Shown here piece by piece: positions 1 through 39,616 of a stretch of DNA of 39,616 nucleotides. Origin of the DNA: Spirochaetota bacterium (lineage in GTDB: Bacteria > Spirochaetota > Brachyspiria > Brachyspirales > JACRPF01); the NCBI GenBank assembly GCA_038043445.1, contig JBBTBY010000088.1:1-39616 (forward strand), written 5' to 3'. The translations under genes and the position numbers were made by a program. The notes below the pieces were generated by a model. That model made no database searches, had not been told where the DNA came from, and saw only the letters and a program-made list of their open reading frames with translations. Numbering within the stretch: the stretch's first letter is position 1; every line of letters begins with the position of its first letter.

Positions 1-1
1 C

Positions 2-394
2 TTCTGGCTTGTCATGCGTCATTTCCCGCGCCGCTACATTGCAGAGCACGTGTTCTCCGCCGTGAACGATCAGGGCATGCTGTCGCGGATCACATCGCTC
101 TTCGAGCGGCATAGGGGCGAACGCCTTTCCATCGCGGCGATGGCCGATGAATGCGGCATGAGCGGAAGCTATTTCGCCCATTCGGCGGCACGTGTCCTCG
201 GCATGCCGCCGATGCGCGCGTTCATGCTCTACAAGATGGAGCGTGCGCGGCGCATGCTTGAGACGGGCTCATCGGTGACCGAGGTGAGCGGGGCGCTCGG
301 GTTCAAGAGCCCGTTCCACTTTTCCCGGCTCTTCAAAAAGGCGTACGGCAGGCCGCCGCTCGCGTTCCGGAAGGGACAGAGCAGGGACGTATAG
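2..394 (+). CDS. AraC-family transcriptional regulator, C-terminal part (cut by window start)
   Basis: This is the DNA-binding end of an AraC/XylS-type activator. The frame is open to the left edge, so the sensory N-terminus lies outside the window; the Met codon at 14 is internal or only a possible start. Two helix-turn-helix units are visible: the first around SIAAMADECGMSGSYFA, the second around EVSGALGFKSPFHFSRLFKK followed by the family-typical GRPPLAFR ending. Proteins of this family usually bind sugar or sugar-derived inducers and switch on neighbouring catabolic genes. The glycosidase gene 88 bases downstream, with its own promoter, is the obvious candidate target. Family assignment is firm; effector and target are inferred. 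Confidence 0.88.
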   Translation, partial: FWLVMRHFPRRYIAEHVFSAVNDQGMLSRITSLFERHRGERLSIAAMADECGMSGSYFAHSAARVLGMPPMRAFMLYKMERARRMLETGSSVTEVSGALGFKSPFHFSRLFKKAYGRPPLAFRKGQSRDV

Positions 395-414
395 GCGGAA
401 AGCAGTCCCGTCCA

Positions 415-443
415 TTGACAAACCGCATTGCCGAGACTATTCT
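415..443 (+). promoter_or_regulatory. Sigma-70 promoter for the GH-A glycosidase
   Basis: TTGACA at 415-420, a 17-base spacer, then TATTCT at 438-443. Transcription would begin near 450, leaving a leader of about 33 bases before the start codon at 483. The perfect -35 box and optimal spacing support it; the -10 box matches 4 of 6. Confidence 0.6.
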
Positions 444-482
444 ATCGATACTTTCACATTGAGAGCGGACGGAGGAGTGCTT

Positions 483-2567
483 ATGCTGCGGAGAAAGACC
501 GTTCACGGAACGCTCATGGTGCTGTGCACCGGGCTCGTGCTCAACGCTGCATTGAGCGTGCGTACGGTATCGACGCGGCCGTCGCTTCTCTTCACGGAGA
601 ATGAACCGTATCCCGTGAAAGCGCTCGTCAGCGGCGGTGCGGGAACAGCGGCTGTCGATTTCACGGTGCGCTCGACGGGGCGGGCGTGGACACAGAAAGG
701 CACCGTGACCGTTACCCGAACGGGCGGAGAGAACGCCGAAGCACTGCTGCCGATACAGCTCCCCGGCCGCGGGCATTACTCCATTGAGCTGAACGCGCGG
801 GCGGGCGATGAACGCGCGAAGGGCAGAAGCGCCATAGCCGTCGTTCTCGCACCGAACCCGGTGACCGAAGCATCACCATGGGGCATGATGTGGGTACCCA
901 TGGGATCGCCCTATTCGAAAAAGGATAATGTCGATACCGAGATCGCCGAAGTGATGGCGATCATGGGGACAGCATGGGTTCGCGTGAATTTCTGGGAATC
1001 GACGTACAAGGTATCCATCAACGAGAAAGGAGAGATGGTTCTCGATCTCTCCGCAATGAAGAACCGCATTAAAGCGATGCGCAAAGCAGGGCTTCATATC
1101 ATGGGGGAATTCATCATGACGCCCCGGGTACTTTCATCCAGGCCCGACGATCTCACCACACGCGGCGACGGCGGAGCGATGTATTGCCGTGTACGACCTG
1201 CCGATTGGGGGCGATGGGAAGAAATGATCAGCAGGATAGCCCGGGAATTCAAGGATGATATCGGTGTCTGGGAGATATGGAATGAGCCGGACGGATTGCA
1301 GAACTACTTTGTCGGCACTTCCGAGGGGTTCGTTGAACTCGTCGATCATACCGCGAAGGCTATACGCGCGGGCAATCCGAACGCGAAGGTCGCATCGGCC
1401 GGATTCGTCGGCGACAGTCTCAGGAAGGACCCGCTCGGAAAGGACGTACGCAGACAGAACATCGAAGCGATGTTCAATACCGGTTTCGGGAAACAGCTCG
1501 ATATTTTCACGTTCCATTACACCGATGAACATCCATCCGTTATCGAGGATTGGCGCGCCCTGCTTAACAAACACGGTCTCACGTTGCCGATCTGGAACAG
1601 CGAAGAACGTTCCGTCGTCCCGCTGGAGAATCTTTCACGCGGCATCAGATCGTTCAAGTTCCTGCTCATCGGTTATGAATACGCCAACTATATTCCCATC
1701 CTTCAAAAAGACTGGACGGTCACGCCCGCAGCAGCGGCCTATGCAACGGCGGCAAGGCTCATCGGATCGAGACCGTTCGTGCGCCGTGAGGAGCTTTCCG
1801 GGTTCACGATATATTACTTCGGCACCGGGAAGGACAGCGTCGCTGCGATATCCGGTAATTCCGGCGGGAAAGCGCCCACGCTCTTTCAAAGCTACGATTC
1901 GCTCGAAGTTGCGCTCGAGGCGCAGCAGGGAATGCGTGTCTCCGGATATGATGCACTCGGCAGATCGGTGGAACTCGATGCCGGGAGCGGTAGAGGAAAT
2001 GTCCCGTTCCGCATTGCGAGCTATTATGATATAAAAAACACGTTCGTCCCGCCGCCCGTGTGCTTCATCACCGGCCTTAAGGACATCACATCGCTGAAAG
2101 GACTGGTAACGAGCCTCGAGAACGGCATTGTCGCCGAAGCGGAGAATGGGAAATATTCCGGCGGGTGGTCGGTGGTGCAGAAGGATAATTTCTCCGGCGG
2201 GAAGATACTCAATATCTGGGCGGCCGACACGCCGGACGCGGGCTACTGGGCGGAATTGAAATTGACGGCGCCGGCCGCAGGGAAATATGAGCTCCTTTTC
2301 TGCGGGAATTCATTGGCGCGTTTGAAGCCGATACGCTCGCTTTCTTCCTTTGCGTGGAGCATTGACGGCGGACCCGAAGGGTATGCCACCAATGTTCTGC
2401 CGGTCGTCGACGGCATTGCCGGTGCGCCGGAAGGACTATCAATTCTGGGGACGGTCGATCTATCCGAAGGCGAGCATACGTTCCGTCTGCGGCTCCTTGA
2501 ACCGTGGGAGGCGCAGAAGCGCTGGGCGTTATGGTTCGACGCGATAGCGCTCATGCCGGTGGAATGA
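483..2567 (+). CDS. Secreted clan GH-A glycoside hydrolase (GH39/GH5-like) with C-terminal carbohydrate-binding-like domain
   Basis: Predicted exported glycosidase of 694 residues. The ATG at 483 is preceded by GGAGG seven bases upstream, so it is preferred to the TTG at 459. Residues 1-25 form a signal-like hydrophobic segment. An N-terminal beta-sandwich (about 30-130) precedes a TIM-barrel core (about 135-440). WEIWNEPD carries the likely acid/base E268 and IWNSEE the likely nucleophile E374, the two-glutamate arrangement of clan GH-A retaining enzymes. A beta-rich tail from about 545 (begins VAEAENGKYSGGW) resembles a CBM6/35-type sugar-binding module. The exact family and substrate cannot be read from sequence alone. 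It lies behind an AraC regulator and has its own promoter, so it is probably inducible. Confidence 0.85.
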   Translation: MLRRKTVHGTLMVLCTGLVLNAALSVRTVSTRPSLLFTENEPYPVKALVSGGAGTAAVDFTVRSTGRAWTQKGTVTVTRTGGENAEALLPIQLPGRGHYSIELNARAGDERAKGRSAIAVVLAPNPVTEASPWGMMWVPMGSPYSKKDNVDTEIAEVMAIMGTAWVRVNFWESTYKVSINEKGEMVLDLSAMKNRIKAMRKAGLHIMGEFIMTPRVLSSRPDDLTTRGDGGAMYCRVRPADWGRWEEMISRIAREFKDDIGVWEIWNEPDGLQNYFVGTSEGFVELVDHTAKAIRAGNPNAKVASAGFVGDSLRKDPLGKDVRRQNIEAMFNTGFGKQLDIFTFHYTDEHPSVIEDWRALLNKHGLTLPIWNSEERSVVPLENLSRGIRSFKFLLIGYEYANYIPILQKDWTVTPAAAAYATAARLIGSRPFVRREELSGFTIYYFGTGKDSVAAISGNSGGKAPTLFQSYDSLEVALEAQQGMRVSGYDALGRSVELDAGSGRGNVPFRIASYYDIKNTFVPPPVCFITGLKDITSLKGLVTSLENGIVAEAENGKYSGGWSVVQKDNFSGGKILNIWAADTPDAGYWAELKLTAPAAGKYELLFCGNSLARLKPIRSLSSFAWSIDGGPEGYATNVLPVVDGIAGAPEGLSILGTVDLSEGEHTFRLRLLEPWEAQKRWALWFDAIALMPVE

Positions 2568-2580
2568 CAGCCCGGCTGTG

Positions 2581-2682
2581 CTACTGCTTCCCCGTATCAT
2601 CCCCAGTAGAATAACGATCTATGATGGGCCGAATTCGCTCGTATGCCTTCCAATACGCATATTGTTTATCATTAAGCGGCAT
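2581..2682 (-). CDS. Possible 33-residue ORF overlapping the end of the MNT gene
   Basis: A short ORF starts at an ATG (2682-2680) inside the last codons of the nucleotidyltransferase gene, in another frame, and ends at 2581. The product begins MPLNDKQYAYWKAYERIRP and is rich in Lys, Tyr and Arg, which looks coding-like rather than random. The overlap of about 11 bases would allow translational coupling, as expected for a partner gene of an MNT protein. It is too short for a complete HEPN toxin and I recognise no family, so it could be a remnant or chance. Confidence 0.3.
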   Translation of the reverse strand: MPLNDKQYAYWKAYERIRPIIDRYSTGDDTGKQ

Positions 2683-2986
2683 GAACTAATTTCCCATGCT
2701 CCTTGATCTCGTCGATGACTACTGAAGTATGTTCTTTGTCGGCAAAGAATTCTGCTTCGGTAAAAAGCAGTATATCGATGGAGTAATCCGCGGAAATCAC
2801 TCCTCGTTTCATACTGACGATCTCACTCATCGCATCTACTACATCATGCTTTATTACAGCGATATCAAGATCACTTTCTTCCCGCGCTGAGCCATTCGCA
2901 TAACTTCCAAATATATATATATGGGAAGGATGCGCTACATCCCTGATATGTGCGACGATCTTTTGTATCTCATTTTGTGAAATCAT
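2672..2986 (-). CDS. MNT-type nucleotidyltransferase domain protein
   Basis: A 104-residue protein of the minimal nucleotidyltransferase (Pol-beta superfamily) group. The diagnostic motif is GSYANGSAREESDLDIAVI, i.e. GS followed by S-D-x-D, whose aspartates bind the metal and nucleotide; a third acidic residue lies in YSIDILLF near residue 71. The ORF stays open far upstream to 3445, but that part is antisense to the URO-D-like gene. The start at 2986 gives the normal family length and lies about 40 bases below a good promoter. MNT proteins often act as antitoxins that AMPylate a HEPN RNase toxin, but no intact HEPN gene is seen here. The gene is divergent from the URO-D-like gene. Confidence 0.85.
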   Translation of the reverse strand: MISQNEIQKIVAHIRDVAHPSHIYIFGSYANGSAREESDLDIAVIKHDVVDAMSEIVSMKRGVISADYSIDILLFTEAEFFADKEHTSVVIDEIKEHGKLVHAA

Positions 2987-3033
2987 ACACCGCTCACAAA
3001 CGACCGCATCATGTCGACACAGGCCATGGGCAC

Positions 3034-3061
3034 AGTATATCGCCAGCCGATTTCCTGTCAA
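3034..3061 (-). promoter_or_regulatory. Sigma-70 promoter for the MNT gene
   Basis: Reading the minus strand: TTGACA (3061-3056), 16-base spacer, TATACT (3039-3034). Transcription would start near 3027, about 40 bases before the MNT start at 2986. This supports 2986 rather than the longer upstream frame. Confidence 0.6.
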
Positions 3062-3166
3062 CAACATTGTCCTACTCATTAGCAATTTACGGATAGTATG
3101 CGATATTCTTCCAAAGTATGTTATTGATATACCCCATTCACAGCCATGAGCGGCAAGGAGCCCCCG

Positions 3167-4171
3167 ATGACGGCACGAGAGCGGAGCAAACGATTCATTG
3201 CCAATGATACCGTCGACCGTCCGCCGTTCCACCCCATTGTCATGCGCATCGCCGCGAAGCATGCGGGTATCCCGTACGGAAAATTCTGTACGGATGCGAA
3301 AAGCAAAGCCGTCGGTTACGTACGCTACGCGGACGATTTCGGCATGGACTGGGTCACCGTCATGTCCGACCCCTACACCGAAGCGACAGCGTTCGGTCTC
3401 CCGGTGGAATTCCCCGAGGACGATCTCCCGAAGGACACGGCGCATATCATCGAGAGCATTGCCGATATCGCACGCCTGAAAAAGCCGTCGGTGGAGAACA
3501 GTGCCCGTCCGATGGCGGCCGTCGATACGATACGCGAATATAAGAAGATGTCACGCGAGGAATTCATCGTCGGGTGGGTGGAGGGTCCTATGGCCGAGTA
3601 CGCCGACCTCCGCGGGCTGTCTTCTGCCTGTACCGATCTTATGGACGACCCGAAGGCAGTATGCGATGCGGCCGATATCATCAATGCCTTCGCGAAGGAA
3701 TTCGCTTCCGCACAGATAGCGGCGGGTGCCGACTGCATCGGCATCGGCGATGCGGCGTGTTCGCAGATAGGCCCCGACCTCTATCGTGAATTGTTCTTCC
3801 CGCGGGAAAAAGAGCTTGTCGATCATATCCATGCACAGGGTGCGCTCGCAAAGCTTCATATCTGCGGGAACACGACAGCGCTCCTGCCCGACATGATACG
3901 AACAGGCGCCGACATCATCGACGTCGATCATCTGGTGAAAGACATGTCAGCGTTCGCGCCGCTCCTCGGAAAGAAGCAGGTGTTCTCCGGCAACAGCGAC
4001 CCCGTCGCCGTTATCGAGCGCGGCGATGAGCGTGCAATACGCGAAAGCGTTGCATCGTGCTTTCAGGCCTCACGCGGACGCACGATAACATCAGCCGGAT
4101 GCGAGATACCGCCGGATGCGAGGGATGTTTCGATGAAGATCTATCGGGATGCGGCGTATTCGCTCAGATGA
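3167..4171 (+). CDS. Uroporphyrinogen-decarboxylase-like protein (MtaA/CmuA-type methyltransferase superfamily)
   Basis: A 334-residue cytoplasmic TIM-barrel protein of the URO-D superfamily, which includes HemE and corrinoid/coenzyme-M methyltransferases such as MtaA and CmuA. AAGGAG at 3155-3160 is well placed for the ATG at 3167, so the ATG at 3146 is less likely. It begins MTARERSKRFIANDTVDRPP, the usual N-terminal pattern of the non-HemE branch. HICGNT near residue 237 and the late SAGCEIPPDARD give the His-x-Cys...Cys set that binds zinc in MtaA-like enzymes. It is not near heme genes, so heme synthesis is unlikely. In carbohydrate loci its role is unknown; methyl-group transfer is a reasonable guess. 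A decayed copy of its 3' end lies at 4780-4836. Confidence 0.85.
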   Translation: MTARERSKRFIANDTVDRPPFHPIVMRIAAKHAGIPYGKFCTDAKSKAVGYVRYADDFGMDWVTVMSDPYTEATAFGLPVEFPEDDLPKDTAHIIESIADIARLKKPSVENSARPMAAVDTIREYKKMSREEFIVGWVEGPMAEYADLRGLSSACTDLMDDPKAVCDAADIINAFAKEFASAQIAAGADCIGIGDAACSQIGPDLYRELFFPREKELVDHIHAQGALAKLHICGNTTALLPDMIRTGADIIDVDHLVKDMSAFAPLLGKKQVFSGNSDPVAVIERGDERAIRESVASCFQASRGRTITSAGCEIPPDARDVSMKIYRDAAYSLR

Positions 4172-4567
4172 GACGCTGGGATCGACAGTAACGCGCCGGG
4201 AAGTCGGGAATATCGGTACCGAGCGGGATGGAACCGGGGGATAGGAGCGGGGACGGCTTGGGAACGAAGGTGATACGGCTTCAAAGCGGCTTCGCTTCAT
4301 GTTCGTACTGATGAACAGGTTATATCCGGACATGTTCATGCCCGCAGCTGCGTTATTCCACGCTGCCCTTGCGGCGGTATCGAGCGAACGCCAGGCATGG
4401 ACAAGCGTACGGAAACGACCCCTTAGAAGAAGCTGTTCCTGTGACCGTGCATCGCGGGGAGGGGTATAGGTCCGAACATAGTGAATGGACCTCCATCGCT
4501 GGAATATAAGGCCGCCCATACGGCCGGTCATACCGTCAACGAGTGCATTGAATCGAACTTTTGCCAT
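4091..4567 (-). CDS. Small conserved hypothetical protein (begins MAKVRFNALVDGMTGRMGG)
   Basis: A 158-residue protein whose first 90 residues resemble a family of small proteins starting MAKVKF..., with a GGxxF repeat-like start, a middle rich in Arg and Gln, and a conserved WRSLDTAARAAWNNAA block. The function of that family is not known to me; some relatives sit in prophage-like contexts. AAGGAG lies 7 bases before the ATG, which argues for a real start. The last 27 residues are encoded antisense to the end of the URO-D-like gene (81-base convergent overlap) and are low-complexity, rich in Arg, Pro and Ser. An original stop may have been lost. Confidence 0.65.
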   Translation of the reverse strand: MAKVRFNALVDGMTGRMGGLIFQRWRSIHYVRTYTPPRDARSQEQLLLRGRFRTLVHAWRSLDTAARAAWNNAAAGMNMSGYNLFISTNMKRSRFEAVSPSFPSRPRSYPPVPSRSVPIFPTSRRVTVDPSVSSERIRRIPIDLHRNIPRIRRYLASG

Positions 4568-4613
4568 AACAAGCTCCTTCGGGGTTTCGATAGGGGCAAA
4601 AATGTATCTCCCT

Positions 4614-4691
4614 CTATATAATTATTCTCCTGGACGGATACAGGGGGCTTTTTTTTACCCTATATGTAATTATACGAGTTGACGGATACAG
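4614..4691. repeat. Two tandem imperfect copies of a promoter-like unit
   Basis: Copy one spans 4614-4643 and copy two 4660-4691, roughly 48 bases apart. Each has CTATAT, a TAATTAT core, a variable gap of about six bases and then GACGGATACAG. On the minus strand each reads CTGTATCCGTC followed by an ATAATTA box, pointing toward the small protein gene starting at 4567. They could be twin promoters or operator sites; no standard -35 box is present. Confidence 0.45.
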
Positions 4692-4779
4692 CCTGAGGGC
4701 AAAACCGCGATTTCATGCAAATTTCGAGGGTAGATATTCACATGGGCCGCTTTCGTTGCGCTTTCCCGAAGCGGCTGCG

Positions 4780-4836
4780 CCATTCGGTCGCACGACAGTA
4801 TCAGCCGAATGTGTGATACCCCCGGATATGTCGGAT
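4780..4836 (+). pseudogene. Decayed fragment of a URO-D-like gene (3' end)
   Basis: The plus-strand frame reads PFGRTTVSAECVIPPDMSD and aligns with GRTITSAGCEIPPDARD at the end of the intact URO-D-like gene at 3167-4171, including the zinc-site Cys and the IPPD. The conserved glycine before the Cys has become Glu and nothing upstream is open and homologous. The rest of the 4568-4984 gap holds the tandem repeat (4614-4691), a promoter (4873-4900) and a 12-codon ORF (4921-4959). Confidence 0.5.
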
Positions 4837-4872
4837 GCAACGCATTCACTTGACATAGAGAATCTGCCGGAT

Positions 4873-4900
4873 TTGACAGGAATTCGGCGGGTGGTATACT
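4873..4900 (+). promoter_or_regulatory. Strong sigma-70 promoter upstream of the lipoprotein gene
   Basis: TTGACA at 4873-4878, 16-base spacer, TATACT at 4895-4900. Start of transcription would be near 4907, giving a leader of about 78 bases that contains a 12-codon ORF before the lipoprotein ATG at 4985. Confidence 0.6.
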
Positions 4901-4920
4901 GACGGGGATAGGAGGAGGCG

Positions 4921-4959
4921 ATGGTGGCGAATGAAAACTCCTTCACGTGCGTGAAATAA
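4921..4959 (+). CDS. 12-codon leader or truncated ORF (MVANENSFTCVK)
   Basis: GGAGG at 4911-4915 is ideally spaced from the ATG at 4921, and a promoter lies just upstream, yet the frame ends after 12 codons. It stops close to where base composition becomes AT-rich. It may be the stub of a gene whose body was replaced by the lipoprotein gene, or a leader peptide. The start resembles the sequence at 14470-14490, where a frame begins MAANKNPFYR next to the intact AraC paralogue. Confidence 0.3.
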   Translation: MVANENSFTCVK

Positions 4960-4984
4960 TCTTCAGCGCACAGGGAAATTGAAA

Positions 4985-5554
4985 ATGAGAAATATCATAT
5001 TTCCATGTATCATTTCAACGCTGATGATTATCGGTATCGGGTGCTATTCCGGACGAGCCATTTTAAAAAAGTTATACTTTGTTAACAGCACAAATGCTAC
5101 GATTCTTAAGGTAGTTAATAATAATCAATTGCAGATCAGTTGTGTGGTATTATCGGTATATTCTACTCATTCAGAAACGTCATTATGGGTAATAAATAAA
5201 ACGGATAAGAAAATGACTTTGCTTAAATTGAAATGGACTTATTCGTTCAAAGGTGTTGATCTAATAAACACATACACAAACCATAACAAATATAATAATC
5301 CGTATGATAATCCCACGCTGCTTTTTACATTATCTGAATATGGCAGTACAAGAATTATTAATGGAGAAAAAGAAGATAAAAATGAGGCAATATTCAGACA
5401 TCAGTCAGACTTAAAAACGAAAGATTTATCAAAAGATGATATAGTTCATGCTCAAGTTCAATTAACATATGTTACTGAAAAGATAACTAATACTGTATCC
5501 GGGAAATTCGATATGAAATGTAAAGAAATTACTAAGATGGTTGAATTGCCGTAA
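4985..5554 (+). CDS. AT-rich putative lipoprotein of unknown function
   Basis: A 189-residue protein starting MRNIIFPCIISTLMIIGIGC. The hydrophobic stretch followed by GIGC fits a lipobox, with lipid attachment at Cys20, so it is probably membrane-anchored outside the cytoplasm. The ATG at 4985 is preferred to the TTG at 4979. The remainder is polar, rich in Asn, Lys and Thr, with predicted beta-strands and no motif I recognise. Its codons are strongly AT-rich (AAA, AAT, ATA, TTA), quite unlike every neighbour, which suggests recent acquisition from a low-GC donor. It lies between a decayed URO-D fragment and a truncated AraC gene. Confidence 0.7.
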   Translation: MRNIIFPCIISTLMIIGIGCYSGRAILKKLYFVNSTNATILKVVNNNQLQISCVVLSVYSTHSETSLWVINKTDKKMTLLKLKWTYSFKGVDLINTYTNHNKYNNPYDNPTLLFTLSEYGSTRIINGEKEDKNEAIFRHQSDLKTKDLSKDDIVHAQVQLTYVTEKITNTVSGKFDMKCKEITKMVELP

Positions 5555-5705
5555 GCGGCAAACCAAATTCATTGCGCCTCCGTGGCGCGCGCATTGCTGC
5601 GGCTTAGTGCCGCACGGTATATTGAACCTTCGAGGGCTCCTCCTGAACAGCCAGAACTTAAGTTAACATACATCCCGATAGCGAAGATGCCCACTTCAAT
5701 CTTTT

Positions 5706-6311
5706 TTATCGCAGTACGTTCGCCTTCCGATAGTCCGCCGGTGAAATCCCCACATGCTTCTTGAAAAAACGTGAGAAATAGAATTCGTCGGAGAAGCCGA
5801 GATCGTGCGCGATATCCTTCACTTTTTTTTCAGTGCCGTGCACTTCCTCTTTCGCGCGGGAGGCGATGCGCTCCATGAGGTACTGCTTAAGCGATATGCC
5901 GACATCATGCCTGAAATTCTTCACGAGCGTCGACTCTGAGGCGCCGATGAGCGCGGCAAGTTCTTTCGTCGTCGTTGCCAGCGAACATCGCTCATCGATG
6001 GCGGAGAAAAGCCGCCGATATTTCTCGCCGATGGCGATACGTTTGCGCATGGTATTGACATCGGTATGCACGAAGGGCCCTATGGCCGAAAGGAGCATCG
6101 CCTGTGCTTCCAGCATATCGCCCATGCGTCTGCTCTGTGCCTTCACGGCAAGCGTCTCGAAGAATGCGCGGTCGTCCGTGCGCGTGAGGCAGTCGTTCAC
6201 GCCGTCGAAAATATCCTTCCCCGGATAGAGCTCGAGACGGAAATGAAAGAACATCTTTTCCAGACGGCTTTCACAGACATAATCGAAGAAGGAATTGACC
6301 GTCGTCGGCAT
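5706..6311 (-). CDS. N-terminally truncated AraC-family regulator (paralogue of 14497-15306)
   Basis: About 201 residues with the same sequence as the C-terminal three quarters of the AraC protein at 14497-15306; by eye roughly 85% identical from TTVNSFFDYVCESRLEK to the end. It keeps both helix-turn-helix units (ATTTKELAALIGASESTLVKN and VKDIAHDLGFSDEFYFSRFF). Similarity ends abruptly at 6312, and the first 70 or so residues of the cupin-like sensor are missing, replaced by sequence running into the AraC gene at 6364-7254. The frame is open to 6443, but the starts at 6311 or 6332 are the sensible ones. It may be translated behind the upstream AraC gene or be a pseudogene. Without a sensor domain it would be constitutive or act as a competitor. 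Confidence 0.6.
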   Translation of the reverse strand: MPTTVNSFFDYVCESRLEKMFFHFRLELYPGKDIFDGVNDCLTRTDDRAFFETLAVKAQSRRMGDMLEAQAMLLSAIGPFVHTDVNTMRKRIAIGEKYRRLFSAIDERCSLATTTKELAALIGASESTLVKNFRHDVGISLKQYLMERIASRAKEEVHGTEKKVKDIAHDLGFSDEFYFSRFFKKHVGISPADYRKANVLR

Positions 6312-6363
6312 GTCTGGAGCGTCGATGAGCATCCGGGCGGATATATACGCCGGAGAAATGTCC

Positions 6364-7254
6364 CTATCCGCTGCGTGAGCCGCCTGCAGCGGAAAAACTG
6401 CCGGGCAGCATCGTTGTGCGGTAGTGTTTCGGCCGTGCGCCATAGTTCTGCTTAAACTTGTCTGAAAAGTGATTGTAGTGTGAAAACCCCGATTCTTGCG
6501 CGATATCCCTGATCGTTGCTGATGAAAAGAGCAGCAGATCGGCCGCGCGCGACAGCCGCTTTTTGATTATATAGTCGGCGGGAGGGCAGCCCATGACGGT
6601 ATGGAATAGCCTTATATAGTAGCTTTTATTCAGACCGGCAATGCCGGCGAGACAGGTGATAGTGATCTTGTGCGGAAAATTTCTGTCGATATAGTGCACG
6701 GTCCTCATTATACGATCGTCGTTTAAATCGCTGCTGTCCGTGTTTACCCCTGGGGACTGGGATATCATGGAGAAGATATAGAGAAGAAGTCCGGTGAGCG
6801 GCACCGGTGAGCGGATAAAGGAGCTGTTCACTGCACGGAGCAGGAGGGTGAACGCGTTCTCGATCTCACTCTGGAACAGCGAACACGACAGCACGTTCGG
6901 CGTATTGATATGCCGAAGCAGCTCGTCACTGAGATGACATTTCAGGTGCAGCACGACGCATCGCTCCTTTGCATACTTCGGAAAGACGAAGGAGTGCTGC
7001 GTGTGCGGCGGCACCGTGATGAGCATTCCCGGCGCCATGGCGTATTCCCGCTTCATGACGGACGCCCGGCAGTGCCCGCGGTAGAGGTACATGAGATGAT
7101 GATGATCGTGCGTGTGCATATCCGCCGAAAGGTTCACCCTGTTGGTGATTTTGTACGCGAAAAGTATCTTCTGCACGATGGATGCCTCGGCGTAATAGTA
7201 CACGCGGCGGCGGCGGATGTCAATATTTGTCATGTTTTTATCACTCTGTGTCAT
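6364..7254 (-). CDS. AraC-family regulator with N-terminal cupin sensor
   Basis: A 296-residue regulator. Residues about 30-110 form an AraC-type cupin (HTHDHHHLMYLYRGH, then PGMLITVPPHTQHSF), typical of sugar-sensing members. The C-terminal 100 residues hold two helix-turn-helix units (ITCLAGIAGLNKSYYIRLFH and IRDIAQESGFSHYNHFSDKFK) ending in GARPKHYR. The start is 7254 or 7233; neither has a strong ribosome-binding site. The gene diverges from the large LamG/toroid gene at 7330 across only 75 bases, and its start codon lies beside that gene's promoter, so it very probably controls that operon. The last residues after PKHYR (SFSAAGGSRSG) are unusual and lie near the junction with the truncated AraC gene. 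Confidence 0.88.
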   Translation of the reverse strand: MTQSDKNMTNIDIRRRRVYYYAEASIVQKILFAYKITNRVNLSADMHTHDHHHLMYLYRGHCRASVMKREYAMAPGMLITVPPHTQHSFVFPKYAKERCVVLHLKCHLSDELLRHINTPNVLSCSLFQSEIENAFTLLLRAVNSSFIRSPVPLTGLLLYIFSMISQSPGVNTDSSDLNDDRIMRTVHYIDRNFPHKITITCLAGIAGLNKSYYIRLFHTVMGCPPADYIIKKRLSRAADLLLFSSATIRDIAQESGFSHYNHFSDKFKQNYGARPKHYRTTMLPGSFSAAGGSRSG

Positions 7255-7283
7255 TGACAGATGTTACGGGAAGAATGTACAAT
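7254..7283 (+). promoter_or_regulatory. Promoter of the 7330-14413 operon with overlapping inverted repeat
   Basis: TTGACA at 7254-7259, 18-base spacer, TACAAT at 7278-7283, predicting a transcript start near 7290 and a leader of about 40 bases. An inverted repeat ACAATA-acaca-TATTGT (7279-7295) covers the -10 box and start point and may be a regulator site. Confidence 0.6.
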
Positions 7284-7329
7284 AACACATATTGTTCGGA
7301 CGATCCGCTAAAAGCATCGGGAGAGCAGC

Positions 7330-10300
7330 ATGGCAAAGTACGGGCTGATGTCGTTTGTGGTCATACTGACAGCGTCGTATCATCTCTCTGCGGATGCGTC
7401 TCCGTTCGCGCGCTTTACCTTCGATGAAGGTTCCGGCGCTGTGCTCAACGATGCTCTGGGCACGTTCAACGGAACGATATCCGGCGATGCTGTTTTGGTG
7501 CAGAACATACAGGGAAAAGCGCTCGCGTTCGGCGCCAAGGGCGGCTCGGCACGCATCGGCAACATCTCGGCGAAGATCAGGAACGGATTCACCTTCACCG
7601 CTTGGGTAAAAAAGACCTTCCAGGACGGCGGTGATTCGAAGATCATCTTCGGGTCATTACGGGCATGGAAGCCCGGCAGTGCATCGTTCCTTACATGGAT
7701 AGATGACAAGACGGGCTCGCTTCGCTGCGGTGTGCAGGGGGCATCATCGTTCAAGGCAATCGGCGTGCCTATATCGGAGCAGTTCGGCGCATGGTTCCAC
7801 CTTGCATTCACCTATGACAGAACGGCGATACGCATCTATGTCAACGGCGTGCAGAGGGCAAGCGATGCGTTCGCCGAGGAGGTCTCCCCCTCGGACTTCT
7901 GGCAGTTCGCTTCGGTGAACAACTCCATCGCCCTGGACGAAGCATGCCTCTACGGCGCTGCGCTCACGGCGGACGAAGTGCGCGCAGCATTCGCGGCGGA
8001 AGCGCCTCTTGCTTTAACCGAGGAAGAAATGAAACGAAAGATCGCAGCGGCAAGTGCGTTGACAGAGCCGAAAGCGGCATCACCGGCGGTGCCGGAACCG
8101 GCAGCCCCCGTGTACACTGCGCTGAAAGCACCGGCGATCACAACGCATCTTGTGAAGGATGGCGCACCTGCCGCCGCTATCGTTGCCCCGGCGTCGAAGA
8201 TGTATGATGATCTCGCCCGCATGCTGCAGAAGAGCATCGCCGACAGAACGGGGGTAACGATACCGATCATAACCGATGAGCCGACGGCATGGACACTGCC
8301 GATACAGCGAAGCCTTTTTGTGCTCGGCAACCGCTCGACAAGCCGCATCATCGAGGAGCTTTACAACAGATTCTATACCCTACTCGATCTCGCGTATCCC
8401 GGCAAAGGCGGTTATGAGGTCCGAAGCCTTCATGATCCTTTCGGTAACGGGCACAACATCATCTTCGTCGGCGGCAGCGATAAGGAAGGCGTTGCCGCTG
8501 CGGCGAACGAGTTCATCGCTATGGTGAACGGCATGGCCGGCGGACGCGACCTCACTGTCGGTCATTGCATGCGCATACGGCTGGGACAGGGCATCGAAGT
8601 CCCTTCGGAAGTGAAGGACGTCGAACTCTGGGATGCATCGAAAAATTACCGTTCGCAGGGGTACTTCGGCTGGAACAGCATCAGCAAGCTCATGGCGATG
8701 TATTACATGACCGGCAATGAGCGCTTCGCACGGGAGATGCTGCGCTATGCGTTCCCCGATGCGAAGGCCAAGCGGGAGATCTCCGAGCTTGACGGCGAAC
8801 TTATCGAGAACAAGGACGACCCCGTCGGCGGATCATACCATTACGGCGCGCACTACATGATGCTCTTCTGGGATCTCATCGAAGAAAGCCCCGTCTTCAC
8901 CGATGAGGAGCGCCTCAAGATGGCGAACGCCTTTTCGCGGCAGTTCCTCTGGCATGTCAAACCGCCGGGAGGCGCGTACATGGGGAATTGGGGCGCCGGG
9001 ATCTATTCGCTTACCGAGAAGCCCGGTATGGTCGGCGATCGTCACGGCCAATGGACCGCCATATCCATCTATGTGCTCGCGCGCTATTTCCAGAAATATT
9101 ACCCGTCGCCGATGTGGGCGCAGTGTCTGCGCGGGGTCAGCAATTATTTCGCTCCGCTCGATCGCGGCCTTTTGGGCGAAGGAAGCCTCTCGCAGTGGTA
9201 TATAACCTCCATTGCGCCGCTCTTCACCTATTTCCTTCTCTCGGGGGAGCGCGCGTCGGTGGCGAACGGCGCACTTGCCGTGCATGCCCGGGGTCTTGAA
9301 GCACTGCTCTCCGGGAAGGACGGCGACCCGAACCTTGATTGCGCCGGCATCGCAGATATGGGCAAACTCGCGTATCTGCTCAACGATGGGAAATACCTTG
9401 AATACCAGCGGCGGATATTGTTCGCTGCCGACAAATTCCGCATCGGGCAGTCGTTCGTTCCCGATGAACGCCTCACGCCGCGGCAGCCGACCGATATCGC
9501 CGGCACATGGCTCGTACACCGCCTTCCCGAACCGCGCTGGCGCGAACGTAATACCGGATTCCCGTTCACCAATGCCTTCCTCTGGGCGTCATACCGCACT
9601 ATGCCCGATGATGCCGGTGATTTCATAAAGGTGCGCGGTGCGAACACTTCGGCGCGCAATCCGTATCACACGTTCCTCATCGACGATCTGCGCATCGACG
9701 GATACACGCTGCTTTCGGGTTTCGGCAATCAGCTCACCGTGTGGATCGACGGGATGTTCGACAAGGAGGTAACCCAGGACGCAGCGCTCATATCCTTCGC
9801 CGGTTCGATGCGCCATGCCGCCGTGACGGCTGAAGTAGTGAAGATGCCCTTCTCCAGCTGGCGGCGCACAGTGTTCCAGCGGACGGGGAGCTATGCCCTC
9901 ATCGTCGACGATCTCTCCTTTCGGCGAACGAGCGATGCCGCTGAGGTGAAATTCGGCTGGAGCGGCCCGCTCAAGAAGGAAGCGCCGGGGGTTCTGCGCT
10001 GCAATGCCGTGAAAAGCAGTACCGGTCCGGTCGCCGGAAAGACGGTGATCTCTGCGTTCAACGCGCGGTATTCCGCAAGCGATCCCGACACCAATATGGT
10101 CCGGCCGCTGCCGAGCTACGACATCGTGCTTTTGCGATCGCGGGATCCGGGCACCTGGTTCGAGATGACATTCACGCTCGATTCACGAACGCGCGGAGAC
10201 GGCTTCCTTAACCTCCTGAACTTTCGCGACCGCGGCATCATGAAAATATTCCTCGACGGCAGGCTCATCAGCGCGGAGTATGACCACTATGCCCCCGACA

Positions 10301-12231
10301 TCGCGATGAACGGCGTGCCGCTCGGTGCCGTCGATTGTGCTGCGGGGGAACATACCATCCGCTTCGAGGTTACGGGAAAGAACAACGAGAGCTCAGGCTT
10401 GAGCATCGGCGTGGCGGGGCTTGCGTTCTACACCGATCCCTCGCTTATAACACGTGAGCGTGAGCTCGGCACCTTCAAGGTTATCGCCGCTGACGCGATG
10501 ACGACAAAGGACAGCAGCTTCGAATGGTTCGGTCCGGTCGAGAAGGGCGGCCGCAGGATATTCTTCTCGCTCATAGGCAAAGGCACACTGCTGCCGGGCG
10601 AGGTGCTTTCATGCACACGCCTCGAGACGAACGCCGCCGTCTTCGCTGCGCCCGAACCCGCGATAGCCTTCGCGGGCGAGTATAAAGGGAATGCGGGTGA
10701 GCTCATAATCCTGGGGAAAAGGCATCTCTACGGCAGGGGGATTCGCCTCGTCGGCAGATCGGAACCGCTCATACGCGCAGGGGCGCCGGCGGACATCTAC
10801 TGGGACTTCAACGAAGGAACGATGGATATCACGGCAGAGCAGCGGATGGAGCTTGCCCTCGCGCTTTCGAACGACAGCGTTCTCGTCGACGGCATGACCG
10901 TGGCGCCACAGAAGAAGGACGGACTCATGATGCTCATGCTCGCTGCGGGGCATCACACGGTGGCGCGCGCGTTCCTGCCCGATGCGCTCTTGGCATCGTA
11001 TTCCGGCAGGATAGAAAAAACGTTCGCCGATGCGCAGACGAAATCCCGTGCGGAACTCACGGCAGCGCCGTCACGCGCAGGGACGCCCGCGATGCGTGAG
11101 CTCTTCAATGCCGGTGCCGGTAAAAAAACATCGCGTCTCCTGTGCGCATCCTTCGCCGCTGCCGAATCCATCTGCACTATCGATGACAGGAACATCCGCG
11201 TGTTCTCCTCCGACGGACGCGAGCTTCGCACGCTCACGGCGGATGCCCCGGTGCGCGTGATACATCCCTGGAAGGAATATGATCTCCTCCTCGCCGGATG
11301 TGCGGACGAAAAGGTCATCGCTTTCGATATCGATTCTGGGGTTCGGAAATGGACATTCACTTCCGAAATGCCTCCGGAGGTGATCGCTGCGGCGAAGCAG
11401 TACTGGTTCAAGTCGACATACCCCGGCATCTACGGCATACACACCGGCGTGTTCCTTAACGGAGAAAGTCAGGCGTTCATCGGGAGTACCTGTACGCTCG
11501 AAATGCTCGACAGCGGCGGGAAACTCGTCAAGCGACTTCCCGTATTCTGGGGGCCGGGAACGGTGTTCAATATGCTCGACCGGTCCGACGGGAGCACCGA
11601 CCTCGTTTTTGCGCGCTACCCGAACGACGGAGACAGGCCGGCGGTGATAAACAGCAGAACACTGGCTACGACGCCGCGCAGCTACTACGCGTATCCCCCC
11701 GGTTTTACCGATATGGGCGTAGGCTGGGCGAACATGTACCGCAAGCATCTATTCATCGAGGATATGAACGGCGACGGAAAGAAAGAGGTGCTCTCGGACA
11801 TTAACGGCGTTTTTAACCGCATCGCCCTCTGGTCGTCCGACGGAGCGCCGCTCTTCAATGTGAATTTCGGTCCGGGGGATGTCGCCGATAATATACGCGA
11901 TCTGGACGTCGGCGATCTTGACGGCGATGGGAAAAAGGAGATCATCACGGCTACCTTCCGCGGCATCCTGCTTGTGATGGACCATACGCTTGAGAAGGTC
12001 TGGTCAAAGCGGCTTGCAAGCCCGGCAACCGCGCTGAAATATATGCCGTCATCGGGCGGTCCCGTCATCGTTGTCGCCTGCGAGGACGGTTCGGTGCTGA
12101 CATGCAATGCGCGCGGGGAGATCACTGCCGCCGGCACGGTCATCGGAAGGCCCATCGGCATCGACGCGATCGCACAGGGCGTGGTCGTCGCGACCGAGAA
12201 TGGGAATGTAAAGGGATTTGCTATACACTGA
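7330..12231 (+). CDS. Secreted giant multidomain protein: LamG, alpha-glucuronidase-type N-domain, alpha/alpha toroid, FG-GAP-like repeats
   Basis: A 1633-residue exported protein; GGGAG precedes the ATG at 7330 and residues 1-23 form a signal peptide. Domains by eye: LamG/concanavalin-like fold (about 24-230, starting FARFTFDEGSGAVLND, with WFHLAFTYD and IYVNG); an Ala/Pro linker; a domain like the N-terminal domain of alpha-glucuronidases and other sugar hydrolases (about 261-405, IPIITDEPTAW then IIFVGGSDKEG); an alpha/alpha barrel (about 430-720, GGSYHYGAHYMMLFWDL, NWGAGIYSL); a beta-sandwich region like heparinase II/III-type lyases (about 740-1250); and a C-terminal propeller with calcium-loop motifs DMNGDGKKE (1478) and DLDGDGKKE (1529). 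Polysaccharide lyase or hydrolase activity is plausible but no active site is assigned. First gene of an operon with an SGNH hydrolase and an oxidoreductase. Confidence 0.8.
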   Translation: MAKYGLMSFVVILTASYHLSADASPFARFTFDEGSGAVLNDALGTFNGTISGDAVLVQNIQGKALAFGAKGGSARIGNISAKIRNGFTFTAWVKKTFQDGGDSKIIFGSLRAWKPGSASFLTWIDDKTGSLRCGVQGASSFKAIGVPISEQFGAWFHLAFTYDRTAIRIYVNGVQRASDAFAEEVSPSDFWQFASVNNSIALDEACLYGAALTADEVRAAFAAEAPLALTEEEMKRKIAAASALTEPKAASPAVPEPAAPVYTALKAPAITTHLVKDGAPAAAIVAPASKMYDDLARMLQKSIADRTGVTIPIITDEPTAWTLPIQRSLFVLGNRSTSRIIEELYNRFYTLLDLAYPGKGGYEVRSLHDPFGNGHNIIFVGGSDKEGVAAAANEFIAMVNGMAGGRDLTVGHCMRIRLGQGIEVPSEVKDVELWDASKNYRSQGYFGWNSISKLMAMYYMTGNERFAREMLRYAFPDAKAKREISELDGELIENKDDPVGGSYHYGAHYMMLFWDLIEESPVFTDEERLKMANAFSRQFLWHVKPPGGAYMGNWGAGIYSLTEKPGMVGDRHGQWTAISIYVLARYFQKYYPSPMWAQCLRGVSNYFAPLDRGLLGEGSLSQWYITSIAPLFTYFLLSGERASVANGALAVHARGLEALLSGKDGDPNLDCAGIADMGKLAYLLNDGKYLEYQRRILFAADKFRIGQSFVPDERLTPRQPTDIAGTWLVHRLPEPRWRERNTGFPFTNAFLWASYRTMPDDAGDFIKVRGANTSARNPYHTFLIDDLRIDGYTLLSGFGNQLTVWIDGMFDKEVTQDAALISFAGSMRHAAVTAEVVKMPFSSWRRTVFQRTGSYALIVDDLSFRRTSDAAEVKFGWSGPLKKEAPGVLRCNAVKSSTGPVAGKTVISAFNARYSASDPDTNMVRPLPSYDIVLLRSRDPGTWFEMTFTLDSRTRGDGFLNLLNFRDRGIMKIFLDGRLISAEYDHYAPDIAMNGVPLGAVDCAAGEHTIRFEVTGKNNESSGLSIGVAGLAFYTDPSLITRERELGTFKVIAADAMTTKDSSFEWFGPVEKGGRRIFFSLIGKGTLLPGEVLSCTRLETNAAVFAAPEPAIAFAGEYKGNAGELIILGKRHLYGRGIRLVGRSEPLIRAGAPADIYWDFNEGTMDITAEQRMELALALSNDSVLVDGMTVAPQKKDGLMMLMLAAGHHTVARAFLPDALLASYSGRIEKTFADAQTKSRAELTAAPSRAGTPAMRELFNAGAGKKTSRLLCASFAAAESICTIDDRNIRVFSSDGRELRTLTADAPVRVIHPWKEYDLLLAGCADEKVIAFDIDSGVRKWTFTSEMPPEVIAAAKQYWFKSTYPGIYGIHTGVFLNGESQAFIGSTCTLEMLDSGGKLVKRLPVFWGPGTVFNMLDRSDGSTDLVFARYPNDGDRPAVINSRTLATTPRSYYAYPPGFTDMGVGWANMYRKHLFIEDMNGDGKKEVLSDINGVFNRIALWSSDGAPLFNVNFGPGDVADNIRDLDVGDLDGDGKKEIITATFRGILLVMDHTLEKVWSKRLASPATALKYMPSSGGPVIVVACEDGSVLTCNARGEITAAGTVIGRPIGIDAIAQGVVVATENGNVKGFAIH

Positions 12232-12245
12232 CTCGGAGCTGCACA

Positions 12246-13394
12246 ATGAGAACGATCATCATCTGCTGTATTTTTCTAGTTCTTTCATCCCTCGCAGAAG
12301 CGCAATCGCCGAAGAACAGCGGGGAGCCGGCGCTGCCCGATCCTGAGAACGTACGCCTCATCCTCCCGCCTTTCTGGTACGCGGTCGCTGACCTGCCCAT
12401 GAGCATCTATTACGACAACATCATCCTCGCCGAAGACCCCGCGCAGTACACGTTCACGATGAACGCCCCTGTTGCATCGAAGAGCGAAGCGCGGTGCTGG
12501 ACCATCATGCCCTCGGAAAAGGACGCGGGCGAGCATGTCGTCACCGTGACGGTCGCCGACGCGCAGGGGAAAGAACGTGCTCACGCATCGATGACGCTTC
12601 GCATTGCGCCGAAGAATGCCGGGAGCGGAAGGAACATGCGCCTTCTCATGATTGGCGACAGCCTCACCATGGCATCGGTATATCCGAACGAGGTCTTTAC
12701 GCGCATGACCCCTCCCGACAATCCCGCGCTCACCATGCTCGGCACGCATCGTCCGCCGAGCGTTCTTCCCGGCGTTGCGCACGAGGGCTACGGCGGCTGG
12801 GCGTGGAACACCTTCCTCACGAAATACGAGCCGAACCCTGACGGGACGTATAAAAAGCGCTCAAGTCCATTCATCTTTCATGCCGACGGGGCTCCGATGC
12901 TCGATATCCCGCGCTACATCGCCGAGTCATGCGGAGGGATACCGCCCGATGTCGTAACGATACATCTCGGCGTCAACGACTGTTTCGGTGTCAGTACGAA
13001 CGCCGATGATACGGCAGCGGTCGACGCGCGTATCGATGTCGTGTTCGCTGATGCTGAAAAGTTCATCACCGCATTCCGCGCCGCCGCACAGAACGCGCGT
13101 TTCGGTATCGGTATCACGACGCCGCCCAATGCGCGCGAGGAAGGATTCGCCGCAAGTTATAAAGGAGCATATCACCGCTGGGGCTGGAAACGCGTGCAAC
13201 ACCGGCTCATCGAGCGGGAGATACGGCAGTTCTCCGGACGTGAGCAGGAGGGGCTGCATCTCATCCCTGTGCAGTTGTGCATCGATCCGATCGGCGGATA
13301 CCCGACGGATAATGGCGTACACCCGAACACGGACGGATACCGGTCCATGGGGCGTACTTTTTACGCCTGGCTGAAATGGCAGGTAAAGCGATGA
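12246..13394 (+). CDS. Secreted SGNH/GDSL-family hydrolase
   Basis: A 382-residue exported esterase-like protein. GGAG lies 7 bases before the ATG at 12246, and the gene follows the giant protein by 14 bases. Residues 1-20 (ending SSLAEAQ) are a signal peptide. After an N-terminal beta domain, the SGNH blocks appear in order: MIGDSLT with nucleophile S139, GYGGW (oxyanion Gly), HLGVND (Asn block III) and DNGVHPN with D355 and H359 as the catalytic pair. Such enzymes commonly remove acetyl or other acyl groups from glycans, which would fit its operon. The exact acyl group is unknown. Confidence 0.88.
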   Translation: MRTIIICCIFLVLSSLAEAQSPKNSGEPALPDPENVRLILPPFWYAVADLPMSIYYDNIILAEDPAQYTFTMNAPVASKSEARCWTIMPSEKDAGEHVVTVTVADAQGKERAHASMTLRIAPKNAGSGRNMRLLMIGDSLTMASVYPNEVFTRMTPPDNPALTMLGTHRPPSVLPGVAHEGYGGWAWNTFLTKYEPNPDGTYKKRSSPFIFHADGAPMLDIPRYIAESCGGIPPDVVTIHLGVNDCFGVSTNADDTAAVDARIDVVFADAEKFITAFRAAAQNARFGIGITTPPNAREEGFAASYKGAYHRWGWKRVQHRLIEREIRQFSGREQEGLHLIPVQLCIDPIGGYPTDNGVHPNTDGYRSMGRTFYAWLKWQVKR

Positions 13395-14413
13395 ATGCGG
13401 CGCGTACGGGGAAAAAGCTTGTGTTTTGTTCCATCGGCGCAGGTTCACTGTCGCGCAGTGCGCATGGACCGGCGCTGAAAGCGCTTGCCGCCGAGCGCGA
13501 TGATCTTGTCCTTGCCGCAGTTGCGGGGCTTGACCGCCCTGCCGTCGAGGAATACGCGGACGACTTCGGCTATCGAAAAGCGTATACTGAATATCATGAA
13601 ATGATCGACCAGGAAAAGCCCGATGCTGTCAGTGTTATCGTGCCGGTGGAGCATACTTGTGCGGTAGCATGCGACGTCCTCGCGCGGGGCATTCCGGTCA
13701 TCATGGAAAAACCGCCGGGCAAGGATGCCGGGGAGACGGAACGCATCATTGAGACCGCACGCATGCACGGCGTAAAGAACATGGTCGCATTCAACCGGCG
13801 GCACATGCCGATCATCCGGCGCATGAAGGATATTCTTTCCGCCGCTATGCCGGAGGATATCCATTTCATTCGTCTCGATTTTTACCGCCACGCCCGTGCT
13901 GATGCCGATTTCTCCACGACGGCCATACACGGCATCGACACGGTTCGTGTGCTCGCCCGTTCGGGCATTGCACAGTGTGCTCTTGATTACCGCCCGACAG
14001 GGGTTACTGCCGGTGTTGATGATATATTCGTGCACGGCACGTTCGATTCAGGAGCGCGATTTTCCATGGCCTTTCTCCCGATGGCGGGAACGACCATTGA
14101 GCGCATCACGGTCTCGCTGAAAGATGCTACGTATATCGCACAGCTGCCGGTTTGGAACGGTACTGACGCCCCCGGCAGCATCGTGCGTCTTGGTAAAAGG
14201 GCGGAGATGGTCTGGAGCGGGGACGATGGCAGCGAGTCGACGGAGATGTTCCGCTCGAACGGCTTCTATCACGAACACCGTGCGTTCATCGAGGCGCTTG
14301 TCGAGAACAGATCGATCGAGGATGATGCAGCAAGCGTGCTTGAGTCGGTTGTGCTTGCCGATCGGATACGATGCCGGGCGCGCGCATACTCCCGTGACAA
14401 GCTGCAACGTTGA
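13391..14413 (+). CDS. Gfo/Idh/MocA-family oxidoreductase
   Basis: A 340-residue cytoplasmic NAD(P)-dependent sugar or inositol dehydrogenase-type protein. The ATG at 13391 overlaps the stop of the SGNH gene (ATGA), which indicates translational coupling and is preferred to the ATG at 13376. The Rossmann part has CSIGAGSLSRSAHGPAL near residue 13, and the family signature EKPPGKDAGE follows near 107 with the usual Lys. FNRRHMP marks the start of the C-terminal substrate domain. These enzymes oxidise or reduce sugars, and some act with NAD+ in glycoside cleavage by elimination. Its place behind two exported enzymes suggests it handles an imported product. It ends 83 bases from the convergent AraC gene. 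Confidence 0.88.
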   Translation: MNAARTGKKLVFCSIGAGSLSRSAHGPALKALAAERDDLVLAAVAGLDRPAVEEYADDFGYRKAYTEYHEMIDQEKPDAVSVIVPVEHTCAVACDVLARGIPVIMEKPPGKDAGETERIIETARMHGVKNMVAFNRRHMPIIRRMKDILSAAMPEDIHFIRLDFYRHARADADFSTTAIHGIDTVRVLARSGIAQCALDYRPTGVTAGVDDIFVHGTFDSGARFSMAFLPMAGTTIERITVSLKDATYIAQLPVWNGTDAPGSIVRLGKRAEMVWSGDDGSESTEMFRSNGFYHEHRAFIEALVENRSIEDDAASVLESVVLADRIRCRARAYSRDKLQR

Positions 14414-14496
14414 AAATGAAGATACTCATCACTTCGAAACAGTAACTGCGAGAGCAGCTGCAGGCAGGCGGTGATGGCGGCGAATAAAAACCCTTT

Positions 14497-15306
14497 CTAT
14501 CGCAGTATATTCGCCTTCCGATATTCCGCCGGCGAAAGCCCCGCATGCTTTTTGAAGAAACGTGAGAAATAGAATTCGTCGGCAAAGCCGAGTGAACGTG
14601 CGATATCCTTGACCTTTCTGTCGGTACCGTGCACTTCCTCCTTGGCCCGGGAGGCTATGCGGTCCATGAGGTACTGCTTAAGCGATATACCGACATCATG
14701 CCGGAAATTCTTCACGAGCGTCGATTCAGAGGAACCGACAAGTACCGCAAGCTCTTTCGTCGTCGTCGCAAGCGAGCAGCGCTCATCGATCGCCGAGAAA
14801 AGCCGACGGTACTTCTCGCCCACGGCTATGCGTTTTCGCACATCGCGAACATCGGTCTTCACAAAGGGCGCTATGGCGGAAAGGAGCATCGACTCTGCCT
14901 CGAGCATATCGCCCATGCGCGTGCTCTCTGCCTTCGCCGCAAGCGTCTCAAAGAACGATCGGTCCCCTTCGCGCGTGAGGCAGTCGTTCACGCCGTCGAA
15001 AATATCCTTTCCCGGATAAAGCTCGAGCCGGAAATGAAAGAATATCTTTTCCAGACGGCTCTCACAGACATAATCGAAGAAGGAATTGACCGTCGTCAGC
15101 ATGATGAGGTTTTTTTCGAAGCGCTTTTTTGTCCCGGCATTGCCGATATAGCCGTCACCGTCGAAAATGAAATAGAGGCGATTGGCCGGTGCGGGGTGGT
15201 TCATGAAACGCCATTCGGAACCGGCGCTCACACGCCCGGAGAGGATAAGCCTGAACGCGAGCGAATTGATGGTGCTTTCGAGCGATGAGAATGTGCTGTA
15301 TTCCAT
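14497..15306 (-). CDS. AraC-family regulator (intact paralogue)
   Basis: A 269-residue regulator with an N-terminal cupin-like sensor (about 15-130, LYFIFDGDGYI) and two C-terminal helix-turn-helix units (about 175-265) ending GLSPAEYRKANILR. GGGAAG is near the ATG at 15306. It is the full-length relative of the truncated gene at 5706-6311, and the two DNA sequences match closely until 15103. It is divergent from the GH29 fucosidase operon across 107 bases holding back-to-back promoters, so it most likely regulates that operon. The inducing sugar is unknown. Confidence 0.9.
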   Translation of the reverse strand: MEYSTFSSLESTINSLAFRLILSGRVSAGSEWRFMNHPAPANRLYFIFDGDGYIGNAGTKKRFEKNLIMLTTVNSFFDYVCESRLEKIFFHFRLELYPGKDIFDGVNDCLTREGDRSFFETLAAKAESTRMGDMLEAESMLLSAIAPFVKTDVRDVRKRIAVGEKYRRLFSAIDERCSLATTTKELAVLVGSSESTLVKNFRHDVGISLKQYLMDRIASRAKEEVHGTDRKVKDIARSLGFADEFYFSRFFKKHAGLSPAEYRKANILR

Positions 15307-15346
15307 GGCTTCCCGGTTCGTCCATGATTTCGCCCCGCTTCGTCTA

Positions 15347-15374
15347 TGGACAATGGGGGCGTTTGCCGTATATT
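15347..15374 (+). promoter_or_regulatory. Promoter of the GH29 operon
   Basis: TGGACA at 15347-15352, 16-base spacer, TATATT at 15369-15374, about 40 bases before the GH29 start. Immediately next to the oppositely directed AraC promoter. Confidence 0.45.
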
Positions 15375-15375
15375 C

Positions 15376-15403
15376 ATCGTACCGTAAAACATTCGTTCGT
15401 CAA
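15376..15403 (-). promoter_or_regulatory. Promoter of the AraC gene 14497-15306
   Basis: Minus strand: TTGACG (15403-15398), 16-base spacer, TACGAT (15381-15376). It gives a leader of about 60 bases before the ATG at 15306. The weak -10 box would suit an activator-dependent or autoregulated gene. Confidence 0.4.
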
Positions 15404-15413
15404 GGGAGATGCG

Positions 15414-16685
15414 ATGCGCACCTATTTCAATGATACGCGCGATTGGTTCATGAACAAACGCTTCGGACTTTTCGTGCATTGGGGCATCTATGCCGTGGGC
15501 GCGTGGCATGAGCAGCATCAGTTCCGGCTCGGCATGGCACGCGCGGAATATGCGCCGTTCATGAAGCAGTTCAACCCGAAACGATTCGACCCTGACACAT
15601 GGCTCGATATCATGCAGGAAGCGGGTATGGAATATCTCACCTTCACCACGAAGCACATCGACGGATTCTGCATGTGGGACACGAAGGCTACGGATTACAA
15701 CGTCATGCATACGCCGTACGGGAAAGATATTCTTCGTATGGTCGCCGACGCCTGCCATCGCAGGGATATCCCGCCCTGTCTCTATTACTCGGTGGCGGAT
15801 ATGCATCATCCGAATTATCCGAATGCGGGGCGGAGCTATGAACTCAGTGCGCCGGAAAAAGGCGATACGCCTGACGAAGAGAAATACATGGACTTCGTGA
15901 AGGCTCAGGTACGCGAGCTTTGTACCGATTACGGAGCGATACACGGCTTCTGGTGGGACGCGCATATGTTCGGACGCAAGGACCCGTCCGTCAATGCGAT
16001 GATACGCTCGCTTCAGCCGTTCGCCGTCATCGATGGGCGCGGCTTTGACGAAGGGGATTTCGCTACGCCGGAGCGCGACTGGGATGAGTCCGTGCATTCG
16101 ATGCGTTCGTTCACACGGCCGATCGAGGCGTGTCAGTCCGTCGGCAAGCAGAGCTGGGGTTATCGCGATTACGAGGATTTCTACAGCGACCGGCATCTCA
16201 TTGCGAGCATGGATAATATGTTCGCGAAGGGCGGGAATTATCTCCTCAATGTCGGCCCGAACGCGGACGGCGTCATAACGCAGGAGTATGCGGATATCGT
16301 GCGGCGCACCGGGGCGTGGTACAGGCGTGTGCGCGAGGCGTTCGAGGATACCAAGGTCATGCCGCTCAATGACGATACGAACATCATGATCACCCGACGC
16401 GGGAATACGCTCTATGTGCATCTCATAAGACCGCCTGAGACGAATGCCGTGATACTGCGCCCGCTCGATGTGATGCCGAAGAGCGCACGCATTCTCAATA
16501 CCGGCGAAGCGGCTTCCGTGCGCATTGAACTCCTCCCGTGGCATCACAAGGATAAAAAACCGTATCTGCGCATCGCAGATCTTCCGGTCAACGAGCACGC
16601 GAACACGGTGCTTGTCGTACGGCTTGATCTTGATACACTGCCGGAGAAGATCGAAACGATCGCGGCTGAGAACATCGTCGCATAG
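15414..16685 (+). CDS. Alpha-L-fucosidase, GH29 family
   Basis: A 423-residue retaining fucosidase. GGGAG precedes the ATG at 15414; longer frames to 15285 cross the promoter region. Family hallmarks are KRFGLFVHWGIYAVGAWHEQ near the N-terminus, TFTTKHIDGFCMWDT, GFWWDAH with nucleophile D182, and GGNYLLNVGPNADG. There is no signal peptide, so it probably acts in the cytoplasm on imported fuco-oligosaccharides. At 423 residues it has the catalytic barrel and a short C-terminal beta-domain only. It is first in an operon with a URO-D-like protein (8-base gap) and a GH71-like protein. GH29 also contains galactosidase-like members, so the exact sugar is not certain. Confidence 0.92.
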   Translation: MRTYFNDTRDWFMNKRFGLFVHWGIYAVGAWHEQHQFRLGMARAEYAPFMKQFNPKRFDPDTWLDIMQEAGMEYLTFTTKHIDGFCMWDTKATDYNVMHTPYGKDILRMVADACHRRDIPPCLYYSVADMHHPNYPNAGRSYELSAPEKGDTPDEEKYMDFVKAQVRELCTDYGAIHGFWWDAHMFGRKDPSVNAMIRSLQPFAVIDGRGFDEGDFATPERDWDESVHSMRSFTRPIEACQSVGKQSWGYRDYEDFYSDRHLIASMDNMFAKGGNYLLNVGPNADGVITQEYADIVRRTGAWYRRVREAFEDTKVMPLNDDTNIMITRRGNTLYVHLIRPPETNAVILRPLDVMPKSARILNTGEAASVRIELLPWHHKDKKPYLRIADLPVNEHANTVLVVRLDLDTLPEKIETIAAENIVA

Positions 16686-16693
16686 GAGATGCC

Positions 16694-17812
16694 ATGACGC
16701 ACAAGGAACGGTTCATTGCTACCGTCGAGCGGAGGCCAGTCGATCGCCCCGCGTCATGGCTGGGGCTTCCGGTTGCGGGCGCGCTCCCCGCGCTGTATCG
16801 CCAGTTCGGCGTGAAGGACATCATCGGTCTTAAGTCCGCCATCAATGATGATGTGTGGCCGGTGGAGGTGCCCTACGATGACCCGCCGGCGGATCACATC
16901 GCCTGCGCGTTCAACTTCGCCGTCGATACGGCGGCATACGAAGAACGCACGCTCACTGCGCGCGGATTTTTTGCCGACAGAACTGATGTGCGCGATGTGG
17001 CGAAATTCACATGGCCCGACCCCGCCGAACATATGAGTACGGCTGCCTGCAAGGCCGCGCTCGCCGATGTGCCTCCCGGCTATGCCGTCATGGGCATACT
17101 CTGGTCGGCGCATTTCCAGGACACCTGCGCTGCGTTCGGCATGGAGAACGCGCTCATGACCATGCTCACCGAACCACGGATGTTCAAAGCCGTGGACGAC
17201 CGCGTAACGGAATTCTATCTGACCGCCAATAAGATATTCTTCGAAGCGACGATAGGGAGGCTTGATGCGGTGCTCATCGGCAATGATCTCGGCAGTCAGA
17301 CCGGCCTCATGCTCTCGCCGGAAATGATACGCGAACATGTGCTCCCGAACGCAAAGCGTCTTATCGCCCAGGCGAAGTCATACGGCGTGAAAGTGGTGTA
17401 TCATTCCTGCGGTTCCATCTGTCCTGTCATCGACGACCTCATCAAAGCGGGCGTCGATGTGATACATCCGATACAGGCACTTGCCGCGGGTATGTCGCCC
17501 GGCGGTCTCAAAGATTCATACGGCACGAGAACTGCTTTCTGCGGCGGTGTCGATGCGCAGGAGCTTCTCGTGCGCGGCACGCCGGATGCTGTCACCGCGA
17601 AGGTGCGTGAGCTTAAGGCGATATTCCCGACGGGGCTTGTGATATCACCGAGCCATGAGGCGATACTGCCGGACATAGCGCCGGCGAACATAGAAGCGCT
17701 TTTTAACGAGGCAGAAAAACACTCACCCCCACCCCCGGCCCCTCCCCCTCTCTCACAGAGAAGTGAGAGAGGGGGAGGGGAGGAAAAAAACCGTAGCGAG
17801 GATCGCAAATGA
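16694..17812 (+). CDS. Uroporphyrinogen-decarboxylase-like protein with repeat-derived Pro-rich tail
   Basis: A 372-residue URO-D-superfamily protein, second in this window. AGGAG lies just before the ATG. It starts MTHKERFIATVERRPVDRPA and has the zinc-type HSCGS motif near residue 237, a likely metal-site segment FCGGVDAQELL, and the usual ending SHEAILPDIAPANIEALFNEAEK. The core ends near residue 342; the last 30 residues (Pro-rich, then Arg, Gly and Glu) are translated from a perfect 18-bp hairpin repeat and flank, and are not part of the fold. Its stop overlaps the next start (ATGA at 17809). In glycan operons this family has no settled function; transfer of methyl groups is a candidate. 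Confidence 0.85.
   Translation: MTHKERFIATVERRPVDRPASWLGLPVAGALPALYRQFGVKDIIGLKSAINDDVWPVEVPYDDPPADHIACAFNFAVDTAAYEERTLTARGFFADRTDVRDVAKFTWPDPAEHMSTAACKAALADVPPGYAVMGILWSAHFQDTCAAFGMENALMTMLTEPRMFKAVDDRVTEFYLTANKIFFEATIGRLDAVLIGNDLGSQTGLMLSPEMIREHVLPNAKRLIAQAKSYGVKVVYHSCGSICPVIDDLIKAGVDVIHPIQALAAGMSPGGLKDSYGTRTAFCGGVDAQELLVRGTPDAVTAKVRELKAIFPTGLVISPSHEAILPDIAPANIEALFNEAEKHSPPPPAPPPLSQRSERGGGEEKNRSEDRK
17739..17780. repeat. Perfect 18-bp inverted repeat (hairpin) inside the URO-D-like gene end
   Basis: Arms at 17739-17756 and 17763-17780 are perfectly complementary with a 6-base loop; one arm is pure C/T apart from its final AC. It is preceded by CACCCCCACCCCCGG and followed by AGGAAAAAAA. 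The sequence type matches the dispersed C-rich hairpin repeats found between genes in many bacteria. It would fold in the mRNA upstream of the GH71-like gene. Confidence 0.85.
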
Positions 17813-20800
17813 AATGTGCTCTCATTGCTCTGATCGCCGTACATGCGATTCTCGCGTCGCTTACAGCGGACGACTCCGTCGTCTTCGACGATTTCGAAAC
17901 CGGCGTCTGGAAGGAACACGCAAAGCGGACCAGTTTCGCAAAGGAAGGATCGTACGCCATGGACTGCGGGGGCGTGCGCAAGGGTAAGCCCTGGCTTGTG
18001 GCGAAAGACCTCGATCGCTTTGACGCAAGCGGGTATAAAGCGATCACGTTCTGGCTTTACAACGAGGCGGATCGCGGGAAAAAGATATTCATCACGATAT
18101 CGAGCATTCCCGACACAGAGTACGAGAAGGCGCGCGCGGATAATAAGTTCGACAGCGGCAATTATTTCCTCGCTTCCATCGACCTCAATTTCAACGGATG
18201 GCAAAAGACCGTCATTCCGTTCAATCGCTTCGCGAAGATACGATCGCCGAAGGGGTGGAACGCGCTTGACAACATACAGATATCCATGGATACACGCGAA
18301 CCGTCCACGAACGAGAGCACGAGCATCATCATCGATGATATGCACTTCATTCGCCGCACCGTACAAACCGCCGCGACGGCAAAGAACATACTCTCGCCTT
18401 CAGATGCAAGGAAACCCGTTTTCGGGTGGTTCATGCGCAGTTTCCTTCTCGATTACGATTATTCCGGGCTGCGCGACCGTCCGGTATGGGCAAGTACCGG
18501 CGATCAGGTGAAAGATCTGACGATCATGATCAACGCCGCGAAGAAAGGCGGTCTTGACGGCTTTGCCATACAGTCGAACCCGAGAAAGGTATATTTCGAC
18601 AGTACGCTCGCGCTTTGGCGCAACATGCTTCTCGCGGCGCGGCCGCTCGATCTCAAGATACTGTTCGAACTTGAGATGTACTATTCATCAAAGCAGGAAG
18701 TCATCGACTGGATCATCATGACACACCGCGAATTCGGAAAACATCCGTCGGTGTACCGCGTCAACGGCAAGCCGGTCTATCTTTTGTGGCTGCGCACATC
18801 GCAGGTGAAATTCCCGTTCAATGTTTCCCGCGGCGAGGGCAGTTTCCCCGCTGAGGACTGGAAAGATATCGTCGAGACGGTTCGCAGAGAGACTGGGAAT
18901 GATATATACCTCTTCGCGAACATGTTCGAATCATCAAAGGTGGGCGGTACCGGGTATACCGACTATGAGAAAGAGGAGCTTATGCCGCTCTGGGACGGCC
19001 TTTGGGAATTCGGGGGTCTGCACAATCTCATTATGGTGAGCGATAAGCCATGGAGCGTCGTACATGACGCGATGGAGAAATACAAGTCGGAAGCTGACGC
19101 CTTCGGTATGACCTATATCGCCGGGCTCATACCCGGTTTCTGGCGTGAGGAGGCCGGCTGGTTCGTTGATCCGAAAGGGACAGCGTACTATCGCGAGGCT
19201 TGGGAAAAGATGATTGCGCTCTCCCCCTTCGGCGTGATGATACAGTCATGGAACGACTACAGCGAAGATGCGCAGATCGGCCCCGGTGCGCGTACCGGGA
19301 ACTGTCTTTTAGAGCTCTCGCGTTATTACATCGAGAAGTACAAGGGCGTGCCGGTGACGCAGTATCCATCACCGCGCATCTGGGTCAGTCAGCCTACCGA
19401 GGTAATGCGCGGCGATATCATCTACACCGAATTCCTCGATCTGCCGTACAGGGAGGCATTGAAGCTCGCCGGCAGCTGGCAGGATGAATCGGGGAAAACG
19501 ATCTCCACGTTCGAACAGAACCTGTCGCCAGGGGAGATGCATGCGTTGACCGCGGAGCTTCCCTATGCACACTACAAGAACGCCCGTGCGGTGCGTATCA
19601 CGGCAGCGCTGACAGGAGCACGAATAAAACAGACCGTGAACACACGCTGGACCTGGATAAATCCCGTCGCCCGTTTCGATCGTTTTACCATGCGATATCT
19701 CTTCGATGATCAGATATCCTCTTCATCCGCCTCGCTCAGCGGGTCGCCGCGGGCGTTCAGTGCAACGGTCACGGGCGGCGGAAAAGCGGCGGTCACGCTC
19801 ATGCGGCGCAATGCAGCGAACAAGGGTGAAACGCCTACACGCATGGAAATGCCGCTCGCACTTCCGGCAGCGGGTGCAGCGCCGTCATACGAATGCATGA
19901 TACGCTATTTCGAATGCGACCGCCCCGAATATGAATGCTCACTCGCTCTCAGGAACGGCACGATCGTCAGTGCTGAAGCCATCGGCAGCAGGATATCGAA
20001 CCTGACCGCAGACGCATCGTCCGTGCGCTGGATATCGAGGGCGTTCGGCCGCGCCGGACTCGGCGTCAATGCAGGCTTCGACGGCATTCGCTGCACGCTG
20101 ACATCCGTCGACACAACGCTCATGATCAGGATCGGAGCGCTCTCACAAGAGCTCAGCATCAATGATCTTATCAGCTCCGGTTCACGGACATTCGCGCTCG
20201 GGCGCGACGGTTTTGTGCTGATTGAACTCTCACCGGCGCGTTCAGCCGCGCAGGATATGACGCTGCCGCTCTCACGGAATTTCACCATCCCCGCAGCGGG
20301 AAAGAAACCCGCAGACGCGTACTGGCTTGATGTAAAAACCGCCGCCGGAAATACTGCGCAATCATCGCCGGTATTCCCTCCGGTCGGGATAACATTTCCC
20401 ACCTGGTATTATGACGAAAAAGAGGGCAAAGCAGTGCCGGGGGAGATACCCTGCGACGATGCGCTCATCGGCTCGTGGGGATTTGATGAACGCGGCGGGG
20501 GGCTTGTCCTCGATACTTCCGCGTACGGGCATTACGGGAAATTCGGCGGCGTCTCGGTGACAGGATTCGGTGCGGGTGTCGGCGGATCGGATCAGTCGCC
20601 GGCTCGCGGCGAGCTGGAAGGCCGTCCGGCGCTCATATTCGACGGCGCGAAAAAGCAGTTCGTCGCCCTGCCGTTCGGCGTTCTCCCGCAGGGCTGTTTC
20701 ACGATAGGGTTCACGATGCGTTCAAAGCCGCAGATCGCTTCGCAGACGATACTCCTGCTCGGCTGGCAGCTCTCGCTCAAGTACGGTCCTGACGGAAGGC

Positions 20801-21069
20801 TTACCGCTGCTGTCGGAACGAATAACTGTAAGTCCGCGGAGCCGCTTCCCGAAGGACTATGTTCCGTGCAGGTGGTGTATGATCTGCGGTCACTTGAGAT
20901 CTATATCGATAAAAAACTTTCCGCCCGAATAGATATGCAGGGACGGCTGCCGCGGCTTTCCGGAGGACTTATCATCGGATGCGGATATGGTAATCCCGGG
21001 CCATCGGCAGAACCGTTCACCGGCGCGATATCGGCGCTCAGTATCCATGCTGCGCCCCTGCGGCCATAG
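17809..21069 (+). CDS. Secreted GH71/GH99-like glycoside hydrolase with terminal carbohydrate-binding folds
   Basis: A 1086-residue exported protein. GAGG is 7 bases upstream and the ATG overlaps the previous stop. Residues 1-20 are a signal peptide. Residues about 24-180 form a beta-sandwich (VVFDDFETGVWKEH ... IIIDDMHF) like CBM11/CIA30 domains. The barrel spans about 200-510: FGWFMRSFLLDYDY, GLDGFAIQSNP, ILFELEMYY, IPGFWREEAGW, and the typical SWNDYSEDAQIGPG. That last motif is characteristic of GH71 alpha-1,3-glucanases and the related GH99-like group. A second beta-region follows, then a C-terminal LamG domain (about 885-1080, LIGSWGFDERGGG, FDGAKKQFVALP). Substrate is uncertain. Catalytic residues are not confidently assigned. 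Confidence 0.78.
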   Translation: MKCALIALIAVHAILASLTADDSVVFDDFETGVWKEHAKRTSFAKEGSYAMDCGGVRKGKPWLVAKDLDRFDASGYKAITFWLYNEADRGKKIFITISSIPDTEYEKARADNKFDSGNYFLASIDLNFNGWQKTVIPFNRFAKIRSPKGWNALDNIQISMDTREPSTNESTSIIIDDMHFIRRTVQTAATAKNILSPSDARKPVFGWFMRSFLLDYDYSGLRDRPVWASTGDQVKDLTIMINAAKKGGLDGFAIQSNPRKVYFDSTLALWRNMLLAARPLDLKILFELEMYYSSKQEVIDWIIMTHREFGKHPSVYRVNGKPVYLLWLRTSQVKFPFNVSRGEGSFPAEDWKDIVETVRRETGNDIYLFANMFESSKVGGTGYTDYEKEELMPLWDGLWEFGGLHNLIMVSDKPWSVVHDAMEKYKSEADAFGMTYIAGLIPGFWREEAGWFVDPKGTAYYREAWEKMIALSPFGVMIQSWNDYSEDAQIGPGARTGNCLLELSRYYIEKYKGVPVTQYPSPRIWVSQPTEVMRGDIIYTEFLDLPYREALKLAGSWQDESGKTISTFEQNLSPGEMHALTAELPYAHYKNARAVRITAALTGARIKQTVNTRWTWINPVARFDRFTMRYLFDDQISSSSASLSGSPRAFSATVTGGGKAAVTLMRRNAANKGETPTRMEMPLALPAAGAAPSYECMIRYFECDRPEYECSLALRNGTIVSAEAIGSRISNLTADASSVRWISRAFGRAGLGVNAGFDGIRCTLTSVDTTLMIRIGALSQELSINDLISSGSRTFALGRDGFVLIELSPARSAAQDMTLPLSRNFTIPAAGKKPADAYWLDVKTAAGNTAQSSPVFPPVGITFPTWYYDEKEGKAVPGEIPCDDALIGSWGFDERGGGLVLDTSAYGHYGKFGGVSVTGFGAGVGGSDQSPARGELEGRPALIFDGAKKQFVALPFGVLPQGCFTIGFTMRSKPQIASQTILLLGWQLSLKYGPDGRLTAAVGTNNCKSAEPLPEGLCSVQVVYDLRSLEIYIDKKLSARIDMQGRLPRLSGGLIIGCGYGNPGPSAEPFTGAISALSIHAAPLRP

Positions 21070-21108
21070 GGATTTTTCCCGAAAGGGCAGAAAGCGGTAT
21101 CGGCTTGA

Positions 21109-22260
21109 TCAGACAAGCGCCGCATGCTCCGAGCTCGCAACGATACCGTCCGCATCGAACAGATTGAAGTAATACACCGTTGTCTGCGGCGGCAGCACTG
21201 CCGACACGCGGGAGGCGTCATCAACAGCGGGGACAGAATACCATGTTCGGTCCGTCCAGAATCCGGTCGCCCGGGTAAAATTCAATTCCGCTTTCACGAT
21301 CTTCCGCGCGCTTGAGAACGATGCCCATGCCGATGTCCTGTCATGACCCTGATCGCCGAAGACGGAAAGCGGAACGCCGCCTTTGCACAGTGCATCGGCA
21401 AAAGCATGTATCTCAGGCGGATTCTCTCCGGCCCCGCCGTGACCGTGCGGCATACGTACGCGAATTGCCAGACGCCGTTCGCCGACAGCGATGCGATACG
21501 ACTTCTGCATCGAGTCCATGGGGAAGGCGAAGTCATTCGTACCGTTCACCCACAGTACAGGCATTTCAGCTTTCGGGAGATAATGCGATGGGTCCCAGAG
21601 CGAAAACCATTGATCGAGTCGAGGCTTATCCCTGTCATTGCGCAGTTGAGCCCCGAGGCCGACCGATGTGCCGTCGAGAAAACCGCAGCCGTATACCGGT
21701 GCCGCGAACGCGAATCGGGCATCGACCCCGGCCGCCATGCAGGTGAGATATCCTCCCCATGAAACGCCGGTAATGCCGATGCGCGTCGGATCTATTTCGG
21801 GGAATGACCGCAGAAGCGAGGCGGCGAGCACGACCGAGCTTACCGCATGGAACGGCCATTGATCGTGCGCCGGCAGTTCGGGAAAAAATGATGCGTCATC
21901 GAGCCCCCATCCGCGCGGGCCCGAATGCTCATGACGCGGCCAGGGATTGCGTGAATAGGGCGATGTATGCCATGCGGGAACACCGCCGCAGGTATCCATT
22001 GCGAGAGCGGCATATCCGCGCGAATTCCAGAGCCGTACCCAATCCGCGAACGCTGTCCCGCCGCCGCCGTGAACGAGGACAATAGCGGGGAGTTTTTCAT
22101 CCGTTGCATGTGTCGGTGCGCCGTACCACGCGAAAACGCGCGTCGGTCTTCCGTTCCATGGCATGCCTTCATAGAACAGCGATGTGACGCCGTCGGCTTC
22201 AAAACCGGGTGCAGGGAACGTTTTTGGAGCATTGAATATCTCGCGAGGGAGATCGATCAT
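21109..22260 (-). CDS. Acetyl-xylan-esterase-like alpha/beta hydrolase
   Basis: A 383-residue hydrolase with GGAGG 6 bases before the ATG at 22260. AIVLVHGGGGTAF is the oxyanion-hole strand, GVSWGGY holds nucleophile S167, NGTNDFAFP the likely acid and MPHGHGG the catalytic His. This order and the large lid (PRGWGLDD region) fit the acetyl-xylan-esterase/dienelactone group. No signal peptide is evident, so it may act on imported, acylated oligosaccharides. It is the last gene of the operon starting at the IclR gene, 51 bases after the activase gene, and converges with the GH71-like gene (39-base gap without a clear terminator). Confidence 0.85.
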   Translation of the reverse strand: MIDLPREIFNAPKTFPAPGFEADGVTSLFYEGMPWNGRPTRVFAWYGAPTHATDEKLPAIVLVHGGGGTAFADWVRLWNSRGYAALAMDTCGGVPAWHTSPYSRNPWPRHEHSGPRGWGLDDASFFPELPAHDQWPFHAVSSVVLAASLLRSFPEIDPTRIGITGVSWGGYLTCMAAGVDARFAFAAPVYGCGFLDGTSVGLGAQLRNDRDKPRLDQWFSLWDPSHYLPKAEMPVLWVNGTNDFAFPMDSMQKSYRIAVGERRLAIRVRMPHGHGGAGENPPEIHAFADALCKGGVPLSVFGDQGHDRTSAWASFSSARKIVKAELNFTRATGFWTDRTWYSVPAVDDASRVSAVLPPQTTVYYFNLFDADGIVASSEHAALV

Positions 22261-22311
22261 GTGTTCCTCCGGAGAGATCGTGCGGTAATCCTATATCCCA
22301 ACGGGCAAAAA

Positions 22312-23214
22312 TCAATTCTGTTCCCCGACAGGCAGGCCGTGATCGATAAATATCCGCGTGAGATCATCGATATGTTCCTGTGTCGGAGCGGCAAGATGCG
22401 AAAGCGGATAGGTAAGCCCGAGCGATCCATATTTTCCCGAGGCGATAGTATGATACGGCATGAGCTCCACGCGTGTGACGGCAGAAAGGCCCGCTATCGC
22501 ATCGGCGATAGCGCTCATCTCCTCTCTGCTGTCATTCACGCCCGGTATCGTCGGTATCCGTATCCATACCGCGGTTTTCATCACACCGAGTTTTCGGAGG
22601 TTCTCACGTATGCGTTTATTGCTTACGCCGGTGAACTGCTTGTGCTTTTCATCATCGATGATCTTGACGTCATAGAGAAAGAGGTCCGTATACGGCAGTA
22701 CCGACTCGAATGTCGCCCACGGCACATTTCCCGCAGTATCGATCACGGTATGAAGGCCCCCCGCCTTGCTTCGCTTCAACAGCTCGAGTACAAATTCACG
22801 CTGCACAAGCGCCTCGCCCCCGGAGAAGGTAACGCCGCCTTGTGATCGCTCATAGAACGGGGCGTCCTTCATCACCTCGGTCATTATCTCATCCGCTGTC
22901 ATGCACTTTCCCGCCATCACGAGCGCTTCAGCGTAACAGACCTCTACGCATTTGCCGCAGCGCGTGCACAGCTCGCGGATAAACACATGCTTCCCGTCCT
23001 CCATGCGCTGTGCGTTGACCGGACACACCTTTGCGCAATTGCCGCAGGCGATGCACTTATGCGGGAAATACTGGAGCTCACGCTGCGCCGATATCGATTC
23101 CGGATTGTGGCACCACATGCATTTGAGATCGCAGCCTTTGAGAAATACCGTCGTGCGGATGCCGGGGCCGTCGTGGATGGAGAAGCGCTGAATGTTGAAT
23201 ACGATGCCTTCCAT
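22312..23214 (-). CDS. Glycyl-radical-enzyme activating enzyme (radical SAM)
   Basis: A 300-residue radical SAM protein that would install the glycyl radical on the enzyme encoded 8 bases upstream. The N-terminal cluster motif is C28-x3-C32-x2-C35 in KGCDLKCMWCHNPES. Two extra 4Fe-4S motifs follow: CIACGNCAKVC (54-64) and CTRCGKCVEVC (83-93), an insert found in activases of eliminase-type glycyl radical enzymes but absent from the pyruvate formate-lyase activase. GGVTFSGGE is the SAM-binding strand. No obvious ribosome-binding site precedes the ATG, so translation is probably coupled to the upstream gene. Oxygen-sensitive, so anaerobic metabolism is implied. Confidence 0.93.
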   Translation of the reverse strand: MEGIVFNIQRFSIHDGPGIRTTVFLKGCDLKCMWCHNPESISAQRELQYFPHKCIACGNCAKVCPVNAQRMEDGKHVFIRELCTRCGKCVEVCYAEALVMAGKCMTADEIMTEVMKDAPFYERSQGGVTFSGGEALVQREFVLELLKRSKAGGLHTVIDTAGNVPWATFESVLPYTDLFLYDVKIIDDEKHKQFTGVSNKRIRENLRKLGVMKTAVWIRIPTIPGVNDSREEMSAIADAIAGLSAVTRVELMPYHTIASGKYGSLGLTYPLSHLAAPTQEHIDDLTRIFIDHGLPVGEQN

Positions 23215-23222
23215 GGCAGCAA

Positions 23223-25403
23223 TTATACGCTGTGCGCCGTGCGTTTCAATACCTCTTCCTTGAGCTCCCGCGTAAGCCGGTTGAAGTATTCCGTATATCC
23301 GCCGATGCGGACGACGAGACTTTCATAATTTTCCGGGTGATCGATAGCGTCCTTGAGCGCCTTTTCATCGACGACCGTGAACTGTATCTGCAGTCCGCCG
23401 AGATCGAAGTAGGTTTGAATGAGCGTTTTCAGTTTCTCGCGTGTTTCAGGCGTTTCGAACACGACCTTCGGCAGACGCATGTTGAGCACAAGCGTCCCGA
23501 TAGCCTTGTATTGAGGGAGTTTTGCCACCGAGAGGAGCATCGATGTAGGCCCGTCACGATCAGTCCCCTGCATCGGTCCGATGGAATCCGCGATGGGGGA
23601 TGAGCGCGTGCGCCCGTCGGGCGTTGCATCGACATCGCGGCCCTCATTAGCAAAGGTAACGAACATGAGGCATGCGGGAAGGAAAAAACCGTTACCCCGC
23701 CGGCATTTCCTCGCGGTGATGCGTTCGAACACAATGCCGGCTATGTCCTCTGCGAGCGCATCCACGGAACGATTATTGTTCCCGAATTTCTCAAGATGTT
23801 TTATCTGTGCAAGAATATCGTCATGGCCGCGCCAGTCATCGGCAAGCATCGCGGAAAATGAGCTCTTTGTAACGCCGAGCTCGCCGTCGAACACCTTTTG
23901 TATGACGAAAAGCGAGTTGACCGCGTTCGCAAGCCCGCCGACGTTCACCACGCTCCCGTTGTACCGAGCACCGCCGGCATTGTACTCAACGCCCCGATCG
24001 ATACAGTCGTCGATGAAGAGTGTTCGTATCGGCAGCGGGCGGAACCGCAGCTTGTATTCCTGATTGAGATTTACCTCATCGATCATTTCATCGATGTTCA
24101 ATACGATATCATCCTTGAACCGCCGCGAGAAATCCTCGAACGACGCGGAATCGTGAAGGGATGACTTTGTCGTGCCGTCGAGCACCTCGATGAGATTTAT
24201 GCCGGCATCGAGCGAGCCGACATTCGAAAGCCCATGGAACATGAGCTCCGTGCAGCCGCCGTAGGCGAATTCGCTCGCATCTTTCCCTTTTACACCGGTG
24301 AACTTCGGTATCGACTTTGCGTATGCTTCTTCATTATAGAGCGCCGGATTCCCCGCGCCGCTGTTGATGGTATCGAACACGCGTTCCCAAACCGCGGGGG
24401 GCATATCCTTCCGGACACGTATTCCGGCATTCGGACGCCGAAAGCCGCCGAGCGTTTCAAGACAGAGATCGGTGAATTCATTGTACGCCGGCTTCCCTTT
24501 ATCATCGCTGCCGCCGAGTATCATATGCCAGCCGCTGTTGGCATCCATGTTCTTCCAGAATTCGACGAGCAGCCGTTTCACCTCCTCGTCGGTTATCGCG
24601 CCGCGTTCTCTATCCGCTTTGTAATACGGATACATGAATTGATCGAAGCGGCCGATGGAATCGGTGCCGTCGACATACCATAGAAAATTGAAAGCGACCA
24701 TCGCCTCATAGAATGAACGCGCCGGCTTCACCGGCATCTGTTCGAATGCGACAGCGAGCGTTCTCCCTTCATCGGAGGATGCCGATGCTATCGCATCGCG
24801 GCATTTTGCATGCAGTATGATGAGCCCGTCAAGGGCATCGAGCAGTGCGTTATAGAACAAGGGGGCATCCCTCGACTCACTTCGGCTTCGCTCAGTGCGA
24901 GCCGCTCGGGAACCATGCCCCCTTGTTCCCCGCGTATGCTGCTCGATGCGCGTTCGATATCCTTCCAGCCCCTCGGCAAGCACACGCCCGTAGTTGATGA
25001 TAGAATGTGTATACCCGCCTCCACCGGTCTTGAATTTTGTGGACATGGGATTGACTGAATAGGTACGCACATCGCCGACAATCCCTCCGAGGATCTGGCG
25101 TTCCGCCGTATCGTTCGATGCATTCGCTAATTCCGTCAGCGTGGGTTCGACACCGATAAGGCCGGATGAATAGTCATATCTGACAGCCTGTTTTGGAATG
25201 AGATTCCAGAGATTGCAGCCGCCGTTCGGGAAAAGCGCGGTGCCGGAATATATGGGGGGCGCGGCGTTCTCGCAGTACCTCCTTAGCGCGCGGGCGGTGC
25301 GGGCGAATATCGGTGCGTTCTTCTCCTCGTAGAAGCCGGCAAGTGTGTGCTGGTTGAGGCGTTTTAGAATACTGCTTTCCAAAGAAACCGATGGTATGCT
25401 CAT
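23223..25403 (-). CDS. Glycyl radical enzyme of unknown specificity, with in-frame repeat insertion
   Basis: A 726-residue member of the pyruvate formate-lyase/glycerol dehydratase superfamily. GGAGATACGC lies before the ATG at 25403. The C-terminal radical loop VRIGGYTEYF has the radical Gly at 702. The thiyl Cys is C384 in YGGCTELMFHG, and E386 gives the C-x-E arrangement of dehydratases and C-X lyases rather than the CC of pyruvate formate-lyase. SNVGSLDAGINL follows. It is shorter than glycerol dehydratase (about 790) and belongs to a branch annotated only as pyruvate formate lyase family. Residues about 160-183 come from a 72-bp inverted-repeat element and are Arg/Ser-rich. Context: sulfatase, glycosidase, activase and esterase. 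Substrate could be a sugar, deoxysugar or substituent; this is inference. Confidence 0.9.
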   Translation of the reverse strand: MSIPSVSLESSILKRLNQHTLAGFYEEKNAPIFARTARALRRYCENAAPPIYSGTALFPNGGCNLWNLIPKQAVRYDYSSGLIGVEPTLTELANASNDTAERQILGGIVGDVRTYSVNPMSTKFKTGGGGYTHSIINYGRVLAEGLEGYRTRIEQHTRGTRGHGSRAARTERSRSESRDAPLFYNALLDALDGLIILHAKCRDAIASASSDEGRTLAVAFEQMPVKPARSFYEAMVAFNFLWYVDGTDSIGRFDQFMYPYYKADRERGAITDEEVKRLLVEFWKNMDANSGWHMILGGSDDKGKPAYNEFTDLCLETLGGFRRPNAGIRVRKDMPPAVWERVFDTINSGAGNPALYNEEAYAKSIPKFTGVKGKDASEFAYGGCTELMFHGLSNVGSLDAGINLIEVLDGTTKSSLHDSASFEDFSRRFKDDIVLNIDEMIDEVNLNQEYKLRFRPLPIRTLFIDDCIDRGVEYNAGGARYNGSVVNVGGLANAVNSLFVIQKVFDGELGVTKSSFSAMLADDWRGHDDILAQIKHLEKFGNNNRSVDALAEDIAGIVFERITARKCRRGNGFFLPACLMFVTFANEGRDVDATPDGRTRSSPIADSIGPMQGTDRDGPTSMLLSVAKLPQYKAIGTLVLNMRLPKVVFETPETREKLKTLIQTYFDLGGLQIQFTVVDEKALKDAIDHPENYESLVVRIGGYTEYFNRLTRELKEEVLKRTAHSV
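24856..24927. repeat. 72-bp inverted-repeat element inserted in frame in the glycyl radical enzyme gene
   Basis: Ends are perfect 13-bp inverted repeats: AACAAGGGGGCAT at 24856-24868 and its complement at 24915-24927. The inside contains a second imperfect palindrome (CTTCGGCTTCG, GAGCCGCTCGG). Length is 24 codons exactly, so the reading frame is preserved. It looks like a small non-autonomous mobile or dispersed repeat; the ends share AACAAGGGG with the palindrome at 38962-38987. Confidence 0.7.
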
Positions 25404-25422
25404 GCGTATCTCCAGGATTGTT

Positions 25423-28400
25423 TCATTTTTTCTCCGTCAGCACCATGACCGGCCACAGATTGGCGTTAATATAACACTGTACCCCGGGAACAATGCTGTA
25501 CTGCGCCTTGAGCCCCTCATCACTGTCGCTCCACATCAACCCGAGACCGATATTCACACCGGCGGTCAAAGACATTGGCTTGATACGATTTTGGGGAAAA
25601 GCGATCTCGTAAATATATCCGTCCGCGGTCCGCTTAAAAGCCGTCTTGATCTCCGGTTCAACCATATTTCCGCCAGCAATGCCGGAAAGCTGAAAATCCG
25701 GCACATTGCGGAGATAGGCCGTCAATTTATTTCCTTCAAGGTCAGGACTAAAGTCATAACTATAATCATTCACATCCATACGCGGTGACTTTGTCTTTGA
25801 AAAATTCGCCCGCGCATCGCAGCGGGTGTCAAAGTATACCTGCAGGCAATCGTTTTTATACCGGGAGTCAATGGGGTGTTTCTCATCAACGCTGAATTTG
25901 TCGTCTACAACTTTGGAGCAGAGGTAGAAATTATTTTCATCCCAGGCAACTTTGAAGAACGCCTGGAAGTCTCCCGGGTAGCGGGCTTTTTCGTTTGGTT
26001 TTACCGCATCGGCGCGGTTTGCTTTGGTGATCTGCACCTCTGGAATATTCTGCCAATCATCCAAATCGCCGTCGATCACCAGCGAGGTTCTTGCTTTTTT
26101 TACTTTCAATGCGGTCAATGAAATATTTTCCTGAAACGCTTGTCCGTTATTTTCCTGCAACGAAACGGGTACGTGCAAATCAATTATTCTATCAAAAAGC
26201 GGCTGTTGTTTAAGCGGCGCCTGTATTCTTTCTGCACCCAATAAAGAAACGGAAAGTTCACAAGATTTGCCGCCAATATTTACCACTCCCTTCCAATCTT
26301 TGGAAAACATATTCTTAAAAGTAATTTGCAGGTTATTGTCGGCGGTCAATGCCGACGATACGGTAAATGGCGACATCTCAACGCCTTTCGCAACGGCTTT
26401 TTTTAAGGCGGCGGATATTTTCCCCAGAGAGCCCGGCTCGCCTTTAATGAAAACCGGAAATGGAGAGAGCGGTATAGTAACGCTCCCGGTTTCATTTTTT
26501 TTAATTTCTCGTCTGGCGCCCATCATGTCATAAAACTTTACCGGAATATCTCCGAAGTCAGCATCAAACTCCGGCTCCGGCGCACGCCCGCGGTCAACAT
26601 CCGGGATATATGACCATACGGCTGCTACGGGCTCACTGTTAGCGGTTTCAAAAACGTAGGCGCGCGAGTCACGTGCAAAGCGGATGTCTTCACGGAAATC
26701 GGCGTCGCCCAGCATGTTGCCAAGTGTGTTTATTACTCTGAATTGGGCGTTAGGCGAATAATAGTGATCCAAAGTCATACTCAAATGGTGTAAACTTCCG
26801 GATGTTACTGCCTTTATGCGTTTTTTATATTTCATTGCCGCCAGATGACTTCGCATAATAAAAGCGGAAGATATTTTTTCACCCCAACCCATGTCATAGG
26901 AAACAGCCGGCATGTTCTTCCAATGTACGGCAGTAGTCCCTCCCGCATAAGGATTCAAGTTCCAGGCGGGAATATTGTATCCCGCATACCAAATACCTTC
27001 GTTGAAAAAAACATCTGTGTCGCCGTATCCATTTTCATCAAGCATTTTCAAAAGGATGGCAGTGTCATCATCCAGATCCGGATTTTCCGGGCCGGTCCGA
27101 TACGTATGAGCGGCAATAGCATCAAATTGAGGTGTTTTCCCTACGGCTTGTATCAAACGCTTTAAGTACGGTATGGTGCGGTCTGGAGTCAATGATGCTA
27201 TTCCCTGGTCAAGATATACCCTGGCGTTTGGATTTCCTTTTTTAACGCCGCGCCAGAAAGCATGAAGCATGTTGGCTGCATCAGCAATCGGCATATTGGC
27301 AAAACGGCAATCCAGCTCGCCGATGAGCGCCCATGCATCGATCCAGTGCATAGAGCGGACAAGGCGTTCTGTAATGGTTTCGATTTGCCTTTCCAGTTCA
27401 GGACTACAATTGGTCGCTGTTTCCAATAGTACAATTTCATTCGTACTGCCGTCTGAAAGGATAAGTTTAAACGGCTTGATATAAACTGTTTCCATCATAA
27501 GACCCTGTTCAAAGTGCAGGCCATAGTTCGTTATATGATCAAAATAATCTTCTTTTGGAAATTCCCTGGTTGTTTTAGCATTACCTCCATCAATAGCGCC
27601 TATTCCAAAATATTTTACGAAATTAAGAAAGTTTGTTCGATCGGGCGCTTTAGACACTGTCTCTTGGATATAGAGACTGAAAAACTCTTTGTTCTTATGT
27701 GTTCCCGTCAGGTAATCCATTATATTAATCCTGAAATAATCGGTATAGCTCAAACCGCTGCCGGAAAACTCCGTACGGACAATGTTTATCCCTTTCAGAA
27801 AATCTTTTGTTTTCCACGGCAATTTTATTTTTGCCTTACCGTTTTCATCCGTTTGAAATTCAAAGGTACTCTTGCTCTGCAGCACCTTCTGGAAATTATC
27901 CACGGCCACCTGCACGGTACCGTTCATCTTTTTCGGAGCGTCATGAATTATCAATTCCGATTCGAACGGCGACTGGCTTTCGACATTGGCGTCCGGCTGT
28001 CCGTTTACCATGAGCTCCGCGCTGGGCTCAGACTGAAAATCACTCTGTTCCCCTTCGATAACTTGAATTCCATCGACCCATGTTTTACCGCCGGGAGTAC
28101 CGCTGACGCTGAGTGTCAGTGCGGCAGCCGTGCCTCCGGGTGCCTCCGGCGCAAAACTAAAATTGGTTGAATACCGTGTCCACTCGCGTGAATTAACTTT
28201 TATGTTAAAGAATCGTCTTTCATTAACCCGTTCGCCCCAAAGAGGGATCCAGCTCTGGATGTTAATATTTAAAACAGGACTGTCTTTGCTGTCAGTTTTT
28301 GCCCAATAGCTTACCGAATATATTTTCCGTTTATTCACTGGAAATGTAAAAGAATAGAGCATTTGCTCCCGTAAGGGATACTGTTGTGTGAAATGACGGA

Positions 28401-29442
28401 TAAGCATGCTGTTTTTTCCATATTTTGAAACGGTATTGTCAATTTCAAAAATCTTCAGACCTTTGGAATCCGTTGGCCAATAACCATTGATTTTCCAGTA
28501 TCTGAAACCCGCTTCGAACGACGCATTTTGCATCAGATTGATGCCGGCACGCCAGACCGGGGTATTCAGATCGTCCGCGGCTTTGATGTCGATGCCCGCG
28601 TAGGCGTCGGATTGTTTGATCTCGACACCGGCGCGCAAGTCAAGCGTAAACGATTCTTTGCCGGCCGAGTCTGGTTTAATACGCACAAGAATTCCCGCTG
28701 AATCGCCTGATGCAAGAAGCACACCCGGGTATAAACTATTGACAGTAAAAGCAGGTATTTTTGAATCGGCAAACATTGCCAGTGACGTGAACTTATTGGT
28801 GTCACAAAGAATTGTATTTTTCTCGTATTTGCTTAGCGGAAAATCTTTCCCGTCTACATTGAAAAACATACCCGACATAATACTTGTGGAAGGCGCAGTT
28901 ATTCCTATAAACCCGGCAACAAGCAATTTTTCTGAACCTTCAGGAATCTGGCGTTCCGCATCAAAACGGATAAGCCCATCAGGTAAAAGAGTGATATCGA
29001 TTTTTACATCACCGAGGATGAGCCCGGGTTTGTCCAATGGAAACTTCGCCGTAATGGCAACTTTCTTCTCAGAGGCGAAAGGTTTTATCTGTACATCCTT
29101 GAATTGATGCAATTGTAAATATCCAAAAGCGGTGTTCGCAGTATACGTCATGCTGAACTGCGCGCGCGAGCTCTGGCTTTTCAGCGATATTTTCCCATCT
29201 GCGTCAATCGCAAGGCTTTTTTCCCCGAATAAAAAGCGCCCGCCGGTAAACTCGCCCTGGTTCTGGACAATGGCATCCGGTTTTTTATCGGAGTTCAGAA
29301 ATGGCGGGGTGACCGTGGTGAGCACGCGGGCGCTCAATTTTAAATCTTGCGCGGCTTCTGGTGCAGCCCAGGTGTGCGCGACAAGCAGCAGTAGCGCTGC
29401 TGTGAATACCAGATTAATGTTGACCAGGCTTGTTGTTTGCAT
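25423..29442 (-). CDS. Secreted GH39-like clan GH-A glycosidase with CBM4/9-like and CBM9-like modules
   Basis: A 1339-residue exported enzyme. Residues 1-26 form a signal peptide (ALLLLVAHTWAAPEA). After N-terminal beta-domains, a CBM4/9-like jelly roll starts near 300 (INLMQNASFEAGFRYWKING). The barrel (about 590-930) contains IGELD with candidate acid/base E709 and FFNEGIWYAG with candidate nucleophile E815. The C-terminal 190 residues (ARTSLVIDGDLDDWQNIPE, FQAFFKVAWDENNFYLC) match a CBM9-type xylan/cellulose-end-binding domain. It starts one base after the sulfatase stop and ends 19 bases before the glycyl radical enzyme gene. GC is clearly lower than in the flanking genes, suggesting separate origin. 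Confidence 0.82.
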   Translation of the reverse strand: MQTTSLVNINLVFTAALLLLVAHTWAAPEAAQDLKLSARVLTTVTPPFLNSDKKPDAIVQNQGEFTGGRFLFGEKSLAIDADGKISLKSQSSRAQFSMTYTANTAFGYLQLHQFKDVQIKPFASEKKVAITAKFPLDKPGLILGDVKIDITLLPDGLIRFDAERQIPEGSEKLLVAGFIGITAPSTSIMSGMFFNVDGKDFPLSKYEKNTILCDTNKFTSLAMFADSKIPAFTVNSLYPGVLLASGDSAGILVRIKPDSAGKESFTLDLRAGVEIKQSDAYAGIDIKAADDLNTPVWRAGINLMQNASFEAGFRYWKINGYWPTDSKGLKIFEIDNTVSKYGKNSMLIRHFTQQYPLREQMLYSFTFPVNKRKIYSVSYWAKTDSKDSPVLNINIQSWIPLWGERVNERRFFNIKVNSREWTRYSTNFSFAPEAPGGTAAALTLSVSGTPGGKTWVDGIQVIEGEQSDFQSEPSAELMVNGQPDANVESQSPFESELIIHDAPKKMNGTVQVAVDNFQKVLQSKSTFEFQTDENGKAKIKLPWKTKDFLKGINIVRTEFSGSGLSYTDYFRINIMDYLTGTHKNKEFFSLYIQETVSKAPDRTNFLNFVKYFGIGAIDGGNAKTTREFPKEDYFDHITNYGLHFEQGLMMETVYIKPFKLILSDGSTNEIVLLETATNCSPELERQIETITERLVRSMHWIDAWALIGELDCRFANMPIADAANMLHAFWRGVKKGNPNARVYLDQGIASLTPDRTIPYLKRLIQAVGKTPQFDAIAAHTYRTGPENPDLDDDTAILLKMLDENGYGDTDVFFNEGIWYAGYNIPAWNLNPYAGGTTAVHWKNMPAVSYDMGWGEKISSAFIMRSHLAAMKYKKRIKAVTSGSLHHLSMTLDHYYSPNAQFRVINTLGNMLGDADFREDIRFARDSRAYVFETANSEPVAAVWSYIPDVDRGRAPEPEFDADFGDIPVKFYDMMGARREIKKNETGSVTIPLSPFPVFIKGEPGSLGKISAALKKAVAKGVEMSPFTVSSALTADNNLQITFKNMFSKDWKGVVNIGGKSCELSVSLLGAERIQAPLKQQPLFDRIIDLHVPVSLQENNGQAFQENISLTALKVKKARTSLVIDGDLDDWQNIPEVQITKANRADAVKPNEKARYPGDFQAFFKVAWDENNFYLCSKVVDDKFSVDEKHPIDSRYKNDCLQVYFDTRCDARANFSKTKSPRMDVNDYSYDFSPDLEGNKLTAYLRNVPDFQLSGIAGGNMVEPEIKTAFKRTADGYIYEIAFPQNRIKPMSLTAGVNIGLGLMWSDSDEGLKAQYSIVPGVQCYINANLWPVMVLTEKK

Positions 29443-29443
29443 T

Positions 29444-30952
29444 CTATTTCCGCCTCATGAAGTCCCATGCCGTCGGCTTGATCGTCTCTCCATACCTTTC
29501 TACCCACGCACGGTTCACTTCATCCAATCGTCTGCTTATGACCGACCAGGATTCGAATGGAATATTTTTATTCTCCGCAAGGTCATGGCATTGTTTTTTC
29601 AAGTTCTTTAACAATTCGCTGGAATGAGTGTCATCGATCAGATTGCGCAATTGACAGGGATCTTCCTGATTGTCGTATAATATTATCGGAGCCGCCATGG
29701 ATTCTGCATAGGTATACCGCTCCGTTCGGATGCCTCGATACGCCGGCAAATTCCACTCCCACGGACACATGATGTACGCCGCATCCGGCGTTTTCTGCGC
29801 TTCGCCTCTGATGAGCGGTGCGAAATTCATACCCTCGCAATAATCCGGCACCGGCAGCCCGAGTAATTCCATGAGCGTCGGCATGATATCCGGCGTGTTG
29901 AACGGCCGTGATGTAGTGCCGGCAGGGACCTCTTTTGGATAGCGGAGAATGAATGGAACGTTGATCGATTCCTCCCATGGGTGGACTTTTTGAAAGGCGC
30001 CCTGCGAAAAAAGCATATCGCCGTGGTCGGAGGTAAACACGACTATTGTATTATCGGCAATTCCGCATTGTTCCAGGTGATCGAGGATTCGCCCGACATT
30101 GTGGTCTAATGCAGAAATCGCCGCATAGTAATCGCGCAGCATGATCAGGTCGGGTGTATTCGGCATCGACCCTCTGCCAATTGATTTATCAAAACCATAC
30201 CGTTTGTGCCATTCCACCACCTCTTCGGGCGATAGATATGTATCGACAGGCTTGCAGCAGCCGGGAACACACGTTGGATAATTGAAAATATCACGCGGGA
30301 CATTCGGACGGAATTCCAGCATCTCGAGATCATACATATCCTTCCAACGGTTCGGAACTGTATGGTAGGGGTCATGTGGCGGTCCATAAGAGAGGAAAAG
30401 CGAGAAGGGATTATTTTTATGCTCTGAAATATATTGTAATGAAATGTCAGTCTGTATATCCGGCTCGTATCCATAAAATCTTACCGGGGACGGATCGTCG
30501 TTGAGATAGTACCACCCGTCAAGATAATCGTGAGTGCAATTCACTCCCACCCAAAGAGCATCGAATCCATGACGGTGCTCTCCCGGCGGCATGAATGTCC
30601 GGCGGTATCCGGCGGGGCCGAAGAGATGCCATTTTCCGACCCAGCCGGTTTTGTATCCGCCGGCCCGCAGAGCATGTCCGATACCTTTGCCGTCGATCGG
30701 CAAGGGGACGTCGTTTGAAAGCACACCGGTCGTTGTCGGGTAGCGTCCGCTTATGAGACAGGCACGATGCGGTGTACAGGAGGCAAGGCATGATACTGCG
30801 TTACTGAAACGGATGCCTTCACCAGCTAAGCGATCTAAGTTCGGGGTATGTATCTGGTGATTACCGGCACACCCCATATCCATGCCGCGCATTTGGTCTG
30901 CAAAAATGAAAACGAGATTGGGACGAGATGTTGTTCCGGTTTTATCAGACAT
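29444..30952 (-). CDS. Type I sulfatase (formylglycine-dependent)
   Basis: A 502-residue sulfatase of the arylsulfatase/choline-sulfatase family. The maturation motif is C59-T-P-H-R followed by ACLISGRYP, so C59 would be converted to formylglycine. NLVFIFADQMR has the metal-binding Asp near residue 19, GKWHLFG the Lys-x-His pair, and FTSDHGD the second metal site. GGGAG lies 6 bases before the ATG at 30952, and the gene overlaps the IclR stop by 8 bases. No signal peptide is visible, which points to cytoplasmic desulfation of imported sugars unless a different start is used. No sulfatase-maturing enzyme is encoded in the window. Confidence 0.92.
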   Translation of the reverse strand: MSDKTGTTSRPNLVFIFADQMRGMDMGCAGNHQIHTPNLDRLAGEGIRFSNAVSCLASCTPHRACLISGRYPTTTGVLSNDVPLPIDGKGIGHALRAGGYKTGWVGKWHLFGPAGYRRTFMPPGEHRHGFDALWVGVNCTHDYLDGWYYLNDDPSPVRFYGYEPDIQTDISLQYISEHKNNPFSLFLSYGPPHDPYHTVPNRWKDMYDLEMLEFRPNVPRDIFNYPTCVPGCCKPVDTYLSPEEVVEWHKRYGFDKSIGRGSMPNTPDLIMLRDYYAAISALDHNVGRILDHLEQCGIADNTIVVFTSDHGDMLFSQGAFQKVHPWEESINVPFILRYPKEVPAGTTSRPFNTPDIMPTLMELLGLPVPDYCEGMNFAPLIRGEAQKTPDAAYIMCPWEWNLPAYRGIRTERYTYAESMAAPIILYDNQEDPCQLRNLIDDTHSSELLKNLKKQCHDLAENKNIPFESWSVISRRLDEVNRAWVERYGETIKPTAWDFMRRK

Positions 30953-31754
30953 GCTGCACTCCCGCGAATTGCCTGCCCGTCCTGCCCATAGTCTCTGAAA
31001 TGCGATTTGATGCTTCGATAACGACCGATGCGATCCCCTTCATCCGCTCTTCCGAAAGCCGGTATGCGGGCGCAACGATACCAATGGACGCTATTCCCAT
31101 TGTATCCGTGCCATGCACCGGTGCGCCGATACAGCGAACGCCGTTCAGATATTCCTCATAGTCGAACGCAAAGCCGTTCGTTCTGATGCCGGACAATTCT
31201 GAACGAAGTTTCCCGCCATCGGTTATGGTCCTCTCCGTGAGAGATGCCAGACCCTTCCTGATATATTCATTCATGAATTTTTCATCCGCGAACGCAAGCA
31301 TGCACTTGCCGAATGCTGAAGCATGCGGATACAGTATCGATCCGGTATCGGCATGTATGCGCAATGGATTCGTCGTTTCGATCTGGTCCAGCAGCACCAT
31401 ACGGTCACCCTGCAGAATTGCTAAATGCACGGTTTCGCCGGTCTGTTCGCTGAGTTCCTTCATCACCGGCAGCGCCTTTGTACGCATATCGATGCGGCTT
31501 CCCGCGATCTGGCCGAGCACGAAGAACTTCGCGCCGAGAGCATAACCCGTGCCGCTTTTCTCGGCGTATCCGCGATGCTCCATCTCCATGACGATGCGGT
31601 ACACCGTGTTCACCGGCATTTCGAGTGCGCGGGAAAGCTCATTGATGCCGAACGCGCGGTTCTCCCTCGCCATGAGCTCGACGATATCGAACATTTTGCT
31701 TATCGCGGGGGCGGCATATTTTTGCTTCTTTTCAGCCAAATACTTGCTCCACAT
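30945..31754 (-). CDS. IclR-family transcriptional regulator
   Basis: A 269-residue regulator: winged helix-turn-helix at about 14-75 (AISKMFDIVELMARENRAFGI..., PVNTVYRIVMEME), then the IclR effector domain (about 85-262, ALPVMKELSEQTGETVHLAIL, PHASAFGKCMLAF, IGAPVHG). It heads the operon with the sulfatase and following genes, so it probably regulates its own operon. A strong promoter and a palindrome directly before the ATG support autoregulation. Ligands of IclR proteins are often aromatic or sugar acids; the ligand here is unknown. Confidence 0.92.
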   Translation of the reverse strand: MWSKYLAEKKQKYAAPAISKMFDIVELMARENRAFGINELSRALEMPVNTVYRIVMEMEHRGYAEKSGTGYALGAKFFVLGQIAGSRIDMRTKALPVMKELSEQTGETVHLAILQGDRMVLLDQIETTNPLRIHADTGSILYPHASAFGKCMLAFADEKFMNEYIRKGLASLTERTITDGGKLRSELSGIRTNGFAFDYEEYLNGVRCIGAPVHGTDTMGIASIGIVAPAYRLSEERMKGIASVVIEASNRISETMGRTGRQFAGVQHV

Positions 31755-31779
31755 TGGTTATACCATATATGGATAACCA
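31755..31779. promoter_or_regulatory. Palindromic operator candidate directly before the IclR gene
   Basis: Outer arms TGGTTAT (31755-31761) and ATAACCA (31773-31779) flank an inner perfect palindrome CCATATATGG (31763-31772). The 25-base site lies between the promoter and the start codon, a typical position for repressor binding. IclR-type sites are similar AT-centred palindromes beginning TGG and ending CCA. Confidence 0.6.
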
Positions 31780-31789
31780 TATCGCAAGT

Positions 31790-31817
31790 AATATAATACA
31801 GATATGTAGTAAGTCAA
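31790..31817 (-). promoter_or_regulatory. Promoter of the IclR-sulfatase-GRE operon
   Basis: Minus strand: TTGACT (31817-31812), 16-base spacer, TATATT (31795-31790); each box matches 5 of 6. Transcript would start near 31783, just upstream of the palindrome. Confidence 0.6.
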
Positions 31818-31844
31818 ACGAATTGAAACAGATCTACAGTATCG

Positions 31845-31952
31845 CTACCGCTCCCCGGCATGAACAAGCTCAAAGTACGGTGTCGGCCCGTTCTTCAGAT
31901 CGCCCGTTCTTATTTTCAGCACTATGCGTCCGTCCCTGATCTCAGTCGGCAT
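31845..31952 (-). CDS. Possible 35-residue ORF downstream of argG
   Basis: A frame starting MPTEIRDGRIVLKIRTGDLK and ending HAGER lies 30 bases after the argG stop in the same strand and phase. Its amino acid pattern looks coding (alternating hydrophobic and charged residues), and GGAAAAG just before the ATG is a weak ribosome-binding site. I recognise no family. It may be a small co-transcribed gene or a fragment. Confidence 0.35.
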   Translation of the reverse strand: MPTEIRDGRIVLKIRTGDLKNGPTPYFELVHAGER

Positions 31953-31982
31953 CTTTTCCGCACGCGTACCGTTCTGCGCGCG

Positions 31983-33368
<1,386 letters not shown>

Positions 33369-33395
33369 TCAGAGCGGATGACCGGCCGAGGGCGT

Positions 33396-33424
33396 AGTGT
33401 ACCCGATTCGTCCATGCGCGTCAA
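33396..33424 (-). promoter_or_regulatory. Promoter of argG
   Basis: Minus strand: TTGACG (33424-33419), 17-base spacer, TACACT (33401-33396). Start point near 33389 gives a leader of about 54 bases. Confidence 0.6.
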
Positions 33425-33486
33425 TTACTTTTTCCAGGAATGGCGCACGGATGCAGGGGTTTTCACGGCCGAAAGCCCCGGTTACA

Positions 33487-33515
33487 TTGACAAATTGCTG
33501 AAAATCGAATACACT
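33487..33515 (+). promoter_or_regulatory. Promoter of the TPR-ABC transporter operon
   Basis: TTGACA at 33487-33492, 17-base spacer, TACACT at 33510-33515. Start point near 33522 gives a leader of about 67 bases to the TPR gene. It has the same -10 hexamer as the divergent argG promoter. Confidence 0.65.
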
Positions 33516-33588
33516 GGCCGTTGTTTGCCCCGGGGATTTTTCTCGGGAGCACGTAACGTTTGTAGCGACATTATCCAGGAGTAACATC

Positions 33589-34479
33589 ATGCACAAGGTA
33601 CTGTCCTTCGCTGTCATCGCGGTGCTGGCTGTCATGCCGGCGTTCGCACAGAAAAAAGGCTATCTCTCCACGAACGATGTCGAGCAGAAACTCGCACAGG
33701 GCTGGCGCACGTACATCTTCAGCGATTATAAATCCGCCATGCGCAATTTTGATGCGGTGGTAAAAGGCACTCCAATGGGTAATGATGCGTCCGCCGACCC
33801 ATACATGCGCTCGGCGCACTGCAAGGCGCTTTACGGCCTCGGGCTCGTGTGGAATTTTTCCGACAACCCGGACAAGAAAAAGGCGGCGGATCTCTATCAG
33901 CAGGCAGTGGACCAGGGCGGCACGATGGACGAAGCGGCGTGGGCGCTCCTTGCGCTTGCACGGCTTAAGCATGTCGTCGGCGTGAACGAAGAGCCGGATT
34001 TCCCCGCTATCCGCGCCGCGTATCAGAAGGTCATCGATAAATTCCCCGTTCATCCTGCGACCGAAGAAGCGATAATATATCAGCAGGAAACGTATCTTGT
34101 GTCATGGAAAAAAGATGACGCCCTGATCGCCGAAAAAGCGCTTGTCAACTATGTGAAGAATTATCCCAACCCGAACCTCCTTCGACTTGCATATACCTGC
34201 CTCGGCTACGCGTACAAAATGCTCGACAATCCGCAGAAGCGTATGGATGTCAGCATGGCGAACCTCAAGCTTATCGAGGAAGACAAGGTCAATCCGAGCA
34301 TCAAGGACCTTACCGCGGCTATCTGGTATATCGCGGATATCGCTGAATGGGGCCTTGGCGATTTTGGCACCGCACGCAAATATTACAATCGTCTCATCAA
34401 AGATTATCCGCTTGACATGCGTGTGTTCGCCGCAAAGATCGCACTGAAGCGCATGAGTGAAATGGATGGGAAGCGATAG
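33589..34479 (+). CDS. Exported tetratricopeptide-repeat protein
   Basis: A 296-residue protein with signal peptide (1-20, cleavage after PAFAQ) and AGGAG 7 bases before the ATG. The rest is all-helical with TPR-like repeats, e.g. YKSAMRNFDAVVKG near 45-60, KKKAADLYQQAVDQGG, AIRAAYQKVIDKFPVHP and TARKYYNRLIKDYPLD near the end. The spacing of these units and Pro after each FP/YP fit the outer-membrane lipoprotein/YbgF style. It begins an operon with the LysM solute-binding protein and the fused permease. It may organise the transport complex in the periplasm or bind peptidoglycan-associated partners; that is inference. Confidence 0.8.
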   Translation: MHKVLSFAVIAVLAVMPAFAQKKGYLSTNDVEQKLAQGWRTYIFSDYKSAMRNFDAVVKGTPMGNDASADPYMRSAHCKALYGLGLVWNFSDNPDKKKAADLYQQAVDQGGTMDEAAWALLALARLKHVVGVNEEPDFPAIRAAYQKVIDKFPVHPATEEAIIYQQETYLVSWKKDDALIAEKALVNYVKNYPNPNLLRLAYTCLGYAYKMLDNPQKRMDVSMANLKLIEEDKVNPSIKDLTAAIWYIADIAEWGLGDFGTARKYYNRLIKDYPLDMRVFAAKIALKRMSEMDGKR

Positions 34480-34484
34480 TACCG

Positions 34485-34502
34485 CATACGGCGGTCCGTA
34501 TG
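34485..34502. promoter_or_regulatory. Short hairpin between the TPR and solute-binding-protein genes
   Basis: Perfect 7-bp stem CATACGG/CCGTATG with a 4-base loop (34485-34502), followed by TATAATTT at 34503-34510 and the ribosome-binding site AGGGAAG. It could be an mRNA processing or attenuation hairpin that sets the ratio of TPR to binding protein. The TATAAT could alternatively be a -10 box, but no -35 fits. Confidence 0.35.
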
Positions 34503-34522
34503 TATAATTTAGGGAAGTATTG

Positions 34523-36523
34523 ATGTTCAAAAAGATTTTTTCGGCCCTGAAAGGATATTTCGGCATTGTGGTCATAGGGATCGCATTCGTTGTATCTGCT
34601 ATCGCCGTGTTCCTGAATTCGCGTGTCGATGAAGACGTGCATTATATCGTAAAGACCGGCGAAACGCTCAAGAGCATCGCCGAATCGTACAACACGACGA
34701 TCGATCTCATCTGCAACGAGAACTATCCCGACATTTCGGAAAAATTCCCGCTTGTGCCGGGCACGAAGATTAAGATCCCGAAAAGTGCGCGTTCGCGCAT
34801 TATAACCGTGCGGATCGCGCATTGGCAGCTTGAACCGGGCGTGCGTGACGGGCTTGCGTACATGGCGAAGGAATACCAGAAGATCCACCCGAACGTCCGT
34901 ATCATCCAGAATGCCGTACCGGAATCGACATACGGTCAGTGGTTCATTACCCAGATGCTCGGCGGTACCGCGCCGGACCTCATCGAATGCGGTCTCGGTG
35001 TCCCGTATAACCTTCTCGTCGGGTACTATCTGCGCTATTTCACGCCGCTCACGGATTATGTCACATCGCCCAACCCTTACAATGAGCATAACGAGTTCAA
35101 GGGTGTGCCGCTCCGCGATACGACGAAGGACGGACTTAAGAACTGTTACAATGCCGACGTGCAGGAATACATGACGATAGGGCTATCACAGTTCCTAGTG
35201 CGGTTCTACTACAATAAGGATCTCCTTGAAAAGCTCACCGGCAGGACGAATGCGCCGAGGAATCTGAGCGAATTCATGAGCGCATGCGCAGAGATCAAGA
35301 AACATAAGTATCTGACGAAGCCCCAGCGACGCGATTTTGATAAGCTCAGCGCTCGTGCGAAGAAGATCGAGGCTCAGATAGCAGCGGGCGGCGGCGACCG
35401 CACGCGGCTTGAGAACGAGCTTGCGTCCGTGAACGAGGTGCTCAAGAAGATACAGGCCGAAATGGCGACGTATATCCCGATATCGAGTTCTCGATACCAC
35501 CTCAATATTGTTGAAGGCAATATGTTCAATGTGGTCACCACGAGTGCGCTCGACCTCATCGATTTCAACCATGACTGCACGGTAAGTTCGGTGGAGCAGT
35601 TCATCGGGTTCAAGACGAAGATGATCGATCTCAATTACCCGGCATATCGCGCGAAATTCGAGATCGTCGATCGACATTGCAAGAACTGCATGCCGGGGTT
35701 CACCGGCCTTAACCGCGATGACGCGGTGCTCATGTTCGTGCAGCAGCGCGCTATCTTCATTGCGACGGGCACGTGGGACGCCATGACACTTGCCGCGCAG
35801 GCGAAGGATAATGGATTTGAGATCGGCGTCATGGATTTCCCGTATCCCGATCCGAGCGATCCGGAATTGTTCAAGCATTACCGGGGGCCTGCATTCGAGG
35901 ACCCTGCCACCGGTTTTTCGTTCGGCACGCCGACGCCGGAAAGCGCCGGGGACAGGAAGCGCGTGGCCATCGATTTCATGCTGTTCATGTCGCAGAAAGA
36001 GAACAATATCAAGCTCAATGAGATGATCGGATGGATACCCTCGGTCAAGGGCGCCGACGGCACCGGCGTATTGAAGTACTTCCAGCCGCATGTTGACGGC
36101 GTCATGCCGGGAATAAATCTGAGCATCGGCGGCGAATCGATCATCAAGTGGTCGCAGGTCTACGCGATGTTCCAGGTCGGGCAGATGTCCTTCGAGCAGA
36201 TGCGCGATGATTTTACGCCGTACTATTTGTCGCGCGGATATGCCGATTATATACAGGTCAACAAGAATTGGCGGCGGAACATCATTCAGGACGAGAAGAT
36301 CTGCAATATCCTTCGGGCGAAGGCCATGCTCGCGACGAACGAGAAACGGCGCAACGAGTTCTGGATAAAATACCGCTATGTGAAACTGCGCCCGATAAAC
36401 AGCGAGATAGGCACGAGTTACGACCGCTCGCTTTTGAAGGGTGCGGAGGACGGGACGATCAAGGTCACCGCTGCGTACGAATACACCCCCGAAGCGCTGG
36501 CACGGATAAAACGACGCCGGTAA
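34523..36523 (+). CDS. Membrane-anchored ABC solute-binding protein with N-terminal LysM domain and coiled-coil insert
   Basis: A 666-residue protein starting MFKKIFSALKGYFG; AGGGAAG lies 5 bases before the ATG at 34523. One transmembrane segment (about 12-31) is followed directly by a LysM domain (about 36-82, HYIVKTGETLKSIAESYN ... VPGTKIKIPK), which binds peptidoglycan or chitin-like glycan. From about 90 it is a family 1 sugar-binding protein (VRIAHWQLEPGVRDGLAYMAKEYQKIHP, GGTAPDLIECG, AIFIATGTWDAMTLAAQ). Residues about 268-313 form a predicted coiled coil (AKKIEAQIAAG, LENELASVNEVLKK) inserted in the binding fold, unusual for this class. Ligand is unknown, presumably an oligosaccharide. 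It is co-transcribed with the permease. Confidence 0.85.
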   Translation: MFKKIFSALKGYFGIVVIGIAFVVSAIAVFLNSRVDEDVHYIVKTGETLKSIAESYNTTIDLICNENYPDISEKFPLVPGTKIKIPKSARSRIITVRIAHWQLEPGVRDGLAYMAKEYQKIHPNVRIIQNAVPESTYGQWFITQMLGGTAPDLIECGLGVPYNLLVGYYLRYFTPLTDYVTSPNPYNEHNEFKGVPLRDTTKDGLKNCYNADVQEYMTIGLSQFLVRFYYNKDLLEKLTGRTNAPRNLSEFMSACAEIKKHKYLTKPQRRDFDKLSARAKKIEAQIAAGGGDRTRLENELASVNEVLKKIQAEMATYIPISSSRYHLNIVEGNMFNVVTTSALDLIDFNHDCTVSSVEQFIGFKTKMIDLNYPAYRAKFEIVDRHCKNCMPGFTGLNRDDAVLMFVQQRAIFIATGTWDAMTLAAQAKDNGFEIGVMDFPYPDPSDPELFKHYRGPAFEDPATGFSFGTPTPESAGDRKRVAIDFMLFMSQKENNIKLNEMIGWIPSVKGADGTGVLKYFQPHVDGVMPGINLSIGGESIIKWSQVYAMFQVGQMSFEQMRDDFTPYYLSRGYADYIQVNKNWRRNIIQDEKICNILRAKAMLATNEKRRNEFWIKYRYVKLRPINSEIGTSYDRSLLKGAEDGTIKVTAAYEYTPEALARIKRRR

Positions 36524-36556
36524 TATCCGGCATACCATGGAACAAGGGAGAACGCT

Positions 36557-38935
36557 ATGATCTCGATGAAGAAAGTTACGATGAAGACGATAGGGCATCA
36601 TTGGGATATATATCTCTTCGTGATACCGACGCTCCTCATCGTAGGGATATTCTCGTACTATCCGGCGTTCAGCGGCGTATTCCACAGCTTTTTCAAGTGG
36701 AACGGGGCGGATATCGCCGACCCGGTCGGGTTCGATAACTATCTCGACCTCATAAAGAACAAGACGTTCTGGGAATCGTTCAAGCTCGTGTTCATACTCG
36801 GTGCGTTCAACCTGTTCAAGATGATGCCGGCGATCATGGTCGCCATTCTCATTCACCGATGCAAGAGCGAAAAGCTCCAGTTCCTCTATCGTGTGCTCTT
36901 CGTCATACCCATGATCGTCCCCGGGCTCGTCGTCGTGCTTGTGTGGCGTTCGTTCTTCTTCGAAACGAGCCAGGGGTATCTCAATCAGTTCATCAATACG
37001 TTCGGGATAAAACAGCTCCTCTTGTTCACCGATAAGCTCATGGGGTGGGATATTTTCAGGCCCGACCAGAACCCCGCATGGCTCGGTAATCCGAAGCTCA
37101 TCATCACCGCCATGGTGCTCTGGGGTTTCCCGTGGGTGGGTTCGTTCGGCGTGCTCACGCACCTTGCGAAACTGCAGAGCATGGACAACAGCGTCTATGA
37201 AGCCGCCGAGATAGACGGCGTGAACTGGTGGACGAAATTCACCAAGATAGAACTGCCGCATCTGTTCGGCTCCATCTATGTGCTTCTCATCTTTACCATC
37301 ATCGATACGATACGCGATGCGGGGACGGTGCTCGCCCTTGTCGGCATCGACGGCGGTCCGGGCGGTGTGGCCACCGTGCCTGCGCTCTTCATGCTGAGAA
37401 AGGCGTTCGTCGAACAGGATATGGGATACGCCTGCGCCATCGGTATCGTCCTTACCCTCGTCGTCTTCGGTCTGCAGAATATATCCACGTTCACGTCGCA
37501 GTGGAAACAGAAAACGAAGACGTCCCGGTCGATATTCCGGGCTATACTGACGGCGCTCGGCCTGGCGCTCTCACTTACCGGACGCATGCCCGCCGTATCG
37601 GCGGTGCTCATCATCGCCGGGCTTCCCTTCGATTTCCTTTCGATGAAGCAGAACGCTGCTAATTATTTCACGCGCATCATCTGGTTCTTTGCCGGTGCAG
37701 CACTCTTCGTCGTCGAGCATTTCATAGTAAAGCTGCCGGGGCTTACCCCGTCGTTCTACTACTTCCTTGCCATGACGCTCGCTCTCATCGGCTTCCCGTG
37801 GAGCTTTGTCCGCGATTTCATCTTCGAACGCAAATCCAGCTCGGTCGAAGTGCTCATCCGTCTCGCGCTCCTCGTGCTCGGCGTATTCCTGGTGGTCGCG
37901 GCGCTCCCGCTCGCACCCAAGGGGAAAGGCCTCATCCTGCCGTTCGACTTCTTCTACATCGGCGTCGGGGCGTTCCTGTTCATCGCCGGTATCCCGTTCA
38001 AGAACATGAAACTCATGCTCGATGTGGTGACGGGGCGCGCCGGGGTGGACCCGGATGTGATCTACCAGCGTCAGCTTCAGTTCATGCTCAACCCGGCCGT
38101 TCATCTCGGCCAGAAGGCCGGCGGGCGATTCCTCCGCGGCTTAAAGCACGCGATGATATGGCTCGTGCTCTTCTTCGCCTTCATCCCCTTCTACCTCATG
38201 ATGATCGTGAGCTTGAAGACGAATTCGCAGTTCTACGGCAATCCGCTCACGCTTGAAATGCCGTTCCACTGGGAGAACTGGAAAACAGCATGGGATATGG
38301 TCGGTACGAACGTTGCCAACAGTATTTATATCTCCGGTTCCATCGTCGTGCTCGCCGTCGTGTTCGCTATCGCCGCCGCATATTTCTTCATCCGCATTCG
38401 GGTGCCGATGCAGTCGTTCTTCTGGAACGCGCTCCTCATCCTCATGATGCTCCCGGCCATCGCGAACCTCGTCCCGTTGTTCCGGCTGCTCAAAGACCTC
38501 AACATGCTCAACTCGTTCACCGCGCTCATCATCGTGGGTATCGCGGGTTCGCAGGTGGGGCCGATATTCATCTTCCGGACGTTCATCATGGATGTGCCCA
38601 AAGACCTCTTTGAGGCGGCCGAGATCGACGGCGCATCGCACCTGCAGCAGATGCGCAATGTCGTGCTCCCGCTCTCAGGACCCATCATCGCGACGGTGGC
38701 CATTCAGCAGTTCGTTCACCACTGGAACGAATTCCTCCTGCCCCTAATCATCATGCGGGACAACAGCAAGCTGCCGATCACCGTGCAGCTCCTGCGTATG
38801 TCCGGCGAGTACTTCAAGCTCTGGGGACCGCTTATGGCAGGCTACGCGCTTGCGAGCATACCGGTCATTCTGCTCTTCGTGTTCGCCATGCGCTTCTTCA
38901 TCCGCGGCGTGGCGGAAGGCGGTACGAAGTACTAG
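36557..38935 (+). CDS. Fused two-domain sugar ABC permease (MalF-like plus MalG-like)
   Basis: A 792-residue membrane protein containing both permease subunits of a CUT1-type importer. GGGAG precedes the ATG. First domain about 1-325, with EAA loop YEAAEIDGVNWWTKF near 214; second about 530-792, with EAA loop FEAAEIDGASHLQQM near 686 and the MalG-type HHWNEFLLPLI. The EAA loops contact the ATPase. Between them (about 325-530) lie five or six extra hydrophobic segments that are not part of either permease domain and act as a membrane linker. No ATPase gene is next to it, so a shared MsmK-type ATPase elsewhere is likely. A single-chain permease is unusual for this family. Confidence 0.88.
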   Translation: MISMKKVTMKTIGHHWDIYLFVIPTLLIVGIFSYYPAFSGVFHSFFKWNGADIADPVGFDNYLDLIKNKTFWESFKLVFILGAFNLFKMMPAIMVAILIHRCKSEKLQFLYRVLFVIPMIVPGLVVVLVWRSFFFETSQGYLNQFINTFGIKQLLLFTDKLMGWDIFRPDQNPAWLGNPKLIITAMVLWGFPWVGSFGVLTHLAKLQSMDNSVYEAAEIDGVNWWTKFTKIELPHLFGSIYVLLIFTIIDTIRDAGTVLALVGIDGGPGGVATVPALFMLRKAFVEQDMGYACAIGIVLTLVVFGLQNISTFTSQWKQKTKTSRSIFRAILTALGLALSLTGRMPAVSAVLIIAGLPFDFLSMKQNAANYFTRIIWFFAGAALFVVEHFIVKLPGLTPSFYYFLAMTLALIGFPWSFVRDFIFERKSSSVEVLIRLALLVLGVFLVVAALPLAPKGKGLILPFDFFYIGVGAFLFIAGIPFKNMKLMLDVVTGRAGVDPDVIYQRQLQFMLNPAVHLGQKAGGRFLRGLKHAMIWLVLFFAFIPFYLMMIVSLKTNSQFYGNPLTLEMPFHWENWKTAWDMVGTNVANSIYISGSIVVLAVVFAIAAAYFFIRIRVPMQSFFWNALLILMMLPAIANLVPLFRLLKDLNMLNSFTALIIVGIAGSQVGPIFIFRTFIMDVPKDLFEAAEIDGASHLQQMRNVVLPLSGPIIATVAIQQFVHHWNEFLLPLIIMRDNSKLPITVQLLRMSGEYFKLWGPLMAGYALASIPVILLFVFAMRFFIRGVAEGGTKY

Positions 38936-38961
38936 GGGGGAGCATTCGCGCCGATCGCAAG

Positions 38962-38987
38962 GAACAAGGGGTTGCAACCCCTTGTTC
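38962..38987. repeat. Perfect 26-bp palindrome after the permease gene
   Basis: Two 13-base arms, GAACAAGGGGTTG and its complement, meet with no spacer at 38962-38987, 27 bases after the permease stop. The arms share AACAAGGGG with the ends of the 72-bp element at 24856-24927. In RNA it would fold as a strong hairpin that could end transcription or protect the mRNA, though no T-run follows. Confidence 0.75.
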
Positions 38988-39074
38988 TACCAGGCGTCGT
39001 ATTTCCCTTCGCACATTGCCGATGCTCACCAATGCTTCTACCAGCGAGAACATTCAACAGCAACGCCCCCGCCC

Positions 39075-39103
39075 TTGAGATTTGCCCGCGTATGGCTTAT
39101 AGT
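39075..39103 (+). promoter_or_regulatory. Promoter giving a probably leaderless MNT transcript
   Basis: TTGAGA at 39075-39080, 17-base spacer, TATAGT at 39098-39103. Seven bases after the -10 box is the ATG at 39110, so the start of transcription and translation would coincide. Confidence 0.5.
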
Positions 39104-39109
39104 ATGCTC

Positions 39110-39391
39110 ATGAACGATATCGTACAAAAACTGCGAGAGATCAAGCCATTGCTTGCCGAACGTTTCAGGGTCCGTGAGATAGGCGTATTCGGTTCATTCT
39201 CACGGGGCGAAGAACAGGACGACAGCGACCTCGATATACTCGTAGAGTTCAGCGAAGAAAGTTTTGATAATTATATGGGACTTAAATTCGAGCTTGAGCG
39301 GATCTTTGATCGCCCGGTAGACCTTGTCATTCCCAAGACGCTGAAATCCCGCATCAAGGATATCGTCGAGCGGGAAGTATGTTATGCCTAG
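39110..39391 (+). CDS. MNT-type nucleotidyltransferase (antitoxin-like)
   Basis: A 93-residue protein of the minimal nucleotidyltransferase family, starting MNDIVQKLREIKPLLAERF. GVFGSFSRGEEQDDSDLDILVEF contains the G-S and D-x-D metal/nucleotide motif, and VDLVIPKTLK gives the third acidic position; it ends IVEREVCYA, typical of the family. In-frame ATGs at 39092 and 39104 are alternatives, but they fall within the predicted promoter. Known homologues AMPylate and neutralise a HEPN RNase encoded next to them; here the partner is only a stub. It may therefore be a solitary antitoxin. Confidence 0.88.
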   Translation: MNDIVQKLREIKPLLAERFRVREIGVFGSFSRGEEQDDSDLDILVEFSEESFDNYMGLKFELERIFDRPVDLVIPKTLKSRIKDIVEREVCYA

Positions 39392-39455
39392 CGCGATGCC
39401 TAGGGACGCGCGTCTTTTCCTTGACGATATCATCGCTGCCTGTGATCAGAAATAA
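39384..39455 (+). pseudogene. Truncated HEPN (DUF86-type) toxin gene
   Basis: It starts inside the last codons of the MNT gene (ATG at 39384 or 39396), as normal for an MNT-HEPN pair, and reads MPRDARLFLDDIIAACDQK before a TAA. R-D-x-R-L-x-L-D-D-I is the usual opening of HEPN/DUF86 toxins, which are about 110 residues. No continuation of the family is found in other frames of the next 160 bases, so most of the toxin, including its RNase motif, is deleted. Confidence 0.65.
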
Positions 39456-39616
39456 GACAGCACCGTTACGCGATGCATGCGCGCGATTACTTCAACGGAA
39501 TGGCGGATAGCCGACACCACAACTTCTTCGGTGCGCCCCGCCCGGCGCGGAGTGAGTGAATTTTTTTTGTAGGTGAAATATACTGATCGATTAACGCCGG
39601 ATTAAGAGGGATAGAC

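Follow-up and report, generated by a model that had tools for sequence, protein, structure and literature searches.

A fragment of an AraC-family gene, bounded by two sharp breakpoints, is probably a young relic of a regulator that once worked. The fragment (5706-6311, minus strand) lies in a window of 39,616 bases, the whole of one contig (C88) of a Spirochaetota draft genome of 5.13 Mb (178 contigs, 97% complete). It has a transposase remnant at one of its breakpoints, a complete DNA-binding domain and a low dN/dS relative to an intact AraC-family paralogue of 269 aa at 14497-15306 (minus strand). We take it, with some confidence, to be a recent relic that lacks a promoter of its own and derives from an old duplicate of the intact gene, cut twice, with an IS91-family remnant at one cut. 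We favor this relic over a working sensor-less regulator, and the latter over a misassembly. The two copies would both have kept working through a long divergence, a rearrangement amid mobile-element debris would then have taken the promoter and codons 1-68 from one of them, and the cut copy would now be a young relic, its transcription, if any, coming by read-through from its neighbor. As a relic, the fragment would illustrate how a genome that has at least 150 AraC-type HTH domains cuts up and loses regulator genes.

The match to the intact paralogue ends abruptly at both ends

A repeat search aligned 5698-6312 with 14489-15103 without gaps and at a constant spacing of 8791, with two repeat blocks (5698-5997 with 14489-14788, 85%, and 6058-6312 with 14849-15103, 89%). 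The coding parts of the fragment and the intact copy differ at 91 of 606 nt, an identity of about 85%. The initial annotation had described a close DNA match to 14497-15306 that stops at 6312 (15103 in the other copy) and had read the stop as a recombination junction, and both points hold: the alignment is ungapped and its end is abrupt. When the two loci are compared in 20-nt steps at spacing 8791, the steps that start between 5700 and 6280 have an identity of 0.55-1.0, the mixed step at 6300 one of 0.65, and those at 6320 to 6400 one of 0.1-0.3, which places the first breakpoint at 6312-6313. On the other side, the steps at 5600 to 5680 have an identity of 0.2-0.3. Pairwise alignment thus gives an abrupt loss of similarity at both match ends, and a gradual decay is rejected, as identity falls inside one 20-nt step.

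Similarity past these ends is slightly over the shuffle mean and is not convincing. Aligning 6313-6700 with 15104-15420 gave a local alignment score of 23 (shuffle mean 18.4, maximum 26), which 11 of 200 shuffles equaled or exceeded, and 5301-5697 with 14101-14488 on the other flank also scored 23, with 7 of 200 shuffles as good. A diverged N-terminal part hidden in 6313-6700 is rejected as well, given the 11 shuffles as good and a translation that does not align with the family before residue 69.

The annotated rearrangement junction is well supported, and there are in fact two, one near 6312 and one near 5698. Only the 6312 end had been noted earlier, and the AraC match stops just as sharply about 8 nt past the stop codon (second breakpoint, 5695-5704). 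An assembly error, with distinct sequences joined at 6312 (or 5695-5704) and an intact second gene existing in the organism, would sit easily with a draft of 178 contigs and a fragment that is still free of stops. We consider it quite improbable, however: a DNA search of the genome with 15090-15410 returned itself as its one match, so there is no orphan 5' half, and 6290-6460 is unique in the genome, so no repeat at the 6312 junction invites a misjoin. At the protein level, neither a third close copy nor the lost 5' half appeared among 149 matches from the genome (of 221 candidates, 150 were scored).

The orthologue searches found matches in 2 of 31 genomes at an E value of 1e-30 or better and, across the phylum, in 4 of 392 genomes at 1e-35 or better, the genome itself being counted in each case. 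The best near-full-length match among the 58 loci of the contig search, a set that may omit records very near the window's genome, is 33% identical, and the best homologue found outside the genome itself is 42% identical. AraC-type regulators as a class are abundant here, with at least 150 HTH_18 domains in 5.1 Mb (150 of 257 candidates were scored, and all 150 passed the cut-off).

A probable IS91-family transposase remnant adjoins the second breakpoint

The sequence adjoining the second breakpoint (5616-5695, plus strand) appears to be left over from an IS91-family transposase gene, namely from its 3' end, with 81% DNA identity to C45:13719-13799, and 42 nt of it are 90% identical to C106:1003-1044. 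The C45 sequence is the end of a 425-aa open reading frame (ORF) with the domains Zn_Tnp_IS91 (PF14319, 2.3e-18) and Y2_Tnp (PF04986, 2.1e-13); the 80 nt in the window correspond to the last part of such a gene and hold neither domain. A weak tblastn-type match, with one stop, covers 5513-5683. The transposase similarity ends before the transposase stop codon, about 10 bases or less from the start of the AraC match. With this remnant at the sharp 5698 end and the break at 6312, the AraC piece thus has a breakpoint on either side.

The fragment has the look of a rearrangement scar of an ordinary kind, next to what remains of an old mobile element. It shares with truncated pseudogenes beside mobile-element debris a sharp cut, a lost promoter and a transposase remnant at the junction; unlike such pseudogenes, it has kept both its reading frame and its conserved residues. 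The ungapped match with abrupt ends and the transposase remnant at one of them argue for the relic. That the IS91-family element itself carried the AraC piece, through one-ended rolling-circle transposition, is very improbable indeed. The remnant adjoins the AraC match, and the dispersed repeat at 4869-4943 also follows the genome's two best-preserved transposase genes; yet IS91 elements carry along DNA on the ter side, and here the piece is on the opposite, 3' side of the remnant, and the transposase gene has lost its own 3' end at the junction, so that no element boundary is seen.

The fragment lacks most of the sensor barrel and keeps the DNA-binding domain

The fragment comprises codons 69-269 and the stop codon, in frame, and lacks residues 1-68 of 269, the front quarter of the protein and most of its sensor barrel. 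The initial annotation had the N-terminal sensor gone altogether. The loss of residues 1-68 bears this out in part, but the last strands and the helices ahead of the DNA-binding domain are still present in the sequence, and the fragment keeps the post-barrel helices and the whole two-HTH DNA-binding domain. PF12833, the two-HTH domain of the AraC/XylS family, is over the cut-off in both copies (3e-20 in the fragment, 8e-19 in the intact copy), and the HTH_18 score is 72.7 bits for the fragment against 68.2 for the intact copy. Among the conserved columns listed, the fragment equals the intact copy, the one exception being residue 88, at which neither copy follows the family. Codon 69, where the match begins, is a Met in both copies and usable as a start; this is a mild coincidence, since the intact gene has 7 Met among its 269 codons (counted by eye).

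In a structural model of the intact copy (16 sequences, mean pLDDT 90.4), strand segments at 17-28, 33-38, 42-56, 59-62, 67-71, 76-97 and 109-113 are followed by helices at 116-126 and 131-148 and then by eight further helices. In the PDB this model is matched best by chains of ToxT and Rns (E about 1e-10). Like ToxT, Rns and AraC, full-length AraC/XylS proteins with an N-terminal barrel, the intact copy combines a barrel and helices with a C-terminal two-HTH domain. The fragment differs from these in the absence of residues 1-68, missing four of the seven strand segments and having the fifth cut. Its own model (208 residues, from the ATG at 6332; mean pLDDT 83.4) recovers every one of the ten helices seen in the intact model; from residue 61 onward its block means are 82-96, falling to 74 in the last block. 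Over residues 1-60 the block means are 43-83 and there is a single strand of at least three residues, and the leftover barrel strands are likely to be unfolded in the fragment, as far as the model can tell. A full-length AraC sensor is thus not what the fragment has: the barrel is incomplete, no family alignment extends into the residues upstream, and the leftover strands are poorly defined in the model.

A few AraC/XylS members, MarA and SoxS for example, are given in PMC8470410 as consisting of the DNA-binding domain alone. The fragment is like MarA and SoxS in having a complete two-HTH domain and no complete sensor; it differs in its approximately 80 residues ahead of HTH_18 and in being a putative protein. 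It might accordingly encode a working sensor-less regulator, co-transcribed with the AraC-family gene beside it and binding the intact copy's sites without ligand as a constitutive activator or competitor, which is possible but not what we expect. The recognition helices would suit such a protein, being the same in both copies except at residue 255 (helix 194-205 has no differences, and in helix 244-255 residue 255 alone differs), as would the HTH_18 score of the fragment and the return of all ten helices in its model; the leftover barrel strands, likely unfolded, speak against it. A working fragment would give a natural example of a sensor-less regulator that emerged next to its own full-length paralogue and kept the recognition helices.

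In AraC, the helices before the DNA-binding domain serve dimer formation. One could imagine that a partial duplication made a sensor-less AraC protein, perhaps dimer-forming, that shares a transcript with an unrelated AraC gene, binds its parent's sites and couples two neighboring gene clusters without ligand; we think this rather unlikely.

Neutral decay since the duplication is excluded

The differences between the fragment and the intact copy fall 17, 13 and 61 on the first, second and third codon positions and amount to 29 amino-acid differences. The dN/dS between the copies is low by three methods, at 0.15 (NG86), 0.19 (LWL85) and 0.16 (YN00), and the fragment has no stop and no indel. 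The signs of a pseudogene (stops, frameshifts, raised dN/dS) are absent from it, though a very young relic would look alike.

We simulated neutral change with the intact sequence as ancestor (2000 runs per branch length, kappa 2), a simple model that is conservative in that all 29 differences are charged to the fragment. Had the fragment drifted freely since the duplication, its branch would measure about 0.2-0.275 changes per site, taken as half of dS or of the four-fold distance (0.43). At branches of 0.15, 0.2 and 0.275, 0 of 2000 simulated copies each had 29 or fewer amino-acid changes, and copies without a stop made up 5.6% at 0.2 and 3.2% at 0.275. A branch of 0.1 is hardly compatible, with 3.5% of copies at 29 or fewer changes, while at 0.05 the figure is 97%, with 44% free of stops. 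Neutral decay since the duplication is excluded, and so either the cut is recent compared with the duplication or selection still acts on the fragment; the simulations leave free drift only a late part of the fragment branch. Together with the low dN/dS, this confinement of drift supports the relic being a young one, although the low dN/dS is also what a sensor-less regulator in use would give.

Polarized against homologues (14 of 16, the near-duplicates L037 and L038 being dropped), 15 differences fall on the fragment side and 8 on the intact side, with 5 undecided (p 0.21), and the BLOSUM split is 14 to 13. The lean toward the fragment counts against a working regulator, but as a sequence pattern it appears compatible with relic and function alike and does not decide between them.

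The fragment has no apparent promoter of its own

Directly upstream of the fragment and on the same strand is AraC2, a full-length AraC-family gene (7254 to 6364, minus strand). The fragment had been said to abut this gene, which is nearly so: 51 nt separate the AraC2 stop (6364) from the breakpoint, and the fragment's longest ORF, which starts with an ATG at 6443, overlaps AraC2 in another frame. The in-frame candidate ATG starts are at 6443 (inside AraC2), 6332 and 6311, and none is preceded by a clear Shine-Dalgarno-like sequence by eye; the intact copy is also without a strong one. A promoter scan by a simple consensus test listed no minus-strand promoter-like site between 5019 and 7194. 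No terminator-like site is listed on the minus strand between the AraC2 stop and the fragment, which, with the shared strand, is in keeping with a co-transcribed regulator, and read-through from AraC2 is the evident route of any transcription of the fragment.

A comparison of the promoter regions of both loci for shared binding sites, suggested in the initial annotation, came out negative. Similarity to 15290-15420 is not significant for either 6313-6500 (189 of 200 shuffles score as well) or 7241-7340 (17 of 200). A shared operator is rejected for this reason and from the 7-mers, of which one is repeated within 15290-15420 and none within 7240-7340. This lack of similarity, like the missing Shine-Dalgarno-like sequence and promoter-like site, weighs against a sensor-less regulator acting at its parent's sites.

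We favor the relic also because the fragment has no Shine-Dalgarno-like start by eye and no promoter-like site of its own, and because the former barrel strands are ill-defined in the model. The intact frame, the conserved columns kept, the higher HTH_18 score and the Met at the match start count against the relic, as a working gene would show the same.

Dispersed repeats and possible polysaccharide-breakdown loci in the window

A dispersed repeat of about 75 nt (4869-4943, plus strand) takes 32 of the 37 genome matches to 4570-5720 and has at its start a strong pair of promoter-like boxes, TTGACA and TATACT, 16 nt apart. Repeats of this type lie downstream of the two IS91-type transposase genes that are best preserved (C45, C54), and on C3, C50 and C21 they come shortly after transposase 5' fragments. 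We interpret the repeat as the ori end of an IS91-type element that carries an outward promoter and exists in many copies with internal deletions; for ISCR1, PMC6218425 describes outward promoters shown on the oriIS side. In some copies the halves of the repeat are split by similar GC-rich, hairpin-like inserts (L020 1471-1600, L022 1137-1350, L024 1269-1450), and these inserts resemble a further repeat family, of REP type. The promoter-like half also has a divergent second copy elsewhere in the window, at 36528-36556 (minus strand).

Directly behind the repeat is an AT-rich ORF of 191 aa (4979-5554, plus strand), with about 30% G+C against 50-60% around it and no Pfam match, which is probably acquired DNA. 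An integron cassette is rejected for it, as the preceding repeat folds no better than shuffles and follows IS91-type transposase genes elsewhere. Just upstream of another ORF without a Pfam match (4091-4567, minus strand), 4573-4750 is 85% identical to C21:48316-48501 and in part 92% identical to C47:12584-12671.

Both full-length AraC genes described here have a divergent neighbor. AraC2 faces away from a gene for a 1633-aa protein (7330-12231, plus strand), which has a domain of the LamG type and matches the lambda-carrageenase propeller below the cut-off, and the intact copy from an alpha-L-fucosidase gene (probable start 15414). These genes suggest polysaccharide-breakdown loci, each with an AraC gene of its own.

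Follow-up and report, generated by a model that had tools for sequence, protein, structure and literature searches.

The stretch of DNA analyzed here, which we refer to as the window, is 39,616 nt long and carries on its minus strand a gene for a glycyl radical enzyme (GRE) into which a nested palindromic element is built. The genes and the parts of the element, whose levels are explained below, are as follows.

22312-23214, minus strand: radical-SAM glycyl-radical-enzyme activase, adjoining the GRE gene (TIGR02494, 368.9 bits, exceeding the cut-off of 174.35)
23223-25403, minus strand: GRE of the PFL2/3 type, 726 residues, host of the element (Pfam, NCBIfam)
24855-24928, minus strand: nested palindromic element, whole, 74 nt (26 + 2 x 24), coding from base two of codon 159 through codon 183
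24916-24928, minus strand: level 0, 5' arm GAACAAGGGGGCA (from the sequence; found elsewhere with the 3' arm alone as a 26-nt palindrome)
24904-24915, minus strand: level 1 unit, 5' half TGGTTCCCGAGC (the 24-nt unit YGGTTSCCGAGCNNNGYCGAGGSA is the sole unit of 50-nt copies and also turns up in other contexts)
24877-24903, minus strand: level 2 unit, GGCTCGCACT-GAGC-GAA-GCCGA-AGTGA, 27 nt replacing the NNN of level 1, net +24 nt (from comparing 50-nt with 74-nt copies)
24868-24876, minus strand: level 1 unit, 3' half GTCGAGGGA (from comparing copies)
24855-24867, minus strand: level 0, 3' arm TGCCCCCTTGTTC (from the sequence)

The host protein is assigned as a GRE by its PFL-like domain (Pfam, E = 4.3e-66), its C-terminal glycine-radical domain (Gly_radical, E = 4.5e-26) and its activase partner; it also matches the NCBIfam PFL2-3 model (E = 2.9e-83), at a score under the curated cut-off of that model. 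The reading frame is open throughout and the glycine-radical motif is present, and since both GRE domains are intact the protein may well be active, a prediction made from sequence. Nearby genes (window 21109-31754) encode a sulfatase, an acetyl-xylan-esterase-like protein, a CBM9 protein and an IclR regulator, a neighborhood that suggests the use of a polysaccharide or sugar-derived substrate.

The initial annotation had described, at 24856-24927, a mobile-like element with 13-bp terminal inverted repeats. The inverted repeat is real, but it was drawn one base short at each end: the perfect arms are 14 bp long (GAACAAGGGGGCAT / ATGCCCCCTTGTTC) and the whole spans 74 nt. Its placement in frame within the radical enzyme gene was described correctly, as the copy runs from the middle base of codon 159 to the final base of codon 183, filling 25 codons, (G)TRGHGSRAARTERSRSESRDAPLF, that add an Arg/Ser-rich stretch (residues 159-183) to the protein. 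The copy is flanked by TTATA and CCCCG, with no target-site duplication. When folded as single-stranded DNA the element has a z-score of -4.8, and 0/200 shuffles fold equally well; for the copies of 50 to 98 nt described below, folding recovers the stems only in part. The repeat is not a product of chance: 72 bp of it recur twice more in the same genome, with identities of 89% (E = 8.7e-21) and 88% (E = 1.4e-18), and once in G001, a genome from another genus of the same family, at 86% identity (E = 4.8e-18). A separate 11-bp perfect inverted repeat, GCATCGAGCAG / CTGCTCGATGC, surrounds the element within the coding sequence (window 24837-24949) at spacings of 9 and 10 nt, possibly by chance. 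We considered it as a further outer layer of the palindrome, but this is unsupported by an in-register test because the repeat lies one base out of register.

We aligned the window GRE with 17 homologous sequences, the best of which is about 36% identical to it. From this family alignment, we infer that the element occupies a linker joining two helices close to the N-terminus of the enzyme, and the linker is variable in length (23-32 residues in the homologues), in keeping with the earlier suggestion of a tolerated loop. The element-coded segment is absent from 17/17 aligned homologues, as had been expected of an insertion; the exact empty site was not seen, because the search gave no homologue above about 36% identity. 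The linker of the window GRE has 39 residues, and subtracting the 25 that are element-coded leaves 14, so the initial view that 24 codons had simply been added does not hold: 25 element-coded residues are present, but the net gain is only +7 to +16 residues rather than +25. Because of this small net change, about ten native linker residues were probably lost or overwritten, either before or after the element arrived. An AlphaFold2 model of the GRE, computed with a two-sequence alignment only, reached a pLDDT of 34.8 and was not used. We also weighed whether the segment could belong to the enzyme proper, as a functional loop of this GRE subfamily whose coding sequence merely happens to be palindromic. 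A fully open reading frame with both domains and the radical motif in place is what such a loop would predict, but with the segment found in 0/17 homologues and the same nucleotides found in unrelated genes and between genes, we regard this explanation as extremely unlikely.

The element belongs to a dispersed family. Our sequence base consisted of assembled genomes, with fetched loci plus samples of 370 kb and 400 kb, and the window's own genome (G000) comprises 5.13 Mb in 178 contigs. The half-site AACAAGGGGGCAT, allowing at most one mismatch, gave 61 matches, compared with 3 for its reversed control, and dozens of its occurrences could be paired. The basic form of the family is a 26-nt palindrome, GAACAAGGG(NN)CATG(N'N')CCCTTGTTC, with nothing between its arms. 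For the census, all half-sites in the fetched DNA were taken and a complementary arm was sought, with all total lengths of 24 to 129 nt permitted. Among the 60 matches, 59 have lengths of 26 + 24k nt, namely 26 nt (n = 43), 50 nt (n = 12), 74 nt (n = 3) and 98 nt (n = 1); the remaining one, at 44 nt, is an AT-rich chance match that we rejected. The family thus counts 19 copies in G001 and 40 in the own genome, and the search for further copies that the initial annotation had called for is answered by these 40. Close relatives of the window element in its genome lie on contigs C13 (74 nt) and C90 (with one-base decay), alongside shorter ones, and the count of 59 leaves out two decayed copies, of 25 and 73 nt, each with one base lost.

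Comparison of the size classes reveals how the longer copies are built. In the 50-nt copies, the added 24 nt read YGGTTCCC-GAGC-NNN-GYCGA-GGGA and lie between the CA and TG of the palindrome center. In the 74-nt copies, the NNN of this first unit is exchanged for the 27 nt GGCTCGCACT-GAGC-NNN-GYCGA-AGTGA, and the 98-nt copy goes one step further, with 27 nt that form a third hairpin of the same core type in place of the NNN of the second unit. As judged from these alignments of copies, each step of the ladder is a 24-nt hairpin with the core GAGC-NNN-GYCGA, placed at the tip of the previous hairpin. One could instead attribute the 24-nt spacing to selection for the reading frame or to tandem slippage, as 24 is divisible by three and copies within genes must stay in frame. 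Reading-frame selection is not the cause of the ladder, however, because intergenic copies keep the same 26/50/74/98-nt steps as intragenic ones, and the added units are new hairpins with their own arms, invariably at the center of the previous core, rather than tandem copies of flanking sequence; we therefore consider this alternative very unlikely.

The first-level 24-nt unit is not confined to this palindrome family. It also caps palindromes of other sequence (GGACAGCGGGGCA..., GAACACGGGGCTT...), is occasionally present outside any palindrome, and occurs in 12/296 genomes of the phylum, spread over several families, with 0 matches for its reversed control. It was not found in the many genomes of the sister family of the same order, and its sequence strings had no match in the literature searched. 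A hairpin cluster with the GAGC-NNN-GYCGA core and other arms (e.g. GGTCGT/ACGACC) was observed in the own genome (L004 / L251:1003-1107, contig C73). It is possible, though we propose it only tentatively, that the 24-nt unit moves independently, as a module of its own that recognizes hairpin tips (either the triloop of GAGC-NNN-GYCGA or the center of a perfect palindrome) and prefers to insert there, through an undescribed enzyme or through replication-based copying. If this is true, palindromes would grow like nested dolls, eight codons per step, both inside and outside genes.

Three of the 40 own-genome copies are internal to open reading frames, as delimited by a home-made codon-usage gene caller rather than by annotation: those of the window GRE, a GH106-like protein and an SIS/GKRP-like protein. 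These copies share the frame xGA-ACA-AGG-GGN-CAT, with the bare form translated as (R)TRGHDPLF or ARGHDPLF and the window form as TRGHGSRAARTERSRSESRDAPLF. The case for a single preferred frame is statistically weak, given the few independent genes and the fact that the GGGGTCATGA variant has a stop in one of the three frames. In G001, the SIS/GKRP-like protein has an orthologue (57% identity) without RTRGHDPLF, a net difference of +10 residues for the own-genome protein, and the GH106-like protein has orthologues in G001 (67% identity) and G040 (58%) that are likewise without the segment. The best evidence for gain (or loss) of whole units at a fixed place comes from the sigma-70-like paralogues of G001, because these differ at one site: 26-, 50- and 98-nt versions occupy the same homologous position in a variable C-terminal linker. 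Other G001 paralogues seem to keep decayed remains there, and two more palindromic sites within this linker also contain nested units. From these sequences, the linker looks like a hot spot of protein linker evolution. In seven of the paralogue loci (L100, L176, L178, L180, L188, L190 and L191), the linkers consist largely of three different nested palindromic repeats, with a length that depends on the paralogue.

The other 37/40 own-genome copies lie outside open reading frames, many of them at most 40 nt from the 3' end of a gene. Among intergenic copies that face a gene 3' end, 21/39 are within 40 nt of the stop codon or overlap it. This position, together with arms that begin GAACAA and finish TTGTTC around a strong stem whose pairs covary, would fit a functional RNA or DNA signal, such as a bidirectional intrinsic-terminator-like or mRNA-stabilizing hairpin that is kept for its function and lies within the GRE gene by chance. 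But a U run after the stem is not consistent, all Rfam matches fall far below cut-off, no role of this kind is obvious for the copies in three unrelated reading frames and in sigma-factor linkers, and the nested growth is left unexplained. We therefore judge this explanation to be unlikely.

Some of the bare palindromes in the own genome are found within a MITE-like unit of 113-114 bp with 16-bp ends GACTGTCGCGAAAATA. Examples of this unit are located at L233:10416-10529, L241:4050-4163 and L241:6385-6497, and each unit with these ends carries a palindrome or near-palindrome near one end, where the sequence varies by copy while self-complementarity is kept. These units lend some support to the view that the window repeat is an ordinary MITE or the remnant of an insertion sequence, its 72 bp bounded by terminal inverted repeats and mobilized by the transposase of another element. 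The window copy, however, is without the GACTGTCGCGAAAATA ends and without a target-site duplication, the G001 copies have other surroundings, and the minimal form of the family has no interior at all, with sizes on the 24-nt ladder; we find a conventional remnant quite unlikely. Of the earlier description as a mobile-like element, the dispersed repeat stands, while a classical terminal-inverted-repeat transposable element is unsupported, because the two ends make up the arms of a single palindrome whose minimal form is 26 nt, the interior is two nested hairpin units, and no target site is duplicated.

A search for Y1/RAYT transposases (PF01797) gave no match in the own genome and three in G001. 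At one of the G001 loci (L129), related GRACAAGGGGCTT palindromes lie on either side. An association with RAYTs was considered and rejected, as there is no full 24-nt unit beside the three G001 loci. Long palindromes with (nearly) zero loop and an ATATAT-rich center are present in G001 at L130:1239-1286, L130:1754-1803 and L271:846-887, and the two at L130 surround a Y1-transposase gene, as REPs flank RAYTs.

The arms of the family stay matched as they change. Across 20 distinct 26-nt palindromes, 96% of cells are paired and 23 cells are changed on both sides, a level reached by 0/500 shuffles; by this measure, the stem bases covary. In four G001 copies, the palindrome runs outwards for a further 9-11 bp in sequence private to the locus (random expectation for an extension of at least 6 bp, 3.5e-4), and in the sigma paralogues the extended arms differ in sequence yet remain matched. 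Template switching during replication can create and repair such stems (PMC8794818), and it is the likely process that keeps these arms matched.

Taken together, we favor, with a probability of roughly 0.78 and on the strength of the sequence comparisons, the reading that these are small non-autonomous repeats, similar to REPs and to Rickettsia palindromes, that settle in tolerated protein linkers, grow at the tip by nested 24-nt units and have their arms kept matched. Under this reading, palindromes would arrive first and grow afterwards: a GAACAAGGGGGCA/TGCCCCCTTGTTC palindrome would have been placed in the GRE linker, followed by two 24-nt hairpin units, each set at the tip of the one below. 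Growth would leave the reading frame unchanged at each step because the unit of 24 nt equals eight codons, and replication template switching or hairpin-templated repair would then keep the arms matched. The element would be neutral or selfish and dispensable for the enzyme, which would carry the stretch as a tolerated insertion. No candidate for the enzyme that places the units was identified in the own genome, which has no Y1/RAYT match. The window copy is an unusually clear case of a tiny repeated DNA translated as part of a protein, and the natural series of 26, 50, 74 and 98 nt, including paralogues that differ at one site, allows the growth steps to be read. It makes two old questions testable, namely how tiny repeats without genes spread and how perfect arms are maintained, and it offers a possible route by which proteins gain linkers in fixed eight-residue steps.

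The Rickettsia palindromic elements (RPEs) are not known to share the sequence of the present family. The Nostoc small dispersed repeats (SDRs) studied by Elhai et al. in 2008 are reportedly about 21-27 nt long and insert precisely, also into other repeats; a nested-hairpin ladder in coding palindromes is not known from that work. The nested 24-nt ladder may be related to the cyanobacterial repeats. SDRs of Nostoc are named in PMC3116915. Palindromes in frame within proteins are known in Rickettsia and Wolbachia, and RPEs (Ogata et al. 2000, 2002) measure 105-150 bp (PMC10969869, PMC2229807). Like RPEs, the present family is a dispersed palindromic repeat found in frame in unrelated reading frames (three in the own genome, and the G001 sigma paralogues) as well as between genes, and it is absent from orthologues or homologues of its host proteins (GRE, SIS/GKRP and GH106). 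Unlike RPEs, it measures 26/50/74/98 nt and grows by nested 24-nt units, and its host is distant from Rickettsia. REPs are palindromes of 20-40 bp, mostly just behind stop codons, with some inside reading frames and translated; the GTAG- and CGTC-tagged types are seen within reading frames in several phyla, and CGTC types occur in Spirochaetes too (PMC3733652). The present 26-nt palindrome resembles them in being mostly intergenic, with many copies near gene 3' ends and some in reading frames, but the window copy has no GTAG or CGTC tag at its ends (flanks TTATA and CCCCG), the own genome has no RAYT gene (the usual companion of REPs, though not strictly required), and its units are nested at the tip, whereas those of REP dimers and clusters are arranged next to one another. 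The family is set apart from RPEs and REPs because it differs in size, tag or transposase. With MITEs it shares inverted arms, but not, at the window copy, a surrounding target-site duplication. The mitochondria of Nematomorpha have perfect inverted repeats in coding sequence that stay matched over evolution, for which template switching has been considered (PMC6649704). The present palindromes are likewise perfect coding inverted repeats kept matched, but those of Nematomorpha code for conserved residues and have not been presented as a dispersed family sharing one sequence. Coding in-frame palindromes, best known from Rickettsia, are thus already known and are here extended to a distant lineage; the unusual and new part is the strict nested 24-nt ladder.
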